64,000 nt of DNA from Burkholderia cenocepacia. Its GTDB lineage: Bacteria > Pseudomonadota > Gammaproteobacteria > Burkholderiales > Burkholderiaceae. The notes beneath the pieces were generated by a model. That model was given only the letters and a program-made list of their open reading frames with translations, made no database searches and was not told the DNA's origin. Shown piece by piece: positions 1 to 64,000 of this stretch. Position 1 is the first letter of the stretch, and each line of letters begins with the position of its first letter. The stretch is taken from positions 1,302,001 to 1,366,000 of the forward strand of contig NZ_CP060040.1 in the NCBI RefSeq assembly GCF_014211915.1, in the 5' to 3' direction. A program made the position numbers and the translations under genes.

Positions 1-424
1 TCGCGGCCAGCGCACGCTCACGCCGCTCGCGCGCGCCGACGCCGAGCGCTTCGAGCCCGGCTTCCACGTTCTGCAGCACGGTGAGCCACGGGAACAGCGC
101 GAAGGTCTGGAACACCATCGCGACGCCTTCGGCCGGGCCGCGCAGCGGCTTGCCGAGGTAGGTCACTTCGCCGCCGGTCGGCTCGATCAGGCCGGCAATG
201 ATGCGCAACAGCGTCGATTTGCCCGAGCCGGAGCGGCCGAGCAGCCCGACGATCTCGCCTTCGCGCAGCGACAGGTTCGCATCGTCGAGCACGAGCAGCT
301 CGCCCTGCGACTTGTTGAAGCCGCGGTTCACATGCTCGACGCGCAGGATTTCTTCGCCGAGCCGCGGCGGCTGCAGCGGCTGGGACGTCTTGACGGGGGC
401 GTTGATAACGGTCGAATTTTGCAT
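1..424 (-). CDS. ABC transporter ATP-binding protein, nitrate/sulfonate/taurine type (C-terminus outside window)
   Basis: Cytoplasmic ATPase of an ABC importer; only the first 141 residues lie in the window. The Walker A motif GRSGSGKS is at about residues 63-70 and the Q-loop glutamine in VFQTF is near 106. The motif FALFPWLTVLQNVEAGLEA is typical of the NrtD/SsuB/TauB branch. ATG at 424 was chosen because the frame covers the full N-terminal beta-strand region. It begins 11 bases after the stop of the fused permease, so the two are one operon. Substrate cannot be assigned: no binding protein is visible, and it may lie beyond the left edge. Confidence 0.88.
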   Translation of the reverse strand, partial: MQNSTVINAPVKTSQPLQPPRLGEEILRVEHVNRGFNKSQGELLVLDDANLSLREGEIVGLLGRSGSGKSTLLRIIAGLIEPTGGEVTYLGKPLRGPAEGVAMVFQTFALFPWLTVLQNVEAGLEALGVGARERRERALAA

Positions 425-435
425 CGCGCTTACTC

Positions 436-2190
436 TCAATCGAGACGGAGCCGGGATTCCGCATAGGCGTACATCGGACGCCACAGCAGGCGGTTGAACA
501 AGGTGACGAACAGGGACATCACGGCGATGCCCAGGATGATCTTCGGGAAATCGCCGGCGACGGTCGTTTGCGCGATATACGCGCCAAGGCCGTGCGCGAC
601 GACCTTCGTGTCGCCCCACTGCACGAACTCGGACACGATGCTCGCGTTCCACGCGCCGCCGGATGCGGTGATCGCGCCGGTCACGTAGTACGGAAAGATG
701 CCGGGCAGGATCGCCTGGCGCCACCACTGCCAGCCGCGGATACGGAAGTTCTTCGTCGCTTCCTTGTAGTCGTTCGGATAGGACATCGCGCCCGCGATCA
801 CGTTGAACAGGATGTACCACTGCGTGCCGAGTACGATCAGCGGCGACAGCCAGATATCCGCGTTCAGGTGGAAATGGACGATCACGATCACGAATACCGG
901 AAACAGCAGGTTCGCCGGGAATGCGGCGAGGAACTGCGCGAGCGGCTGGATTTTCTCGGCCAGCTTCGGGCGCAGCCCGATCAGCACGCCGAGCGGCACC
1001 CAGATCACCGACGCGATCGCGATCAGCACCAGCACGCGCAGCAGCGTGATCAGGCCGAGCACGAGCACGTGGCCGACCTCGGCCATCGTCACGCCGGTCG
1101 CGACGAAGCTGACGACACGCCATGCAACGTACACCGTCAGCAGGATCACGAATGCGCCCCACACGATGTCGCCGATGCGCGACGAACGGCGCGCCGATGC
1201 GCTGCGCACGCGTGTGCCCGTCAGCGACGGCACGCGTAGCGGAATCCGCGCGGCCTGCGACAGCATCCAGCCGGCCGGCACGAGCAACTGATGGATCAGG
1301 TGCGTGCGACGCATCATGTCGAGCAGCCACGATTGCGGCGCATCGCCCGACGCGGTGTTCTCCATCCGGAACTTGTCGGCCCACGCGACGAGCGGACGGA
1401 ACAGGAACTGGTCGTAGGCGAGGATCACGACCGACATCGCGACGATCACCCAGCCGACCGCGCCGAGATTCTTGTCCGAGATCGCCTGCGCGAGATACGC
1501 GCCGATGCCCGGCAGCGTGATCGTCTGGTTGCCGACGGTGATCGCCTCGGATGCGACGACGAAGAACCAGCCGCCCGACATCGACATCATCATGTTCCAG
1601 ATCAGGCCCGGCATCGAGAACGGCACTTCGAGCTTCCAGAAGCGCTGCCAGGACGTCAGGTGGAAGCCGCGCGACACTTCGTCCAGGTCGCGCGGCACCG
1701 TGCGCAGCGACTGGTAGAAGCTGAACGTCATGTTCCACGCCTGACTCGTGAAGATCGCGAAGATCGCGGCCAGCTCGGCGCCGAGCACGCGGCTCGGGAA
1801 CAGCGCGAGGAAGAACGTGACCGTAAACGAGATGAAGCCGAGCACCGGCACCGACTGCAGGATGTCGAGGATCGGAATCAGCACCATGCCCGCGCGGCGG
1901 CTCTTGGCCGCGAGCGTGCCGTAGACGAGCGTGAACGCGAGCGACGCGACCATCGCGGCGAGCATCCGCAGCGTGGTGCGCAGCGCGTATTCGGGCAGGT
2001 TCGACGGATCGAGCGAGATCTTCTGCGTCTGCAGCACGCCGATCGGCGCCATCGTCTGGTGAAAACCGACGATCGCCATCGCGAGTATGCCGATGATCAG
2101 CGGAAACGCGATCGCATCCCAGCGGTTGGGCAGCACGCGCCACGCGGACGCGTTGGCGGTGCGATTCGGATCGAAGAAACTGATATCCAT
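436..2190 (-). CDS. ABC transporter permease with two fused transmembrane permease domains
   Basis: Inner-membrane permease of 584 residues, about twice the usual length for this family. Two complete BPD_transp_1 domains are fused: each half has its own EAA-type loop, roughly EVSRGFHLTSWQRFWKLEVP in the first half and EATKNFRIRGWQWWRQAILP in the second. One polypeptide could therefore supply both membrane halves of the importer. ATG at 2190 (MDISFFDPNR) is preferred; the 25 upstream in-frame residues look non-coding. The next gene is the matching ATPase. Known fused permeases of this kind serve nitrate/sulfonate/bicarbonate-type importers; the substrate here is inference only. Confidence 0.9.
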   Translation of the reverse strand: MDISFFDPNRTANASAWRVLPNRWDAIAFPLIIGILAMAIVGFHQTMAPIGVLQTQKISLDPSNLPEYALRTTLRMLAAMVASLAFTLVYGTLAAKSRRAGMVLIPILDILQSVPVLGFISFTVTFFLALFPSRVLGAELAAIFAIFTSQAWNMTFSFYQSLRTVPRDLDEVSRGFHLTSWQRFWKLEVPFSMPGLIWNMMMSMSGGWFFVVASEAITVGNQTITLPGIGAYLAQAISDKNLGAVGWVIVAMSVVILAYDQFLFRPLVAWADKFRMENTASGDAPQSWLLDMMRRTHLIHQLLVPAGWMLSQAARIPLRVPSLTGTRVRSASARRSSRIGDIVWGAFVILLTVYVAWRVVSFVATGVTMAEVGHVLVLGLITLLRVLVLIAIASVIWVPLGVLIGLRPKLAEKIQPLAQFLAAFPANLLFPVFVIVIVHFHLNADIWLSPLIVLGTQWYILFNVIAGAMSYPNDYKEATKNFRIRGWQWWRQAILPGIFPYYVTGAITASGGAWNASIVSEFVQWGDTKVVAHGLGAYIAQTTVAGDFPKIILGIAVMSLFVTLFNRLLWRPMYAYAESRLRLD

Positions 2191-2277
2191 CGGTAGCGTC
2201 TTGTGTCTTGTGTTGAATTGAAAATCGATGGGTCCGGCCGCGTGCCGCGCAGCCGGGCGTCGCACCCGCGGTGCGAA

Positions 2278-2487
2278 TCAGGACAGTCCGTGCAGTACCC
2301 GGTATGGGGTGATCGGCAGCGCGAACGACAGCACCGAGCCTTCCTCGACGACGCGGAGGTCGGCACCGGAATGAACGCCGACCGGGACGATGCCGCAGGC
2401 AATGACCGGAAAAAACAGCGCGAGGCCGAGGAGGCGCGTGCGGTGGCCGACCGCACCGCCCGTGTCCGTTGCCGCGTGGTTCGGCAT
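2278..2487 (-). CDS. Small hypothetical hydrophobic protein
   Basis: 69 residues with one hydrophobic stretch (LLGLALFFPVIACGIVPVGV) near residues 19-38 and a short polar tail. A GGAG ribosome-binding site sits about eight bases before the ATG at 2487. It lies 87 bases upstream of the ABC permease on the same strand and may be cotranscribed. I recognise no family; a single-pass membrane peptide or a cleaved exported peptide both fit. Confidence 0.45.
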   Translation of the reverse strand: MPNHAATDTGGAVGHRTRLLGLALFFPVIACGIVPVGVHSGADLRVVEEGSVLSFALPITPYRVLHGLS

Positions 2488-2741
2488 GAAGGGCTCCGGA
2501 GAGGGGATTCGGAGTGGGAGGCTATCGGGCGGCCGTGACGCAAATGTGACGTGTCACTTACAGGACATTGACGGGTCATCCGGTGGCAGTCGCGCATCGC
2601 CCCGCCGGCCGCCGACACGAGTGTTCGATCTCGCAACGGTCGGGAATAAATCCGCCGCTTCGCCGGTATCGCATGCGAAGGCGCCGGCTTATTCCAGGAC
2701 GATCCGGCCGTCCGGTTTCGTCACACGAATGCGAGGCTCAC

Positions 2742-3686
2742 ATGTCTTCATCGACCCCCACCCGCCCGTCGCGTCGCAAGGCCCTGCAATGCATGGCGTT
2801 CGGCGGCCTCGGCACGCTGTTCACGCTGTCGGGCGGCATCCTCACGCCGTTCGACCTCGCGCTCGCGCAGACCGGCGAAGCGCGCCCGGCGGACGCGGGC
2901 CGGCCGCTGTTCGTGCAGATCAGCGATACGCACATCGGCTTCAACAAGGACGCGAATCCCGACGTGTCGGCCACGCTGAAGCAGACGATCGACCTCGTCA
3001 ACGGGATGCCCGCGCTGCCCGCGCTGGCGATCCATACCGGCGACATCACGCACCTGTCGAAGCCCGAGGAATTCGACCACGCGTCGCAGTTGCTGTCCGC
3101 GCTGCGCGTGCCGGAACTGCATACGGTGCCCGGCGAACACGACGTCACCGATGGTTCCGGTGCCGAATATTTCGGCCGGTTCGGCAAGGCGTCGGACAAC
3201 CGCGGCTATTACAGCTTCGATCACGCGGGCGTGCACTTCATCGGCCTCGTCAACGTGATGCACTTCAAGCCGAACGGGCTCGGCAGCTTCGGCGACGAGC
3301 AGCTCGCGTGGCTCGCGCAGGATCTCAAAGGCCGCTCGTCGAGCACGCCGATCGTCGTGTTCTCGCACATGCCGATGTGGACCATCTACGAGCCGTGGGG
3401 CTGGGGCACCGGCGACGCGCCGCAGACGATGGCGCTGCTGCGCCGCTTCGGCTCCGTCACCGTGCTGAACGGGCACATCCACCAGATCGTGTCGAAGGTC
3501 GAGGGCAACGTGACGTTCCATACCGCCCGCTCGACCGCGTTCCCGCAGCCGACGGCCGGCAACGGCCCGGGCCCCGTGCCGCTCACGGTGCCGCGCGACC
3601 GGCTGCCGTCGATGCTCGGCGTGACGACCGTCGAATTCGCGGGCCATCCGGTCGCGTCGACGCTGCACGATGCGACGCTCGCCTGA
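2742..3686 (+). CDS. TAT-exported calcineurin-like metallophosphoesterase
   Basis: Predicted periplasmic metal-dependent phosphohydrolase of 314 residues. The N-terminus has a twin-arginine signal (SRRKALQ at about 10-16, then a hydrophobic segment). Metallophosphoesterase motifs follow in order: SDTH (61-64), GDITH (100-104), GEHD (131-134), SHMP (208-211) and GHIHQ (244-248). The usual GNHD is GEHD here, so a normally metal-binding Asn is replaced by Glu. ATG at 2742 was chosen because the signal peptide starts there. It is followed 19 bases later by a cupredoxin gene, suggesting a periplasmic pair. A CpdA-like phosphodiesterase is the nearest named type, but the substrate is unknown. Confidence 0.88.
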   Translation: MSSSTPTRPSRRKALQCMAFGGLGTLFTLSGGILTPFDLALAQTGEARPADAGRPLFVQISDTHIGFNKDANPDVSATLKQTIDLVNGMPALPALAIHTGDITHLSKPEEFDHASQLLSALRVPELHTVPGEHDVTDGSGAEYFGRFGKASDNRGYYSFDHAGVHFIGLVNVMHFKPNGLGSFGDEQLAWLAQDLKGRSSSTPIVVFSHMPMWTIYEPWGWGTGDAPQTMALLRRFGSVTVLNGHIHQIVSKVEGNVTFHTARSTAFPQPTAGNGPGPVPLTVPRDRLPSMLGVTTVEFAGHPVASTLHDATLA

Positions 3687-3705
3687 TAAACCTAAGGAGA
3701 CCGAC

Positions 3706-4044
3706 ATGGCCCGCTTCCGACCTATCCGAATCATCGCGGCGCTGATCCTGTGCGGCGCCGCCGGCACGCCGCTCGCTGCATTCGCGCAGAGCCCGAACGG
3801 CCCGCTCGTGACGATCCGCAATTTCATGTTTTCGCCGATGTCGACCACGATCAAGGCCGGCACGACGATCACGTGGAAGAACCTCGACGCGGAGCCGCAC
3901 ACCGTGGTCAACGACGCCGGCATCTTCCATTCGAAAGCGCTCGACCAGGACGAGACGTACGCGTTCCGCTTCGACAAGCCGGGCGTCTACAAGGTGTTCT
4001 GCGGGATTCATCCTTACATGAAGGAGACGATCACCGTCGAATGA
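3706..4044 (+). CDS. Periplasmic cupredoxin (plastocyanin/amicyanin-like)
   Basis: 112-residue blue-copper electron-transfer protein. A Sec signal peptide ends near AFAQ (about residue 28). Type 1 copper ligands are visible: His in EPHTVV (about 65), then Cys, His and Met in FCGIHPYMK (about 99, 102, 105). A strong AAGGAGA site lies at 3694-3700, just before ATG 3706. It sits directly behind the TAT phosphoesterase gene and is probably cotranscribed. The redox partner is not identified. Confidence 0.9.
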   Translation: MARFRPIRIIAALILCGAAGTPLAAFAQSPNGPLVTIRNFMFSPMSTTIKAGTTITWKNLDAEPHTVVNDAGIFHSKALDQDETYAFRFDKPGVYKVFCGIHPYMKETITVE

Positions 4045-4194
4045 AGTGGCCCGCACGCAACGCGCGAGCGAACGGGGGCGGCAGCCGCCTACAACGGCGG
4101 TCGTCCGCTTCGCCTGCGTGGCAGACGGAGCCGCGCACGATGCCTGCATTTTCCGGTCGATTGATTTCGTCGCGGAGCCAGCCTGCATGGGGGC

Positions 4195-5364
4195 TCACTG
4201 CCCCGCTGCACGCAGTTCCGGCGCGGTGCCGGCGACGACCGGACACGACTGCGGCAACGCCTGCCCGAACAGCACGGCCAGCCCGCAAACGGACGTGAAC
4301 ATGCCGAGGCCGTCATGTCCGACACCCGGCACTTCGACGACCTGCTGCGCGAGATCGTCCGGATGCCGCTTCTTCAGGTAATCGAAATAGGCGAGCCCGC
4401 GCGCCAGCCGGTACGGCCCCTGCGCCATCGCCGCGCATGAACGGTCGATGAAATGCGTATAGGGATTCGTGTCGGCCTGCCCGAGCAAGTACACGACACG
4501 GCGCGCGACGTAACGCGTTTCGAGGTCGCGCACGTCCTGCGACGCAACGTAAGGCGGCGCCGACTTCAACCCGTATTTCCATTCGGTTGCGCGCGGACAG
4601 GCGCCGCCTGCCAGCGCGTCGGCATTCGGCCGTTCGTCGTCGAAATACAGGTAGCTCGACGGGTTCGCGACCACGTATCGCACGGCAACGCCGGTACGGG
4701 CCAGCGCGTCGCCTTCGCGCCCGGCCACCGCATAACGCTGCAGCAACTGTGCGCCGGCGGAATGGCCGATCACGACGACCGTCGACAACGACGGGTACAG
4801 GCTGCGGTCGGCGAAATGCGCGAGCAACGCGTCGAGCGCCGCGAACGAGCTGACCGGGCCCGGCTGGCGCGCCGGTTCGCCGCCCTTCCATCCTTCCTGC
4901 GTCCACGCGAGCGTCGATGCGCCCAACGAAAACGCGCGCACATCGGCGCGTGTCAGGAACTGCGGCGCGACGACCATCGTGCCCGCGCCGGCCGCACCGG
5001 CCTTTTCGACGACCTTGCGCCCCGATGCGTAGTACGCATCGGCATTACGCAGCGTGCCGTGAATCACGATGAATACGCGTACAACGTCGGGCGCGGCCTG
5101 GTCGAGCGGATGGTCGGCATAGACGGGCAGCACCGCGCTGCCCTGCGGCGTGTCGACGGTCACGCGCTGGTCGGCGACGGCCTTGACCGGCGCTTCGAGC
5201 CGTTCGCGTTGCTTGGGTGTCATGGCTTCGGCCGGCTGCGCACCGACCAGCAGGCCGACGACGGCACAGGCCAGCACGAGCGGAACGGCATATGACAGGG
5301 CCCGGGCGGCCGGCAGCACGCACGAGCGTCGGATGCGGGAAAAGACGACGGAAATGACGGACAT
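4195..5364 (-). CDS. Exported alpha/beta hydrolase
   Basis: 389-residue protein with an N-terminal hydrophobic export signal ending near PAEA (about residue 47). The alpha/beta-hydrolase fold is indicated by an oxyanion-region IHGT (about 101-104) and the nucleophile elbow GHSAG with Ser about 202. A late His (GVGHDG) near the C-terminus could complete the triad. ATG at 5364 is chosen because it gives a normal signal peptide; no good Shine-Dalgarno is present and longer starts add an implausible Arg-rich tail. It converges with the cupredoxin gene. The substrate (ester, lipid or peptide) cannot be told. Confidence 0.82.
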   Translation of the reverse strand: MSVISVVFSRIRRSCVLPAARALSYAVPLVLACAVVGLLVGAQPAEAMTPKQRERLEAPVKAVADQRVTVDTPQGSAVLPVYADHPLDQAAPDVVRVFIVIHGTLRNADAYYASGRKVVEKAGAAGAGTMVVAPQFLTRADVRAFSLGASTLAWTQEGWKGGEPARQPGPVSSFAALDALLAHFADRSLYPSLSTVVVIGHSAGAQLLQRYAVAGREGDALARTGVAVRYVVANPSSYLYFDDERPNADALAGGACPRATEWKYGLKSAPPYVASQDVRDLETRYVARRVVYLLGQADTNPYTHFIDRSCAAMAQGPYRLARGLAYFDYLKKRHPDDLAQQVVEVPGVGHDGLGMFTSVCGLAVLFGQALPQSCPVVAGTAPELRAAGQ

Positions 5365-5449
5365 GGCGGCAGCTCGGGTGGCAGATATGACTTGAACGGC
5401 GAGGGTCGCGGAATCCGTCGCACGCCGCCGGCCGATCATGGAAAACGGG

Positions 5450-6160
5450 TCAACCGGCCGGTTGCGCACCGCGTTCGGCGTCGGCGCATGTTTCGCCCGC
5501 GCGACACTGCATCCGCTGCACGATGCCGACCAGTTCGCCGATATGCGTGGGCACCGCCTGCTTGCCGGCTTGCGCCCACGCGTCGAACGACGTCATGCCG
5601 CTCACCGCGCCCACGAACGGCACGCCGGCACGCTCGGCCGCCTGGGCGTCCACCGCGTGGTCGCCGACGTAGATCGCCGCCGCGGCAGGCAAACCGAGCC
5701 GCGCCAGCGCCTGCACGAGCCCTTCCGGGTCCGGCTTGTGGCGCTGCACGTCTTCCCCGCCGATCAACACGTCGACCAGCGATTGCAAGCCGTTGCGCTC
5801 GAGAATCGCGTCGATCCGGTAGCGAAACTTCGACGACACGACCGCGACGGCGAGCCCTTGCTCGCGCAACGCCGCGAGCAGCGGCGGCACTTCGGGATAG
5901 ATGCGGGTGCCCGGCACCATGATCTCGTCGGCGCGCACCACGAAGTGCCGTGCGAACGCCTCGGCCCGTGCCGCTTCGGTTTCGCCCGTCAGCGAATGGA
6001 ACATGTCGGGCAGCGGCAGCCCGATTACTGCGCGGATCTGCGCGGGCGTCGGACCGGTGGCGCCCAGCTGATGCAATGCGTACTCGGTGCATTCGATGAT
6101 CGCGGCGGACGAATCCGCCAGCGTCAGGTCGAAATCGAATATGACGGCCCGAACGGACAT
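5450..6160 (-). CDS. HAD-superfamily hydrolase, phosphoglycolate-phosphatase-like
   Basis: 236-residue cytosolic phosphatase. HAD motif I is DFDLTLADSS with nucleophile/acid Asp at 9 and 11, motif II is VVSSK, motif III is the Lys in HKPDP, and motif IV is GDHAVD, which supplies Mg ligands. A helical C1 cap lies between motifs I and II, as in Gph/PpaX enzymes. ATG at 6160 is preferred over one seven codons upstream because GGAG sits eight bases before it. No operon partner is present, so the substrate stays open among small phosphoesters. Confidence 0.88.
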   Translation of the reverse strand: MSVRAVIFDFDLTLADSSAAIIECTEYALHQLGATGPTPAQIRAVIGLPLPDMFHSLTGETEAARAEAFARHFVVRADEIMVPGTRIYPEVPPLLAALREQGLAVAVVSSKFRYRIDAILERNGLQSLVDVLIGGEDVQRHKPDPEGLVQALARLGLPAAAAIYVGDHAVDAQAAERAGVPFVGAVSGMTSFDAWAQAGKQAVPTHIGELVGIVQRMQCRAGETCADAERGAQPAG

Positions 6161-6335
6161 GAAAGGACTCCGTAAACACAACGAACAATGCCGCGTATGT
6201 TACGCGCTGCGGCGGGACGAGATCGTCGACACAACGACGTGAGACCGGCGGCTGCGGGGAAGGCGTGTCGTCCGGCACCCATCCGGCCCCGATCGGCACA
6301 AGCTATCAACCCCATTGCCGGCAGTGCTTTCAAAC

Positions 6336-6358
6336 ATATCGCAAAAATCCGATATAAG
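6336..6358. promoter_or_regulatory. Candidate ArsR operator with -10 element
   Basis: Perfect inverted repeat ATATCG-N8-CGATAT at 6336-6355, overlapped by a TATAAG -10-like hexamer at 6353-6358. It lies about 50 bases before the ArsR start. Dyads of this size over the -10 are the normal autorepression site for ArsR/SmtB proteins. Confidence 0.55.
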
Positions 6359-6408
6359 ATTCGCCCATCGACGATACCCGTTTGCCTGACCGAACACGCA
6401 GCCTTTCC

Positions 6409-6717
6409 ATGCCGACCGAACTCGACATCGACGCGATCCTGAAAGCGCTCTCGAACCCCGTGCGCCGGGAAATCCTCGTCTGGCTGAAAACGCCCGGCGA
6501 GCATTTCCCGCAGCAGACGCTGCCGTACGAACACGGCGTCTGCGCGGGCCAGATCGACGCGCGCTGCGGGCTATCGCAGTCGACCGTCTCCGCGCACCTC
6601 GCGACACTCCAGCGCGCGGGGCTCGTGACGTCGACGCGGATCGGCCAATGGGCGTTCTTCCAGCGCAACGAGGCCGTCATCGACGCATTTCTCGACGCCC
6701 TGCGCCGCGAACTCTAA
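6409..6717 (+). CDS. ArsR/SmtB-family transcriptional regulator
   Basis: 102-residue winged-helix repressor: LKALSNPVRREILVWL is the family N-terminal helix and LSQSTVSAHLATLQRAGLV the recognition helix and following turn. Two cysteines flank the HTH start (VCAGQIDARC), which could sense electrophiles or metal; this is inference. It sits 81 bases upstream of an Old Yellow Enzyme gene on the same strand, and its promoter carries an ATATCG dyad, so it probably represses itself and the reductase. ATG at 6409 has no strong Shine-Dalgarno. Confidence 0.9.
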   Translation: MPTELDIDAILKALSNPVRREILVWLKTPGEHFPQQTLPYEHGVCAGQIDARCGLSQSTVSAHLATLQRAGLVTSTRIGQWAFFQRNEAVIDAFLDALRREL

Positions 6718-6798
6718 CCAACGGCCGAACCGGCCATGCGGGGCGCCATCGCACATGACGCGACGGCTTCCCCGCCTTTCGTGAAGAGGTTATCTGCC

Positions 6799-7860
6799 AT
6801 GCCCACGCTGTTCGATCCCGTTACCCTCGGCGACCTGACCCTGCCGAACCGCATCGTGATGGCGCCGCTCACCCGCTCCCGAGCGGGCGCGGCGCGCGTG
6901 CCGAACGCACTGATGGCGCGCTACTACGCCGAGCGCGCGTCGGCCGGCCTGATCATTACCGAAGCGACGTCGGTCACGCCGCAAGGCGTCGGCTATGCCG
7001 ACACGCCGGGCATCTGGTCCGACGAGCAGGTCGAAGGCTGGAAGCAGATCACGCAGGCCGTGCACGCGGCCGGCGGGCGCATCGTGCTGCAACTCTGGCA
7101 CGTCGGCCGGATCTCCGATCCGATGTTCCTGAACGGCGACCTGCCGGTCGCGCCGAGCGCGATCGCCGCGGGCGGCAACGTGAGCCTCGTGCGCCCGCCG
7201 CGCCCGTTCGTGACGCCGCGCGCCCTCGAACTCGACGAAATTCCGGGCATCGTCGCCGCATACCGCAAGGGCGCAGAAAACGCGAAGGCTGCGGGCTTCG
7301 ACGGCGTCGAGATTCACGGCGCGAACGGCTACCTGCTCGACCAGTTCCTGCAGGACAGCACCAATCGCCGCACCGACGCGTACGGCGGCCCGATCGAGAA
7401 TCGCGCGCGCCTGCTGCTCGAAGTGGTCGACGCGGCGATCGACGTGTGGGGCGCGGGCCGGGTCGGCGTGCACCTCGCACCACGCGGCGACGCGCATACG
7501 ATGGGCGACTCCGATCCGGCGGCAACGTTCGGTTATGTCGCGCGCGAACTCGGCCGCCGCAAGATCGCGTTCATCTTCACGCGTGAATCGTATTCGGGCG
7601 ACCAGTTGAGCCCTCGCCTGAAGGAAGCGTTCGGCGGCCCGCTGATCGCGAACGAGCAGTTCACGCTCGACACCGCGCAGGCCGCGCTCGCGAACGGCAG
7701 CGCCGACGCGATCGCGTGGGGCAAGCTGTTCATCGCGAACCCGGACCTGCCGCGCCGCCTCGAAATCGGCGCGCCGCTCAACAAGCCGGTACCGGAGACG
7801 TTCTACGCGGAAGGCGAAACGGGCTACACCGACTACCCGGCGCTGAGCGACGCGGCCTGA
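6799..7860 (+). CDS. nemA: Old Yellow Enzyme family alkene reductase (N-ethylmaleimide reductase-like)
   Basis: FMN-dependent NAD(P)H reductase of activated alkenes, maleimides and nitro compounds; 353 residues, the normal length. Diagnostic motifs are MAPLTRSRA near the N-terminus, the substrate-anion pair HGANGYLLDQFLQ (His and Asn), the following DAYGGPIENRARLLLEV, and the C-terminal phosphate-binding region with ANPDLPRRL. ATG at 6799 follows a GAAGAGG sequence. The ArsR gene upstream is the likely electrophile-responsive regulator. The gene symbol is by similarity only. Confidence 0.92.
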   Translation: MPTLFDPVTLGDLTLPNRIVMAPLTRSRAGAARVPNALMARYYAERASAGLIITEATSVTPQGVGYADTPGIWSDEQVEGWKQITQAVHAAGGRIVLQLWHVGRISDPMFLNGDLPVAPSAIAAGGNVSLVRPPRPFVTPRALELDEIPGIVAAYRKGAENAKAAGFDGVEIHGANGYLLDQFLQDSTNRRTDAYGGPIENRARLLLEVVDAAIDVWGAGRVGVHLAPRGDAHTMGDSDPAATFGYVARELGRRKIAFIFTRESYSGDQLSPRLKEAFGGPLIANEQFTLDTAQAALANGSADAIAWGKLFIANPDLPRRLEIGAPLNKPVPETFYAEGETGYTDYPALSDAA

Positions 7861-7873
7861 CGGTAGACGACAC

Positions 7874-7899
7874 GCGCGGCGCACGGCAGTGCGCCGCGC
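7874..7899. terminator. GC-rich hairpin between convergent genes
   Basis: Perfect 10-bp stem (GCGCGGCGCA with its complement) and a six-base loop lie between the convergent alkene-reductase and MFS genes. The following tract is only pyrimidine-rich, so it is a terminator-like hairpin rather than a textbook intrinsic terminator. Confidence 0.5.
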
Positions 7900-7925
7900 C
7901 CTTCTCGTCGCCTGGGCACGCCGCG

Positions 7926-9206
7926 TCAGCGTGCCGTTTCCTCGCGAAACAACGCCAGACCGACGAGACTGGCCAACCCGCCGGCGAGCACGTACCAGGC
8001 CGGCGCATAGAAGCTGCCCGTCGCCCGCCACAGCGCGCTGACGATCAACTGCGCGAAACCGCCGAAAATCGTCACGCCCAGCGCATAGATCATCCCGAGC
8101 GACGTCGCACGGACTTCCGGTCGCAAGGCTTCGAGAATCATCACGAAGCCCGCGGGGCTCGACAGCGTCATCAGGCCGATCAGCACGACCACGACCGCCA
8201 GCACGGTGACGACCGACGGCCACGTGCGCATCGCATGAAACGCCGGTAGCACCAGCGCCGTCGAGATCGCGCACACCGTTCGCAGCATCGGCTTGCGGCG
8301 ACGCAGGCGGTCCGCGAACCGGCCCGCGAACGGCGAGCCGACCAGCATCACCGCGCCCGCCGTGCAACCGGACAGCAACGCGACGGAAGCCGGCATGCCG
8401 AGCGTCAGCGTCAGGAACGACGGCAGGAAAAACACGATCGTATACATCGTCGACGTGCCGCCGATCACGAGTAACGTGCCGGCCGCGACCTGCCGCCAGG
8501 GAATGCGACGGCTGACACGCGGCGCGCCGGCTGCCGGATGCGGCAGCGTGTCGTCGAGATGGCGTCTCAGATAAAACCCGACCGGCCCGATCAGCAGGCC
8601 GAGCACGAACGGTACACGCCAACCCCAGCCTTGCAGCGCATCGGACGGCAGCCAGCGGGACAGCGTCAACGCGACGAGCGCGCCGGCGAGCGCCGCACCG
8701 CCCTGGCTGGCCATCTGCCAACTCACCAGTTCGCCGCTCCGGCGGGCGCCGCCCGACTCCATCAGCAACGTCGTCGCGGCCCCGACCTCGCCACCCGCCG
8801 AAAAACCCTGCAACAGCCGGCCGGTCACGATCAGCAGCGGCGCCGCGATGCCGATCTGCGCGTAGGTCGGCGCGAATCCGATGATGCCGGTGCCGAGCGC
8901 CATCAGCGCAACGGTCAGCACCAGCGCGGGCTTGCGCCCGACGCGGTCCGCATACGCGCCGATCGCGACGCCGCCGAGCGGCCGTGCGACGAAACCGACG
9001 CCGAACGTCGCGAGCGACAGCATCAACGTACCCGCATCGCTGGACGCCGGAAAGAACAGCCGGCCGATCAGTACAGCGAAGAAGCTGTATACGGTGAAGT
9101 CGAAGAATTCGAGTCCGTTGCCGAGTGCAGCCGCGGCGACGGTCCGCCGCATTGCGCGTCGCGCGTCGATGGTCTGCGCGGCAGCCGCGCGATTCAGGGT
9201 GCTCAT
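7926..9206 (-). CDS. MHS-family major facilitator (proton/solute symporter)
   Basis: 426-residue inner-membrane transporter with about 12 predicted transmembrane segments. The N-terminal GNGLEFFDFTVYSFFAV is characteristic of the metabolite:H+ symporter family (ProP/KgtP/citrate type), as are ARPLGGVAIGAYADRVGRKP in the loop after TM2 and GGEVGAATTLLMESG. It is the third gene of an amidohydrolase-porin-transporter operon, starting 13 bases after the porin stop. Context suggests it imports the N-acyl or carboxylate substrate, or a product, of the amidohydrolase. Exact solute unknown. Confidence 0.9.
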   Translation of the reverse strand: MSTLNRAAAAQTIDARRAMRRTVAAAALGNGLEFFDFTVYSFFAVLIGRLFFPASSDAGTLMLSLATFGVGFVARPLGGVAIGAYADRVGRKPALVLTVALMALGTGIIGFAPTYAQIGIAAPLLIVTGRLLQGFSAGGEVGAATTLLMESGGARRSGELVSWQMASQGGAALAGALVALTLSRWLPSDALQGWGWRVPFVLGLLIGPVGFYLRRHLDDTLPHPAAGAPRVSRRIPWRQVAAGTLLVIGGTSTMYTIVFFLPSFLTLTLGMPASVALLSGCTAGAVMLVGSPFAGRFADRLRRRKPMLRTVCAISTALVLPAFHAMRTWPSVVTVLAVVVVLIGLMTLSSPAGFVMILEALRPEVRATSLGMIYALGVTIFGGFAQLIVSALWRATGSFYAPAWYVLAGGLASLVGLALFREETAR

Positions 9207-9219
9207 CCGAAGCCCTCGT

Positions 9220-10392
9220 TCAGAAGTTGTGATACATGCCGAGCGACATCGTCACGGGCGTCATGCCCGTGCGCGGTGTCGTGCCGCCGGGCTCGGTCGG
9301 CAACGGATTGCCGTTCAGCAGAACGGTCGACATGCCGTAATTGCGGATGAACCCCACCCGCGCGTAGAGGCCGGTACGTTTGGACAACAGGTAGTCGTAG
9401 CCGAGCATGACGCCAAGCGCCGAATCCTTCGCCGGCCGGCCGGCGGCATCGCGCACGCCCGACGTATCGCGATAGACGACCGACGCGCGAACCGCATTCA
9501 CGCCGAACGGCACGATCGTGCCGAGGGTGTACACGCGTGCGATCCCGTCGCCGGCAAGTTTCGGCGCATATTGATTGAACGACGCGGACAGCACGAGCCG
9601 CCCGGTGTCGTACACGGCGCCAAGCCCGTACAGGTCGTTGCGTACCGTGCTCGCGCCGTTGACGCCCCACACCTGGTTGTAGCTCGCCGCCAGATAAGTC
9701 GTGCCGTTGTACCACTGCAGCAGCGCGCCCTGCGCGGACGCGGCAGGCGCGCGCCCCGCGACGTTGCTGGGCGCGTACATCAGCATCAGCGTCGTGGTGC
9801 CGGCCACGATCGGCGTCCGATAGGTGATCGCGTTGTCGACGCGCGCCGGCAGTTGTGTCGCGCCCGGTCCGAGGTCACTGTTGTAGCCGACACCGCGCGC
9901 CGTCTGCACGGCGGCCGCGCCAAGCCACGTGTACACCGAATTGGTGCCCACGGTGCCGAACACGTCGATGAACAGCGGCAGCCCCGTGCCGATCTGCTTG
10001 CCGAGCCGCAGCCGGCCATAGCGGTCGGACATCAGGCCGATCCACGACTGCCGGTTAAAGAACGATTGCGTATCCTGCTGCGCACCGTTGTTCGCGAGAA
10101 AACCGCTTTCGAGATTGAATTCGGCGCGCCACCCGCCGCCGAGATTCTCGCGCCCGAAGAAGCCGAATTTCGACGTCCACTCGCCGCCGCTCTGGGTCTG
10201 CCACGTCGACCGTCCATCCACCGACTGGTAGTTGATCCCCATGTCGACCGAGCCGTACAGCGCCACGCCCTCCTTCAATCCGCCGTTGAACTCCGGCACC
10301 GCCGCAAGCAGTACGTCCTGATACGGCACCGCGCAGGCACTTCCGGCGCCCAGCGCCAGGCACGCAGCGCCCCATGTCAGCCTCTTCTTCAT
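9220..10392 (-). CDS. Outer-membrane porin, OmpC/Porin_4 type
   Basis: 390 residues with a signal peptide ending about SACA/V (20-22). The first beta strand is GVALYGSVDMGINY and the C-terminus is SLGMYHNF, the terminal-Phe signature for Bam-dependent outer-membrane insertion. The strand pattern and the YGRLRLGKQ motif are typical of Burkholderia trimeric porins. It is encoded between the amidohydrolase and an MHS transporter and probably gives their substrate passage across the outer membrane. Confidence 0.92.
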   Translation of the reverse strand: MKKRLTWGAACLALGAGSACAVPYQDVLLAAVPEFNGGLKEGVALYGSVDMGINYQSVDGRSTWQTQSGGEWTSKFGFFGRENLGGGWRAEFNLESGFLANNGAQQDTQSFFNRQSWIGLMSDRYGRLRLGKQIGTGLPLFIDVFGTVGTNSVYTWLGAAAVQTARGVGYNSDLGPGATQLPARVDNAITYRTPIVAGTTTLMLMYAPSNVAGRAPAASAQGALLQWYNGTTYLAASYNQVWGVNGASTVRNDLYGLGAVYDTGRLVLSASFNQYAPKLAGDGIARVYTLGTIVPFGVNAVRASVVYRDTSGVRDAAGRPAKDSALGVMLGYDYLLSKRTGLYARVGFIRNYGMSTVLLNGNPLPTEPGGTTPRTGMTPVTMSLGMYHNF

Positions 10393-10451
10393 TCGTTTTC
10401 CTTATTTTCAGAGAGAAAATTCCGAATTGCCGCGCTTGGCGGACGCGCTCG

Positions 10452-11639
10452 TCAGGCCGTGCCCAGGAAGCGTTCCACGATGCCGACGAAATAGGCGGCG
10501 CCCCAGCCGAGCGCGTCGTCATTGAAGTCGTAGCCCGGGTTGTGAACCGAGCAGCCGCCGTGCGAATCGAGTCCGTTGCCGAGCATCACGTAGCAACCCG
10601 GCACGCGTTCCGTCATCCACGAAAAATCCTCGCTGCCCATCACACCGTCGGCAAGCAGCGTGAGCCCACCGGCGCCGGCCAGCGCCGTAATCGTCTCGAC
10701 CGCGAGATCCGCAGCGGCGGCATCGTTGACGACCACGCGCGAGATGGCTTGATAGTCGACCTGCGCAACGGTCCCGTAGGCCCGCGCCTGCGCGTCGGCG
10801 ATCCGGCGAATCCGCGCCTCGACCTCGTCGCGCGTGGCCGCGTCGAGCGAGCGGACCGACAGTTGCAGCGTCGCGGTCTCCGGAATCACGTTCGGGGCCG
10901 TGCCGGCATGGAACGTACCGACGGTCACCACTGCCGCCTTGGCGGGATCGATGTTGCGGGCGACGATCGATTGCAGCGCGGTCACGATGTTCGCCGCCGC
11001 CACGATCGGATCGCTCGCGTGCTGCGGCATCGCGCCGTGCCCGCCCTTGCCCGTCACGGTGATCGTCACCGAATCGGACGACGCCATCATCGCGCCGTAG
11101 CGCAACGCGAAATGACCGACCGGTACGCCCGGCGCGTTGTGCAGCGCATAGACGCGCTCGCACGGAAAGCGATCGAACAGGCCCTCCTCGATCATTCGCC
11201 TCGCGCCGCCGAGTCCTTCCTCCGCGGGCTGAAAGATCACGTTCAGCGTGCCGTCGAAGCGCCCGTGTGAGGCCAGATGGTGGGCGGCCGCCAGCAGGAT
11301 CGCGGTATGACCGTCGTGACCGCAGGCGTGCATCGTCCCGGCAACCGTGCTCGCATGGGGCAGGCCCGTTTCTTCCCGGATCGGCAACGCGTCCATGTCG
11401 GCGCGCAAGCCGAGCGTGCGCGACGACGTACCGCGCCGCAACCGGCCGACCACGCCGGTGCCGCCGATGCCGGTCGTCACGTCGTAGCCCCACTCCGCCA
11501 ATTGGGCGGCGACGATCCGCGCGGTGCGGGTTTCGGCAAACCCGAGTTCCGGGTGGGCGTGGATGTCGCGTCGAATCGCGACGAAGCGGGGGGCGGCTTC
11601 ACGGATCGCCGCGAGCGTCGGGGCAAGGTCCTGCGTCAT
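10452..11639 (-). CDS. M20 family amidohydrolase (hippurate hydrolase / N-acyl-amino-acid deacylase type)
   Basis: 395-residue binuclear-metal amidohydrolase. Motifs: HAHPELGF, RADMDALPI, MHACGHDGHTA (metal Cys/His), FQPAEEG with the catalytic Glu pair, and GSEDFSWM near the C-terminus. It likely cleaves an N-acyl or N-aroyl amino acid. ATG at 11639 is chosen because GGAGCC sits seven bases upstream; a Met four codons earlier overlaps that site. It heads an operon with a porin and an MHS transporter and is divergent from a LysR gene, a classic inducible catabolic unit. Confidence 0.9.
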   Translation of the reverse strand: MTQDLAPTLAAIREAAPRFVAIRRDIHAHPELGFAETRTARIVAAQLAEWGYDVTTGIGGTGVVGRLRRGTSSRTLGLRADMDALPIREETGLPHASTVAGTMHACGHDGHTAILLAAAHHLASHGRFDGTLNVIFQPAEEGLGGARRMIEEGLFDRFPCERVYALHNAPGVPVGHFALRYGAMMASSDSVTITVTGKGGHGAMPQHASDPIVAAANIVTALQSIVARNIDPAKAAVVTVGTFHAGTAPNVIPETATLQLSVRSLDAATRDEVEARIRRIADAQARAYGTVAQVDYQAISRVVVNDAAAADLAVETITALAGAGGLTLLADGVMGSEDFSWMTERVPGCYVMLGNGLDSHGGCSVHNPGYDFNDDALGWGAAYFVGIVERFLGTA

Positions 11640-11714
11640 GTCTGGCTCCATTGGATCGGCTGCATCGCAACCGTTGCAGGCCAGTATGGAGAGACGCATC
11701 GGGTCAAAAAACAC

Positions 11715-11726
11715 ATCAATTTTGAT
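11715..11726. promoter_or_regulatory. Candidate LysR-box between amidohydrolase operon and LysR gene
   Basis: Short dyad ATCAATTTTGAT in the 118-base divergent promoter region, in an A/T-rich stretch unlike the surroundings. Position and size suit a LysR-type regulator controlling both genes. Confidence 0.45.
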
Positions 11727-11757
11727 ACGGATAGGATTTGGTTATATCCTCCGCATC

Positions 11758-12672
11758 ATGAAAACCCATCAATTGCGCGCGCTGGTCGCGGTGGCCACGG
11801 CGGGCAGCATCAAGGCTGCCGCGAAAACGCTGCACGTCAGCCAGCCGGCCGTCAGCAAGGCGATTCAGGAACTGGAAGGCGAATTCGGCGTGGCGCTTCT
11901 CGAACGAAAGCCGTGGGGTGTCGTGCCGACGCCGGAAGGCGACGTATTGCTCGGCCGCGCGCATGCAGTCGTGCGGGAGCTCGAGCGGGCGCGCGACGAC
12001 ATCGCGCATCTGAAAGGGCTGCGTGAAGGCAGGCTGGTGCTCGGCTTCACGCCGATCGTCGCGGTCACGGGATTCGCGCACGCCTATGCCGAATTTCGGC
12101 GCCGCTGGCCGCATGTCGAGTGCGAACTGCGCGAACTGTCGTTCAGCCAGTTGACCGAGCAATTGCACAGCCGGACCCTCGATCTCGCGTTCGCGGCCAT
12201 CACCGGCGAGGTCGCCGAGTCCGCCGACGTGAAGCCGATCCGCACCTTCGACACCGCGTTCGTCACCCGCGAGAACGGGCGCTTCGCCGGTGCGACATCA
12301 CTGGACGCGCTACGCGATGCCGAGTGGATCCACACTGATCCGAGCGACAATTTTCCGGCGCACATTCGCGACCTCCATGCGCACGCGGGCCTGCCGGCGC
12401 CGCGCTGCATCACGCGCTGCACGTCGTATGCGCTGTTCTACAGCCTGCTGCTCACGACGGATGCGATCTTCTCGTGGACCCGGCATTCGCTGTCGGAAAC
12501 CGTGTTCGGCCAGGCGCTCACGCCGCTCCCGCTGCCGCTGTCGCCGCCACCGCTGCAGCTCTACCGGCTCACGCCACCCGGCCTGCAACTGACGCGCCCC
12601 GCGACGGATTTCCTCGCGTACATCGAAGCCGCGTTCGCGTCGCGTTCATTCGGGAGCGGCACGCGGCGCTGA
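11758..12672 (+). CDS. LysR-family transcriptional regulator
   Basis: 304 residues. N-terminal winged HTH: LRALVAVATAGSIKAAAKTLHVSQPAVSKAIQELE, followed by a type-2 periplasmic-binding-like effector domain. ATG at 11758 places the HTH at the normal distance from the start. It is divergent from the M20 amidohydrolase-porin-MHS operon across a 118-base intergenic region holding a small dyad, so it most likely activates that operon in response to its substrate. Confidence 0.9.
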   Translation: MKTHQLRALVAVATAGSIKAAAKTLHVSQPAVSKAIQELEGEFGVALLERKPWGVVPTPEGDVLLGRAHAVVRELERARDDIAHLKGLREGRLVLGFTPIVAVTGFAHAYAEFRRRWPHVECELRELSFSQLTEQLHSRTLDLAFAAITGEVAESADVKPIRTFDTAFVTRENGRFAGATSLDALRDAEWIHTDPSDNFPAHIRDLHAHAGLPAPRCITRCTSYALFYSLLLTTDAIFSWTRHSLSETVFGQALTPLPLPLSPPPLQLYRLTPPGLQLTRPATDFLAYIEAAFASRSFGSGTRR

Positions 12673-12700
12673 CTACGCCGGAATCGGTCCGCACCGCGCA

Positions 12701-13228
12701 TCAGGCCACCACGGCGCGTCGCATGAACACGCGCCGCGTTTCGTCGAGACCGAGCGAGACGTGGTGCGCGCGGATTGCGCGCAGCGCATCGTCGAGTGCC
12801 GTATCGTCGATGATCCGGAAACCGAGGCGCGCGTAGTACGGTGCATTCCACGGCGCGTCGCGGAACGTCGACAGCACCACCTGCTCGACGTGCTCCCGCG
12901 CCGCGCGCGCCATCACCTGTTCGATGAGACGCGCGCCGATCCGCTGCCCTGAGTGCGACGGCGCGACATCCAGCTCCTCCAGATACAGCCGCTGCGCATC
13001 GAGCAGCCGGTAGAACGCGAACCCGACGCACATGCCTTGCGGATCGACCGCCACATAGGCGCGACCGTCGTCGATTCGCACGAGCACGGCGGCCGCATCG
13101 GTCGGCTCGCCGTCGGCGATGTCGGCCATGCCGATCCCGCGAAACCGCTGCGCGGCGGCGACTTCCACGGCGGCCATCGCGGCCGCGTCTTCCCGCGTGG
13201 CGGGGCGAATCAGGATCGGTGCAGGCAT
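12701..13228 (-). CDS. GNAT-family N-acetyltransferase
   Basis: 175-residue acetyl-CoA-dependent transferase. Motif A is seen as LYLEELDVAPSHSGQRIGARLIEQVMA, with the pyrophosphate-binding Q/R-x-x-G-x-G/A equivalent QRIGAR, and the C-terminal YYARLGFRIID is the motif B region. The start MPAPILIRPATREDA is typical. It converges with the LysR gene and is divergent from an exported hydrolase gene across a region with a TCGAAAC-N7-GTTTCGA dyad. Acceptor unknown. Confidence 0.88.
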   Translation of the reverse strand: MPAPILIRPATREDAAAMAAVEVAAAQRFRGIGMADIADGEPTDAAAVLVRIDDGRAYVAVDPQGMCVGFAFYRLLDAQRLYLEELDVAPSHSGQRIGARLIEQVMARAAREHVEQVVLSTFRDAPWNAPYYARLGFRIIDDTALDDALRAIRAHHVSLGLDETRRVFMRRAVVA

Positions 13229-13266
13229 GACGGCAATTCAGGGAGGCAGTCGAGAACGGCGGTCAC

Positions 13267-13292
13267 TATAATCGAAACTTCAGACGTTTCGA
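13267..13292. promoter_or_regulatory. Divergent promoter with 7-bp-arm dyad
   Basis: A consensus TATAAT (13267-13272) abuts the perfect inverted repeat TCGAAAC-N7-GTTTCGA (13272-13292) in the intergenic region between the acetyltransferase and hydrolase genes. It looks like an operator placed on a promoter; the binding regulator is not evident nearby. Confidence 0.45.
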
Positions 13293-13344
13293 ACGATAGG
13301 GTGAGTCGCTACGAGCGCGCCGCACCCCTGCCTCGGGAATCGAC

Positions 13345-14301
13345 ATGAAAAACCGGCTGCTGGCTGCCCTGCTCTGCCTGTCCGCCACGGTCGCGCACGC
13401 GGCCGGCGTCAAGTTTCTTCGGATTCCTGCCGATGCGGCCGGCCCCGAGTTGCGCGCGATGGTCTGGACGCCGTGCGCGGACGCCACGCAATCGCTCACG
13501 GTCGGCCCTTACACACTGAAAGGACGCCGCGACTGTCCAACCGCCGGCGACAAGCTGCCGCTCGTCGTGATCTCGCACGGCCATGGCGGCTCGTTCCTCG
13601 GCCACCACGACCTGGCCGAAACGCTCGCCGATGCAGGGTACGTCGTCGCGGCGATCAACCATCCGGGCGACACGTTCTCCGACATGAGCCGCACGGCCGA
13701 TCTGCAGGAATTCGTCGAGCGCCCGGCCGACATCAAGCGCCTGGTCGATTACATGCTCGGTCACGCGCCGGACGCCGCGCACATCGACCCGGCACGCATC
13801 GGCTTCTTCGGCTTTTCGCGCGGCGGCTATACGGGCCTCGTGCTGGCCGGCGGCAATCCGGATTTCGCGCACGCGCCAGTCGCCTGCCCCGACCCGGCCT
13901 GGCCGATCTGCAAGCAAATCCGGGCCGGCGACCTGCCGAACGCGCCGCTGACGCACGACCCGCGCATCAAGGCCTACGTGCTGGCCGATCCACTCGACGA
14001 ATTCCCGACCGCCGACACGCTGAAGAACGTCCGCGCGCCGATCCAGCTCTGGGCATCCGAGGCAGGCGGCGACGGCGTGACGCCGGATACGGCGCCAGCG
14101 CTGGCCGCGCTGCTGCCGCAACGGCCCGAATTCCACGTCGTGCCGAATTCGGCGCATTTCGCGTTTCTCGCGCCGTGCCCCGGGCAGTTGGCCCACGACG
14201 CGCCCGACATCTGCACGGACGCCAAGGGATTCGATCGCACCGCGTTCCACGCATCGCTCGACGCGAAAGCACTCGCGTTCTTCAACGCGAATCTGCGCTG
14301 A
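13345..14301 (+). CDS. Exported alpha/beta hydrolase, dienelactone-hydrolase/PAF-acetylhydrolase-like
   Basis: 318 residues with a cleavable Sec signal ending AHAA (about residue 20). The fold is marked by VVISHGHGGS (oxyanion region) and nucleophile elbow GFFGFSRGGYTG. A late acid (near VLADPLDEF or SEAGGD) and the His in VPNSAHFAFL could complete the triad. It resembles predicted periplasmic dienelactone-hydrolase-fold proteins. It ends one base before the stop of the convergent phospholipase gene. Substrate unknown. Confidence 0.87.
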   Translation: MKNRLLAALLCLSATVAHAAGVKFLRIPADAAGPELRAMVWTPCADATQSLTVGPYTLKGRRDCPTAGDKLPLVVISHGHGGSFLGHHDLAETLADAGYVVAAINHPGDTFSDMSRTADLQEFVERPADIKRLVDYMLGHAPDAAHIDPARIGFFGFSRGGYTGLVLAGGNPDFAHAPVACPDPAWPICKQIRAGDLPNAPLTHDPRIKAYVLADPLDEFPTADTLKNVRAPIQLWASEAGGDGVTPDTAPALAALLPQRPEFHVVPNSAHFAFLAPCPGQLAHDAPDICTDAKGFDRTAFHASLDAKALAFFNANLR

Positions 14302-15222
14302 CTAACAGCGAAACGCCTTGCGCCAGGCGCCCTGCTCCGGCGTGTGAGCGTTGCATTCGATCAGCGCGCGCACCAGTGCCCAGTCGTCGTCATCACAGAA
14401 ATCGAGCAGCATCGCGCCGTATGGGCCGGGCTGTTCGCGCAAGCGCTCGGCCAGACGCGCATGAATGCCCGGCACGCGGCCATCGCCGTGTGCGACCACC
14501 GACGGATTCGCACCCATTCCCGTGCCGCTGCAGAAATTGAGCGCCCAGCGGCCGCTGTCCGGCAACGGCAGGTGCATCAGCAACGCGTCGATCGCGCGCC
14601 ACTTCCATGCGATCGACGCGGCCACCGGCACGCGATATTCATCCTGAATCACGAATGCACCGTCCGGATGATCGATCGTGAACGTCGCGTTGTCGGGCCA
14701 CGCGGTCAGGTCGATACCGAGCGGCCGGCCGCTGCGAAAGCGTCGCAACAGCACGACCGTGCCGCGCACGTCGCCGAGCGTCGTCAGCGTGCCGCCGGCA
14801 TGCCAGCGCAGCCGTGGATGCCGCGCGCGATGTGCGTCGAACGTCGCATCGAAACCGCGCGTGCAGGCATGCGCCGGCCACTCGTCCTTCACCGACATCA
14901 CGATGCATTCGCGCGGATGCGCATCGAGAAACTGCGTACACGTTGCCAGCACGTCGTCGAACGTCATACCGAGCGCAATGCCGCCGTGATGGATGTCGAA
15001 CCCGTCGCGCACGTGCCGGCAGCGGATGTCGAGCAACCGCACGCCATGCGCGAGCTGCGCGTCGAGCGGCGCACGCTGCGTGCGCACCAGCGAATCGTCG
15101 ACCGTATACGCACAGGTGTCATGGCTGCCCGGTAGGGTCAGCGTATGCAGCGGCCGCGCGTCGTCGAGCGCCGACATCCAGTCGGCAGGCGGCATGCACG
15201 TATCGTGGCTCGAAGGAATCAT
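14302..15222 (-). CDS. Phosphatidylinositol-specific phospholipase C-like (PI-PLC X domain) protein
   Basis: 306 residues covering a PI-PLC X barrel. The two catalytic histidines are visible as GSHDTC (His about 34) and DIHHGG (His about 78-79), with RLLDIR, IVMSVKDE and LLDFCDDDD barrel motifs. No signal peptide is visible, so export would be non-classical or it acts inside. Start is uncertain: ATG 15222 or ATG 15195. The former leaves only six bases to the divergent LacI start. The N-terminus repeats SHDTC (residues 5-9 and 33-37). The neighbouring LacI regulator and ABC importer may handle its product; this is inference. Confidence 0.82.
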   Translation of the reverse strand: MIPSSHDTCMPPADWMSALDDARPLHTLTLPGSHDTCAYTVDDSLVRTQRAPLDAQLAHGVRLLDIRCRHVRDGFDIHHGGIALGMTFDDVLATCTQFLDAHPRECIVMSVKDEWPAHACTRGFDATFDAHRARHPRLRWHAGGTLTTLGDVRGTVVLLRRFRSGRPLGIDLTAWPDNATFTIDHPDGAFVIQDEYRVPVAASIAWKWRAIDALLMHLPLPDSGRWALNFCSGTGMGANPSVVAHGDGRVPGIHARLAERLREQPGPYGAMLLDFCDDDDWALVRALIECNAHTPEQGAWRKAFRC

Positions 15223-15228
15223 GAATCG

Positions 15229-16251
15229 ATGAATGACAAGGAAAGAAAACCGTGGGTGACGGCGTCGGATGTCGCGGCGCGGGCCGGCGTCTCGCGCTCC
15301 GCAGTGTCGCGCGCGTTCTCGCCGACGGCAAGCATCGCACCGCAAACGCGTGAGCGCGTGATGGTCGCCGCGCGTGCGTTGGGCTACCAGGTCAACCTGA
15401 TCGCGCGCGACATGATCACGCAGCGCAGCAGCATGATCGGCGTCGTGACGGCCGGATTCGAGAACCCGTTCCGCGCGCGGCTGCTGTCGGACCTGATGGC
15501 CGCGCTCGGGCAGCGCGCGCTCACGCCGCTCGTGACCAATGCGGAAGATCCGCGCCAGGTCCGGCAATCGCTCGAACGACTGCTCAGCTACCGGATCGCG
15601 GGCCTCGTGATGACGTCCGCGTCGCCGCCGCTGTCGGTCGCGCAGCAATATCTCGAACACCGGATTCCGGTCGTGATGATCAACCGCGAAGCGAACCTGC
15701 CGGGCGCCGACGTGGTCGTCAGCGACAACGCGGCGGGCGCCGCCCACGCCGCGCAACGGCTGGTGCGGGCCGGCGCGCGCCGGCTCGCGTTCGTCGGCCC
15801 GCGTGGCGCGAGCTACAGCGCGCGGTCGCGCGCCGCGGCGTTCGAGCAGGCGATCGGGCAACGCGACGCATTCGACGCGACGCTCGCGCAGGTGATCGAC
15901 ACACCGTCCGACACGCATGCCAGCGGAATCGACGCAGCACGGCAACTGTTCGCGGCGCGCGAGCGGCCCGACGGCGTGTTCTGCTCGTCCGACCTGCTCG
16001 CGCTCGGCGTGCTCGACGTCGCGCGTGGCGAATTCGGCTTGCGCGTGCCGGACGACCTGCGCGTGATCGGCTTCGACGATATCCCCGCCGCCGAATACGA
16101 TGCGTATCGGCTCACGACGCTGCGGCAGGACACGCGCGGCCTCGCGCATGCGGCGATCGACCTGCTCGCCGACCGGATGCAGACGTTCGACGGCCCGTCG
16201 CGCACACGCGTCGTGCCGGTCACGCAGGTGGTGCGGGACAGTTGCGCGTGA
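15229..16251 (+). CDS. LacI-family transcriptional regulator
   Basis: 340 residues. N-terminal HTH: VTASDVAARAGVSRSAVSRAFSPTASIAPQTRERV with the hinge helix, then a periplasmic-binding-protein-like sugar domain (MIGVVTAGFENPFRARLLSDL; DDLRVIGFDDIP). ATG 15229 is used, with AAGGA 11 bases upstream; a GTG start just before the VTASDV segment, preceded by AAGGAAAG, is also possible. It converges with the ABC importer operon. The 22-bp palindrome upstream of that operon has the central CG expected of LacI operators, so it probably represses the importer. Confidence 0.9.
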   Translation: MNDKERKPWVTASDVAARAGVSRSAVSRAFSPTASIAPQTRERVMVAARALGYQVNLIARDMITQRSSMIGVVTAGFENPFRARLLSDLMAALGQRALTPLVTNAEDPRQVRQSLERLLSYRIAGLVMTSASPPLSVAQQYLEHRIPVVMINREANLPGADVVVSDNAAGAAHAAQRLVRAGARRLAFVGPRGASYSARSRAAAFEQAIGQRDAFDATLAQVIDTPSDTHASGIDAARQLFAARERPDGVFCSSDLLALGVLDVARGEFGLRVPDDLRVIGFDDIPAAEYDAYRLTTLRQDTRGLAHAAIDLLADRMQTFDGPSRTRVVPVTQVVRDSCA

Positions 16252-16265
16252 CGACATAGGACGGA

Positions 16266-16282
16266 GCGCGGCCAAGCCGCGC
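16266..16282. terminator. Hairpin between LacI gene and ABC importer operon
   Basis: Seven-bp perfect GC stem (GCGCGGC with its complement) and a three-base loop lie in the 32 bases separating convergent genes. No T-tract, so assignment as terminator is by position. Confidence 0.4.
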
Positions 16283-16283
16283 G

Positions 16284-17144
16284 TCACTTCAGCCCGCCCG
16301 CGAAGCCGCGCAACAGATAGCGCTGCACATAACCGGCCACCGCGAGCGTCGGCAGCGACGCCATCAGCCCCGCGCTCATCAGGTCGCCCCAGTCGATGCC
16401 GTTCTCCGTCACGTAGCCGGCGATCGCGAGCGGCAGCGTGAAGCGGCTCGGCGTCGACACGAACAGCAGCGCGATCAGGAATTCGTTCCATGCGGCGATG
16501 AACACGAAGATCGCGGTCGCGATCAGCCCCGGCGCGCACAGCGGCAGCACGATCTGCACGAGCCGCCGCGCGAGCCCCGCGCCGTCGATGCACGCGGCTT
16601 CCTCGTATTCGATCGGGACGTCGCGCACGAACGCGAGCAGCATCCAGATCGCCATCGGCAATGCGTAGATCTGATACGCGAGCATCAGGCCGAGCGTCGA
16701 ATCGAGCAGGTGCAGCCGCTTCGCGAGCGCGAACAGCGGCACCGCGATCGTGATCGGCGGCATCAACTTCAACGCCAGCACGAGCACCAGGAACAGCAGG
16801 TCGAGCCGCGCCGGAAACCGCAGCCGCACGAGCGCGTAGGCAGCCGGAAACGCGAGCGCCAGCGCGAGCAGCGTCGTGCCGAAGCCGACCAGCAGCGAAT
16901 TGAACAGCGGCGCGCCGATCCCGTTCGACCACACCGACGCGAAATGCTCGAAGGTCGGCGCGGCCGGCCAGATCCGCAACGGATGATCGAGGCGTTCGAG
17001 CGTCGGCATGAAGGCCGCGCCGGCCATCCACAGGCACGGCAGCAGCAACAGCGCGAGCGCGACGACACGCAGCGCCCACGGCATCGCGTGATTGAATGCG
17101 ACGCCCGTGCGGATGCGCGGGATACCCGCGGATCGCGTCGTCAT
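16284..17144 (-). CDS. Carbohydrate ABC transporter permease (MalG/UgpE type)
   Basis: 286-residue inner-membrane permease with six predicted transmembrane helices. The EAA loop is EYEEAACIDGAGLARRLVQIVLPLCAPGL. Its ATG overlaps the stop of the preceding permease by ATGA, showing translational coupling. It is the last gene of binding protein-permease-permease. No ATP-binding subunit follows, so the pair must borrow an ATPase encoded elsewhere, as some CUT1 importers do. Confidence 0.92.
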   Translation of the reverse strand: MTTRSAGIPRIRTGVAFNHAMPWALRVVALALLLLPCLWMAGAAFMPTLERLDHPLRIWPAAPTFEHFASVWSNGIGAPLFNSLLVGFGTTLLALALAFPAAYALVRLRFPARLDLLFLVLVLALKLMPPITIAVPLFALAKRLHLLDSTLGLMLAYQIYALPMAIWMLLAFVRDVPIEYEEAACIDGAGLARRLVQIVLPLCAPGLIATAIFVFIAAWNEFLIALLFVSTPSRFTLPLAIAGYVTENGIDWGDLMSAGLMASLPTLAVAGYVQRYLLRGFAGGLK

Positions 17145-18010
17145 GCGCGCCGCTTGCGAACCGTCTGCCATACGTACCCCGAGACCAGCAGCGCGGACGC
17201 CGCGAGCATCAGCACCGACGCGGCGCTCGCCGGCCCGACGTTGAAGAAGCGGAAGCCCGTGTCGTAGATATAGGTCGACAGCGTCTGCGTCGCGTTGCCG
17301 GGGCCGCCGCCCGTCAGCGCATAGACCTTGTCGAACAGCTTGAACGTGTCGATCGAGCGCAGCAGCAGCGCGAGGCCGATCTGCGGCGCCGCGAGCGGCA
17401 GCGTGATGTCGCGCAGGCACTGCCACTCGCTCGCGCCGTCGGTGCGCGCGGCTTCGTACAGCTCCTGCGGGATCGACTGCAGCCCGGCCAGCACGATCAG
17501 GAACGCCATCGGCGTCCATTGCCACACGTCGACGAGCGCGAGCGACCACAGCGCGAGATGGGGATCGGACAGCCAGCGCACGCCTTCGATGCCGAACGCC
17601 GCGAGCAGCGCGTTCAGGAATCCGTCGAAGTTCAGCCAGTTGCGCCAGATCGCCGAGCACACGAGCGTGGACAGCATCATCGGCAGGATCGCGAGCGGCA
17701 GCGCAATGCGGCGACCCGGAAACGCACGCACGAACAGTAGCGCGAGGCCAAAGCCGAGCGCGACTTCGGCGAGCGACGCGACGATCGTGAAGCGCAGCGT
17801 GTTGCCGAAGCCGGCCGCGAACGCGTCGTCGCCCAGCACCGCGCGATAGTTCGCGAGCCCCGCGAACGCGCGACGGCCGGCCGAGTAATCGACCCGGCAG
17901 AACGAGTCGATCAGCACCTGCGCGACCGGATACAGCGCGAGCGCGGCGAGCACCAGCAGCGCGGGCCCGAGCAGCGCGACGAACGGCAGGCTGCGGCCGA
18001 ACGCTTTCAT
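17141..18010 (-). CDS. Carbohydrate ABC transporter permease (MalF/UgpA type)
   Basis: 289 residues, six predicted transmembrane helices, with the EAA loop ELYEAARTDGASEWQCLRDITLP and LTGGGPGNATQTLSTYIY near the C-terminus, both typical of CUT1 MalF-like permeases. It lacks the extra periplasmic domain of enterobacterial MalF. It starts 34 bases after the binding-protein gene ends and overlaps the next permease. It forms the membrane channel with that partner. Confidence 0.92.
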   Translation of the reverse strand: MKAFGRSLPFVALLGPALLVLAALALYPVAQVLIDSFCRVDYSAGRRAFAGLANYRAVLGDDAFAAGFGNTLRFTIVASLAEVALGFGLALLFVRAFPGRRIALPLAILPMMLSTLVCSAIWRNWLNFDGFLNALLAAFGIEGVRWLSDPHLALWSLALVDVWQWTPMAFLIVLAGLQSIPQELYEAARTDGASEWQCLRDITLPLAAPQIGLALLLRSIDTFKLFDKVYALTGGGPGNATQTLSTYIYDTGFRFFNVGPASAASVLMLAASALLVSGYVWQTVRKRRA

Positions 18011-18044
18011 GCGCGGCCTCCGGTCGAAGGATCGACGTGCGCGA

Positions 18045-19283
18045 TCACTTGCCGGCCGCGGCCGTCGCCTGCGCGATCTTCTGCTGCGCCTGGCGCAGCG
18101 CGGCGTCGGGCGCGGCCTGCCCCGTCAGCGCGAGTTGAAGCTGATCGCCGAGAATGCTCTCGACCTGCTGCCAGTCCGTCACGCGCGGCCGCGCACGGCC
18201 GGCCTCGAGCGCCTTCAGCTGATCGGGATACCAGCGATACTGGCGCACCAGCGCCGGATCGTTGAACACGCTGCGGCGAGTCGGCGGAATGCCGATGCCG
18301 GCGAGGCGCGTCTGCGTATCGCGTGCGGTCAGGTAAGCGAGGAAGTCCTGCGCGAGCTTCGCGTGCGGCGCGTCCTTCGGAATGCCCATCTGCCAGATGC
18401 CGAGCATCGGCGCCGGGCCGGCGGTCTGCCCCGGCGGCGGCTGCAGCGCGATCTGCCCGACCACGCGCGACTGCTTCGCGTCGTCGAGCGCCGGCACCCA
18501 GGCGGGCCACACCTCGATCGACTGCGCGGCCGTGCCGCGTTGCAGCGCGTCGCGCACTTCGGCCGCGCCGTACACGTCGACGTCCTTCGGCGCGAACGCC
18601 TTCAGCGCGAGGAACGTCTTCAGCGCGGACTGCGCTTCGCGCGAATCGATCGTCACGTTGCCGGCACGGTCGAACACGTCGCCGCCATACGCCCACAGGA
18701 TCGGCAGGAAGCCCGTCACGACCGGGTTGCCCTTCGTGCCGCGGAACACGACGCCCGACACGCTCTTGTCCGCGCCGCCGACGGTCTGCGCGATCTTCAG
18801 CACGTCGTCCCAGTTGCGCGGCGGTTGCAGCTTGTACTTCGCGAGCAGGTCCTTGCGGTACGCGAACATCTCGACGTTGCCGACGATCGGCAGCGCGTAC
18901 AGCGCGCCGGCCGCGTTACGGCCGAGCGCGACGGCGGACGGCACGAGATCGGCGTCCGCGAGCGACGCGGGCAGCGGTTTCAGCCAGCCGTTGCCGATGA
19001 ATTCCGGCGCCCACGTGTCGTCCATCATCACGAGGTCGTACGCGCCGGTGCCTTCGCGCATCGACAGCTTCAGCTTCTGGTACAGGTTTGCGTTCGGCAG
19101 CTTGAGCAGCTCGATCTCGGTGCCCGGATGCAGCTTGTTGAAGCCGGCGACGGCGTCGGCCAGTCCCTTGCCGTAGATGTCGTCGCGGCCGGCGATGACG
19201 AGATCGGCGGCCACGGCGTGCGTGGCGGCGAAGGACAGCGCAACGGCGGCGGACAGCGCGCGCAGGCGGCTCAGCAAGGTCAT
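18045..19283 (-). CDS. Sugar-type ABC transporter substrate-binding protein
   Basis: 412-residue periplasmic binding protein of the family-1 (MalE/UgpB) class. The signal peptide ends THAVAA (about residue 26). KGLADAVAGFNKLHPGTEIELLKLP is the family N-terminal lobe. ATG 19283 has a GAGAGA site just upstream. It is first in an operon with two permeases and is preceded by a 22-bp palindrome. Likely ligands are sugars, polyols or glycerophospho-compounds; the adjacent PI-PLC makes inositol-related compounds an idea to test, not a conclusion. Confidence 0.9.
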   Translation of the reverse strand: MTLLSRLRALSAAVALSFAATHAVAADLVIAGRDDIYGKGLADAVAGFNKLHPGTEIELLKLPNANLYQKLKLSMREGTGAYDLVMMDDTWAPEFIGNGWLKPLPASLADADLVPSAVALGRNAAGALYALPIVGNVEMFAYRKDLLAKYKLQPPRNWDDVLKIAQTVGGADKSVSGVVFRGTKGNPVVTGFLPILWAYGGDVFDRAGNVTIDSREAQSALKTFLALKAFAPKDVDVYGAAEVRDALQRGTAAQSIEVWPAWVPALDDAKQSRVVGQIALQPPPGQTAGPAPMLGIWQMGIPKDAPHAKLAQDFLAYLTARDTQTRLAGIGIPPTRRSVFNDPALVRQYRWYPDQLKALEAGRARPRVTDWQQVESILGDQLQLALTGQAAPDAALRQAQQKIAQATAAAGK

Positions 19284-19321
19284 GTGGTCTCTCTCGATCG
19301 GCGGTGGAGCGGAACATTCGT

Positions 19322-19343
19322 GCGTTGCACACGTGTGCAACGC
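19322..19343. promoter_or_regulatory. 22-bp perfect palindrome, candidate LacI operator
   Basis: The core GTTGCACACGTGTGCAAC (19324-19341) extends by GC on both sides to a perfect 22-bp palindrome with a central CG. It starts 39 bases upstream of the binding-protein gene. Length, symmetry and central CG match LacI-family operators; the LacI gene at 15229-16251 is the obvious candidate. Confidence 0.7.
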
Positions 19344-19583
19344 CGGCGACAGGTCGGGTCGCCTGAAGCGTCGCCATTGTTCACGCAGACCGTGAAGGTA
19401 TTGTGGCAAGCCGCAAGCCGGGCAACTCGACGCACGGATTCCGCCAATCCGGGTCCATTCAGTCAAGCATACGGGCGGCTTTTTTCAAGCATCGCTTTCC
19501 AGCAATCGACCGGCGCCGAGCCATGTCCATGAGGACCGCTCGGCGGCACGCGACCGACGTGCCGCCCCTGCCCTCGGTCCGAA
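19344..19583. other. Intergenic region between porin gene and ABC importer operon
   Basis: Together with the palindrome this forms about 300 bases without a gene. It includes the stop side of the porin gene and the importer promoter. Apart from the palindrome I see no further gene or clear terminator. Confidence 0.4.
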
Positions 19584-20798
19584 TCAAAAGTTCACACGAA
19601 TCCCCGCCATCACCGCCAGTTGCCGGCTCGAATTGCTGTTCGCGAGCACCGGAATCTGCGCATAGTTCGCCGCGTTGCCGTCCGCATCGGTGCCGAGCCC
19701 CGTGCCGCTCGCGACCTGGCCGATCGCGACCGCATACAGCGCGGTGCGCTTCGACAGGCTGTAGTTCGCGCCGACGTTCACCTGGTGGAAGCGCGTCGTG
19801 CCGCGTCCGTCCGTATGCGCGGCGTTGAAGATGTACGCGACGCCGCCTTGCAACGCCGGCGTGAACATGTACGTGACGTTCAGCTCGCCGATGTCGAACG
19901 TGAACGCCTGCGTGCGCGGCTGCGCGGCGGTCGAGAAATAGCGGCTGTCGCCGAGCCGCGTATGCGTGTAGGTCAGCGCGACCGTCGCCGCGCCGAACGT
20001 GACCGACCCGCCCGCGCCGAACGCGCGCATCGAGCCGGCATCCTGCAGCAGGCAGTACATCGCGCCCGGGTCGCTGCACGCGAAATCGCCGATATAGCCG
20101 CTCGCGCCGCCGAGCGCCGCGTCGAGCGGCTGGTGCAGGTCGAGGTAGCCGACCGAGAACGCCACCGGCGCGCGCGTGTACGTCGCGGCCACCGCATAGC
20201 CGCGCTTCGCGGAAAAATCGCCGGCCTGCCCGCCGAAGCTGAACGTGCCGCCGAACGTGAGCCCGTTGAAATCGGCGCTGGTGAACTTCACCGCGTTGTT
20301 GAAGTTGAACGCGGCATTCAGGTTGTCGACGTCGCCGAGATGCGAGCCGTACGGCGTCGACCAGTTGTTGCTCGACACGTATGCGCCGAGCATGTCGGTG
20401 TACGAGTCGTACTGGCGGCCGAGGCCGAGCGTGCCGATCGCCTCTTGGCGCAGCCCGACCCACGCCTGCCGGCTGAATGCGGTGCCGCCTTGCAGCGCCT
20501 GCCCGTTCGCGGACAGGAACTGCTGCTCGAGCGTGAACACCGCGTCGAGCCCGCCACCGAGCGGCTCGGCGCCCTGGAAGCCGAAGCGGGACGGCACCAG
20601 GTTGCCGCCGCCCATCTGCCACGCATGGCCGCCGCCCGTGCTGCCGTCTGCGCGCGTGAACTGCTGGTTCGTCGAATAGATGATGCCGGTATCCACGGTG
20701 CCGTACAGCGTCACGCTCCCCGAAGTCTGCGCATGTGCGTGCAGGCAGCCCAGCATGGCCGCGGCTGCGGCCGCGGTCAGTCGTCGTCCGTTCTTCAT
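19584..20798 (-). CDS. Outer-membrane porin, OmpC/Porin_4 type
   Basis: 404 residues; signal peptide ends HAHAQ (about residue 23), first strand is GSVTLYGTVDTGIIYSTN, and it ends MAGIRVNF with the terminal Phe. The long loop with a Cys pair (SDPGAMYCLLQD and nearby) may hold a disulfide. ATG at 20798 follows a purine-rich GAGGGGCGGGAC. About 100 bases upstream is the same element found before the amine-cluster genes (20896-20910), so the porin probably serves that cluster and not the neighbouring ABC importer. Confidence 0.92.
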   Translation of the reverse strand: MKNGRRLTAAAAAAMLGCLHAHAQTSGSVTLYGTVDTGIIYSTNQQFTRADGSTGGGHAWQMGGGNLVPSRFGFQGAEPLGGGLDAVFTLEQQFLSANGQALQGGTAFSRQAWVGLRQEAIGTLGLGRQYDSYTDMLGAYVSSNNWSTPYGSHLGDVDNLNAAFNFNNAVKFTSADFNGLTFGGTFSFGGQAGDFSAKRGYAVAATYTRAPVAFSVGYLDLHQPLDAALGGASGYIGDFACSDPGAMYCLLQDAGSMRAFGAGGSVTFGAATVALTYTHTRLGDSRYFSTAAQPRTQAFTFDIGELNVTYMFTPALQGGVAYIFNAAHTDGRGTTRFHQVNVGANYSLSKRTALYAVAIGQVASGTGLGTDADGNAANYAQIPVLANSNSSRQLAVMAGIRVNF

Positions 20799-20895
20799 GT
20801 CCCGCCCCTCTGTGATCATCGATTCGCAGTGCGAACCGAATGTGTTGTCGATATGGGTGACAGGACTTTATCCAGCGAAAATTCCGGACCTCTAT

Positions 20896-20910
20896 CGCAA
20901 ATCGGCAAAC
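20896..20910 (-). promoter_or_regulatory. Shared regulatory element, copy A (porin)
   Basis: Top strand CGCAAATCGGCAAAC, about 98-112 bases upstream of the porin start. It matches three other copies upstream of the APC permease, aldehyde dehydrogenase and LuxR genes, all in the same orientation relative to transcription. Confidence 0.55.
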
Positions 20911-20965
20911 GGTGAGAGGTGCGGCCCGCGACGGTGCCCGGCGGCGCCGTCGCGGTGCGGATGCG

Positions 20966-21904
20966 TCATTCGGGACGCGTCGTCTGGGAAGGCAGTTCGC
21001 CGAACAGGTCGCGATACTCGCGCGCGAAATAGCCGAGATGCGTGAAGCCCCAGCTCGCGGCGGCTTCGCCGACGCCGAGTTGCTGCGCCGACGTCGTGCG
21101 CAGCAGGCGGCGCACCGCGTTCAGCCGGATCGTGCGCAGGTAGCCGACCGGCGTGACGTCGGCCACGCGCTGAAAGCTCGTTTGCAGCGTGCGGCGGCTG
21201 CAGCGCAGCGCGCGGCACAGTTCGAGCACGGTGACGGGTTCTTCGGGACGGTCGCGCAGATGCTTCTCGCAGCGGCTCACGATATCGCTGTAGGTCGCGT
21301 GCGTGATGTCGCGGCGCTCGACGCCGATCCCCTGTTCGAGCGCATCGAGGAACATGCCGAGCATCGCGTCGCGAAACATCTTGCGGGTCGCCGCGTATTC
21401 GAGGCAGCCGGGGTTGCGCTGGGCATCGTCGATCAGGGCCGACAGCCGCACGCCGAGCGCGACGCCCTGCGCGTCGGACAGCCGCGTCACGTGCCGCAGC
21501 CTGCGCGCGCCGGCCGCGCCGAATTCTGCCTCGCACAGCTCGTCGACCATGTCGGACGACGCGCTGATCCCGACGAGCCCCATCCCTTCCGGCGTGTGGA
21601 ATTCGAAATCCTCGCCGGCGCGCAGCGCAAGCAGCGCATAACCGTCGACCGGCTGGCCCTGGAACGTGCCCGCGAGCGGCACGGACAACGGTACCGCGAG
21701 CGACGTGCGCCCGGCCGGCGCGAGCCCGGTTTGCGCGACACGCCGGTTGGTCGTCTCGCGGAAGAAGTGGAAATCGTCGTACAGCACCTGCGTGACGGTG
21801 CCCTTGAAGCGGCCCGGCGTCATCTGACGGTACACCTGATGCCAGCCCGCGATCGCGAGCCCGTGATCGTGCACGTCTTCGTGTGAGCGTGACTGGAACA
21901 GCAT
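20966..21904 (-). CDS. AraC-family transcriptional regulator, EutR-like
   Basis: 312 residues. The C-terminal AraC domain has two HTHs: VTVLELCRALRCSRRTLQTSFQRV and a second ending GFTHLGYFAREYRDLFGELP. The N-terminal domain resembles that of EutR-type regulators of amine utilisation. The start is decided by spacing: GGAG abuts the ATG at 21910, whereas ATG 21904 has the normal six bases, so 21904 is used. It follows the DUF3156 gene of the permease operon on the same strand. It is one of two candidate regulators of the shared element. Confidence 0.87.
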   Translation of the reverse strand: MLFQSRSHEDVHDHGLAIAGWHQVYRQMTPGRFKGTVTQVLYDDFHFFRETTNRRVAQTGLAPAGRTSLAVPLSVPLAGTFQGQPVDGYALLALRAGEDFEFHTPEGMGLVGISASSDMVDELCEAEFGAAGARRLRHVTRLSDAQGVALGVRLSALIDDAQRNPGCLEYAATRKMFRDAMLGMFLDALEQGIGVERRDITHATYSDIVSRCEKHLRDRPEEPVTVLELCRALRCSRRTLQTSFQRVADVTPVGYLRTIRLNAVRRLLRTTSAQQLGVGEAAASWGFTHLGYFAREYRDLFGELPSQTTRPE

Positions 21905-21973
21905 CGGCATCTCCGGTAAAACCCTGATTCCTGGATGCGCCCGCCGGGTTCGCGCGGCGCGCATCGCCACAGC

Positions 21974-22585
21974 TTACCCTCGCAAAATCCCGCGTAGTGT
22001 GGTTTCGAACGCAAGACAGGCCGCCAACAGCGCCGCGGCCTGCTCGTCGATCAGCCGGACATAGCGGCGAAACGACGGCATCCGGTTGACGACCTCGCTG
22101 CCGCCGAACGGCACGATCGCGAGCGTCCAGCGGCCGTCGCGCGCGTCGCCGTCGTGCGCGTCGATCACGCAGTCGGTCAGGTGCAGCGGCCGCAGCGCGT
22201 CGGCCACCGCCGGGCCGGCAAGCAGCGCGGCCAGCGTGTCGATGAAGGCGGGATCGCATCCGGGCGCGAGCGCCGCAGCAATGCCGGTACGGCGCAGCCA
22301 GCCGGTCTGCCGCACGCGCGCACTGCCCTGTACGGCCGGACCGTTCGCGGCCACCGTCACCTTCACGCTGACCGTATGCATCAGGAACTGACGCTCGACG
22401 CGCTCGTCGACGCGCACGCGCACGCCGTTCGGCAACCGCGCCGTGGCACCGCCAACGCCGCCAGCACCGTCGTCATCGCGCACGGCCCGCAGGTCGGCGA
22501 GCACGCGCGCGGCGATCGCGCCGGGCCGATGGCCGGGCGGCGGCGCAACGGGCGCCGCGCGCCAGCGGGCGAGCGCGGCCTTCAC
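21974..22585 (-). CDS. DUF3156-like protein coupled to amino-acid permease
   Basis: 203-residue protein of unknown function, resembling the DUF3156 family. No signal peptide or clear membrane helix. It starts with GTG at 22585, which overlaps the permease stop as GTGA, so its translation is coupled to the APC permease. Conserved-looking blocks are the DCVIDAHDGDARDGRWTLAIVPFGGSE region and the C-terminal AALLAACLAFETTLRG. Coupling suggests an accessory role in transport or processing of the permease substrate; no function is claimed. Confidence 0.75.
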   Translation of the reverse strand: MKAALARWRAAPVAPPPGHRPGAIAARVLADLRAVRDDDGAGGVGGATARLPNGVRVRVDERVERQFLMHTVSVKVTVAANGPAVQGSARVRQTGWLRRTGIAAALAPGCDPAFIDTLAALLAGPAVADALRPLHLTDCVIDAHDGDARDGRWTLAIVPFGGSEVVNRMPSFRRYVRLIDEQAAALLAACLAFETTLRGILRG

Positions 22586-24084
22586 GATGCGACGTGCTCG
22601 TTGCGCAGCACGTCCTCGACCGGCACCGGCCTGAACGGATGCCGGCGCTGCACGACCAGCGTCCAGAACAGCGCGTACAGCGCGGTGAGCCCGAGCATCG
22701 CGCCGAACGGCACGTAGATGTCGCGCGGGTTCATGCCGGGCGGCGTGATGTACCAGATCGCGAGCACGATGCCGACGCTCGACACGATCTGCGGCAGCGG
22801 GAACAGCGGCGAACGGTACGGCCGCGGCAAGTCCGGGCGGCGGATGCGCAGCATCACGACCGACGCGGTGACGAGCAGGTACGCGGTACCCCACGCGCAG
22901 GTCGCGGCGAGCACGAGGTGCAGGATGCTGTCGAGATTGCCGTTGATCAGCCACGCATGGAAGATCGGCACGATCGCCGACGCGACGATGCCGACCACCG
23001 GCGTCTTGAAACGCGGATGCAGGTACGCGAAGCAGCGCGGCAGCGCGCCGTCGATCGCCATCCCGTACAGGATGCGCGGCAGCCCGGCCATCAGCGTGTT
23101 GATCGTCGCGGCGCCCGCGCACAGGAATGCGATGCCGAACCACACGCGGCCGAACGGGCCGAGCACCTGCAGCGCGAACGCGGGAATCGCGCCCGGCGTG
23201 TCGAGCAGATGCGTGAGGCCATCGGGGCTCACCGGCACGTTCGCGACCTGGCGGCGGATCGCCGCGCCGTACAGGAACATGCAGATCGCGACGCCGACGA
23301 GGCCGAGCGCCATCGCGCGCGGGATCGTGCGGCCCGGCGCCTTCATTTCCGGCGCAAGCGGCGTGACGAACTCGCAGCCGACGAACATGAACATCGCCAT
23401 CCCGACCAGCGACAGTACGGCCGGGATCGACGTGCCGACTTCCGAGCCGCCGAACCAGCCGTCGAGATGCACGGCCGGCGCGGCCGCGAGCCCGAGAATC
23501 CCGAAGATCATCAGCGACAGCCACATGCCGGCCGTCAGCACGATCTCGAGCTTGCTGAATACCTTGATGCCGATGATGTTGGTGATCGCGAACGTGACCA
23601 CGAGGCCGACGCCGACCAGCCACGAGCTGTTGTGCTTCTCGAACGCGGCGTTCAGCGATTCGAAGTTCACGAGCGCCATGATGCCGCTCAGGATCGTCTC
23701 CGCGGTGCCGGCGAACACGTGCACGAGGAAATAGGCGGAAATCGTGCCGGTGATCGCCCAGAAGCGGCCGAGCCCGCATGACAGGTAATCGTAAACCGAG
23801 CCGGCCGTCGGCAGCATCGCGGCGGCTTCGGAAAACGTGGTGGCCTGCGCCTGCATCATCACGAACGCGATGATCATCGCGACCGCGAACGCCCAGCCGC
23901 CCATCCCGAAGCCCGACGTCGCGGTGAGGATCACCGGGCTCGCCATGATGAGGCCGACGGCGCTCGCCAGCGCGGTCGGAAAACCGACCGCACCGGCCTT
24001 CAATTCGGTGCCGCTGCCTGCTTCAGCCGACGCACCGGCGGGCGTATCGCCCGCGGCGCCGGTCACTCCCGACCATCCCGACAT
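22582..24084 (-). CDS. APC-superfamily amino acid/amine permease
   Basis: 500-residue transporter with about 12 predicted transmembrane segments. TM1 contains ASAVGLIMASPVIL, and GSVYDYLSCGLGRFWAI is the TM3 region of APC permeases. AAGGAG precedes ATG 24084. It lies downstream of the aldehyde-dehydrogenase/aminotransferase pair with its own promoter element (copy B, about 180 bases upstream), and its stop overlaps the DUF3156 start. Context suggests uptake of an amine, diamine or omega-amino acid that the aminotransferase then deaminates. Confidence 0.9.
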   Translation of the reverse strand: MSGWSGVTGAAGDTPAGASAEAGSGTELKAGAVGFPTALASAVGLIMASPVILTATSGFGMGGWAFAVAMIIAFVMMQAQATTFSEAAAMLPTAGSVYDYLSCGLGRFWAITGTISAYFLVHVFAGTAETILSGIMALVNFESLNAAFEKHNSSWLVGVGLVVTFAITNIIGIKVFSKLEIVLTAGMWLSLMIFGILGLAAAPAVHLDGWFGGSEVGTSIPAVLSLVGMAMFMFVGCEFVTPLAPEMKAPGRTIPRAMALGLVGVAICMFLYGAAIRRQVANVPVSPDGLTHLLDTPGAIPAFALQVLGPFGRVWFGIAFLCAGAATINTLMAGLPRILYGMAIDGALPRCFAYLHPRFKTPVVGIVASAIVPIFHAWLINGNLDSILHLVLAATCAWGTAYLLVTASVVMLRIRRPDLPRPYRSPLFPLPQIVSSVGIVLAIWYITPPGMNPRDIYVPFGAMLGLTALYALFWTLVVQRRHPFRPVPVEDVLRNEHVAS

Positions 24085-24254
24085 CGTTGTCTCCTTCGTA
24101 GGTTGGCCCGAACCGGCGCTTCGTCAGCGGCCGGGGCCAGATGCTATGCGGTCGGGCCCGGGCGGTGCTTCAGCGCTTCGACGCCCGGGTCCCCTGTCGA
24201 TCACGGCGTGATCCGATGTCGAAAAAATACGCAGGCAAAATAATCCGGTCATAG

Positions 24255-24270
24255 CGCAAATCGGCAAATC
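24255..24270 (-). promoter_or_regulatory. Shared regulatory element, copy B (APC permease)
   Basis: Top strand CGCAAATCGGCAAATC, the fullest copy, about 171-186 bases upstream of the permease start. It contains GCAAATC twice at an 8-base period (24256-24262 and 24264-24270), suggesting a direct-repeat recognition site. Confidence 0.6.
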
Positions 24271-24305
24271 CGCGACGGCGTTTACCCGCCGTCGCGGCTT
24301 CGCCG

Positions 24306-25646
24306 TCATGCGAACGGGACGGCCTCGAAGCCGGCCGCGAGCGCGTCGACGATCCGGTCGAGCTGTTCGCGCTGGATCACGAGCGGCGGCGACAGGATGA
24401 TCTTCGTGCCGACCGGGCGCACCAGCACGCCGTTCTCGCGGGCGACTTCCGCGACCGCGTTCGCATAACCCGACAGCGGATCGATCGGCTCGCGCGTGTC
24501 CTTGTTCGCGACGAGGTCGAGCGCGAGCATCAGCCCCTTGCCGCGCACCTCGCCGACCGCCGCGAAGCGTTCCGCGAACGGCTGCAGCGCTTCGAGCAGA
24601 TACGCGCCCTGCTCCGCCGCATTCGCCGGCAGATCCTCCTTCACGACGATGTCGAGGCTCGCGATCGCGGCCGCGCATGCCACCGGGTGGCCTGCGTACG
24701 TGTAGCCGTGCATGATCGCCCCGCCGAAATCGGCATTCGCGGCGAACGCGTCCTCGATCCGCGCATTCACGACCGTCGCGCCGAGCGGCACGTAGCCTGA
24801 CGAAATCCCCTTCGCGAGACACATGATGTCCGGGCGCACGCCCCAGCCGCGGCTGCCGAACAGGCTGCCGCTGCGGCCGAAGCCCGTCACGACTTCGTCG
24901 GCGATCAGCAGCACGCCGTAGCGGTCGCACACCTCGCGCACCAGCGGCCAGTAATTGGCCGGAGGCACGATCACGCCGCCCGCGCCCTGGATCGGCTCCG
25001 CGATGAACGCGGCGACCGTGTCCGGGCTCTGGAACTGAATCTCTCGCTCGAGCATTTCCGCGCAGATCCGGCCGAGTTCCTCCGGGTCCTGCGTGAACGG
25101 ATTGCGGTACAGCCACGGCGTCTCGACGTGGAAGCAGCCGGGCAGGTTCGGCTCGTAGTTGCGGCGGAACACCGTATTGCCGTTCACCGACGCGCCGCCG
25201 AAGTGCGTGCCGTGATACCCCTGCTTCAGCGAGATGAACTTCGTGCGATCGGCCTGGCCGCGCACCTTCCAGTACTGGCGCGCGATCTTCAGCGCGGTCT
25301 CGATCGAGTCCGACCCGCCCGAGCTGTACAGCACGCGGCGCATCCCTTCCGGCTCCAGCATGTCGATCACCTTCTTCGACAGCTCCTCGGCGCGCGGATG
25401 CGAAATGCCGTCGAACAGCTGGAAGTATTCGAGTTCGTCGAGCTGACGCACGATCGCGTCCTTCACTTCCTGGCGGTTGTGGCCGACGTTCACGTTCCAC
25501 AGGCCCGCGACGCCGTCGACGAGCTTGCGCCCCTGTTCGTCGAACACGTAGCAGCCGTCGCCGCGCACGATGCGGATCGGCTTGCGCTGTTTCATTTCGT
25601 TCGGGTGCAGCATCGGGTGCCAGAACTTCGCTTCGTTGTAGCTCAT
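24306..25646 (-). CDS. Class-III aminotransferase (omega-amino acid / diamine : pyruvate type)
   Basis: 446-residue PLP enzyme. LYSSGGSDSIETALKIARQYW is the cofactor-phosphate region, GYHGTHFGG follows, LLIADEVVTGFGRSG holds the PLP-ring Asp, and CLAKGISSGYVPLGA holds the Schiff-base Lys (about 286). It is most like SpuC/omega-aminotransferases for putrescine, beta-alanine or similar. ATG 25646 has GGAGAT upstream. It lies 58 bases after the aldehyde dehydrogenase, which would oxidise the aldehyde it releases, so the two form a two-step amine-to-acid pathway. Confidence 0.92.
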   Translation of the reverse strand: MSYNEAKFWHPMLHPNEMKQRKPIRIVRGDGCYVFDEQGRKLVDGVAGLWNVNVGHNRQEVKDAIVRQLDELEYFQLFDGISHPRAEELSKKVIDMLEPEGMRRVLYSSGGSDSIETALKIARQYWKVRGQADRTKFISLKQGYHGTHFGGASVNGNTVFRRNYEPNLPGCFHVETPWLYRNPFTQDPEELGRICAEMLEREIQFQSPDTVAAFIAEPIQGAGGVIVPPANYWPLVREVCDRYGVLLIADEVVTGFGRSGSLFGSRGWGVRPDIMCLAKGISSGYVPLGATVVNARIEDAFAANADFGGAIMHGYTYAGHPVACAAAIASLDIVVKEDLPANAAEQGAYLLEALQPFAERFAAVGEVRGKGLMLALDLVANKDTREPIDPLSGYANAVAEVARENGVLVRPVGTKIILSPPLVIQREQLDRIVDALAAGFEAVPFA

Positions 25647-25704
25647 TGCAATCTCCACTGTCGGATCGGTTGAATCGGGTTCGTTCGGGTTCGGGAATCG
25701 CGCG

Positions 25705-27207
25705 TCAATGCGCGATGCAGACGGATTTGGTTTCGGTGAAGCCTTCGATCGCGTACTGGCCGAATTCGCGGCCGATGCCCGATTGCTTGTAGCCGCCGAA
25801 CGGCATCGACGGATCGAGCGGGATATGGCAGTTCACCCACACCGTGCCGGCCTCGATCTGCGGCACGAGGTTCATCACGCGTTTCAGGTCGTTGCTCCAG
25901 ATGCTCGCGGCGAGGCCGTACGGCGACGCGTTCGCGAGGCGCACCGCGTCGGCCGCGTCGTCGAACGGCACGACGACGATCACCGGGCCGAATACCTCGT
26001 CGCGCACGATCGCGCTGTCCGGGTGCGGATCGGCGATCACGGCCGGCTTCACGTAATAGCCGGGCAGATCGTCGGCCGGCGTGCCGCCCGCGAGGAACGT
26101 GAGGCCCGCGCGGCGCGCGCCTTCGATGTGCTGGACCACCTTGTCGCGATGCTGCGCGGACACGAGCGGATTGATCTGCGCGGTGGTGTCGAGGCCCGCG
26201 CCGAGCTTCATCGACCGCGCGACGCCCGCGAGGCCGTCCGCGAGTTGCGCGAACTTGCTGCGATGCACATAGATGCGCGACGCGGCCGCGCACACCTGCC
26301 CCTGGTTGAAGAACGCGCCGGCGGCGACGCCGTCGAGCGCCTGCGCGACGTCGACGTCGTCGAGCATCACGATCGGGTTCTTGCCGCCGAGCTCCAGCGA
26401 GAAGCGCGTCATGTTCTGCACGGCCGCCGCGCCGACCAGCTTGCCGGTCGCGGTCGAGCCGGTGAACGAGATCTTCGCGATCGACGGGTGGCTCGCGAGC
26501 GCCGCGCCGCAGACGCGCCCGCCCGTGACGACGTTGAACACGCCGGGCGGCACGCCGGCTTCGCGTGCCAGCTCGGCGAGGCGCAACGCGGTGAGCGGCG
26601 TTTCCGGCGACGGCTTCAGCACGATCGTGCAGCCGGCCGCGAGCGCGGGAATCAGCTTCCACACCGCGATCATCAGCGGGAAATTCCACGGCACGATCGC
26701 GGCGACCACGCCGACGGGCTCCTTGCGCGTATAGGCCGTATAACGTGCGCCGGGCGGGAACGGGATCGACACGTCGAGCGTCTGGCCGGTGATCTTGGTC
26801 GCCCAGCCGGCCATGTAGCGCACGTACTCGACGCTCGCGCCGACTTCGACCGCGCGCGACACGTGAATCGACTTGCCCTGGTTCAGCGTTTCGAGCTGCG
26901 CGAGCGTTTCGGCGTCGGCTTCGATCAGGTCGGCGAGTTTCAGCAGGATGCGTTCGCGGTCGGCCGGCCGCAGCCCGCTCCAGACGCGCGTGTCGAACGC
27001 GTGTTTCGCGCTGGCGACCGCGCGGTCGACGTCGTGCGCATCGGCATCGGCGACGGTCGCGAGCCGCTCGCCCGTGGCGGGGTCGTACACGTCGACGCGC
27101 GCTGCCGCGTGCGACGGCTGCATGGCGCCGTCGATGAAGAGGCCGAAGTCGCGCGCAACGAAGGTGCGCACGGTGTCGCTGACGGCGACGAAGTTCGTGT
27201 TGCTCAT
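25705..27207 (-). CDS. NAD(P)-dependent aldehyde dehydrogenase
   Basis: 500 residues, typical length. PWNFPLMIAVWKLIPALAAG is the Rossmann entry, FTGSTATGK the nucleotide loop, LELGGKNP holds the general-base Glu, and FFNQGQVCAAASR the catalytic Cys (about 300). EVFGPVIVVVPF is near the end. First gene of the aldehyde dehydrogenase-aminotransferase operon. A copy of the shared element is about 95 bases upstream. Its substrate is probably the aminoaldehyde made by the aminotransferase (for example gamma-aminobutyraldehyde); specificity is inference. Confidence 0.92.
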   Translation of the reverse strand: MSNTNFVAVSDTVRTFVARDFGLFIDGAMQPSHAAARVDVYDPATGERLATVADADAHDVDRAVASAKHAFDTRVWSGLRPADRERILLKLADLIEADAETLAQLETLNQGKSIHVSRAVEVGASVEYVRYMAGWATKITGQTLDVSIPFPPGARYTAYTRKEPVGVVAAIVPWNFPLMIAVWKLIPALAAGCTIVLKPSPETPLTALRLAELAREAGVPPGVFNVVTGGRVCGAALASHPSIAKISFTGSTATGKLVGAAAVQNMTRFSLELGGKNPIVMLDDVDVAQALDGVAAGAFFNQGQVCAAASRIYVHRSKFAQLADGLAGVARSMKLGAGLDTTAQINPLVSAQHRDKVVQHIEGARRAGLTFLAGGTPADDLPGYYVKPAVIADPHPDSAIVRDEVFGPVIVVVPFDDAADAVRLANASPYGLAASIWSNDLKRVMNLVPQIEAGTVWVNCHIPLDPSMPFGGYKQSGIGREFGQYAIEGFTETKSVCIAH

Positions 27208-27296
27208 GGGCGTCTCGTTGATTGTCGTGGCTGGACCGCGTGCCGGTGAGGCACGCGGGCGTCGGACCACTGTATCGACGAGGAATCGCGCGCGGT

Positions 27297-27313
27297 GAGC
27301 GCAAATTGGCAGC
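27297..27313 (-). promoter_or_regulatory. Shared regulatory element, copy C (aldehyde dehydrogenase)
   Basis: Top strand GAGCGCAAATTGGCAGC, about 90-106 bases upstream of the aldehyde dehydrogenase start. It deviates from copy B at three positions. Confidence 0.5.
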
Positions 27314-27428
27314 GCGTGGGGGAATCAGATGCGGGTGAGCCGGACGCGCGCAAACGTGGCGTCGCGACGGACGAACGTCGCGTTATCGTCCGACGAATGA
27401 CGCGATGTGATTGCGAACAGGGAAAAAC

Positions 27429-28157
27429 TTACAGGAACAGCGCGCCGACCAGCTCCGTGCGGTTCGACACGCCGAGCTTGCGGTACATGCGCATCAGGTG
27501 CGTCTTGATCGTCGGTGGCCCGAGCGCGAGGTCGCGCGCGATCTCCTTGTTCGAGTAGCCGTCGCGCACGAGCCGCGCGATCTGCTCCTCGCGGTAGGTC
27601 AGCCGTTCCTCGCAACCGATCCGGTGGATGCCGCGCCGCGCGCGCAGCAGCGGGCTCAGCGCCGCTTCGGCGACCGGCTGCAGCCGCGCGAGCGCGTCGA
27701 TCTCGCCGGGGGCGAACCGTCCCGCGGTGCCGTTGCCGTTCGCGTCGCCCATGCCGAAGCGCAGCAGCGAGAACGCGCCGACCGTGCGACCCGCGTCGCG
27801 CAGCCAGATCTCGACGACATCGGCCACGTCGTGCCGCCGCAGAAAACGGGTCCAGTACGCGGATGCCGCGCGTCGTTCGTCAGGCAGTTGCGACGCGAGC
27901 GTGACGACCGCGCGGTCGCCCGCCGCGCAGCGTGACGGATGCAGCGGATCGAGCAACCGGTAGCGGGCGACATAGGTGCGGTGCATCGATTCCGGCATCC
28001 CGAACAGCTCGAAATCGGCCGGCTCGCCGCTCTGGTCGAGCCGATAGAACACGATCGCGGACGGGCTCGCGAACGCGTCGAACGCATCCACGCACGCGTG
28101 CAGCGCGCGCTGCCAGTCGGCGGGAGCGTGGTCGGCGGGAACGGACAAGGTCGGCAT
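27429..28157 (-). CDS. LuxR-family transcriptional regulator
   Basis: 242 residues. The C-terminal LuxR HTH is EERLTYREEQIARLVRDGYSNKEIARDLALGPPTIKTHLMRMYRKLGV. The N-terminal domain of about 165 residues matches no sensor I can name and lacks the two-component receiver Asp pattern. ATG 28157 is used. It is directly upstream of the aldehyde dehydrogenase operon on the same strand, with copy D of the shared element about 80 bases upstream of its own start. It is therefore a candidate autoregulated activator of the amine cluster. Confidence 0.88.
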   Translation of the reverse strand: MPTLSVPADHAPADWQRALHACVDAFDAFASPSAIVFYRLDQSGEPADFELFGMPESMHRTYVARYRLLDPLHPSRCAAGDRAVVTLASQLPDERRAASAYWTRFLRRHDVADVVEIWLRDAGRTVGAFSLLRFGMGDANGNGTAGRFAPGEIDALARLQPVAEAALSPLLRARRGIHRIGCEERLTYREEQIARLVRDGYSNKEIARDLALGPPTIKTHLMRMYRKLGVSNRTELVGALFL

Positions 28158-28233
28158 GGGAAATCGGCTGGCGGATGGACGCATCGAATCTCGAAGTCCG
28201 GGCCAGCCTACCGGCGCCGAAAAGCGCCGGTGA

Positions 28234-28250
28234 GCACGAATCGGCAAATC
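28234..28250 (-). promoter_or_regulatory. Shared regulatory element, copy D (LuxR)
   Basis: Top strand GCACGAATCGGCAAATC, about 77-93 bases upstream of the LuxR start. Its right half ATCGGCAAATC is identical to copy B. Confidence 0.5.
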
Positions 28251-28320
28251 GTCCCGGGCCGGCCAGGGTGGCCGGTTCAGGCGGGACGATGCCGGCGCGC
28301 GGCGGTGCGCGCGCCTCGTT

Positions 28321-29199
28321 TCAGCGAGCGTTCGCGGCGAACGTGTCGCAGGCGCTCACCTCGCCCGACTCCATCCCGCGCCGCAGCCAGTACACGCGCT
28401 GCTCGCTGGTGCCGTGCGTGAAGCTTTCGGGCACGACGTAGCCCTGCCCTTGCTGCTGCAGCCGGTCGTCGCCGATCGCAGCAGCCGCCTTCAGCCCCTG
28501 CTCGAAATCGCCCGGCTCCATCAGCCGCTGGTTCGCGCGCTGCGCGTTGTTCGCCCACACGCCGGCAAAGCAGTCGGCCTGCAGCTCCATCCGCACCGAC
28601 AGTGCGTTCGCGCGCGCCTGGCTCGAGCGCCGGCGCGCGGCGTCGACCTTGTCGGCAATGCCGAGCAGGTTCTGCACGTGATGGCCGACTTCGTGCGCGA
28701 TCACGTAGGCCTGCGCGAAATCGCCGCCCGCGCCGAAACGCTTGCGCAGCTCGTCGTAGAAGCCGAGATCGATATATACGTTGCGGTCGCCCGGGCAGTA
28801 GAACGGCCCCATCGCGGTCTGGCCGGTGCCGCACGCGGTCGGCGTCGAGTTCGTGAACATCACGAGCTTCGGCGGCTGGTACTGCGCGTGCAGCTGGGTG
28901 TTGAACACGCCCGTCCACGTGCGTTCGATATTGCCGAGCACCTTGCGCGTGAACACCGCGCCGGGATCGTTCGCCGGCGCGCCCTGGTGCTGGGTCGGCG
29001 CGGGCTGCGCCTGCTGCTGGCGGCCCTGCAGCGCCGACGCGCCTTCGAGCACGACGCGCGGGTCGATCCCGAAGAAATACGAGGCGGCCAGCGCGACCAC
29101 GATCGTGCCGATGCCGATCGTCGCGCGCCCACCGCCGAACCCGCCGCCACCGCGTCGATCCTCGACGTTGGCGCTTTCTCTTTCGTCGTCCAGCCTCAT
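28321..29199 (-). CDS. Neutral zinc metallopeptidase, YpfJ/KPN_02809 family
   Basis: 292 residues. The N-terminus is glycine-rich (GGGGFGGG, 17-24), followed by one transmembrane helix (about 27-45) and an Ala/Gln-rich linker. The zinc-binding motif is HEVGHH (169-174), with a further Glu in MELQADCFAGVW (about 206). CGTGQTAMGPFYCPGD upstream is typical of the family. GGGAGGGG precedes ATG 29199. It is probably anchored in the inner membrane with its catalytic domain outside. No operon partner and no known substrate. Confidence 0.9.
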   Translation of the reverse strand: MRLDDERESANVEDRRGGGGFGGGRATIGIGTIVVALAASYFFGIDPRVVLEGASALQGRQQQAQPAPTQHQGAPANDPGAVFTRKVLGNIERTWTGVFNTQLHAQYQPPKLVMFTNSTPTACGTGQTAMGPFYCPGDRNVYIDLGFYDELRKRFGAGGDFAQAYVIAHEVGHHVQNLLGIADKVDAARRRSSQARANALSVRMELQADCFAGVWANNAQRANQRLMEPGDFEQGLKAAAAIGDDRLQQQGQGYVVPESFTHGTSEQRVYWLRRGMESGEVSACDTFAANAR

Positions 29200-29333
29200 T
29201 GCCGGCCCCTCCCTGTTCTTTTGTCGATGGTCCGGTCGCGCCAGCGCGCAACCGGGCGATACGCCGTGGCGACACGAGCCGTCGGCGGATACGCTACCTG
29301 TGTGTCGGACGCCCGCTCGCGCCGATCCGGCCT

Positions 29334-29371
29334 GCCGCGCCTTTGCTGGCCGCGCCTTTGCCGGCCGCGCC
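29334..29371. repeat. 15-bp tandem repeat, 2.5 copies
   Basis: Unit GCCGCGCCTTTGCTG is followed by GCCGCGCCTTTGCCG (one mismatch) and an eight-base partial third unit. Non-coding, in the metallopeptidase/SDR intergenic region. Confidence 0.7.
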
Positions 29372-29557
29372 ATTCTTACGACGGAATCGGCTGGCCGACG
29401 CGCGGCGCGTCGTTGCAAACGCCCGCTCGCACTATTTTGCCGGGCTTTCGTGGCTTATCGCAAAAATGTGGAGGATAGAGCGATTCGGCGTCAGACATCG
29501 TCAGCCTTTGCAAAATGGGCCACGGCCGCCGCACCTGGCCGTCCGGCCGACCCGCGT

Positions 29558-29575
29558 TCATCCTTTCGGCGGATA
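29558..29575. promoter_or_regulatory. Candidate AraC-type operator (matches site at 48080)
   Basis: TCATCCTTTCGGCGGATA differs at one position from the reverse complement of 48080-48097 next to the AraC gene. It contains the dyad ATCC-N7-GGAT. A CTAAAGT sequence begins 20 bases downstream at 29596, as at the AraC promoter. Confidence 0.6.
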
Positions 29576-29632
29576 CCGGCGCGCGCCGGCGCCGCCTAAA
29601 GTGGCCGGAACGCCCCCTTTCCGGAGAACGAC

Positions 29633-30424
29633 ATGACGCACCCGCCACCCCGCACGATCGCGATCACCGGCGCAGGCACCGGCATCGGCGCCGCATGCGC
29701 ACGCCGCTTCGCCCGTCGCGGCGACCGCGTCGTGCTGATCGGGCGCCGCCAGGCGCCGCTCGATGCACTGGCTGCCGAGACGGGCGGCCTCGCGCTGGCC
29801 GGCGACGCGGCGAGCCCCGCCGACTGGGCCGGCTTCGTGCAGCGCATCGCCGAACGCTTCGGCCGCGTCGACGCGCTCGTCGCGTGTGCGGGCGGCCACG
29901 GCATCGGCCGCGCGGACGAAACCGACGACGCGCAATGGCGCGACGCGATGCACGCGAACCTCGACACCGCGTTCGTCAGCGCGCGTGCGTGCCTGCCCGA
30001 CCTGATCGCGCAGCGCGGCAATATCGTGCTGGTCGCGTCGATCGCGGCGCTCGCGGCCGGCCCCGGCGTATGCGGCTACACGGTCGGCAAGCACGCACTG
30101 CTCGGGCTGGCGCGATCGCTCGCGCGCGACTACGGTCCGCACGGCGTACGGGCGAACGCCGTCTGCCCGGGCTGGGTCCGCACGCCGATGGCCGATGCGG
30201 AAATGGCCCCGCTGATGGCCGCGCACGACGATTCGCTCGACGGCGCGTACGCCCGCGTGAGCGCCGACGTGCCGCTGCGGCGCGCGGCCGATCCCGACGA
30301 GATCGCGGCCGTCTGCGCGTTCCTGGCGTCGCCGGACGCATCGTTCGTGACCGGCGCGACGCTCGTCGCGGACGGCGGCGCGATGGTCGTCGACGTGCCG
30401 ACGCTCGCGTTCGACCGGCTTTGA
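29633..30424 (+). CDS. Short-chain dehydrogenase/reductase
   Basis: 263-residue NAD(P)-dependent oxidoreductase. Cofactor motif is ITGAGTGIGAACARRFARRG (TGxxxGxG), the structural motif ACAGGHG replaces NNAG, the catalytic Ser is in VLVASIAAL, and Tyr/Lys are in YTVGKHALLGLARSLA. CCGGAG precedes ATG 29633. It heads the catabolic cluster with a LysR gene, a dimeric-barrel protein, an MHS transporter and a DUF2848 protein, all on the same strand. An AraC-type site shared with the AraC gene at 48 kb lies upstream. Confidence 0.9.
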   Translation: MTHPPPRTIAITGAGTGIGAACARRFARRGDRVVLIGRRQAPLDALAAETGGLALAGDAASPADWAGFVQRIAERFGRVDALVACAGGHGIGRADETDDAQWRDAMHANLDTAFVSARACLPDLIAQRGNIVLVASIAALAAGPGVCGYTVGKHALLGLARSLARDYGPHGVRANAVCPGWVRTPMADAEMAPLMAAHDDSLDGAYARVSADVPLRRAADPDEIAAVCAFLASPDASFVTGATLVADGGAMVVDVPTLAFDRL

Positions 30425-30465
30425 CGCCAGCAGGCGCGCCGCGCGTAGGAGACATCGAGCGGGCA

Positions 30466-30505
30466 GCGTGTCGTGAGCGACTACCGGTACCCGCCCACGA
30501 CACGC
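30466..30505. terminator. 10-bp-arm inverted repeat after SDR gene
   Basis: GCGTGTCGTG (30466-30475) and CACGACACGC (30496-30505) form a perfect 10-bp stem around a 20-base loop between the SDR and LysR genes. It could end SDR transcription or serve as an operator for the LysR gene; no T-tract is present. Confidence 0.4.
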
Positions 30506-30598
30506 GCGGCGCCGCCCGATCGTTTCCTGCCCGGGAAATCCGCTACCATCGACCGATCCCGCCGCTTCCGCCGGCACCGTCTCACCGTTCGGAATTCG

Positions 30599-31636
30599 AT
30601 GAACATCCGGTTTCTGGAAACCTTCGTCTGGCTCGCGAAGCTGGAAAACTTCCGGCTCACGGCCGAGAAACTGCACACGACGCAGGCCGCCGTGTCGAGC
30701 CGCATCGCCTCGCTAGAGGAAGCGTTCGACGTGCGCCTGTTCGACCGCAACACGCGCTCGGCCACGCTCACGCCCGCGGGCCGGCGCATGCTGGCCTACG
30801 CGGAGCGGATCGTGCGGCTCGACGGCGAAATGCGGCGCGACATCGACGCGGCGAGCGACGCGGGCCTGATCCGGATCGGCGTGATCGAATCGATCGTGCA
30901 TAGCTGGTTTCCCGCGCTGATGGCGCAACTGCGCGAGCGCTATCCGCGCCTCGACGTCGAGATCACGAGCGACACGACGCTGCATCTGATTCGCCTGCTC
31001 AGCACCGACGGCGTCGACCTGATCCTGCAGACCGACCCGGTGCCGGGCCCGGACTTCACGAACCTGCCGCTGTGCGAATTCCCGGTGCGCTGGGCCGCGA
31101 GCCCGCGCCTCGGGCTCGGCGGCCAGCCGCTCGACGTCGCGCGCCTGGCCGGGTTTCCGATCATCAGTTTCTCGCGCCACTCGGGGCCGCACGCGACGAT
31201 CGAGCGGCTGTTCGCGGCGGTCGAACGGCCGGCCAGCATCAACTGCATCACGTCGGTTGCCGCGATGATCCGCCTCGTCGCCGACGGGCTCGGCGTGGCC
31301 GCGCTGCCGCCTGCGATCATCGGGCGCGAGTTGCAAGAAGGCACGCTCGAACTGCTCGACGTCGAGCCGGAATTCCCCGCGCTGCCGCTCGTCGCGACGT
31401 ACCGCAGCCAGGGGCTGCCGGTCGCCGCGCGTATCGCGGAACTCGCGAGCGAAGTGGCACGCGCGATGGCAGCCGCCGCGAACCTCGCGAGCCCGGCCGT
31501 CACCGATCGCGCCGAAGCAACGCCCGCGCGCAGAGCGACAGAGGCAAATAACAGCACATCGGCAAAGGCGAAGCGCACGACGAAAGCCGCCTCGCCTGCC
31601 GCGCCCGCCGCGAAACGCCGTCCGCGCCGCTCATAA
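30599..31636 (+). CDS. LysR-family transcriptional regulator with basic C-terminal tail
   Basis: 345 residues, about 40 longer than usual. N-terminal HTH: FLETFVWLAKLENFRLTAEKLHTTQAAVSSRIASLE, then a normal effector domain to about residue 295. The C-terminus adds an Ala/Lys/Arg-rich low-complexity tail ending KRRPRRS that the family does not need. ATG 30599 is used; Shine-Dalgarno is weak. It sits between the SDR and the dimeric-barrel/MHS/DUF2848 genes and is their probable regulator. Confidence 0.88.
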   Translation: MNIRFLETFVWLAKLENFRLTAEKLHTTQAAVSSRIASLEEAFDVRLFDRNTRSATLTPAGRRMLAYAERIVRLDGEMRRDIDAASDAGLIRIGVIESIVHSWFPALMAQLRERYPRLDVEITSDTTLHLIRLLSTDGVDLILQTDPVPGPDFTNLPLCEFPVRWAASPRLGLGGQPLDVARLAGFPIISFSRHSGPHATIERLFAAVERPASINCITSVAAMIRLVADGLGVAALPPAIIGRELQEGTLELLDVEPEFPALPLVATYRSQGLPVAARIAELASEVARAMAAAANLASPAVTDRAEATPARRATEANNSTSAKAKRTTKAASPAAPAAKRRPRRS

Positions 31637-31667
31637 GAAAACCTGTTCACCGCGAATTTGTTTTCTT
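31635..31667. repeat. A/T-rich inverted repeat after LysR stop
   Basis: AAGAAAAC and GTTTTCTT are separated by 17 bases and begin within the LysR stop codon. It may be a weak terminator or an operator for the operon starting at 31736. Confidence 0.4.
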
Positions 31668-31735
31668 GTTGGACGGGTGCGGACCGTCTTCGGGACACTG
31701 GGGTTTCTGACCTACCCGTCTCGAGGAACCCCGCG

Positions 31736-32437
31736 ATGACCCGCCTTTCCCTTCCGCACGGCCAGCTTTGCGTCTGGACGGATATCGACCCCGCGCACGA
31801 AGCCGATTTCAACGCGTGGTACGACCGCGAGCACATGCAGGAACGTGTCGCGATTCCCGGCTTCACGCATGCACGGCGCTTTCGCGCGACCGACGGCGGC
31901 CCGCGCCGATACCTCGCGCTGTACGTGACGGACACGCTCGACGTATTCCGCGGCGACGCGTACCGGCGTGCGTTCACGCAGCAGACCGCATGGTCGCTCG
32001 CGAACTTCGAGCGCATGACGGGCACGCAACGGCGCGTCGGCGAGCTGACGATCGAAGCCGGCGACGGCGAAGGCGCCCATCTCGCGCTGTTCGTGCTGCC
32101 GCCGGACCGCATCGACGTGCCGCACCTGCGCGCGCGCTTCGACGCCGCGCTGCAAGAACCGGGCATCCACGCCGCGCGGCTCTTCCGTACGTCGCCGGAC
32201 CTGTCCGCGCCGATCGGCGCAGCGGCGGCCGCGGGCCCCGGCGCCGATGCGCTCGTGCTGGTCGAAGGCAGCGACGCAGCGGCCGCGCGCCGCGTAGCCG
32301 CTGAGCTCGCCGGGCACGACGACGTGCGCACCTTCGATCTGCTGTGGCGCGCCGCCGCACCGCTGCCGGCTGCGCATCGCGACGCCCAGGCGGCGGCCGA
32401 ACCGGCCGCCGTCGTCGCCCCCGCCCTGCCTGCCTGA
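31736..32437 (+). CDS. Dimeric alpha-beta barrel (EthD-like) protein
   Basis: 233 residues with two ferredoxin-like repeats: DIDPAHEADFNAWYDREHMQERVAIPGFTHARRF is the typical first half, and PDRIDVPHLRARFDAALQEPGIHAARLF the second. Proteins of this fold act as small monooxygenases, isomerases or unknown helpers in degradation pathways. The last 25 residues are Ala/Pro-rich. GAGGAA precedes ATG 31736. It is first in an operon with an MHS transporter and a DUF2848 protein. Confidence 0.78.
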   Translation: MTRLSLPHGQLCVWTDIDPAHEADFNAWYDREHMQERVAIPGFTHARRFRATDGGPRRYLALYVTDTLDVFRGDAYRRAFTQQTAWSLANFERMTGTQRRVGELTIEAGDGEGAHLALFVLPPDRIDVPHLRARFDAALQEPGIHAARLFRTSPDLSAPIGAAAAAGPGADALVLVEGSDAAAARRVAAELAGHDDVRTFDLLWRAAAPLPAAHRDAQAAAEPAAVVAPALPA

Positions 32438-32500
32438 ACGCTCGACGCCCACGCCGGCCCCGCGTTTCATCCCGTCATCCGTCACGACCTGCCCGATACC

Positions 32501-33808
32501 ATGAGCACTCTCGCCCAGCCCGCCGCCCACGCGCCCCGCCGTGTCCGCAACAGCCGACTCGCGACCGCGAGCATGATCGGCACGTCGCTCGAGTGGTACG
32601 ACTTCACGATCTACAACACGCTCGCCGCGCTCGTTTTCAACCATCTGTTCTTCCCGTCGGTCGATCCGCTGGCCGGCACGATCCTCGCGTTCTCGACCTA
32701 TGCGGTCGGCTACGTGTCGCGCCCGCTCGGCGGCTTCGTGTTCGGCAACCTCGGCGACCGCATCGGCCGCCGCGCGGTGCTGATGCTCACGCTTGTGCTG
32801 ATGGGCGTGACGACCGCGCTGATGGGCGCGCTGCCGACCTACGCGCAGGCCGGCATCCTGAGCCCGATCCTGCTCGTCGCGCTGCGCTTCGTGCAGGGCG
32901 TCGCGCTCGGCGGCGAATGGGCCGGCGCGGTCCTGCTGTCGGTCGAGCACGGCGACCAGAAACGGCGCGGGCTGGCCGCGTCGTGGACGCAGATCGGCCC
33001 GTCGTTCGGCACGCTGCTCGGCACCGGCTGCATCGCGCTCGTCACGCTGTCGACCACGTCCGACACGTTCCTGTCGTGGGGCTGGCGCGTGCCGTTCGCG
33101 GCCAGCGCGCTGCTCATCGCGTTCGGCTTCTGGGTGCGGCGCGGCGTCGACGAAACGCCGCAGTTCGAGCAGCTCGCCGAATCGCACGCAACCGCCGAAG
33201 TGCCCGTCGCCGACGTGCTGAAGTACCACTGGAAGCGCCTGCTGATCGCGGGCGGCTCGCGGATCGGCTCGGACGTGCTGTATGCGCTGATCGTCGTGTT
33301 CACGCTGACCTACGTGACGACCGTGCTACACCTGTCGCGCCCCGTCGCGCTGACGGCCGTGATGATCGGCACGGCCTGCAACGCGCTCGCGGTGCCGTTC
33401 TTCGGCGCGCTGTCGGACCGCTTCGGCCGCCGGCCCGTGTATCTCGCCGGCGCAATCGCCGGCATCGTGTGGGCATTCGTGTTCTTCACGCTGCTCGATT
33501 CCGCGCGCCCCGTGGCAATCGTCGCGGCCGTCGCGATCGGCCTCGTGATCCATGCGGTGATGTACGGCCCGCAGGGCGCGTTCGTGACCGAACAATTCCC
33601 GACGCGCGTGCGTTATGCGGGTTCGTCGCTCGCATACACGCTCGCCGGCATCGTCGGCGGCGGCTTCGCGCCGCTCGTGATCGCCGCGCTGTTCCGGCAG
33701 ACGGGCACGACGACGGCCGTGTCGTTGTACGTCACCGCCGCGCTCGTCGTCACGTCGATCGCGCTCGTCGCCGCGCGCGAGACCGCGCACCGGCCGCTCG
33801 AGGATTGA
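32501..33808 (+). CDS. MHS-family major facilitator (proton/carboxylate symporter)
   Basis: 435 residues, about 12 transmembrane segments. GTSLEWYDFTIYNTLAALVF and SRPLGGFVFGNLGDRIGRR are MHS-family signatures, with VQGVALGGEWAGAVLLSVEHG in TM5. Closest types include ShiA, KgtP and aromatic-acid MHS symporters. It lies between the dimeric-barrel and DUF2848 genes and is likely the uptake system for the compound they degrade, most likely a carboxylate. Confidence 0.92.
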   Translation: MSTLAQPAAHAPRRVRNSRLATASMIGTSLEWYDFTIYNTLAALVFNHLFFPSVDPLAGTILAFSTYAVGYVSRPLGGFVFGNLGDRIGRRAVLMLTLVLMGVTTALMGALPTYAQAGILSPILLVALRFVQGVALGGEWAGAVLLSVEHGDQKRRGLAASWTQIGPSFGTLLGTGCIALVTLSTTSDTFLSWGWRVPFAASALLIAFGFWVRRGVDETPQFEQLAESHATAEVPVADVLKYHWKRLLIAGGSRIGSDVLYALIVVFTLTYVTTVLHLSRPVALTAVMIGTACNALAVPFFGALSDRFGRRPVYLAGAIAGIVWAFVFFTLLDSARPVAIVAAVAIGLVIHAVMYGPQGAFVTEQFPTRVRYAGSSLAYTLAGIVGGGFAPLVIAALFRQTGTTTAVSLYVTAALVVTSIALVAARETAHRPLED

Positions 33809-33857
33809 GCGCCGCCGCCAGCCCAGTCATTCCTTCGCACTTCAAACGGATAACCGC

Positions 33858-34559
33858 ATGCCAACCCTGTCGTTCAACGTGATTTCCCTGCAAGGTGCGC
33901 CGGCCGCCGTCGACGTCGACATCGAACGCGTCGTGATCGCCGGCTGGGCCGGCCGCGACCCGGCCGCGATCCAGGCACACATCGACGAACTCGCGGCGCT
34001 CGGCGTCGCGCCGCCGTCGACCACGCCGTGCTTCTATCGCGTGTCGTCCGCACTGCTCACGCAGGCGCCGTCGATCGACGTGCTCGGCGCACGCTCGGGC
34101 GGCGAGATCGAATGCGTGCTGGTCGACAGCCCGGCCGGCACGCTGGTCACGATCGGCTCCGATCACACGGATCGCGAAGTCGAAGCATACGGCGTCGCCG
34201 TGTCGAAGCAGGTGTGCGCGAAGCCGCTCGGCCGCGACGCGTGGCGTCATGCGGATGTCGCCGATCACTGGGATACGCTCGAGCTGCGTTCGTGGCTGAT
34301 CGCGCGCGACGGCGAGCGGCGCGCATACCAGCACGGCGCGGTCAGCGGCCTGCTCGCGCCCGACGCGCTGTGGCACCGGTTCGACGATCGCCGCACGATG
34401 CCCGCGCGCTGCGCGATGTATGGCGGGACCGTCGCCGTGCATGGCGCGATTGCCGCGATGGGCGACGGCGATGCGTTCGAGATGGAACTGCACGATCCGG
34501 TGCTCGGACGCAGCCTCACGCATCGCTATGCGGTCGAGGTATTGCCGGTCGTGGCTTGA
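33858..34559 (+). CDS. DUF2848 family protein
   Basis: 233 residues. Recognisable DUF2848 blocks are the N-terminal VVIAGWAGRDPAAIQAHIDEL, the mid-region SGGEIECVLVDSPAGTLVTI with SDHTDREVEAYGVAVSKQVC, and the C-terminal FEMELHDPVLGRSLTHRYAVEVLP. Overall layout recalls fumarylacetoacetate-hydrolase-like proteins, so a hydrolase or lyase role on a keto acid is possible but not shown. Last gene of the MHS operon, 49 bases after the transporter. Confidence 0.82.
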   Translation: MPTLSFNVISLQGAPAAVDVDIERVVIAGWAGRDPAAIQAHIDELAALGVAPPSTTPCFYRVSSALLTQAPSIDVLGARSGGEIECVLVDSPAGTLVTIGSDHTDREVEAYGVAVSKQVCAKPLGRDAWRHADVADHWDTLELRSWLIARDGERRAYQHGAVSGLLAPDALWHRFDDRRTMPARCAMYGGTVAVHGAIAAMGDGDAFEMELHDPVLGRSLTHRYAVEVLPVVA

Positions 34560-34619
34560 CCGCGAACGGAAAACCGCAAGGGACGCGGGCACGACGGCCG
34601 TCAGTCGTCGCGCCTGCTC

Positions 34620-34763
34620 CTACCTGTACGACTCAAAGCAGTGGTAGTCCGGGAAGTTGAACTGCGAGTTGCCGCAGTACAGCACACCTGCCAGGTTGGT
34701 ACACCCGCTCAATGTGAACATGATTGCTCCCGCAACCGACGCTTTCCAGCCGAAATGCAACAT
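34620..34763 (-). CDS. Very small predicted lipoprotein (47 aa)
   Basis: Reading MLHFGWKASVAG then AIMFTLSGC gives a short lipoprotein signal with lipobox LSGC (Cys 21). The mature part is 27 residues, with two more Cys and an aromatic-rich end (NFPDYHCFESYR). A GGTGAG-rich sequence precedes ATG 34763; an internal ATG at 34721 has a better GGGAG site but would remove the basic N-region. It stands alone between the DUF2848 gene and the NAD-binding protein gene. The mature Cys pair could form a disulfide. No family recognised. Confidence 0.5.
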   Translation of the reverse strand: MLHFGWKASVAGAIMFTLSGCTNLAGVLYCGNSQFNFPDYHCFESYR

Positions 34764-34910
34764 CTCACCCCCGTTTTCACCTTGTCGGTGTCGACTGACA
34801 TGATGCGCATCGGACGCACGCGGGTATGTGGAGAATTGTGACCCCGGGCTTCCTCGGTTCGCCGTGACGTGTTTCCGTGCCCGGACGAAACCCGTGCTAC
34901 CCGCCGTTGC

Positions 34911-35888
34911 TCACCCGAGACACCCGAGCCCCGCCAGCGTCGCCTCCACCGCCGTATCGAGCGGCGTGACCGGCTCGCGGCCGAGCACCGCGGTCACGCG
35001 CGCGTTGTCCATCCGGATCGGTTCGCGCCACAGGTAACGCATCTCGAGCAATTCGCGCAACGTCGTGACGAACGGCGCAGCCACGTACACGAGCCACCAC
35101 GGGAAATCGCGCAGCGCCGGTCGCATGCCGTGCCGCTGCGCGACGCGTTGCACGGCCAGCGCCATCTGCATGCCGTCTTCATCCCAATGCCCGCCCAGAT
35201 GAAAACGCGCGAACGGCTCCAGCGTCTCGCGCCGCTCGATCAGCTCGACCATCACGCAGGCCACGTCAGGCACATACGACCATTGATGGCCGACGCCGCG
35301 GCTCGGCACGCTGATGGCGGTGACCGGCCGCCCCGCCTTGATCAGCCCCTGCGAGAACCAGCTGTTGCCGAGCTGCGGCCCGAAGAAATCGCCGGCGCGC
35401 ACGACGATCGCCGGCACGCCGTGCGCGCTGGCGTCCTGCAGCCGCCGCTCCAGTTCGACGCGGATCGCGCCCTTGCGGGTCGCCGGATGCTGCGGCGCGT
35501 CTTCCCGCAGCACCGGAAACGCATCGGCGCCGAAGTTGTAGACCGTGCCCGGCAGCACGACGGTCGCCTGCGCGGCCCGGGCCGCCGCGATCGCGTTGTC
35601 GATCATCGGCAGCACCTGCGTGGCCCAGTTCCGGTATCCGGGCGGATTCACCGCATGCACGATCACGCTGCAGCCGCGGGCGGCGCGCACCACCGCATCG
35701 CGATCCAGCGCGTCGCCGCGCACCCATGCGATACCGTCGCGCTCCACGACTTCGGCATCGAGCCCGCGCTTGAGCGCGCGTACCTGCCAGCCCGCATCGC
35801 GCAACTGCCGCGCGACTTCCCCGCCGATCCCGCCGCTCGCGCCCAGCACGAGGGCCTGCCGTTGCGTCCCGCCTGCGTTTGCCGACAT
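34911..35888 (-). CDS. NAD(P)-binding extended-SDR / epimerase-like protein
   Basis: 325 residues. N-terminal Rossmann motif LVLGASGGIGGEVARQLRDAG (GxxGxxG), GDALDRDAVVRAARGCSVIVHAVNPP as in NmrA/epimerase proteins, then GTVYNFGADAF and a C-terminal substrate domain. The YxxxK pair is not obvious, so it may be an atypical or non-redox family member. CAAGGAG precedes ATG 35888. It is divergent from a LysR gene (99-base gap), its probable regulator. Confidence 0.85.
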   Translation of the reverse strand: MSANAGGTQRQALVLGASGGIGGEVARQLRDAGWQVRALKRGLDAEVVERDGIAWVRGDALDRDAVVRAARGCSVIVHAVNPPGYRNWATQVLPMIDNAIAAARAAQATVVLPGTVYNFGADAFPVLREDAPQHPATRKGAIRVELERRLQDASAHGVPAIVVRAGDFFGPQLGNSWFSQGLIKAGRPVTAISVPSRGVGHQWSYVPDVACVMVELIERRETLEPFARFHLGGHWDEDGMQMALAVQRVAQRHGMRPALRDFPWWLVYVAAPFVTTLRELLEMRYLWREPIRMDNARVTAVLGREPVTPLDTAVEATLAGLGCLG

Positions 35889-35975
35889 TGCCGCTCTCCT
35901 TGAATGGAACCATCACGACACGGATTCTGGCGCGCCGATGGCTATCAAGGAATTGCCGAACCTAGCAGATCAGCT

Positions 35976-35989
35976 ATACATTTATGTAT
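35976..35989. promoter_or_regulatory. Dyad overlapping the LysR start codon
   Basis: Perfect inverted repeat ATACAT-TT-ATGTAT whose right arm includes the LysR initiation codon (35988). An A/T-rich palindrome at this place suggests autorepression and control of the divergent NAD-binding protein gene. Confidence 0.5.
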
Positions 35990-36890
35990 GACCATCGATC
36001 TGAACTGGGAGCGCTACCGCACCTTCCTCGCGGTCCTGACGGAAGGCTCGCTGTCCGGCGCGGCGCGCGCGCTCGGCATCACGCAGCCGACGGCCGGCCG
36101 CCATGTCGCGGCGCTCGAAGCCGCGTTCGGCCAGACGCTGTTCACGCGCTCGCCGTCGGGCCTGCTGCCGACCGAGGCCGCGCTCGCGCTGCGCGGCCAC
36201 GCGGAGGCGCTGCGCAGCGCGGCGGCCGCGTTCGAGCGCGCGGCGGCCAGCCACGGCGCCGGCGTGCGCGGCATCGTGCGGATCTCGGCCAGCGACGTGA
36301 TCGCCGTCGAGGTGCTGCCGCCGATGCTCGCGCAATTGCGGCGCGACCATCCGGGGCTCGTGATCGAACTGGTGCCGACCGACCGCATCCAGGACGTGCT
36401 GAAGCGCGAGGCCGACATCGCGGTACGGATGGCGCCGCCCGCGCAGGACGCGCTCGTCGCGCGGCGCGTCGGCGAAATCGAGGTCGGGCTGTATGCGCGC
36501 GACGATTACCTGGCGCACCACGGCGCGCCCGCGACGATCGATGCGCTCGCGCATCACACGCTGATCGGCTTCGATACCGTCACGCCGTTCATTCGTTCGG
36601 CGGGGCGCGGCATGCCGCTGTGGAAGCGCGACGCGTTCGCGCTGCGTACCGACAGCAATCTCGCGCAGCTCGCGATGATCCGTGCCGGCTACGGGATCGG
36701 CTTCTGCCAGTCGGCGCTCGCGAAACGCAACGCGCGGCTCGTGCGCGTGCTGCCGGACGCGCTCGGGATGCGGCTGGAAACCTGGGTCGTGATGCACGAA
36801 GACCTGCGGACCAGCCCGCGCTGCCGGGCCGTGTTCGATGCGCTGGCCAACGGGCTGCGGGCGTATGCGGACGGTGAGGCCGCCGAGTAG
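35988..36890 (+). CDS. LysR-family transcriptional regulator
   Basis: 300 residues. HTH: YRTFLAVLTEGSLSGAARALGITQPTAGRHVAALEAAFG; effector domain follows with VIELVPTDRIQDVLKREADIAVRM. ATG 35988 is embedded in a palindrome. It is divergent from the NAD-binding epimerase-like gene, which it probably controls. The effector cannot be inferred. Confidence 0.9.
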   Translation: MTIDLNWERYRTFLAVLTEGSLSGAARALGITQPTAGRHVAALEAAFGQTLFTRSPSGLLPTEAALALRGHAEALRSAAAAFERAAASHGAGVRGIVRISASDVIAVEVLPPMLAQLRRDHPGLVIELVPTDRIQDVLKREADIAVRMAPPAQDALVARRVGEIEVGLYARDDYLAHHGAPATIDALAHHTLIGFDTVTPFIRSAGRGMPLWKRDAFALRTDSNLAQLAMIRAGYGIGFCQSALAKRNARLVRVLPDALGMRLETWVVMHEDLRTSPRCRAVFDALANGLRAYADGEAAE

Positions 36891-36921
36891 AAAGCGGTGG
36901 GCGTGAATCGCGCGGGGCGCG

Positions 36922-37242
36922 CTATTCGTAGATTTTCGCGGCGAACAGGATGTCCGCGATGCGCCGCCAAGGGTTATCGGGCACGTCGTAGAAGCGCAGC
37001 CCCTCTTCCGACGCCTCGGCCCAGTCGATCATCGCTTCCAGATACTCGCCGATCGACCGGTTTTCCCAGCCGAGCGCCGCATGGGCGTATGGCGACAGCG
37101 GCGCGTCGGCCTCGAGCTGCCGCTCCGTGTGCCAGTCATGGCCGAGCACGCGCAGGAAATGGATCAGCGAACGCTCGTCGACCACGCGCTCCAGCGCATG
37201 CTGCAGCTTCGCGGCCATCTGGTTCTTCAGTTCGTCGTTCAT
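36922..37242 (-). CDS. DUF7660-like acidic protein
   Basis: 106-residue soluble, acidic protein: VDERSLIHFLRVLGHDWHTE, WENRSIGEYLEAMIDWAEAS and PDNPWRRIADILFAAKIYE are the recognisable family blocks. The start is settled by spacing: GGGAG lies eight bases before ATG 37242 but only two before ATG 37248. It is found downstream of a LysR gene on the same strand and may be read through from it. Members are often immunity-like or of unknown function; none is assigned here. Confidence 0.75.
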   Translation of the reverse strand: MNDELKNQMAAKLQHALERVVDERSLIHFLRVLGHDWHTERQLEADAPLSPYAHAALGWENRSIGEYLEAMIDWAEASEEGLRFYDVPDNPWRRIADILFAAKIYE

Positions 37243-37286
37243 GCCCATGGCTCCCGACGTGCCGCTCGGTGTCGCGCGGCATGGTT

Positions 37287-38159
37287 TTACATCAGCAGTT
37301 GACGCGACAGCACCTCGCGCGCCTGAGTGACGGTCTCGCGTTCGCCCGGCAACGGCGGCGTCAGCGAAAACACCGCGTCCGGCAGCGGCGGCAGCCGGTA
37401 TTTCGTGCCGAGCCGCATCAGGCCGTCGCCGATCGCCGATGCGCACAGGCAACCGACGCCGAGCCCCGCCGCGAGCATCGACTGCAACCCCGCGACGCCC
37501 GACGCGCTGTGCACGAGCACGTACGGCGTGTGTTGCTCGTCGAGCGAGCGCACCGCGACCTGATGCATCATGCAGTCGTCCGGCAGCAGCACGAGCGGCA
37601 GCGGCTCGGGCAACTGCTCGGCGAGCGCGGGCGACGCGACCCACGACAGCGGTTCGCGCCGCAGCACCCAGCGTGTGTCGGCCGACGCCGGCCGGAACGG
37701 CCCGCTCGACATGTTCATCACGACGCCGAGATCGATCTGCCCGCGTGCGTGCGCCGCTTCGATCTCCGCGCTCTTCATCGCGCTCACGTGCAGGCTCAAC
37801 TGCGGGTAGCACTCGCGCAGCCGCGCCAGCATGCCCGCCACTTCATTCGTGCGGTAGTAGTCGGTGATCGCGACGCGCAGTTCGCCCTTGATCGCCTGCC
37901 CGCGCAGCTCGTCGAACGCGGCCTCGTTCAGCGCGACGATGCGCCGCGCATGCTGCAGCAGCCGCGCGCCGGCCGGCGTCGGTTCGACGCCGCGCTTGCT
38001 GCGCACGAACAGCGGCACGCCGGCGCGCGATTCGAGCTTGCGGACCTGCTCGCTGACCGTCGATTGCGACAGGTGCAGCCGCGGTGCAGCGGCCGTCAGG
38101 CTGCCCGCATCCGCGACCGCCGCGAAAGTACGCAACTGATCCAGGTCGAAACCGCGCAT
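37287..38159 (-). CDS. LysR-family transcriptional regulator
   Basis: 290 residues. HTH: LDQLRTFAAVADAGSLTAAAPRLHLSQSTVSEQVRKLESRAGVPLF, followed by LVRSKRGVEPTPAGARLL-type linker and effector domain. GAGGA precedes ATG 38159. It is divergent from a DHA2 drug-exporter-type gene, and the 147-base gap carries an 8-bp-arm dyad close to the LysR start, so it most likely controls the exporter. Confidence 0.9.
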   Translation of the reverse strand: MRGFDLDQLRTFAAVADAGSLTAAAPRLHLSQSTVSEQVRKLESRAGVPLFVRSKRGVEPTPAGARLLQHARRIVALNEAAFDELRGQAIKGELRVAITDYYRTNEVAGMLARLRECYPQLSLHVSAMKSAEIEAAHARGQIDLGVVMNMSSGPFRPASADTRWVLRREPLSWVASPALAEQLPEPLPLVLLPDDCMMHQVAVRSLDEQHTPYVLVHSASGVAGLQSMLAAGLGVGCLCASAIGDGLMRLGTKYRLPPLPDAVFSLTPPLPGERETVTQAREVLSRQLLM

Positions 38160-38170
38160 CGTCGTTCCTC

Positions 38171-38193
38171 ATCCATCGAATAACCCGATGGAT
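38171..38193. promoter_or_regulatory. LysR-type operator upstream of DHA2 exporter
   Basis: ATCCATCG-N7-CGATGGAT is a perfect dyad of 8-bp arms, 12 bases upstream of the LysR start and 114 bases before the transporter. It has the T-N11-A spacing of LysR boxes within it. Confidence 0.6.
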
Positions 38194-38306
38194 GCTACCA
38201 CTCTTTCCCGCTTTTCCGAACCATGGGCGATGCCCAGAATAAGGGGTCAACGGCCTGGTTGCGTCGATCGCCTATCGGGCCCTCATTCTTTGGATCTGCT
38301 TTCATC

Positions 38307-39767
38307 ATGACGAACAATACCCTCGCCCCCTGCGCACCAGCCTGCGCGGCCGCCGCGGCGACGCCGCGCAGCCATCATGGCTGGGCGCTCGTGGTCCTGC
38401 TGGTCGGCGCCATTCTGCCGCCGCTCGACTACTTCATCGTGAATCTCGCGCTCCCGGCCATTCGCGACGGCATCGGCGCGCGCCAGGCCGAGTTGCAGCT
38501 CGTCGTGTCGGCCTATGCATGCGCGAACGCGGTCGTCCAGATCACCGGCGGGCGGCTCGGCGACCTGTACGGACGCAAGCGCATGTTCATGATCGGCATG
38601 GCCGGCTTCGTGCTCGCGTCGACGCTGTGCGGGCTCGCCGGCAACGGCACGGTGCTCGTCGGCGGCCGCGTGCTGCAGGGCCTGTTCGCCGCGATCCTCG
38701 CCCCCCAGGTGCTCGCGACGATCCGCAGCGTGTTCAGCCCGCAGGAACAGGTGCGCGTGATGGGCTTCTACGGGTTCGCATTCGGCCTCGCGGCCGTGAT
38801 CGGCCAGCTCGGCGGCGGCGCGCTGATCAGCCTGCATCCGTTCGGGCTCGGCTGGCGCGCGATCTTCCTCGTCAATCTGCCGATCGGCATCCTGGCGCTG
38901 ATCGGCAGCTGGCGCTTCATCCCGGAAAACCGCGCGCCGCGCGGCCAGCGCATCGACGTGCCGGGTACGGTGCTGATGTCGCTGTTCCTGCTGATGCTCG
39001 TGTACCCGCTCACGCACGGTCGGGAAGCCGGCTGGCCGCTGTGGATGATCGCGTGCGGCGTCGGCGCGCTGCCGATGCTCGGCGCGCTGCTCGCGGTCGA
39101 AGCGCGCCGGCTCGCGCGCGGCCACGATCCGCTGCTCGACGTGCGGCTGCTCCGCAACCCGGTCGTCGCGCTCGGGCTCCTGCTCGCGTTCCTGTTCTAT
39201 ACGCTGAGCGCGTTCTTCCTGAGCTACGGGATCTATCTGCAGGGCTGCCTGAACTGGTCGCCGCTCGCGTCCGGGTTCGCGATCCTGCCGCTCGGGCTCG
39301 GCTTCCTCGCGAGCCCGCTGCTGACGACGCGCCTCGTCGCCCGCTTCGGCGGGTATCGCGTGCTCACGCTCGGCTTCGCGATGCTCGCGGCCGGCGTCGC
39401 GATCGCCGCCGCGCTCGCCCGCGACGGTGCGCCGGGGCCCGGCTTCTATGCGGGCATCGCGGCGATCGGCATCGGGCAAGGGCTCGTGCTGCCGTCGGTC
39501 GTGCGGATCGTACTCGCGGAAGTCGATGCGGCCCGCGCGGGGGTCGCGTCAGGGATGGTCAGCGCGATGCTGCAGATCGGCGCGGCGGTCGGCGCCGCGA
39601 CGATCGGCGGCGTGTTCTTCGCGCGGCTCGGCGTGCATCCGGCCGCGCTCGATTACGTGCAGGGCTTCAGGGCGTCGATGTTCACGCTGACGATCGTGCT
39701 GCTGGGCTGCGTCGCGCTGTCGATGGCGCTCGGGCCGCTGCATCGGCGGCTGCATGCGGATGCGTGA
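38307..39767 (+). CDS. DHA2-family 14-TM major facilitator (multidrug/solvent exporter type)
   Basis: 486 residues with about 14 predicted transmembrane segments. LDYFIVNLALPAIRDGIGA is the TM1 motif D1 of DHA2 proteins, GRLGDLYGRKRMFMIGM is motif A, and GRVLQGLFAAILAPQVLATI is motif B. Likely an H+-driven efflux pump. ATG 38307 is used because the upstream in-frame extension is poor. Divergent LysR gene with dyad is the likely regulator. Confidence 0.9.
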   Translation: MTNNTLAPCAPACAAAAATPRSHHGWALVVLLVGAILPPLDYFIVNLALPAIRDGIGARQAELQLVVSAYACANAVVQITGGRLGDLYGRKRMFMIGMAGFVLASTLCGLAGNGTVLVGGRVLQGLFAAILAPQVLATIRSVFSPQEQVRVMGFYGFAFGLAAVIGQLGGGALISLHPFGLGWRAIFLVNLPIGILALIGSWRFIPENRAPRGQRIDVPGTVLMSLFLLMLVYPLTHGREAGWPLWMIACGVGALPMLGALLAVEARRLARGHDPLLDVRLLRNPVVALGLLLAFLFYTLSAFFLSYGIYLQGCLNWSPLASGFAILPLGLGFLASPLLTTRLVARFGGYRVLTLGFAMLAAGVAIAAALARDGAPGPGFYAGIAAIGIGQGLVLPSVVRIVLAEVDAARAGVASGMVSAMLQIGAAVGAATIGGVFFARLGVHPAALDYVQGFRASMFTLTIVLLGCVALSMALGPLHRRLHADA

Positions 39768-39778
39768 CAGCTGACGTG

Positions 39779-39796
39779 GACGGTGCCGGCACCGTC
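39779..39796. terminator. Palindrome after DHA2 transporter gene
   Basis: GACGGTGCCGGCACCGTC is a perfect 18-bp palindrome (seven-bp stem, four-base loop) 12 bases after the transporter stop, between convergent genes. No T-tract, so a terminator only by position. Confidence 0.35.
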
Positions 39797-39859
39797 AATC
39801 CAGGCCCGGAAACGGGCATGGCGCATGCGCGGCGTGGCGGCTCGCCGGCCTCCTCCGGT

Positions 39860-40114
39860 TTACCGGTGAGGCTCGCGCTGTGCGTGCCGCGCCTCCCATT
39901 CGGCCAGTTCGACGCGATAGCGCGCGAGCGCCTCGTCGTAAAGATCGAAGACGCACGGCGAGCAACCGCTGTTGCAGCAGTCTTCCAGTTCGGGTTGGAC
40001 AGGCGGGGTCGGGCGGGGATCGTCGACGGACGGATCTCCGGAAGCTTGGTTCGGCACGGCGTGGTCCGGTAATGTGGAGTGGTCAGTATAGGGCGATCCG
40101 GGCCGCCGCCGCAT
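39860..40114 (-). CDS. Oxidoreductase-like domain protein, Cys-rich small protein
   Basis: Up to 84 residues. The C-terminal half PELEDCCNSGCSPC followed by VFDLYDEALARYRVELAEW is the short 'oxidoreductase-like' domain also found in mitochondrial proteins, with four Cys as a possible metal or disulfide site. The N-terminal half is Pro-rich and unstructured. The start is uncertain: ATG 40114 gives 84 residues, GTG 40057 gives 65, and neither has a clear Shine-Dalgarno. Function of the family is unknown. Confidence 0.7.
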   Translation of the reverse strand: MRRRPGSPYTDHSTLPDHAVPNQASGDPSVDDPRPTPPVQPELEDCCNSGCSPCVFDLYDEALARYRVELAEWEARHAQREPHR

Positions 40115-40217
40115 TCGGCAGGCCGGCGGGTCGCCGACGAACGCATCCGTCATGGCGCGCTCGCCGCATGCGGCACGCCGCTGCGCTCGCCCATTTCGAC
40201 CCCACAGGAGCCGCACG

Positions 40218-40640
40218 ATGGCCGAAGCCGTGAATCCCCCGGAAGTCTGGGCGCCGTTCGGCGCGTTTTCGATGGCCGTGATCCAGGGCGACGGCCGGAT
40301 CGTGCATCTGAAGGGACAGGTCGCGCTCGACCGCGACGGGCAGGTAGTCGGCGCCGGCGACATGCGCGCCCAGGTCCGGCAAACGCTCGACAACATCCGC
40401 GACGTGCTGGCCGCGCTGGGCGGGCAGATGCGCGACGTGATCTCGCTCGTCCATTACGCCACCGACATCGATGCGTTCATGCAGGCCGGCGACATCCGCA
40501 AGACCTACTTCGCCGAACCCTATCCGGTGACGACGACCGTCCAGGTCGAACGTCTCTACCATCCCGACCTGCTGATCGAGATCGCAGCCATCGCCGAGAT
40601 TCCGCTGGCGCGGTTTCGTCGGCCCGAGAGGGCCGCGTGA
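40218..40640 (+). CDS. RidA family protein (YjgF/YER057c/UK114)
   Basis: 140 residues. The RidA core is visible: LKGQVALDRDGQVVGAGDMRAQVRQTLDNIRDVLAALGG, VHYATDIDAF and PVTTTVQVERLYHPDLLIEIAAIAEI. The canonical substrate Arg of RidA is in the segment equivalent to PARxxV; here TTVQVERL lacks it, so it is probably not a classic imine deaminase. CAGGAG precedes ATG 40218. It stands alone. Confidence 0.88.
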   Translation: MAEAVNPPEVWAPFGAFSMAVIQGDGRIVHLKGQVALDRDGQVVGAGDMRAQVRQTLDNIRDVLAALGGQMRDVISLVHYATDIDAFMQAGDIRKTYFAEPYPVTTTVQVERLYHPDLLIEIAAIAEIPLARFRRPERAA

Positions 40641-40658
40641 AAGGCCTCGGGCCCGCGT

Positions 40659-40695
40659 AAAAACGCGCGCCGGTCACGGCTTTCCCGACCGGCGC
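40659..40695 (-). terminator. Rho-independent terminator for creBCD
   Basis: Nine-bp stem GCGCCGGTC/GACCGGCGC (40667-40675 with 40687-40695) followed, on the minus strand, by GCG and a run of five T. It lies about 25 bases after the creD stop. Confidence 0.75.
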
Positions 40696-40719
40696 TCGCG
40701 CTTGCCTGCACCCGCTCGC

Positions 40720-42108
40720 CTACTTCGCCGGCGCGCCCGGCTTCACCGCTCCCGGCTTGTCGGCCAGCGGCTGCCACGCGGCGCCAAGCGAATACCAGTC
40801 GACGCGGCGCGTGAGCGTCATGATGCCGGCAAGGATCGCGAACAGCAGCAGCGAACCGAGCATCAGCGCATTGTCTTCCGACAGCAGCAGCCCGTAGAGC
40901 GCCGCGTACAACATCGCAAGCAGCACGGTGAACGTCGCGCCGCGCTTCACGCTGTGCAGCACGAACGACAGGTAGAAGCCGAGCAGCCCGATGCATGCGC
41001 CGCTCGCCGCGAGATACGCATAGCCGAACGCAATATGCTCGGACAGGCTCAGCAACAGCAGGAAGAACAGCGCGAGCGACAAGCCGACCAGCGTGTACTG
41101 GATCGGGTGAATGCGCAGCCGCTTCACGAGCTCGTACATGAAGAAGCTCGCGAACGTGAGCATCACGAACAGCGCACCGTATTTCGTCGCGCGTTCGGCC
41201 TGCAAATAGACGTTCACGGGTTCGATCACCGATACCGACGCCATCTCGATCTCGCCCCCGCCGTTGCCGGACGCCACTTGCTCGCGCGCCTTCGTGTTGA
41301 ATGACGTCACGTGCCAGTTGCTGGCGAAGCCGCGCGCATCGATCGTGCGCTCCGCCGGCAGGAACTCGCCGCCGAAGCTCGGATGCGGCCACGTCGATTT
41401 CAGCGAGAAGTCGTTCTGATCGCCCACCGGCGCGAACGCGACCGATTCGGCGCCCGCCAGCGGCAGGCCGATGCTGAACGGCACGACCGTCGCCCCGGCG
41501 TTTGCCTCCGCCAGCGCCGTGAGATCGACGTTCGCATGCACGCCCTGGCGCAGGCTGTCGAGCCGCGTGCCCTGCTCCACGTCGATCCGCTTGCCGCCGA
41601 TGCGCAGGTCGGGCTGCGCCTTCAGCCCCCGCAGGTCGCCGATGCCGAGCGCGACGTATGCGCCGTCGATCTTGAAGCTCACGTGGCCGTCGGCCTCCGG
41701 CAGCTTCTTCAGGTCCGGCAGCGGCAGCATGCCCGTGATCCGGCTGTCGAGTCCGTACACGAGTGCCTTGTGAATACCGCGATAGCGCACGCTGACCGCC
41801 AGCGTGCCGTCGACCTTCAGCGTCTTGGGGAACACGAATAGCCGTTTCGTCTCGCTTTTCAGGCTGGTTTTCGCCTTGCCGCCGGCCCGCGCGTCGTCGC
41901 TCACGCGCGTGACTTCCGTGTAACGGACGACGAGCACCGGCCCCGTCACCGTCTGCGGCCCCGCGTAGCTCGCCCAGATGCTCTGCAGCGCACTCTGCCG
42001 GTAATCGGCGCGTTCCCGCACGATGCTCTGGACCATCTGCAGCGGGATCAGGATCGCCAGCGCGAGAAACGCGGTGATCATGGACTTGAACAACAGAACT
42101 CGATTCAT
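40720..42108 (-). CDS. creD: Cell envelope integrity protein CreD
   Basis: 462-residue inner-membrane protein. One N-terminal helix (LFKSMITAFLALAILIPLQMV) is followed by a large periplasmic domain (about 30-320) and about five C-terminal helices, with ALFVMLTFASFFMYELVKRLRIHPIQYTLVGL typical of CreD. In enterobacteria and Pseudomonas CreD is the main CreBC target, linked to envelope stress and beta-lactam response. Here it follows creC after 103 bases carrying phased CreB tags, so it has its own CreB-controlled promoter. Confidence 0.92.
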   Translation of the reverse strand: MNRVLLFKSMITAFLALAILIPLQMVQSIVRERADYRQSALQSIWASYAGPQTVTGPVLVVRYTEVTRVSDDARAGGKAKTSLKSETKRLFVFPKTLKVDGTLAVSVRYRGIHKALVYGLDSRITGMLPLPDLKKLPEADGHVSFKIDGAYVALGIGDLRGLKAQPDLRIGGKRIDVEQGTRLDSLRQGVHANVDLTALAEANAGATVVPFSIGLPLAGAESVAFAPVGDQNDFSLKSTWPHPSFGGEFLPAERTIDARGFASNWHVTSFNTKAREQVASGNGGGEIEMASVSVIEPVNVYLQAERATKYGALFVMLTFASFFMYELVKRLRIHPIQYTLVGLSLALFFLLLLSLSEHIAFGYAYLAASGACIGLLGFYLSFVLHSVKRGATFTVLLAMLYAALYGLLLSEDNALMLGSLLLFAILAGIMTLTRRVDWYSLGAAWQPLADKPGAVKPGAPAK

Positions 42109-42156
42109 TGCTGGCAGGTACCGGAGTAGAAGGTACGTTCAGCATGAGCGGCCCCG

Positions 42157-42205
42157 GTGAAGGGCGATTGAAGCCGGCGTGAAGCGAATGTGTGGCGAGC
42201 GTGAA
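42157..42205 (-). promoter_or_regulatory. Phased CreB-binding tags in front of creD
   Basis: On the minus strand TTCAC occurs at an exact 11-base period: top-strand GTGAA at 42157 and 42179, a one-mismatch TTGAA between them at 42168, and a further GTGAA at 42201 two periods on. The known cre tag is TTCAC-N6-TTCAC, i.e. the same 11-base period. Confidence 0.7.
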
Positions 42206-42211
42206 GCGCGG

Positions 42212-43663
42212 TCAGCCGGCCGACGGCAGCGTGAGCGTCGCGCACGCGCCGCCTTCCGCGCGATTCGCAAGCGCGACCTGGCCGCGATGCAGCATCGCGA
42301 CTTCGCGGACGAAACACAGCCCGAGGCCTGTGCTGCGATCCTGTCCGTCGGGCCGCGGCAGCGAATAGAAGCGTTCGAACACGCGCGACAGCGCATAGTC
42401 GGGCACGCCGGGGCCGTCGTCGTCGACGCGCACGACCGCGACGTGCGCCCGCCCCGCCGGCTGCCGCTCGAGCGCGATCCGGATCGTGCTGCCTTGCGGC
42501 GCGAAATCCAGCGCGTTGTCGAGCAGGTTGCCGAGCGCCTGCCGCAGCAGGAACGGATCGCCGTCGACGACCGCGGGATCGGCCGCATCGCTCGCATCGA
42601 TCCGCAGGCTCACGCCGCGCTGCCGCGCGCGCGGCTCGATATCGTCGACGAGCTGTTCGAGCACCGGCCGCAGCGCGACCGGCTCGTGCACCGACAGCCG
42701 CTGCTTCTGCTCGACCTCGGCCAGCGCGAGCAGCTTGCGGATCATCTGTTCGAGGCGGCCGGCCTGACGGCGGATGTTCTCGGTGAAGCGCCGGCGGTTC
42801 GCGACCGGCATGTCTTCCTGCAACAGTTCGGCTGCACCACTGATCGCGGCCAGCGGGCTTTTCATCTCGTGCGTGAGCGTGTGGATGTAGGTTTCGACGT
42901 ACTGGCGGTCTTCCAGCCGCTGATGCATGCTTTCCACCGCGCGCCCGAGCTCGGCCAGTTCGTTTGCGCCCTGCAGCGGCATCGACGCGCGCTCGCCGGC
43001 CGCGATCGCGCGCGCATAGCGCTGCAGGCGCCGCAACCCGAGCACCAGCCACCACGTGCACGCGGCGCCGATCAGGATCGCGCCGCCCATCAGCAACGCG
43101 CCGTACAGCATGATCTTGCGCTGGCTGCGCGCGATGAACGGCGCGACCGTCTGGTTCGGTTTCGCGATCGTCAGCACGCCGATGATCTCGTTGCCGCGCC
43201 GGATCGGCGCCGCCACGTGCATCACGGTGCTGCCGTCGTCGTTCGGATCGCTGCGCGTGCTGCGCGCGCCGTATTCGCCGCGCAGCGTCCGGTACACGTC
43301 GTTCCAGCGCGAATAGTCCTGCCCGAGCGCGCTGCCGGACGAGTCGTAGCGCACGATGCCGTGCGCGTCGGTGATGTAGAGGCGGTAGCCGATCGCGTTC
43401 TTCTGGATACCCCACACGTTCGCGCTGACCGGGCGCTCGTGCAATTTCCCGAGTTGCCGCGCGAATGTGCCGTCGGCGATGTGCCCGTTCGCCATGTCGT
43501 CGGCCGCCAGCGTCGCCAGCACCTGCGCGGTATCGACGAGCGTGTCCTCCATCGCTTCGCGCACGCCGGGCTTCACCTCCTGCACGAACACGCGCAGCGT
43601 GATCAGCGCGGCCAGGCCGACGATCAGGAAAAAGCCGAAGAAGATGCGCAGGCCGATATGCAT
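42212..43663 (-). CDS. creC: Two-component sensor histidine kinase CreC
   Basis: 483 residues. TM1 (about 7-27), periplasmic sensor region with SANVWGIQKNAIGYRLYITD and RGNEIIGVLTIAKPNQ typical of CreC, TM2 (about 186-210), HAMP, phosphoacceptor His in HTLTHEMKSPLAAI (His 265), N-box NLLDNALDFA and G-boxes DDDGPGVPD and STGLGLCFV. It starts 15 bases after creB ends. Phosphorylates CreB. Confidence 0.92.
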   Translation of the reverse strand: MHIGLRIFFGFFLIVGLAALITLRVFVQEVKPGVREAMEDTLVDTAQVLATLAADDMANGHIADGTFARQLGKLHERPVSANVWGIQKNAIGYRLYITDAHGIVRYDSSGSALGQDYSRWNDVYRTLRGEYGARSTRSDPNDDGSTVMHVAAPIRRGNEIIGVLTIAKPNQTVAPFIARSQRKIMLYGALLMGGAILIGAACTWWLVLGLRRLQRYARAIAAGERASMPLQGANELAELGRAVESMHQRLEDRQYVETYIHTLTHEMKSPLAAISGAAELLQEDMPVANRRRFTENIRRQAGRLEQMIRKLLALAEVEQKQRLSVHEPVALRPVLEQLVDDIEPRARQRGVSLRIDASDAADPAVVDGDPFLLRQALGNLLDNALDFAPQGSTIRIALERQPAGRAHVAVVRVDDDGPGVPDYALSRVFERFYSLPRPDGQDRSTGLGLCFVREVAMLHRGQVALANRAEGGACATLTLPSAG

Positions 43664-43678
43664 GGGCGGTGCCGCTCG

Positions 43679-44398
43679 TTACGGTTGCAGCGAATAACCC
43701 ATGCCGCGATGCGTGCGGATCGGGTCGCGCTCGGGATCGATCGCGCGCAGCTTGGCGCGCAGCGTCTTGATGTGCGTGTCGACCGTGCGGTCGGCCGAAT
43801 CGAGCGCCTCGTGCCACACGAGATCCATCAATTGTTCGCGCGAGTAGATGCGCCCCGGATGCCGGACCAGCAGCGCCATCAGCCCGAATTCGTAGCGCGT
43901 GAGGTCCAGCGCGTGGCCGAGCCACGACACGCGCGCGCCGTCGGTGTCGAGCGTGAAGCCGGAGGCGACCGGTGCAGGCGCGTCGGCCGAGGTGGGCGTG
44001 GGTGCGGGCGCCGGTTCCGGTGCGGCCGTCCGGTGAAAGCGGCGCAGGATCACGCGGACCCGCGCGGCCAGTTCGCGCGGCGAAAACGGCTTGACGACGT
44101 AATCGTCGGCGCCGATCTCGAGCCCGACGATCCGGTCGATCTCGTCGTGCCGCGCGGTCAGGAAGATCACCGGAATATCGGTGAACGTGCGCAGCCGCCG
44201 GCATACCTCGAAACCGCTGAGGTCCGGCAGGCCGACATCGAGCACCACGAGATCGAAATGCGTGTCGCGCAGGCGGTCGAGCGCCGCCTGCCCGAGCGTG
44301 CAGTGGACGGTCTGCATGCCGTCGGTGCCGAGTGCATAGACGATCGTGTCCGCGATCGCCTGTTCGTCTTCGACGATCAGGATGGTGGGCTGAGTCAT
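43679..44398 (-). CDS. creB: Two-component response regulator CreB
   Basis: 239 residues, OmpR/PhoB class. Receiver with acidic pair EDE (10-12), phosphoacceptor Asp 54 in LVVLDVGLPDLSG and Lys in YVVKPFSPRELAAR; an Ala/Pro-rich linker (about 122-143); C-terminal winged helix with LTRYEFGLMALLVRHPGRIYSREQLMDLVW. ATG 44398. First of creB-creC-creD; controls creD by the tags at 42157-42205. creA is not in this cluster. Confidence 0.93.
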   Translation of the reverse strand: MTQPTILIVEDEQAIADTIVYALGTDGMQTVHCTLGQAALDRLRDTHFDLVVLDVGLPDLSGFEVCRRLRTFTDIPVIFLTARHDEIDRIVGLEIGADDYVVKPFSPRELAARVRVILRRFHRTAAPEPAPAPTPTSADAPAPVASGFTLDTDGARVSWLGHALDLTRYEFGLMALLVRHPGRIYSREQLMDLVWHEALDSADRTVDTHIKTLRAKLRAIDPERDPIRTHRGMGYSLQP

Positions 44399-44417
44399 GG
44401 TCTCAGGTTCGGGTCTC

Positions 44418-44466
44418 GGGTTCCGGCCGTGCAAGCCGGTGCGACATTGTACGCACGGCCGAACCC
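44418..44466. repeat. Long inverted repeat between SDR gene and creB
   Basis: GGGTTC-C-GGCCGTGC (44418-44432) pairs with GCACGGCC-GAACCC (44453-44466): 14 bp with one bulged C and a 20-base loop. It lies between the SDR stop and creB start, both minus strand, and may end the SDR transcript. No T-tract. Confidence 0.55.
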
Positions 44467-44487
44467 GGCGAGCCCTCCTCCGGCGTA

Positions 44488-45201
44488 CTACGCGACGCGG
44501 CCGCTCACCGGAATCGACGCACCGGTGATCGCCTGCGCGTCGGCCGACAGCAGGAATCCGATCGTCGCCGCGAGCTGCCCGGGCCGGACCCAGCGCGAGA
44601 AGTCGGCGTCGGGCATGTCCTTGCGGTTCGGCGGCGTGTCGATGATGCTCGGCAGCAGCGCGTTCACGGTCACGCCGCGATCGAGCAGTTCCGCCGCCAG
44701 CGCCTCGGTGAGCCGCGCGACGCCCGCCTTCGCGGCCGCATACGCACCCATCCCCGCGCCGGCCTTGAACGCCGCGCCCGCGCCGATGTTGACGATGCGG
44801 CCGGCCTGGCTCGCCACCAGGTACGGCAGCGCGGCTTTCGACGCGTTCAGCGCCGTCTTCACGTTCAGTTCGTACATGCGGTCCCACGTGGCGGCATCGC
44901 CGTCGGCGATCGTCTGCCACACGAATGCGCCGGCGATGTTCAGCAGCGCGTCGACCTGGCCGAATTCGCGGTTGACCGTGTCGAGCGCCTGCACGGCGGC
45001 CTGCGGATCGACGAGATCGATGCCGCCGATGCGCAGCGCATCGGCCGGCACGCCGGGCAGCGCCTGCGCCGCCGGCGCCGCGCCGCGGCCGATCAGCGCG
45101 ACGCGTGCGCCGCGCTCGCCGAGCCACGCGGCCGTCGCGACGCCCAGATGACCGAAGCCGCCGGTGATCGCGACTGCCTTGCCTTTCAGGTCGTGTTCCA
45201 T
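44488..45201 (-). CDS. Short-chain dehydrogenase/reductase
   Basis: 237 residues. Cofactor motif AITGGFGHLGVATAAWLGERG, LLNIAGAFVW in place of NNAG, catalytic Tyr/Lys in GAYAAAKAGVARL; the Ser position is Ala-rich (IVNIGAGAAF), so catalytic Ser appears missing and activity may be altered. ATG 45201 has AGGAG 10 bases upstream. It stands upstream of creBCD on the same strand but a long hairpin separates them. Substrate unknown. Confidence 0.85.
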   Translation of the reverse strand: MEHDLKGKAVAITGGFGHLGVATAAWLGERGARVALIGRGAAPAAQALPGVPADALRIGGIDLVDPQAAVQALDTVNREFGQVDALLNIAGAFVWQTIADGDAATWDRMYELNVKTALNASKAALPYLVASQAGRIVNIGAGAAFKAGAGMGAYAAAKAGVARLTEALAAELLDRGVTVNALLPSIIDTPPNRKDMPDADFSRWVRPGQLAATIGFLLSADAQAITGASIPVSGRVA

Positions 45202-45601
45202 CGATGTGTTCTCCTGGATCGAGGGTGATGGGATCAAATGCCGACAGCGTAGCGCCGTTCACGCGTTCGTGCGCACGGGATGAAGGTGCGGCAGCGCGGT
45301 TCCTCCGTCGTTTCGCTTCGGTTGCCCGGGCGCCAGCCCGGCGGCTGCGCCACGAAACGGATCGCGGTCCACACGCACGCGCCGCGGGCCATCGCAACGT
45401 CGCGGGCGAGGTGGACTGCCGAGGGCGTCGGCGAGCCGATGCGCCGCGACATCACATGCCCGGCCCGACAAGCGCGCCAATCGACGGACGGGCATAATGC
45501 GCGATGCCCGCCCGGCGCGGCAAGCGGCACGACAGCTGGCTTGCTCGACAGCCTGCACCGCCGCCGCCCACTCGCCACCCGAACCTCAATCCGTCAATCC
45601 C
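45202..45601. other. 400-base divergent intergenic region
   Basis: No convincing coding region on either strand; open frames here are Arg-rich shadows. It must hold the promoters of the SDR gene and of the DapB-like gene; no clear dyad seen. Confidence 0.4.
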
Positions 45602-46278
45602 ATGCAAGTACTCGTCATCGGAACCGGCAAGCTCGCCAACGAGTTGCTCGGCTCGCACAAGCTCGACCCGGCCACCTGCCGCGTGATGCCTTGGTCGGAC
45701 ACCGCGCGAACCAACGCCCGGTCGATCGTCGTCCATGCCGGTTCCGGCCGCGAACTCCCCGCCGCGATCGCGTTCTGCCAGGCCACCGCATCGCCGCTCG
45801 TCGAGCTGTCGACCGGCTCCGACCTCGAAACCGGGACGTACGGCTTTCCGGTCGTGCTGTGTCCGAACACGAACATCCTGATGCTCAAGTTCATGAGCAT
45901 GCTGGAAACCAGCGGCCACCTGTTTCGCGACTGCGAGATCAGCGTGACCGAGTCGCATCAGGCCGGCAAGACGTCCGTCCCCGGTACGGCCGTCGGCATC
46001 GCCGCGTCACTCGGCGTGCAGCCGGCAGACATCCGCTCCGTGCGCGATCCGGCCGTGCAGCGCAACGAATTCGGCATCCCGACGATCAGCTCGGCCGCCA
46101 CGCGGTTCACCGGATACGCATCGACGACGGCGCATGCAGCCTGCAGTTCGAATCGCGCGTATCCGGCGATACGCCTTATGCGGACGGCGTATCACGCATC
46201 GTCGAGGCCGTCCGGCAGCACGATCTCGAGCCTCGCCGCCATTCGATCGTCGAATTCATCCGCAACGGCTGGCTGTAG
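45602..46278 (+). pseudogene. Dihydrodipicolinate-reductase (DapB)-like protein, single-base frameshift
   Basis: The frame from ATG 45602 (MQVLVIGTGKLANELL, Rossmann start) continues through TESHQAGKTSVPGTA, the DapB-like His/Lys and GTA motif. About codon 160 the family-like sequence leaves this frame. After CCC GAC at 46078-46083 the +2 frame reads DDQLGRHAVHRIRIDDG and ends EFIRNGWL with TAG at 46278. One missing base (GGAC written as GAC) explains it; the total is 677 bases, one short of 226 codons. Either a real frameshift or a sequencing error. The unshifted product would run to 46429. Role unknown: DapB proper is longer and housekeeping. Confidence 0.7.
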
Positions 46279-46355
46279 TCACGGCGGCGGCGTGCGGGCC
46301 GGTACGCGCGCCTATGCCGTCACAACCTCGCCGCAGCCCTGCGAACCGCCCCTCG

Positions 46356-47165
46356 CTATCGATCTCCCAGCACCGCCCCGCTCTCCGGCAAGGTCGCTCC
46401 GCCATCGACGACGATCGTCTGCCCGGTGACGTACGCCGCGTCGGCCGACGCGAGAAACAGCATCGCGTTCGCGATGTCCTCCGGTTCGCCCATCCGCGCG
46501 AGCGGAATGTCGCGCGCGATCTGCGCCGCGACCGACGCGTCGCCGAGATTGCCGGCCGCCGGCGTGCGAATCATCCCCGGTTCGACGCCGTTGACCGTCA
46601 CGTTGCGGCGCGCCAGCTCCAGCGCCGCCGCCCGGATGAAGCCGTTCACGCCGGCCTTCGACGCCGCGTAATGCGCAAGCCCCGGATAGACGACGCGCGG
46701 CCCCGTCACCGACGACGTGACGAGCAGCCTGCCGGCCCCCGCCCGCTCGAATGCCGGCAACGCGGCCTGCGCGAGCCAGAACAGCGCCGACAGGTTGACC
46801 GACAGCGTGCGATCGAGCGTCGGCTCGTCGATCTGCATGAACGGCGTCAACGGAAAATACGCGGCATTGTGGATGACGACATCGAGCCGGCCGCCGTCGC
46901 GCTCGACTGCCGCGACGAGCGCATCCAGGTCGCCCCGGCTCGCGGCATCGACCCGATACGCGCGTGCGTCGCCGCCCGCGCTGGCCAGCGCGTCGGCCTG
47001 CGCGGCTGCCGCGTCGCCGTTCAGGTCGGCCACGGCGACGAACGCGTCGGATTCCGCGAAACGGCGCGCGATCGCCGCGCCGATCCCTTGCGCGGCGCCC
47101 GTGACGAGCACGACACGGCCGCCGAAATCCGCGCGCAGGCGGCCGCTGCCCGGCACGGCTGTCAT
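46356..47165 (-). CDS. Short-chain dehydrogenase/reductase coupled to MoaF-like gene
   Basis: 269 residues. VLVTGAAQGIGAAIARRFAES (TGxxxGxG), IHNAAYFPL (NNAG equivalent), catalytic Ser in LLVTSSVTGP and Tyr/Lys in HYAASKAGVNGFIRAAALELA, VNGVEPGMIRTP, C-terminal VTGQTIVVDGGATLP. A complete active-site set. Its ATG overlaps the MoaF-like stop (ATGA), so the two are translated together. Divergent AraC gene is the likely regulator. Substrate not identifiable. Confidence 0.9.
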   Translation of the reverse strand: MTAVPGSGRLRADFGGRVVLVTGAAQGIGAAIARRFAESDAFVAVADLNGDAAAAQADALASAGGDARAYRVDAASRGDLDALVAAVERDGGRLDVVIHNAAYFPLTPFMQIDEPTLDRTLSVNLSALFWLAQAALPAFERAGAGRLLVTSSVTGPRVVYPGLAHYAASKAGVNGFIRAAALELARRNVTVNGVEPGMIRTPAAGNLGDASVAAQIARDIPLARMGEPEDIANAMLFLASADAAYVTGQTIVVDGGATLPESGAVLGDR

Positions 47166-47995
47166 CGCTGCGCCTCGCCGCCGGACGGGTACACGGTTTC
47201 GTTCAGCACATGCGCGTAAGCGCCGATCTGGAAATTCGACAGCGTGCCGAAATCGCCGCCCTGATAACCGAAGATCTTGCCGTCGGTCTTGCGCTGCGCG
47301 AGGTCGATCAGCACGACGCCGAGCGTCGGCACCACTTTCTCGCGCCACACGAACAGATACAGCTCGTCCGCCATCTTGAAGTAATGGCAGCGGTCGACAT
47401 CGGCCAGCCCGCCTTCCACGCCTTGCAGGCACTGCCACGCGTAGAAATTCTCGTTCAGGTAGATGTGCTCGTAGCATTCGGTCGGGCTGTAGCGGTACAT
47501 CGTCCGCTTGCCGATCAGCTCGCGCGTGGGCGCATGCAGCGGCCCCGGCTGCGCGTGGCCGCCGAGCGTGCCATGCCGGAATTGCACGTCGACGGCCGTC
47601 AGCGGCAGCCCGCGCGCGACGCGCGTGAACGCATCGATGCGCGTGTCGGCTTCCGTCGGCAGCGTACCGACGACCGACGTCCACACGCCGGCGTCCAGGT
47701 CGATCACGAGGCTGACCGACGTCGCCCGAGCAGTGACATCGATGTAGTCGACGAAGTACAGTCCATCGCGCAGCCGCGTCACGCGGCACGGCGCGCGGCT
47801 GCCCGTATCGGTTGCCGCATCGCGGCACCGCAGCGCATCCGGCTCGAACGTATAGACGCGCCACGCGCCCGATGCGTCGCCAAGCGCCAGCGTCCGCCCG
47901 ACGAGTGCGTCGACGGGGGCGAGGATGTTCGCCTCCGGTGCGAAGCCGTCCGCGAGCGCGCCCACCTGAATGAATACCGGGTCCTGTCGTTCCAC
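47162..47995 (-). CDS. MoaF-like protein
   Basis: 277 residues. The C-terminal half is highly characteristic: YSPTECYEHIYLNENFYAW, DRCHYFKMADELYLFVWREK, VVPTLGVVLIDLAQRKTDGK and IFGYQGGDFGTL. MoaF was named in connection with molybdenum cofactor/arylsulfatase genes; its biochemical role is not established. GTG 47995 is preferred because GGGAG lies seven bases upstream; 19 further upstream codons look non-coding. No other Mo-cofactor gene is in the window. Cotranslated with an SDR. Confidence 0.85.
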   Translation of the reverse strand: MERQDPVFIQVGALADGFAPEANILAPVDALVGRTLALGDASGAWRVYTFEPDALRCRDAATDTGSRAPCRVTRLRDGLYFVDYIDVTARATSVSLVIDLDAGVWTSVVGTLPTEADTRIDAFTRVARGLPLTAVDVQFRHGTLGGHAQPGPLHAPTRELIGKRTMYRYSPTECYEHIYLNENFYAWQCLQGVEGGLADVDRCHYFKMADELYLFVWREKVVPTLGVVLIDLAQRKTDGKIFGYQGGDFGTLSNFQIGAYAHVLNETVYPSGGEAQR

Positions 47996-48079
47996 CTGCC
48001 GTCTCCCATGCAGCTTCAGGCCCGGCGGGCCGTGTACGCTGCCGATGTGCACATGGTGCCGGCTGCACGCGCCGCGCGA

Positions 48080-48097
48080 TATCCGCCAAAAGGATGA
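48080..48097. promoter_or_regulatory. Candidate AraC operator in MoaF/AraC intergenic region
   Basis: TATCCGCCAAAAGGATGA with dyad ATCC-N7-GGAT, followed 23 bases later by CTAAAGT (48121). The same element in inverted orientation with CTAAAGT at nearly the same distance precedes the SDR gene at 29633. Confidence 0.6.
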
Positions 48098-48165
48098 AGG
48101 GCGCGCGGCGCCGGAACGCGCTAAAGTGCACGTGATCCGCGCCGCGACCGGCGCGAGGAGCGCAC

Positions 48166-48960
48166 ATGCACCGTGTCACCCACTATCGACGCACCGGCGA
48201 AGGCATCGAGGCGTTCAGCCTCGAATCCGACCGCGCGTTTCCGCGCCACGCGCACGACGAATTCGGGGTGGGCGTGATCGTCAGCGGTGCGCACCGGTCG
48301 TGGAGCGGTCGCGGGCAGGTCGACGCGCTGGCGGGTGACGCGATCATGGTCAATCCCGGCGAGATGCACGACGGCTCGCCGCTCGAGGCCGGCACCGGCA
48401 GGCGCTGGCGGATGCTGTACCTCGCGCCCGCGCTGGTCGCGGGCGTCGCCGCGGAAGAAGGCCTCGGCGGCGTCGAGCTTGCCCATCCGGCCGTGCGCGA
48501 CGCGCGGCTCACGGCCGCCGTCGGTCGGCTGCATGCGCGCATCGTCGCAGGCGAAACCCCGCCGCTGGCCCGCGACGAAGCGCTCGTGATGCTCGTCGCC
48601 GGTTTGCTCGCCCGGCACGCGAACCGCACGCTGCCGGCGGCCGGCGTCGCGCCGGCCGTCCGCGTCGCGCGGGAGCGGCTCGATGCAGCGCCGGCCGCTC
48701 CCGTGTCGCTCGCCGAGCTGGCCGACCTGAGCGGCGTCAGCCGCTTCCAGTTGCTGCGCGGCTTTGCGCGCGAGCTCGGCATCACGCCGCACGCCTATCT
48801 GGTTCAGTCGCGCACGCGGCTGGCGCGCGCGCTGCTGGCCAGCGGCCTGCCGATCGCCGATGCCGCGGCCGAAGCCGGCTTCGCCGATCAGAGCCACCTG
48901 ACGCGTGCGTTCGCACGCCAGTTCGGGATCACGCCGGGGCGGTTCACGCAGGCGGGATAA
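48166..48960 (+). CDS. AraC-family transcriptional regulator
   Basis: 264 residues. N-terminal cupin-like arm (FPRHAHDEFGVGVIVSG; IMVNPGEMHDG) and C-terminal double HTH (VSLAELADLSGVSRFQLLRGFARELGITPHAYLVQSR; IADAAAEAGFADQSHLTRAFARQFGITPGRF). It is divergent from the MoaF-SDR operon, and an ATCC-N7-GGAT dyad lies in the gap. Cupin-arm AraC proteins of this layout commonly activate an adjacent transporter or enzyme operon. Confidence 0.9.
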   Translation: MHRVTHYRRTGEGIEAFSLESDRAFPRHAHDEFGVGVIVSGAHRSWSGRGQVDALAGDAIMVNPGEMHDGSPLEAGTGRRWRMLYLAPALVAGVAAEEGLGGVELAHPAVRDARLTAAVGRLHARIVAGETPPLARDEALVMLVAGLLARHANRTLPAAGVAPAVRVARERLDAAPAAPVSLAELADLSGVSRFQLLRGFARELGITPHAYLVQSRTRLARALLASGLPIADAAAEAGFADQSHLTRAFARQFGITPGRFTQAG

Positions 48961-49141
48961 TCAAGGCATCGCCGGCGCAGTGCAGAGCTACCGGGCGCAG
49001 TGCATTCAAAGGCGGTTGCTACCTCGACGGCAGCCGCGACCTATCGCGTCAGTGCCTGTCGACGGCGCACCGCATTCAATGCCTCTCGCGTTGCAATTTC
49101 GTTCAAGACGCACCCCGCCGCCATACGCGACGATGCGGCGC

Positions 49142-50074
49142 ATGAAGACACGACTGATTGGCTATCTCTATCTCGCCGCCGCGATGGCGGGCGTCGGCAG
49201 CACCGTCGTCGCGAGCCGTCTCGCGGCCGGCGGCCTGCCGCCGTTCGCGGCCACCGCGCTGCGCTTCCTGATTGCGACCCCGCTGCTGTTCGCGCTGATG
49301 CGCGCGCAGCGCATGCGCTGGCCGCGCATTTCCGCACGCGACGCCGTGCTGCTCGTCATCCAGGCGGCGGCGGGCGGCGTCGGCTATACGGTGCTGCTGA
49401 TCAGCGGCACGAAACTGTCGTCACCGCTCGATGCGGGTGTGATGCTCGGCACGCTGCCGGCCATGTCGACGCTGATCGCGGCCGTCGTGCTGCGCGAGCG
49501 GCAGACGCCGCGCGACTGGCTGGCCGCCGCGCTCGCCACGGCCGGCGTGCTGTTCGTCACGTTCGCGCCGGGCCACGCGATGCCGTCGCTGCAAACACTT
49601 GCCGGCGATGCGCTGGTGCTGGCGGCCGTCGCATGCGAAGCGGTCTTCATCCTGCTCAACCGGCGGCTTGCCGCGCCGTTACCGCCGCTCGCGCTCTCCA
49701 CCGCGATGTCGGGCCTCGGCTTCATGCTCGCACTCGTGCCGGCCGCGTTCGAATGGCAAGCAGTGGCGAGCGGCTGGACCGTCCGCGCCGTATCGGCGAT
49801 CGTCTACTACGCGCTGATTCCGACCGTGCTCGGCTACCTGTGCTGGTATGCGGGTTCGGCCCGTACGAGCGGCACCGAGGCGGCCCTGTTCACGGCGGTC
49901 GCGCCGGTTTCGGCCGTGCTGTTCGCGGTCGCGCTGTTCGGCGAAACGCTGACCGGCACGCGTGTCGCGGGCATCGCGCTCGTCGTCGCCGGCATGCTCG
50001 TCGGCGCGACGCGACGGCGCGAGCCGCCTGGCGCATCACGCGCTCCGCTCGCCGCGCGGACCGCCATCGACTGA
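49142..50074 (+). CDS. EamA/DMT-family transporter
   Basis: 310 residues with ten predicted transmembrane helices in two EamA repeats: GVGSTVVASRLAAGGLPPFAATALRFLIATPLL is the first repeat start, and PTVLGYLCWYAGSARTSGTEAALFTAVAPVSAVLFAVALFGETLT the second repeat end. Likely exporter of an amino acid, nucleoside or similar metabolite. ATG 49142 is used; ATG 49133 three codons earlier is equally possible, as neither has a good Shine-Dalgarno. It follows the AraC gene after 181 bases and may be a further target. Confidence 0.88.
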   Translation: MKTRLIGYLYLAAAMAGVGSTVVASRLAAGGLPPFAATALRFLIATPLLFALMRAQRMRWPRISARDAVLLVIQAAAGGVGYTVLLISGTKLSSPLDAGVMLGTLPAMSTLIAAVVLRERQTPRDWLAAALATAGVLFVTFAPGHAMPSLQTLAGDALVLAAVACEAVFILLNRRLAAPLPPLALSTAMSGLGFMLALVPAAFEWQAVASGWTVRAVSAIVYYALIPTVLGYLCWYAGSARTSGTEAALFTAVAPVSAVLFAVALFGETLTGTRVAGIALVVAGMLVGATRRREPPGASRAPLAARTAID

Positions 50075-50276
50075 CTCGCGCGTTCATTGCCTCGCGGAGA
50101 AAAGGGCTCCGGCACCCTGCCGTCGCATCGCCTGCCGATCGCTACCTTTCCGCGATGCAGCCGGCGACTGTAGGAATGTGTCCTCGCACCGCAAAACCGT
50201 TGCGCACGACTGCGCAAGATGCAATATTCGCGTGGCCACACCCTTTGACAACCATCGAACAACAATCCGCCAAGCA

Positions 50277-50825
50277 ATGAACAGGAAGGAAGCCAAAACA
50301 AGAATCGCGGTGCTGCTGTCCGCGGGAACGAGGAAGGCCGATGCGCTGGCCGAGCTGTCCGGACAGGGGCTCAAGGATCGCGTGCTCGCGCACCTGATCG
50401 CATCGCGCCCGGACCCCGAACGCTGCCGCAACAACAAGGTGCACGTCCGGATCCTGATCGCGCTCGGCATCGCCCAGCTGGTCATCAGCCTGATGCTTGC
50501 GTATTACTTCTTCGTATCCGGCGCCGGCAACGTCCTCGTCACCGTCTTCCTTGCGCTGACCGTGCCGCTGTCGCTGCTGTTCATCTGGGGCTTCGCGACC
50601 CATCGGGTCGGCGCGTATCACGCGTTCATCGTGCTGTCGCTGCTGCAGATACCGAAGGCCGTCGCCGATCTCGGGCGCGATCCGGCGGCCGCGCTGCCGA
50701 GCCTCGCGATCACGGTCGTGCTGGTCGGTTACGTGTGGTTCGTCCGCACCCGGTTGTTCCCCGACTATGGCTGGTTCACGCCGCGCAAGGTGGAAGGCCG
50801 CTACGCGTTCGTGGAGCGCGCCTGA
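50277..50825 (+). CDS. Hypothetical four-helix membrane protein
   Basis: 182 residues. N-terminal 55 residues are cytoplasmic and resemble a small helical domain (KTRIAVLLSAGTRKADALAELSG), then four predicted transmembrane helices (about 62-80, 86-107, 113-133, 140-160) and a short basic/aromatic tail. No family recognised. A TTGACA at 50245-50250 lies upstream but no -10 is at a proper distance. Stand-alone gene converging with the entericidin gene. Confidence 0.75.
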   Translation: MNRKEAKTRIAVLLSAGTRKADALAELSGQGLKDRVLAHLIASRPDPERCRNNKVHVRILIALGIAQLVISLMLAYYFFVSGAGNVLVTVFLALTVPLSLLFIWGFATHRVGAYHAFIVLSLLQIPKAVADLGRDPAAALPSLAITVVLVGYVWFVRTRLFPDYGWFTPRKVEGRYAFVERA

Positions 50826-50849
50826 CGCCACCGGCATCGACCCGCGCGT

Positions 50850-50893
50850 AAAAAAAGCGCCGAGCCTCCCCGCAATCGCGGGAAGGCCGGCGC
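50850..50893 (-). terminator. Rho-independent terminator of entericidin gene
   Basis: A long GC hairpin (outer arms GCGCCG and CGGCGC, inner CCCGC/GCGGG) is followed on the minus strand by seven T (top-strand A at 50850-50856). A classic intrinsic terminator 26 bases after the entericidin stop. Confidence 0.85.
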
Positions 50894-50918
50894 CTTCTGC
50901 ATACCGGAACCGGTCGGC

Positions 50919-51053
50919 TTACTTGGCTTTTTCAGCCGAATCGCTGATCGCCTGGCCGCCCTTCGAAATGTCCTGGCCCACGCCGGCGACCGTATTGCAA
51001 CCGGCGAGCGCCGCGGTCACCACCAGCAGCATTGCAGCAATCGTACGCGTCAT
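50919..51053 (-). CDS. Entericidin A/B family lipoprotein
   Basis: 44 residues: lipoprotein signal with lipobox LAGC (Cys 19), then the conserved NTVAGVGQDISKGGQAISDSA of entericidins. In E. coli these are the EcnA/EcnB antidote and toxin of cell lysis; single copies like this one are common in Burkholderia with no shown toxicity. ATG 51053 is chosen over 51059 since AGGAG is at the correct distance only for the former. Confidence 0.9.
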   Translation of the reverse strand: MTRTIAAMLLVVTAALAGCNTVAGVGQDISKGGQAISDSAEKAK

Positions 51054-51246
51054 TCTCATTCTCCTTCGAATCAACATGCCCGACCGGGCGAATCGTGTGC
51101 GGCTGGCGCCGGCAGACTGCCGGACACGGGGCCTGACCTGATTATACGGAGACGCAGGCCGCGCGCCAGTACGGCTCCGCCGAGTGTCATGCGCACCCCA
51201 CCGCGCATGCGCGCAGAATTTTCTTGACTTCATCGCGCCAGGAACT

Positions 51247-51267
51247 AATATACGCACCGCGTATATT
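51247..51267. promoter_or_regulatory. Perfect palindrome over the HTH-ATCase promoter
   Basis: AATATACGC-ACC-GCGTATATT: nine-bp arms and a three-base spacer, 20 bases upstream of the ATG. It is A/T-rich at the ends and sits where a promoter -10 would be. A degenerate copy is inside the gene at 51497-51513. Confidence 0.75.
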
Positions 51268-51286
51268 TTCCGCCCAGGAGCCGCCG

Positions 51287-52582
51287 ATGACCGTTCCCCA
51301 GCAAGCCTTCCTCCGCGACGCGATGCGCCGCCTCAACATGACCCGCGAGGCATTCGCGAATCGCATCGGCGTCAGCCGGCGCGCGCTGGATACCTGGCTG
51401 CTTCCGGACGATTCGCAGGAATCGCGCGGGATGCCCGAGATCGTCGAGCGCTTCGTGTCGGAAATCGTCGAGCGCTCGGCGCCGGACGGCGAGAACTATA
51501 CGCAAAGCGTAGACAAACAAGGGCTTGCGAAGCAATTCCTGTTCGAAGGCAAGCCGCAACTGATCTCCGTCGACCAGTTCTCGCGGGATTCGGTCGAGGC
51601 GCTGTTCCGCGTGGCGGATGTCATGCAGCCGATCGCGCGCCGCCACAAGATTTCGCGCGTGCTCGAAGGCGCGGTGCTCGGCAACCTGTTCTTCGAGGCC
51701 AGCACGCGTACACGCGTGTCGTTCGGCGCGGCCTTCTGCCGGCTCGGCGGCTCGGTGTGCGACACGACGGGGTTCACGTTCTCTTCGATGGCCAAGGGCG
51801 AATCGATCTACGACACGAGCCGCGTGATGGCCGGCTACGTCGACGCGCTCGTGATCCGCCATCCGGAAAAAGGCTCGGTGGCCGAATTCGCGCGCGCGAC
51901 CAACCTGCCGGTGATCAACGGCGGCGACGGCCCCGGCGAGCACCCGAGCCAGGCGCTGCTCGACCTCTATACGATCCAGCGCGAGTTTTCGCGACTCGGC
52001 AAGATCGTCGACGGCGCGCACATCGCGCTGGTCGGCGACCTGAAATACGGCCGCACCGTGCACTCGCTCGTCAAGCTGCTCGCACTGTACCGCGGGCTGA
52101 AGTTCACGCTCGTGTCGCCGCCGACGCTCGAGATGCCGACGTACATCGTCGAACAGATCGCGACGAACGGCCACGTGGTCGAGCAGACCAACGACCTCGC
52201 GACCGGGCTGCGCGGCGCGGATGTGGTCTACGCGACGCGAATTCAGAAGGAGCGCTTCACCGACGAGTCGTTCGAAGGCTATACGCCGGATTTTCAGATC
52301 AACCAGGCGCTGGTCGACTCGGTATGCAAGCCCGACACGCTGATCATGCACCCGCTGCCGCGCGACAGCCGGCCCGGTGCGAACGACCTGTCGGTCGACC
52401 TGAACCGCGACCCGCGTCTCGCGATCTTCCGGCAGACCGACAACGGCATTCCGGTGCGGATGGCGATCTTCGCGATACTGCTGGGTGTCGAGAATCTCGT
52501 CCAGCACTCGATGCGCGACGCGACGTGGCGACCGCCGGCGTACCTCGGGCCGGAAGACGCGGTGTTTCACGGGATCGACTAA
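51287..52582 (+). CDS. Aspartate carbamoyltransferase with N-terminal helix-turn-helix domain
   Basis: 431 residues, about 120 longer than catalytic PyrB. Residues 8-60 form an XRE-like HTH (LNMTREAFANRIGVSRRALDTWLLP) and 61-85 a linker; then a full ATCase: FFEASTRTRVSF (carbamoyl-phosphate STRTR 139-143), VIRHPEKGSVAEF, GGDGPGEHPSQALLDLYTI, LVGDLKYGRTVHS, and MHPLPRDSRPGANDL with the aspartate loop (355-367). It should make carbamoyl-aspartate for pyrimidines. CAGGAG precedes ATG 51287. The fused HTH and promoter palindrome suggest an enzyme that controls its own gene; this is inference. No other pyr gene nearby. Confidence 0.92.
   Translation: MTVPQQAFLRDAMRRLNMTREAFANRIGVSRRALDTWLLPDDSQESRGMPEIVERFVSEIVERSAPDGENYTQSVDKQGLAKQFLFEGKPQLISVDQFSRDSVEALFRVADVMQPIARRHKISRVLEGAVLGNLFFEASTRTRVSFGAAFCRLGGSVCDTTGFTFSSMAKGESIYDTSRVMAGYVDALVIRHPEKGSVAEFARATNLPVINGGDGPGEHPSQALLDLYTIQREFSRLGKIVDGAHIALVGDLKYGRTVHSLVKLLALYRGLKFTLVSPPTLEMPTYIVEQIATNGHVVEQTNDLATGLRGADVVYATRIQKERFTDESFEGYTPDFQINQALVDSVCKPDTLIMHPLPRDSRPGANDLSVDLNRDPRLAIFRQTDNGIPVRMAIFAILLGVENLVQHSMRDATWRPPAYLGPEDAVFHGID
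51497..51513. promoter_or_regulatory. Second, degenerate copy of the ATCase palindrome inside the gene
   Basis: TATACGC-AAA-GCGTAGA matches the promoter palindrome core TATACGC-N3-GCGTATA with one mismatch in the right arm. It is 250 bases downstream, in the codons of the HTH/catalytic linker (residues 71-76). Confidence 0.5.
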
Positions 52583-52656
52583 CCTGCAGCCGATGTCGCG
52601 CGCCTGAACGCGAGAGTGCGTCAGTTCAAGGGCCACGCGCAGACATCACGCACCCA

Positions 52657-52688
52657 ACGCGCCGGCTTGCACGGCGCGTCGTCATTTT
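52657..52688 (+). terminator. Terminator after HTH-ATCase gene
   Basis: Eight-bp stem ACGCGCCG/CGGCGCGT with a seven-base loop, followed by CGTCATTTT. It lies 75 bases after the stop and is convergent with the toxin gene. Confidence 0.55.
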
Positions 52689-52725
52689 CGGCGCCGGTAA
52701 CAACGTGACGGCGGCCAACCCGGCG

Positions 52726-53145
52726 TCAGGCGGCCCAAGGGTCGATCACACGCAGGCCTGCCGCCTCGAACGGCGCGACGTCGCGCGTGGCCACGATCAG
52801 CCCGTTCGCCGCGGCGGTTGCGGCAATGAAGCCGTCGGCAGACGCCATCGCGTTGCCCGTACCACGCGCCTTGGCGCGCAGGCTCGCGTACGCCTTGCTG
52901 GCCGCATCATCGAACGGCAGGACCCGGCCGCGAAACAACGGCACGACGCGCTGCTCGATACTTTGCTCGAGCCAGTCCCGCCGACGGCCCTCCGGCAACG
53001 CCGCCACGCCGAAGCGCATTTCCGCCAGACTGATCGCGGCAAGAAACAGCGTCTCGACGTTCTGCGCGTCGAGCCATTCGATCACGGCCGCGTTCGGCTC
53101 GCGCCGCAGCGGCTCGGAAATGACGTTGGTATCGACGAGGATCAT
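52726..53145 (-). CDS. Type II toxin, PIN domain (FitB/VapC-like)
   Basis: 139 residues: MILVDTNVISEPLRREP supplies the first catalytic Asp, SLAEMRFGV the Glu, and SADGFIAATAAANGLIVATRD the second and third Asp, all four acidic positions of a Mg-dependent ribonuclease. The ATG overlaps the antitoxin stop (ATGA). FitB-like rather than classical VapC by the MILVDTNVISE start. The pair is likely a self-contained toxin-antitoxin unit. Confidence 0.92.
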   Translation of the reverse strand: MILVDTNVISEPLRREPNAAVIEWLDAQNVETLFLAAISLAEMRFGVAALPEGRRRDWLEQSIEQRVVPLFRGRVLPFDDAASKAYASLRAKARGTGNAMASADGFIAATAAANGLIVATRDVAPFEAAGLRVIDPWAA

Positions 53146-53381
53146 TCGAAGCTCATCGGATCGGTTGACGATGCGTCGCGCCGAACTTCGAAATCGATGC
53201 CGCCCGCTTCCCGGCCGATTTCAGCCAGCAGCGTCCCGAGCCTGGGTCGGCCGCCGGGCCGAACGGCTTGCTCGAGAATGTCTCGCACCTCGGCTTCGGT
53301 ACTGCGGCCATGTTGCGCGGCCCGGATTCGAAGCGCGCGATGCACTTCGTCGGGTAAATTTCGAACGGTGATCACGGGCAT
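53142..53381 (-). CDS. Type II antitoxin, FitA-like ribbon-helix-helix
   Basis: 79 residues. The N-terminal MPVITVRNLPDEVHRALRIRAAQHGRSTEAEVRDIL is a FitA/Arc-like RHH DNA-binding fold; the C-terminal part binds and blocks the PIN toxin. GAGG precedes ATG 53381, chosen over a longer start because the beta-strand begins there. Autoregulation by the complex is expected from the family; an ACCGAAT-GAAG-ATTCGGT dyad lies 60 bases upstream. Confidence 0.9.
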   Translation of the reverse strand: MPVITVRNLPDEVHRALRIRAAQHGRSTEAEVRDILEQAVRPGGRPRLGTLLAEIGREAGGIDFEVRRDASSTDPMSFE

Positions 53382-53440
53382 GATGCGCCTCACTACATTT
53401 GCTTTCAATGCAGTCATATTAACACCTTGCTGTCATTTTA

Positions 53441-53458
53441 ACCGAATGAAGATTCGGT
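53441..53458. promoter_or_regulatory. Hairpin/dyad upstream of toxin-antitoxin operon
   Basis: Perfect ACCGAAT-GAAG-ATTCGGT, seven-bp arms with four-base centre, in the divergent region between the antitoxin gene and the TonB receptor. Could be an operator of the FitA-like antitoxin. Confidence 0.4.
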
Positions 53459-53567
53459 CACTGTAAGCCGCTCGCCACGCCCCTCCCATTCGGCCGTTCG
53501 GCCATCCGCTCGACCCACCAGCCCTCGCAACCACCCCGCAACATTCGTCAACACTTCCCTTACAAAC

Positions 53568-53586
53568 GATAACAAGAATGCTTCTC
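53568..53586. promoter_or_regulatory. Candidate Fur box upstream of siderophore receptor
   Basis: GATAACAAGAATGCTTCTC agrees with the 19-bp Fur consensus at 13 positions by my count and lies about 120 bases upstream of the receptor start in an unusually A/T-rich stretch. Confidence 0.5.
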
Positions 53587-53703
53587 ATTTAAAGAAAAAT
53601 TACATAGAATGCCGCCTGAAAACAAATCGTAATAATTCCCGGCGGCGTGCACATTTCCGCATCGCAGCGCCCCCGGGGCCACACCGCGAGGTCGAAGCGC
53701 ACC

Positions 53704-55947
53704 ATGAAATCCCGTCCGGACGAGCTGAAGCTCGGTAAGTTCACCACCTTGTGCAGCGTGCTCGCCGCGAGCCCCGCGTTCGCCGACGGCACGCCGCCCG
53801 CGGCGCCCGCCAGCACCGAAGGCCACCTCGCGCCGATCGAGATCCAGGGCAAGACCGAGCACAGCTACAAGGCCGACTTTTCCGCTTCCGCGAAATTCAC
53901 CGCGCCGCTCGTCGACACGCCGAAATCCGTCACCGTGATCCCGCAGGAACTGATCCAGAGTAGCGGCGCGGCGACGCTGACCGAAGCGCTGCGCACCGTG
54001 CCCGGCATCACGTTCGGCGCCGGCGAAGGCGGCAACCCGCTCGGCGACCGTCCGTTCATTCGCGGCTACGACACGCAGGGCAGCATGTTCGTCGACGGCA
54101 TGCGCGACACGGGCGCCACCACGCGCGAGATCTTCAATACCGAACGCGTCGAGATCACCAAGGGTTCCGACGGCGCGTACGGCGGCCGCGGCGGCGCCGG
54201 CGGCAGCATCAACCTGATCACGAAGGCCCCGCACCTCGGCACGACGGCCGCCGCGAGCGCGGGCCTCGGCACCGACCGCTATCGCCGCTTCACCGCCGAC
54301 GGCAACTGGCAGTTCGCCGAGCACGCCGCGTTCCGCCTGAACCTGATGAGCCACAACAACGACGTCGCCGGCCGCGACGCCGTCAACAACGAGCGCTGGG
54401 GCGTCGCGCCGTCGATCGCGTTCGGTCTCGGCACGCCGACGCGCGTGACCGCGAGCTACTACCACCTGCAGACGGACGACATGCCCGACGGCGGCATCCC
54501 GTACTTCTACACGACCTCGAACAAGCCCGCGAACGTCGGCACGATCTATCCGGCGCCTGTCGATCGCCACAACTTCTACGGCCTGATCGACCGCGACTTC
54601 CGCAAGACCACGTCGGACATCAGCACGATCAAGATCGAGCACGACATCACGCCGAACCTCACGGTGCGCAACACCACGCGCTACACGGAATCGACGCAGG
54701 ACTACATCTGGACGCAGCCGGACGACAGCCAGGGCAACGTGGTGAACGGCAAGGTCTGGCGCCGCAACAACAACCGCAACAGCTCGGTCAACAGCCTCGC
54801 GAACCTGACCGAGCTGTTCGGCGAATTCCGCACGGGCCCGTTCAAGCACAGCTTCACGACCGGCATCGAGCTGTCGCGCGAATGGGGCAAGCGCGACTCG
54901 TACACGGTCGCGACCGACAAGGGCAAGATCTGCCAGAAAGGCATCGGCGCCGCGTCGGGCTACAACTGCACGAGCCTGTGGTCGCCGAACCCGAACGATC
55001 CGTGGGCCGGTTCGATCACGCGCAACAACGACTACGCGCATGCGCGCACCACGACGAAGTCGATCTACGGCTTCGACACGATCGAGATCACGCCGCGCTG
55101 GCAAGTCAACGCCGGCGTGCGCGTCGACGACTACTCGACCCGCTTCACCGACACCAAGGCCAACGGCGGCAAGACCACCACGCGCGACGACACGCTCGTG
55201 AACTGGCAGGCCGGCCTCGTGTTCAAGCCCGCGCAGAACGGCAGCATCTACGCGTCGTATGCGACCTCGTCGACGCCCGCCGGCATGATGCTCGGCGAAG
55301 GCAGCGAAACGCAGTCGCTCACGCCGGGCCACGGCGGCGTCGGCCCGAACGCCGATCAGCTTTCGCCGGAAAAGAACCGCAGCATCGAGCTCGGCACGAA
55401 GTGGAACGTGCTGAACGACAAGCTGTCGCTGACGGCCGCGCTGTTTCAGATCGACACGACCAACGCACGCGTGACGCTGCCGAACAACCAGTACGCGATG
55501 GTCGGCAACAAGCGCGTGCAGGGTCTCGAGCTCGGCCTCGCCGGCCAGATCACGAAGCAATGGCAGGTGTTCGGCGGCTACACGTACATGAAGAGCCAAC
55601 TGCGCGACAACGGCAAGGACGCCGCGAACAACGGCAACCGCTTCCCGAACACGCCGAAGCACAGCCTGACGATGTGGTCGAACTACGACGTCACGCCGAA
55701 GTTCACGGTCGGCGGCGGCGCGTTCTACATGTCGGAGGTGTTCGGCGATCCCGCGAACCTGCGCGCCGTGCCGTCGTACTGGCGCTTCGATGCGATGGCG
55801 CAGTACCGGATCAACAAGAAGCTCGACCTGCAACTGAACGTCAACAACCTGTTCAACCGCACCTACTTCGATCAGGCGTATCCGGCGCACTATGCGTCGA
55901 TCGCGCCGGGCCGTTCGGCGTTCGTCACGCTGAACGCGCGCTACTGA
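53704..55947 (+). CDS. TonB-dependent siderophore receptor (Fiu-like)
   Basis: 747 residues. A short signal region ends about PAFADG, followed by a TonB-box region, the plug domain ([46 protein letters not shown]) and the beta-barrel ending [10 protein letters not shown]. The closest named type is the catecholate receptor Fiu/PiuA, consistent with PiuC downstream. ATG 53704 is used; the N-terminus is unusually long and weakly hydrophobic for a signal peptide. Likely iron-repressed by Fur. Confidence 0.92.
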
Positions 55948-55950
55948 TCG

Positions 55951-56706
55951 ATGGAGGCCGTGTCGCTGAAGGCGCTCGCGTCGGTATCGCCGCGCGAGTT
56001 CGCCGACATCCTGGCCGGGCCGCCCGAGCGCGCCGCCGCGTGGGTCGCCGCGGCGGCCGACAACGGCATCGTCGACGCACAGGCCGTCTACGGGCAATAC
56101 CTGCTCGACGGGCACGGCGTCGCACGCGATCCGGCCGCCGCGCTCGACTGGTTCCGGCATGCCGCGCGGGCCGGACACCCGATGGCGATGAACATGCTCG
56201 GGCGCTGCTACGAGTTCGGCTGGGGCACGGCCGCCTGCGCGCCGGTCGCCGTGTACTGGTACCGGCTTGCCGCGCAGGCGGGCCTCGACTGGGGCATGTA
56301 CAACTACGCGACCGCACTTGCCCTCGGCAACGGCGTCGACGAGAACCGCGCCGACGCGCTCGACTGGTTCCGCCGCGCGGCCGCGCTCGGCCATGCGAAA
56401 TCGATCAACCTGATCGGCGGGTTCTACGAGGATGGGTGGGTCGTATCGGTCGAGATCGAAGCCGCGTTCGACCACTATCGCCGTGCGGCCGAAGCCGGCG
56501 ACTTCCGCGGCCAGTTCAACTATGCACGGCTGCTCGCCGAGCGCGGACGCGTCGACGAAGCGCTCGCTTGGCTCGCACGGGTGCCGGCCACCGCGACACC
56601 CGCGTTCATCGCGAAGATGCGCGCGTATCTCGTGTCGTCGCCGCTCGACGCTTTTCGTTCGGCGGCCATGCAGCTGGCGCCGCACGCCATGGAATCCGCA
56701 TCATGA
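55951..56706 (+). CDS. Sel1-repeat (tetratricopeptide-like) protein
   Basis: 251 residues made of about four Sel1 units, each with A-x-x-x-G-x-x-Y and G-x-x-x-D-x-x-x-A-x-x-W-x-x-x-A patterns, e.g. [20 protein letters not shown] and [20 protein letters not shown]. No signal peptide. It starts three bases after the receptor stop and overlaps PiuC by ATGA, so it is a fixed part of the iron operon. Its role there is unknown; Sel1 proteins are scaffolds. Confidence 0.88.
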
Positions 56707-57386
56707 TGCTTCATATCCCCGGCGTACTGACCCGAGCGCAAGTCGCGCAATGCCGCGACCTGCTCGATGCCGCCGAATGGGTCGACGGCAACGCGACGTC
56801 CGGCGCGCAGTCGGCGCTCGCGAAACGCAATCGACAACTGCCGGAAGGCTCGCCGGCCGCGCGTGCGGTGGGCGATGCGATTCAGGACGCACTCGCCCGC
56901 CATCCGCTGTTCTTTTCGGCGGCGCTGCCGCTCAAGGTATTTCCACCGCTGTTCAATCGCTATGAAGGCGGCGAGACGTTCGGCACGCACGTCGACAACG
57001 CGATCCGGTTGCTGCGCGGCACGGATTTCCGCGTGCGCAGCGATCTGTCGGCGACGCTGTTTCTCGAGGAACCCGACGCATACGACGGCGGCGAACTGTG
57101 CGTCGAGGATACGTATGGCGTGCATCGCGCGAAGCTGCCGGCGGGCGATCTCGTGCTGTATCCGGCGTCGAGCCTGCATCACGTGACGCCGGTGACGCGC
57201 GGTGAGCGCGTCGCGTCGTTCTTCTGGATTCAGAGCATGGTGCGCGACGACGGTGATCGCACGCTGCTGTTTCAGCTCGATACGCAGATTCAGGCGCTTT
57301 CCGCGGAAAAAGGCGCGAAGGACCCGGTGGTCATTTCGCTCACCGGGATTTATCACAACCTGTTGAGGAAGTGGGCGGATGCGTGA
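56703..57386 (+). CDS. piuC: Fe(II)/2-oxoglutarate-dependent PKHD-type hydroxylase PiuC (YbiX)
   Basis: 227 residues. Jelly-roll dioxygenase with Fe ligands in GTHVDNAIR (His 96, Asp 98) and the distal His at 159-160 in SSLHHVTPV; the 2-oxoglutarate Arg is in [11 protein letters not shown]. YbiX/PiuC proteins accompany Fiu/PiuA receptors; their substrate is unsettled. ATG 56703 overlaps the Sel1 stop; ATG 56706 is a second possible start. Confidence 0.92.
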
Positions 57387-57427
57387 CGGGCATCCGCCAT
57401 CCGAGTCGAAAACCCGAGTCGCTGCGA

Positions 57428-59377
57428 TTACTTCTTTGGCGTCTCCGGCTTGTCCGGCGTTGCGATATACCCGCTGTAGCCCTTCTCATACGTCCTGGCG
57501 CCACTGCGCTCATAGCTGATGATCTGATCTTTGGGCACGACGAAGCGAACACATACGAGCGACGCGACTACTTTCTCGTCAGGCAGGGCGGGCCCGCCTT
57601 TCTTTGCGTGCTCCTTCGCACTATTTATTGCGTCAATCAGTCTGGCCGCCAAAAGATCGTCACATCCGGCTGCCGGTTTGCGGGGGACAGGCGCCCCGGT
57701 AAACGGCATGACGTCGTCGCCCGTTACCAGAGTTTGAACAGCAAACGGCATGACAGTGGCAGACGACTTGCCGGCACGCGCCGTCGACGAATGAAGGTCC
57801 GCGCGCAGCATCAGTTCGAGTTGCACCGACGAGCCCAGGCGATTGACGATATTCACATGCGTCAGCGTAATCGCATCGTCCTTCCCCTTGTCGCAATGAA
57901 CGCCATACGGCACCAGCGTCGCGCATTGCTGGCCCGAAAGCACAAGGTTGTCCGCGTGCAGATACCCGAGCCCGAAATTCCTGACGACGAGTTTTGGGAA
58001 AAATAGAGGGTTTCCGCTGAACTGCGGCACCAGCACCAACATGAGGAACGCGGACATGCATACCAGTCCCAAGGGTTTCCAGTCTCGGCCCAGACTGAAT
58101 ACTCCACAGTTGAGCAGGCAGATCAGCAGGATCGCGTTGGCAAGCGTTACTGTCTCACCGTCCGGGCGCCCTTGGTCGACGATCAAACAGACGAAAATCA
58201 ATACGATGCTCGCCCCGCCGGCAAACATCCCCGTGATTAGCAACTTCACGCCAATCAACGGCCATCCCGTTGACGCCGTGGCCCCACCGCCGTGCCATGA
58301 CCGCCGCCCGGCGGCAAGTATCCAGATCCCCGCCCAGATAACACCGACAACGGTAGCGGCACCCAACATGATCCGCTGCGTCAGGCTCGCATCCGGCGAC
58401 GCAAGTGACGCCAGCGTCGCCCGAATCAGCCAAGGCATAAGTGCGGCGCACAGCCAGTTCATTGCCTGTTGCCCATGCAACCCGTAGCGCAGTCTGCGGA
58501 CCGATATCCGTAGCGCGGTAACGGACAGGATCACGCAAACCATAACGGCGCCGTATTCCGCCAACCCATGTCCGACAAACCGAAACACTGCAACGATCCA
58601 TTCCCCGCCCGGAATGCCCGTCAGCCACGTGTGCAGCCAGGCCGCCCCTGCCCTGAACCATTGCCCAATATCCGGCAATGCATCGCGAATATTGTCGGAA
58701 ACGTAGATGATCGGATGAGCGTCGGGATCCGGCGTGGGCACCACCGTTCCGTGCATCCGACGCCGGACGAGAAAGGTGGCGACATTGACGAGAACCGAAA
58801 ACAGGAACAACGACCAGAGTGTGCGATGAACAAGGCGGCGGCGCAGTCCCGGCGCTTGCCAATCGAACAGGATCAGGCCGAACATCGCGACATACGCGGC
58901 AACATACGTCGTCGATACGAGCACCATCATCGCGGGGTCTTGCCATCTGGAAAACGGAGAAAATCCAGCCGCGGCCGACAGCACATCCAGCCAGATCATG
59001 CCGGTCAACAACGAAACGAGAACAATGAATTTTCCTCGAACGAGTTGCTCCCGCGTCGCGGCGCGAACGGCGACGATCGTGCCCGGTACGGTCGATGCGG
59101 GCGAGTGAGGATAGAAGTGGTTCAGAACGGCGCGCGCCGCCAGCCCGGCCAGGATGCAATACCAACCGATCAGCGGCACCAGCATCAGCTCCAGCGCGAA
59201 CGATGCAATCAGCGTCCCGGTCAACTCGCTCAGCGTGAAGTCCGGTAGCTGGTCGACGCCGTTCGCATAGAACAGCAGAGGCAGCGCCCCGCACGACAGC
59301 ACCAGCCACGAAAGCGTGACGATTGGATTTTTCCGGCCGAATGCGACCAGTCGCGTCAAGAATTGTTGTTGTGTCAT
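57428..59377 (-). CDS. Hypothetical polytopic membrane protein, lower GC than its neighbours
   Basis: 649 residues with about ten predicted transmembrane segments in the first 500, then a soluble C-terminal domain of about 130 residues (GKDDAITLTHVNIVNRLGSSVQ...). No family recognised. Codon use is less GC-rich than the flanking genes, suggesting transfer. The start is uncertain: ATG 59377 or ATG 59404, neither with a good Shine-Dalgarno. A strong hairpin lies just upstream. The gene is flanked on the other side by an orphan antitoxin. Confidence 0.75.
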   Translation of the reverse strand: MTQQQFLTRLVAFGRKNPIVTLSWLVLSCGALPLLFYANGVDQLPDFTLSELTGTLIASFALELMLVPLIGWYCILAGLAARAVLNHFYPHSPASTVPGTIVAVRAATREQLVRGKFIVLVSLLTGMIWLDVLSAAAGFSPFSRWQDPAMMVLVSTTYVAAYVAMFGLILFDWQAPGLRRRLVHRTLWSLFLFSVLVNVATFLVRRRMHGTVVPTPDPDAHPIIYVSDNIRDALPDIGQWFRAGAAWLHTWLTGIPGGEWIVAVFRFVGHGLAEYGAVMVCVILSVTALRISVRRLRYGLHGQQAMNWLCAALMPWLIRATLASLASPDASLTQRIMLGAATVVGVIWAGIWILAAGRRSWHGGGATASTGWPLIGVKLLITGMFAGGASIVLIFVCLIVDQGRPDGETVTLANAILLICLLNCGVFSLGRDWKPLGLVCMSAFLMLVLVPQFSGNPLFFPKLVVRNFGLGYLHADNLVLSGQQCATLVPYGVHCDKGKDDAITLTHVNIVNRLGSSVQLELMLRADLHSSTARAGKSSATVMPFAVQTLVTGDDVMPFTGAPVPRKPAAGCDDLLAARLIDAINSAKEHAKKGGPALPDEKVVASLVCVRFVVPKDQIISYERSGARTYEKGYSGYIATPDKPETPKK

Positions 59378-59407
59378 GTTCGAATAGCGTGTGACGAGTC
59401 TCATTCG

Positions 59408-59433
59408 GGCCCGCTTGCTCTCCCAAGCGGGCC
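59408..59433. repeat. Strong hairpin in the leader of the membrane protein gene
   Basis: Perfect 10-bp stem GGCCCGCTTG/CAAGCGGGCC with a six-base loop, 31 bases before ATG 59377. No T-tract on either side; possible leader structure or mobile-element remnant. Confidence 0.55.
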
Positions 59434-59582
59434 TGCCCGAACGGCCGCACGATTGTACCGAATCGGTGAAGCGACCCCGCCGGCGCCGCAACAGGCTCTG
59501 CCCCACGCTCACTACTTGTGCAGAGCCACACGCTCGCCGTACATTGACTCCCTTCACTTCACATGACCGCATTCATTCCGTG

Positions 59583-59873
59583 ATGTGGCACGCTACCGTT
59601 TCGAAATCCGAATTCAGCGCTCGCGCATTCGAGTACCTTCGACTCGTCGAGACATCGGGCCAAAAGCTCGTCGTCACTGACCATGGCCGTCCGGTATTCG
59701 AAATCCACCCGTATCGTTCACACGAGTCGCGACCATTGGACATATTGCGCGCGTCGGTCATGCACTACGATCATCCAGCCGATCCGGTTGAAGAAGAGGG
59801 GGTGGGAATTGCCTCGTTGATCGAGGCAGCCAGTGTCGATGCGATGAGCAAAGCCGCGCGGATGCGCCCGTAG
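59583..59873 (+). CDS. Orphan Phd/YefM-family antitoxin
   Basis: 96 residues. N-terminal Phd fold: MWHATVSKSEFSARAFEYLRLVETSG, then QKLVVTDHGRPVFEIHPY, the standard DNA-binding half; the C-terminal half would bind a Doc/RelE toxin. No toxin-like frame follows or precedes it. Divergent from the membrane protein gene. Either a solitary regulator/antidote or the remnant of a pair. Confidence 0.85.
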   Translation: MWHATVSKSEFSARAFEYLRLVETSGQKLVVTDHGRPVFEIHPYRSHESRPLDILRASVMHYDHPADPVEEEGVGIASLIEAASVDAMSKAARMRP

Positions 59874-60004
59874 CTCGCCCCCCGCGCATCTTTCACCAGA
59901 CTCTGGCATATTGCCGATTCGTCTGACCAAAACGACCGCGGCCGCCCCATTCAACATCGGCCCGCGGCCCGCAATCGTCCTCGCGCCATTTACCCGCTAC
60001 CGCG

Positions 60005-60682
60005 ATACCGCTCTCCGATCCCGCCGTCCGCTCGATCGCCCTGCAAGAGTCACACGAAGGGTTCGTCGATCTCGCAGGCTTCCATGACCGCATCGCCGTC
60101 GATCTCGACCGCCGCGATATCGAAAGCAGGAGCCCGCACTTCCTGAAAGTGCGTCGCGGCGTGGCGGAACGGCTGATCGCCGCCGCGCACGCGTTGCCCG
60201 CCGGCCTGCGCCTGTACGTCAAGGAAGGCTACCGTCCGCTGGCCCTGCAGCGCCAGTACTTCACCGAGCATCTCGCGCATCTGCGCCGGACGCTGAATCC
60301 GCTCCCGGACGAAGACACCCTGGTCGCCCTGACCAGCCACTACGTCGCACCGCCGGAAGTCGCCGCCCATCCGACGGGCGCCGCCATCGACCTCACGCTG
60401 ATCTCGGCGGAAGGCATCGAGATCGACATGGGCACCATCATGAACGCCACCGACCAGGAATCGTCCGGCGCGTGCTATACGCACAACGCGTTCATCAGTC
60501 GCGCGGCCGCGCGAAACCGCCAGATCCTGATCGACGCGCTGACCCGCGCCGGCTTCACGAATTACCCGTCCGAATGGTGGCATTGGTCGTTCGGCGATCG
60601 CTATTGGGCCGTCATGCAGAACGAATCGCACGCAATTTACGGTCCCGTCGAGGAAAGCATGCTCGACGAAGCGTCGCGATGA
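60005..60682 (+). CDS. VanX/DdpX-like D-alanyl-D-alanine dipeptidase (M15D), start unresolved
   Basis: Zinc dipeptidase frame. Motifs: GYRPLALQRQYF (catalytic Arg), HPTGAAIDLTL (Zn His and Asp), IDMGT, and EWWHWSFGDRYW (catalytic Glu and Zn His). Would cleave D-Ala-D-Ala-type dipeptides. The homologous-looking region starts upstream with IPLSDPAVRSIALQESHEGFVDL, yet between the in-frame stop at 59924 and GTG 60149 there is no ATG, GTG or TTG. The coordinates here begin at an ATA where this block starts; GTG 60149 would cut about 48 residues. Confidence 0.8.
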   Translation: MPLSDPAVRSIALQESHEGFVDLAGFHDRIAVDLDRRDIESRSPHFLKVRRGVAERLIAAAHALPAGLRLYVKEGYRPLALQRQYFTEHLAHLRRTLNPLPDEDTLVALTSHYVAPPEVAAHPTGAAIDLTLISAEGIEIDMGTIMNATDQESSGACYTHNAFISRAAARNRQILIDALTRAGFTNYPSEWWHWSFGDRYWAVMQNESHAIYGPVEESMLDEASR

Positions 60683-60783
60683 CGGTTTTCCCGATCCGGC
60701 ATACGTGACTCGGTAACATCCTCACTTGCCGATCCCCGTGTGCTCCCGCACAATCGCAGCACCTGCCTCACTCCCCCGCGCCG

Positions 60784-61368
60784 ATGTCCTATGCGTCACT
60801 CGCCACCGGCGTCCTGCTCGCCGGCGGCCTTGGTCAACGCTTCGACCCGAGCGGCCTGCACAGCAAGCTGCTTGCTCGGCTTCCCGACGGGACGCCGGTC
60901 GCAGTCGCCGCCGCCCGCCGTCTCGCGGCCGCCACCGCCGACGTGATCGCCGTCGTGCGTCCCGGCGCCGAAAAGCTTGCGATGCTGCTGAACGAAGCCG
61001 GCTGTCAGGTCGTGTACGCACCCGACGCGTTGCGCGGCATGGGCGCGAGCCTCGCGGCCGGCGTCCGCACGACCCCCGACGCGAATGGCTGGCTCGTCGC
61101 GCTCGGCGATATGCCGTGGATCGCGGCGTCCACCTACGAAACGGTCGCCCGGGCACTCGAAGCCGACGACGCGTCGATCGTCGCACCCGCGCATCGCGGC
61201 GTACGCGGCCATCCGGTCGGTTTTGCCGCGCACCACTTCGATGCGCTCGCCGCCCTCGACGGCGACACGGGTGCCCGCGCACTGTTCGCCAGCGCGCCGG
61301 TGACGCTGCTCGACATCGACGATCCCGGCATCCTGCGCGACGTCGATACCCCGGCGGATTTGCGCTGA
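60784..61368 (+). CDS. MobA-like NTP transferase (MocA family nucleotidyltransferase)
   Basis: 194 residues. GVLLAGGLGQRFDPSGLHSKLLARLPDGTPV is the nucleotide-binding start (LAGGxGxRF...K), VALGDMPWIAASTYETV holds the metal Asp, and HRGVRGHPVGFAAHHF the cytidylyl/guanylyl acceptor region. MocA-type enzymes convert molybdopterin to its cytosine dinucleotide for xanthine-dehydrogenase-like enzymes. No molybdoenzyme is adjacent, so specificity is not shown. Stand-alone. Confidence 0.87.
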   Translation: MSYASLATGVLLAGGLGQRFDPSGLHSKLLARLPDGTPVAVAAARRLAAATADVIAVVRPGAEKLAMLLNEAGCQVVYAPDALRGMGASLAAGVRTTPDANGWLVALGDMPWIAASTYETVARALEADDASIVAPAHRGVRGHPVGFAAHHFDALAALDGDTGARALFASAPVTLLDIDDPGILRDVDTPADLR

Positions 61369-61539
61369 CTTCGATTGCATGGGCCGGCAAGATTCCGCAC
61401 GAAGCCCCCAATGTCCAGACTTCGTCGACGATCCGCAACCCGCCGCAAGAATCCCGCTGCAAACGCGCGCCCGATTGCCTATAACGGAGACGAGGCGCAT
61501 CCGCCGCGCCACCGCCGTCACGCACTGCACGAGTTCTCC

Positions 61540-61680
61540 ATGAGCGATCACACGACCCCGACGCCCGAGCCACCGGCCGACCCGAACCGCGATCCGGAAG
61601 ACGATCCGTTCTCGTCGCCGCCCGGTCATCACGACAACCCGCAGCAGCCGGACGGTCCACCAAGCAAGGACCCGGTCTAG
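61540..61680 (+). CDS. Small Pro/Asp-rich disordered protein
   Basis: 46 residues, almost half Pro, Asp or Ser; MSDHTTPTPEPPADPNRDPE then DDPFSSPPG. No hydrophobic segment, no family recognised. Shine-Dalgarno is poor. Included as a possible gene because similar small Pro-rich peptides occur in Burkholderia and the frame ends cleanly before the SDR stop; could be a chance frame. Confidence 0.35.
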   Translation: MSDHTTPTPEPPADPNRDPEDDPFSSPPGHHDNPQQPDGPPSKDPV

Positions 61681-61729
61681 CCGCACACTGCCCGCTCCGC
61701 GAATGCGGCGCGCGACTACCGTGACGGGC

Positions 61730-62488
61730 CTAGCGCGCGGTATATCCGCCGTCGATCGGCAGCGACACGCCGCTGATCATCGACGCCGCATCGCTCAGCA
61801 AAAACAGGATCGGTTCGACGACTTCGTGCGGCTCCGCGAACCGGCCGAGCGGAATCGCAGCGAGCATCGGCGCACGCTTGTCCGGTTCGCTCCACGCGAA
61901 CTGCGCCATCGGCGTGAGCGTGACGGTCGGGTTCACACTGTTCACACGAATGCCGTGCGGCCCGAGTTCGATACACAGCACGCGCGTGATCGCGTCCATC
62001 GCCGCCTTCGACGCGCAATAGCTCAGATGTGCGGGCAGGCCGACGAGTGCCGCCTGACTCGACACGTTGACGATGCTGCCCCGTGCGTGCGCCGCGCCAC
62101 GTCCGTCGCGTCCGATCATCTTGCGCGCCACGGCCCGCGCGACAAGCGCCGCGCCACGCGCATTGACTGCCATCACGCGATCGAACTGCGCGGCACCGAC
62201 CTCGAGCGCCGGTTCGAGCGACGCGATCCCCGCGCAATTGACGAGGCCGTCGAACGCGTCGTACGCGGCGAGTGCTGCGTCGATCGCGTGTTGATCGCCG
62301 CCGACATCCATGCGCAACGCATCGCACGCAATCTCGCCGGCAAGCGTGTCGAGTGCGGCCATGTCGCGCCCCGCCGCGACGACGCGCGCCCCCGCCTGCG
62401 CCAGCGCGACCGCGCATGCGCGGCCGATTCCGCTCGAGGCGCCCGTGACGAGCATCGTTGACCCGCCGAAATCGAATCGTGTGTTCAT
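61730..62488 (-). CDS. SDR, xylulose-reductase/pentitol-dehydrogenase-like
   Basis: 252 residues. TGASSGIGRACAVALAQAG, VNCAGIASLEPALEV, IVNVSSQAALVGLPAHLSYCASKAAMDAITRVL (Ser, Tyr, Lys) and NPTVTLTPMAQFAWSEPDK, which resembles dicarbonyl/L-xylulose reductase. Its ATG overlaps the kinase stop (ATGA). Together with the FGGY kinase it suggests a pathway polyol to pentulose to pentulose-5-phosphate. Confidence 0.9.
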   Translation of the reverse strand: MNTRFDFGGSTMLVTGASSGIGRACAVALAQAGARVVAAGRDMAALDTLAGEIACDALRMDVGGDQHAIDAALAAYDAFDGLVNCAGIASLEPALEVGAAQFDRVMAVNARGAALVARAVARKMIGRDGRGAAHARGSIVNVSSQAALVGLPAHLSYCASKAAMDAITRVLCIELGPHGIRVNSVNPTVTLTPMAQFAWSEPDKRAPMLAAIPLGRFAEPHEVVEPILFLLSDAASMISGVSLPIDGGYTAR

Positions 62489-64000
62489 GATGACGTGCCC
62501 AGCCTGTGCATGATCGGCTTGAGTGCCGGATAGAGCGCCGTATAGAGCGCAAAACGCGCATCGTACGTTTGCACGCGCTCGGCATCGGGCCGTGCACGCT
62601 CGACGAGTGTGACCCAGCCGCCCTGCGCGTCATCGCGCGACACGAGCCCCGCGCCGACGCCCGCGAGCAGCGCGGCGCCCATCGCGGCTTCGACGTCCTG
62701 CTCGATCGTCCATACCGGAAAGCCCGTCACGTCCGCGATGATCTGCATCCACAGCGCCGAATGCGCGGCGCCGCCGACGACGATCAATCGGTCGTCCAGC
62801 GCCACCGCGCCGCGGCGGCCCGCCTCGATGTTGTGGCGCAACGCGAACGCGACGCCTTCGAGCACCGCACGATAAAGATGCGCACGGGTATGCGCGAGAC
62901 TCAGCCCGACGAACGCGCCGCTCGCCTTCGCATCCCATACCGGGCTGCGTTCGCCCATCAGATACGGCAGGAACAGCACGCCGTCGGCGCCGGCCGGCAC
63001 GCGCTCGGCCGCCTCCTCGAGCAGCACGTGCGGATCGCCGTGCGACAGCAGGCGCGCCGCATCGATTTCCGCGTGACAGAACTGGTCGCGAAACCACGCG
63101 ACCGACGCGCCGGCCGTGATTGCCCCGCCGAACACATACAGGTCGCGCTGCCCGTCGAACACGTGCGGCATGCTCACGAGGCCATGGCGCGCATCGACAT
63201 GCCGGTTCACGTAGCCCCAGCACATGCTGGTGCCGATCATCGCGACGTGCTGCCCGGTACGCGTCGCGCCGGCCGCGAAGGTCGCCACCGCGGCATCGAC
63301 GCCGCCCGCGACGACCGGCGTGCCGGCCGGCAGCCCGAGTTGCGCGGTCCATTGCGACAGCAGGCCGCCGACGACGTCCGTCGAATCGACCAGCCGCTCG
63401 GGCATCATCGTCGCCGGAATGCCGAGCATGTCGAGCGCGTCGTCGGACCACTCGCGACGCGCGACGTCGTACACGCCGCCGATATTGCCGGCCGAACTGT
63501 GGTCGACCGCGACTTCGCCGGTCAGCAGGTAGATCACGTACGCGTTCGGCGGCAGGAAATAGCGCACGTTCGCCCACACGTCGGGCCGCTGATCGCGCAG
63601 CCAGAGCATCTTGGTGAAGCCGTAGTAGCTGTCGACGCCGTTGCCGGTGATCACGCGCAGCCGCTCGACGTTCACGTGTTCGTTGACCCAGTCGACTTCG
63701 GCGGTCGCGCGCCGGTCCATCCAGATCAGGCACGGATGCAGCGGCCGCATGTCGATGTCGACCGGGATGCCCGAGCCGCCGTACAGGCTGCTCACGCACA
63801 CCGCACGAATCGCGTCGGCCGGCACGCCCTGCGCCCGCGCGTCGCTCACGCAGCCGGCGATGCAGCCGAGCACCGCGTCGAACCACACCTGCGGCCACTG
63901 CTCGGCCCACAGCGGACGCGGCGTATCGGGCTGGTAGCCGGCCGAGCGCCGCGCGACGATCGTGCCGTGCCGGTCGACGAGCAGCGCCTTGGTGCTCTGC
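62485..64000 (-). CDS. FGGY-family carbohydrate kinase, xylulokinase-like (N-terminus outside window)
   Basis: 505 residues are visible; the N-terminal phosphate-1 motif lies just beyond the right edge, the frame opening at QSTKALLVDRHGTIV. FGGY motif regions: VAMIGTSMCWGYVN, DGVLFLPYLMGERSPVWD, EGVAFALRHNIEAG and IVVGGAAHSALWMQIIADVTG (ATP site). Xylulokinase-like. Its stop overlaps the SDR start, so the two are cotranslated. Substrate likely a pentulose. Confidence 0.9.
   Translation of the reverse strand, partial: QSTKALLVDRHGTIVARRSAGYQPDTPRPLWAEQWPQVWFDAVLGCIAGCVSDARAQGVPADAIRAVCVSSLYGGSGIPVDIDMRPLHPCLIWMDRRATAEVDWVNEHVNVERLRVITGNGVDSYYGFTKMLWLRDQRPDVWANVRYFLPPNAYVIYLLTGEVAVDHSSAGNIGGVYDVARREWSDDALDMLGIPATMMPERLVDSTDVVGGLLSQWTAQLGLPAGTPVVAGGVDAAVATFAAGATRTGQHVAMIGTSMCWGYVNRHVDARHGLVSMPHVFDGQRDLYVFGGAITAGASVAWFRDQFCHAEIDAARLLSHGDPHVLLEEAAERVPAGADGVLFLPYLMGERSPVWDAKASGAFVGLSLAHTRAHLYRAVLEGVAFALRHNIEAGRRGAVALDDRLIVVGGAAHSALWMQIIADVTGFPVWTIEQDVEAAMGAALLAGVGAGLVSRDDAQGGWVTLVERARPDAERVQTYDARFALYTALYPALKPIMHRLGTSS

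Follow-up and report, generated by a model that had tools for sequence, protein, structure and literature searches.

A probable self-repressing aspartate carbamoyltransferase of Burkholderiales with an XRE-like head and palindromes in its promoter and linker codons

Introduction

PutA and BirA are active enzymes with a fused DNA-binding domain by which they repress genes of their own pathway. NadR combines a helix-turn-helix (HTH) with NMN adenylyltransferase and ribosylnicotinamide kinase and controls several unlinked NAD genes; the E. coli protein is annotated as DNA-binding repressor/NMN adenylyltransferase. The DNA-binding domain of BzdR is of the XRE type. Aspartate carbamoyltransferase (ATCase) is a textbook enzyme for feedback control, and in E. 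coli PyrI dimers link two of its catalytic trimers.

As described in the accessible part of the source, BzdR consists of an N-terminal DNA-binding domain, a linker and a shikimate-kinase-like domain that has lost its activity (PMC3602430). The available text of another study presents E. coli PepA and PyrH as trigger enzymes acting on carAB (PMC6245113). Burkholderia was reported to possess a second, longer ATCase of about 430 residues, with its role left open and possibly catabolic in the portion of the review available (PMC4581275). A term search of the PMC4581275 text returned no helix-turn-helix, DNA-binding or transcription.

The protein analyzed here, which belongs to the same class as that ATCase by length and HPLP motif so far as the available text allows, is encoded in a stretch of 64,000 nucleotides of Burkholderia cenocepacia (NZ_CP060040.1, positions 1,302,001 to 1,366,000), hereafter the window. 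A sequence-only reading of this DNA had proposed that an ATCase with a fused HTH binds two palindromes and regulates its own gene. The comparative evidence on this proposal is reported below.

Results

Organization of the HTH-ATCase gene

The features of the locus are as follows, in window coordinates.

51224..51229, + strand: -35 box TTGACT, from the promoter scan, 16 bp ahead of the -10 box
51246..51251, + strand: -10 box TAATAT, from the promoter scan, overlapping the left arm of O1
51247..51267, no strand: O1, candidate promoter operator AATATACGC-ACC-GCGTATATT, with its 14-letter core at 51249-51265
51276..51280, + strand: AGGAG, likely ribosome-binding site by sequence
51287..52582, + strand: HTH-ATCase gene (PRK11891 type), 431 aa plus stop, ATG at 51287
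51287..51484, + strand: N-terminal XRE-like HTH domain, aa 1-66, from library matches, the AlphaFold2 model and alignment
51377..51397, + strand: presumed recognition helix, aa 31-37 (RRALDTW), helix 31-37 of the model and alignment A2
51473..51556, + strand: variable linker between HTH and ATCase body, aa 63-90, from alignment A1, with low pLDDT
51497..51513, no strand: O2, candidate linker operator TATACGC-AAA-GCGTAGA, encoding Y-T-Q-S-V, from the codon test
51557..52495, + strand: ATCase catalytic body, aa 91-403, with 15 of 15 checked catalytic residues and Pfam and NCBIfam matches

The protein had been said to contain a complete ATCase body, and the library searches agree. Pfam assigned OTCace_N to aa 92-231 (E = 7.6e-43) and OTCace to aa 243-397 (E = 2.8e-28) of the 431-aa protein, so that both halves are present. 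The NCBIfam aspartate carbamoyltransferase family PRK11891 (NF008853; 430 positions) matched at full length, with aa 1-431 on model positions 1-430 and 897 bits against a cut-off of 560. In an alignment made here, all 15 of the residues which we take to be catalytic in E. coli PyrB were found (S52, T53, R54, T55, S80, K84, R105, H134, Q137, R167, R229, Q231, P266, L267 and P268).

The XRE-like HTH, placed by the earlier reading at residues 8-60, gave weak library matches and a tentative structural model. Five helices were predicted by AlphaFold2 (aa 4-15, 20-27, 31-37, 44-47 and 49-62) at moderate to low confidence, with pLDDT of 60-78 by block over the first 40 residues, lower values after that and 64.8 for the whole model. 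PHROG 4779, 'transcriptional regulator', matched the first 75 aa (E = 2.2e-4). Pfam HTH_3 reached 18.3 bits on the first 66 aa, under its curated cut-off of 23, and the domain is therefore named XRE-like only. Profile comparison with the NadR HTH gave a weak match (E = 0.0048, probability 7%). R32, L34 and W37 were invariant across the 35 rows of alignment A2, and A33 and D35 nearly so. On the model, aa 1-66 likely adopt an HTH fold, and the recognition helix at aa 31-37 would contact DNA.

The HTH domain alone as query retrieved short proteins, and those with a name were called aspartate carbamoyltransferase; they are probably fragments because they lie mostly on short contigs. A free-standing relative of the domain, 85 aa long and 42% identical in A2, is encoded at L176:4931-5188 (- strand) of genome G015, and no site of at least 11/14 was found in that 10-kb stretch. 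This protein may parallel the DNA-binding head in its ancestral state.

Distribution and sampling of the gene

The gene is patchy in Burkholderiales, where it was matched in 26 of 399 sampled genomes and 18 of 158 genera (E 1e-80). Among these matches, 22 begin by aa 5 and include the HTH, and four begin at aa 88-90. The HTH form was found in six families (f1, f4, f5, f8, f22 and f23). The gene was present in 73 of 150 genomes of the family sample and in 174 of 268 in f4. The class sample (369 genomes) gave nine matches beyond the source genome, all aligning only from aa 73-91 and without the HTH.

For the comparison of sites, 176 loci were examined, of which 165 were distinct. The sources were 30 of the 73 genomes of the family sample that have the gene, the best 80 of 515 in a named genome collection, 40 picked stretches and 26 loci from f4 that were partly chosen for low score or small genome. 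Burkholderia and Paraburkholderia are over-represented in this set, so the loci are not independent.

O1 overlaps a conserved promoter

The palindrome with 9-bp arms reported ahead of the ATG was seen at 51247-51267; it is perfect (9-3-9) and is separated from the ATG by 19 bases. A scan of 51050-51400 found TTGACT-16-TAATAT as the sole promoter-like site, and it is near-consensus. Transcription would be expected to start near 51257-51259, given the position of this promoter, with O1 reaching from -10 to about +10. TTGACT with a 16-bp spacer was present in 99 of 133 loci, and 114 of 133 had at least 5/6 matches to TTGACA. The -10 letters T1, A2 and T6 were retained in 125 of 133 loci and the full TAATAT in 105 of 133.

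Of the first 135 distinct HTH loci, which include the eroded L135, 133 had an O1 of 12/14 or better. Among 404 upstream control windows, none reached 11 and two reached 10.

O2 is preserved within the linker codons

The near copy described downstream, in the codons between HTH and enzyme, corresponds to O2 at 51497-51513, 248 bp from O1 centre to centre. O2 scored at least 12/14 in 114 of 135 distinct loci versus 1 of 973 coding control windows; at looser cut-offs, 70 of 973 control windows reach 11 and 110 of 973 reach 10. Across the 144 loci with an intact helix, the score was at least 12 in 115, 10-11 in 17 and below 10 in 12.

Every one of the 127 loci in which O2 reaches 10/14 at its usual position in the linker carries it in the identical frame, usually as Y-T-Q-S-V. 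When codons were redrawn from each gene's own usage, the expected O2 score was 9.31 and the observed score 12.62. The excess was significant (p < 0.05) in 123 of 127 loci, a figure inflated by the limitation of the test to the 127 of 135 loci preselected for O2 of at least 10/14. The codon choice at O2 was GTA for Val in 113 of 114 cases (4.0% of 3818 other Val in the same genes), TAT for Tyr in 101 of 103 (31.5% elsewhere), CAA for Gln in 104 of 123 (19.5% elsewhere), AGC for Ser in 114 of 115 (29% elsewhere) and GCA for Ala in 12 of 13 (5.9% elsewhere). Locus L028 encodes different amino acids (Y-T-H-R-A-H), yet its O2 scores 12/14. In the soil bacterium Paraburkholderia xenovorans LB400 (L108), whose protein shows 90% identity, both O1 and O2 occur. 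By these sequence comparisons O2 is preserved as DNA, and both sites are conserved beyond coding need.

Some clades without O2 have two upstream sites instead, with scores of 11-13. These are 45-46 bp apart in L133, L134, L136 and L137 and 30 bp apart in L132. Because O2 is absent or weak in some loci, two operators are the common plan and not a universal one. The O1-O2 spacing ranges from 232 to 281 bp without clear helical phase, a range that omits L125 (283 bp), whose match falls outside the usual linker place. At 10.5 bp per turn, R was 0.25 over distinct distances and 0.53 when weighted by loci, the weighting being confounded by relatedness.

Recognition helix and site are present and absent together

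An intact helix was defined as RRALD[TS]W, with Lys permitted for the first two Arg, and the site was searched within 130 bp upstream. Co-occurrence of HTH and palindrome across Burkholderia had been set beforehand as a check on the proposal. Each of the 144 distinct loci with the usual intact helix had a site scoring 11/14 or better. Where the HTH is eroded or missing, such a site was found in none of 13 loci (0/7 eroded, 0/6 absent; three of the six HTH-less loci are from one genus of family f14). The variant L200 has a nearly intact helix, RRALDAW, and no site, in a genome that is 86% complete. L203 is unscored among the 165 distinct loci.

All six loci of genus g479 (L187-L192) carry the A33T helix RRTLDSW and an altered, weaker site of 10-11/14, with GTG instead of GCG on one side of the core. 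The upstream background comes close to these scores, with 2 of 404 windows reaching 10. The GTG core also occurs with Ala33, in L178 and L133. The pattern is suggestive of co-evolution between helix residue 33 and the site core in this one lineage.

The losses map to two positions on the tree, a lineage of genomes of 0.7-0.9 Mb and G201, which sits on a long branch of unsure placement. The ten eroded or HTH-less loci that were measured are AT-rich (GC 26-40%), so the joint loss may be due in part to erosion in general. L129, from a 1.2-Mb genome, has an intact helix and has kept both O1 and O2.

The sites are nearly private to the HTH-ATCase gene

A genome search for further sites, also suggested by the sequence-only reading, found O1 and O2 to be private to the HTH-ATCase gene in the source genome. 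When the 7.6-Mb genome was searched for TATACGCANCGCGTATA, the only place without mismatch was O1, and O2 was the only addition within two mismatches. The remaining places all had three mismatches, and the total was 12+15 against 28+18 for the reversed-pattern control. The window contained five matches with up to three mismatches versus 1.2 expected, and none of 100 shuffles reached five. No place with up to three mismatches was found within 100 kb of the canonical pyrB (C1:1400770) of the source genome.

The number of places within two mismatches was at or under control in 19 of 21 other genomes, the exceptions being G109 and G298. Among the matches listed, nine genomes bear the HTH form; the O1 of the gene was always among their places with 0-1 mismatch, and four of the nine had one further such place. 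These four extra 1-mismatch places, read by eye, lie in or beside ORFs other than pyrimidine genes. Two of them, L205:1958 and L206:1986 from two genera, show a similar palindrome between LysR-like and MFS-like genes (by eye), which is probably the site of another regulator. The other two lie just upstream of a TctC-like ORF and inside an unidentified ORF (by eye).

Neighbouring genes

Neighbouring ORFs of at least 100 residues were compared among 16 loci, including L174 and L175 from the eroded and HTH-less lineages. Apart from ATCase and overlapping ORFs, no family was common to more than 4 of 16 loci. The most shared neighbours were one ABC-transporter-like family in four loci and two other families in three. 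A separate regulator next door was rejected as a candidate on this basis, for neighbours of at least 100 residues.

In the window, a small protein gene of the entericidin family (50922-51056, - strand) lies upstream of the ATCase gene on the opposite strand. Just downstream and convergent is a pair of the FitAB/VapBC type (52729-53417, - strand), composed of a PIN-domain protein and a FitA-like ribbon-helix-helix antitoxin. A TonB-dependent receptor is encoded at 53647-55947 (+ strand).

The HTH-ATCase is the only ATCase found in six genomes

The source genome also has a canonical PyrB, located on another replicon beside a PyrC-like gene (by eye). With the canonical PyrB as query, 14 of 23 genomes had a match and nine had none. 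An intact HTH-ATCase was present in six of these nine genomes (G015, G010, G245, G491, G351 and G465). No other ATCase was found in those six genomes, where the sole other carbamoyltransferase match had 24-30% identity in each case; the presumed ornithine enzyme of the source genome showed a comparable identity of 26%. PyrD was over the cut-off in all 12 genomes tested, including the six with the HTH-ATCase only.

Since PyrD was found in these six genomes and a second ATCase was not, the HTH-ATCase should be their only source of carbamoyl aspartate, barring a divergent ATCase that escaped the search. The HTH-ATCase is probably enzymatically active, as far as gene content and residues indicate. 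Its position as the sole ATCase found in six genomes argues against the purely catabolic role raised in PMC4581275, at least there.

Discussion

We consider it probable, at about 0.83 and from comparative sequence evidence, that this ATCase binds O1 and O2 through its HTH and represses its own gene by promoter occlusion. This was the core of the earlier proposal. Co-occurrence of helix and site, their near-privacy and the lack of a widely shared neighbour speak for it, and the part concerning binding and self-regulation stays a prediction. An N-terminal HTH dimer would bind the palindrome TATACGC-N3-GCGTATA. Protein bound at O1, which extends over both the -10 box and the predicted start of transcription, should block RNA polymerase, and the result would be negative autoregulation. 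The second operator, mostly in the linker and upstream in a few loci, may offer the same oligomer another point of contact. Such a contact could increase occupancy nearby, possibly through looping of the DNA, or the site could be a roadblock. A loop is an appealing idea, as several HTHs would be available on an enzyme that is a trimer or hexamer. That the protein binds DNA, that it represses and does not activate, and that the two sites cooperate are in this sense what we infer. A substrate or product in the ATCase body might in turn modulate DNA binding, and the fusion of HTH and enzyme would then have a reason. By analogy, control of DNA binding by substrates or pyrimidines would be likely. 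Against autorepression count the weak library matches of the HTH, the lack of a site in L200, the loci with a weak or absent O2, and the need for a dimer from an enzyme which, by homology, is presumably trimeric.

A further arrangement is speculative and rather unlikely. Like the PyrI dimers of E. coli, HTH dimers would bridge a pair of catalytic trimers to give a D3 hexamer with three DNA-binding dimers, which would grip O1 and O2 simultaneously in a loop, and substrate-driven closure would release the DNA. If it were true, the allosteric assembly itself would be the repressor, and active-site occupancy would be read directly as transcription.

A separate, unlinked regulator might instead bind both palindromes, the HTH of the ATCase being used for oligomerisation or being a relic. 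The weak matches of this HTH to library models and the nearly intact helix of L200 without a site would fit such a regulator, and a nearby gene of less than 100 residues would escape the neighbour comparison. We regard it as improbable, since the sites are private to the HTH-ATCase gene in the source genome, O1 is always a 0-1-mismatch place in the nine HTH-bearing genomes among the matches listed, no larger neighbour is widely shared, and site and recognition helix are absent together. A dedicated regulator with a single target, retained over six families, would also be unusual. Comparative data of this kind give probable sites and not the sign of the effect, so the protein could be its own activator or could bind for another purpose. 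An operator over the -10 box and start is the typical position of a repressor, however, and O1 has this position on a near-consensus promoter. The downstream intragenic site also fits repression better, and a role other than repressor seems hardly probable.

The palindromes could also be RNA hairpins, or reflect promoter and codon constraints without a protein partner. A short hairpin of 5 bp is possible at O2 in the mRNA, and the left arm of O1 also serves as the -10 box. However, a transcript beginning at about 51257-51259 would include the right arm of O1 but not the left, and neither this right arm nor the linker copy has a promoter role. The coding expectation is exceeded by O2 in 123 of the 127 loci tested, and two upstream copies stand in for it in other clades. 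An origin in RNA or constraint alone is thus barely credible, and autorepression by the ATCase is the reading that we prefer.

With autorepression, an HTH-ATCase of six Burkholderiales families, in some genomes the only ATCase found, would carry its own likely repressor. It would offer a role for the Burkholderia ATCase of about 430 residues, which the available text of PMC4581275 left open. The locus also provides a system for asking how enzymes acquire repressors and how codons and an operator share the same bases.

Enzyme-repressors are a known kind of protein, and an ATCase in such a role appears to be new, as we found no description of one. Among the papers listed in searches of the open full-text literature, which mostly lacks subscription journals, no title or abstract opening described a DNA-binding ATCase. 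We know of no ATCase that controls its own transcription by binding DNA. ATCases of the PRK08192 type and E. coli PyrB/PyrI have the same catalytic body and residues and are HTH-less; the upstream regions of six HTH-less homologues, when read, contained no palindrome. Compared with PutA and BirA, the HTH-ATCase has a different DNA-binding fold and a different enzyme, and to our knowledge neither has an operator in its own linker codons. It resembles NadR in having an N-terminal XRE-like HTH on a metabolic enzyme and in being a presumed pathway repressor. Unlike NadR with its several unlinked targets, it has both sites within its own gene, and its enzyme is an ATCase.

The order of DNA-binding head, linker and enzyme fold is shared with BzdR as described in the accessible part of PMC3602430. 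Whereas the enzyme domain of BzdR is inactive according to that text, the HTH-ATCase retains 15 of 15 checked catalytic residues and is the sole ATCase found in some genomes. Like PepA and PyrH, it sits at the branch point of carbamoyl phosphate and pyrimidines. Those two trigger enzymes, in contrast to what is predicted for the HTH-ATCase, target another gene, and the available text of PMC6245113 describes no dedicated fused HTH for them, whereas here the head, the enzyme and both candidate operators lie in one gene.
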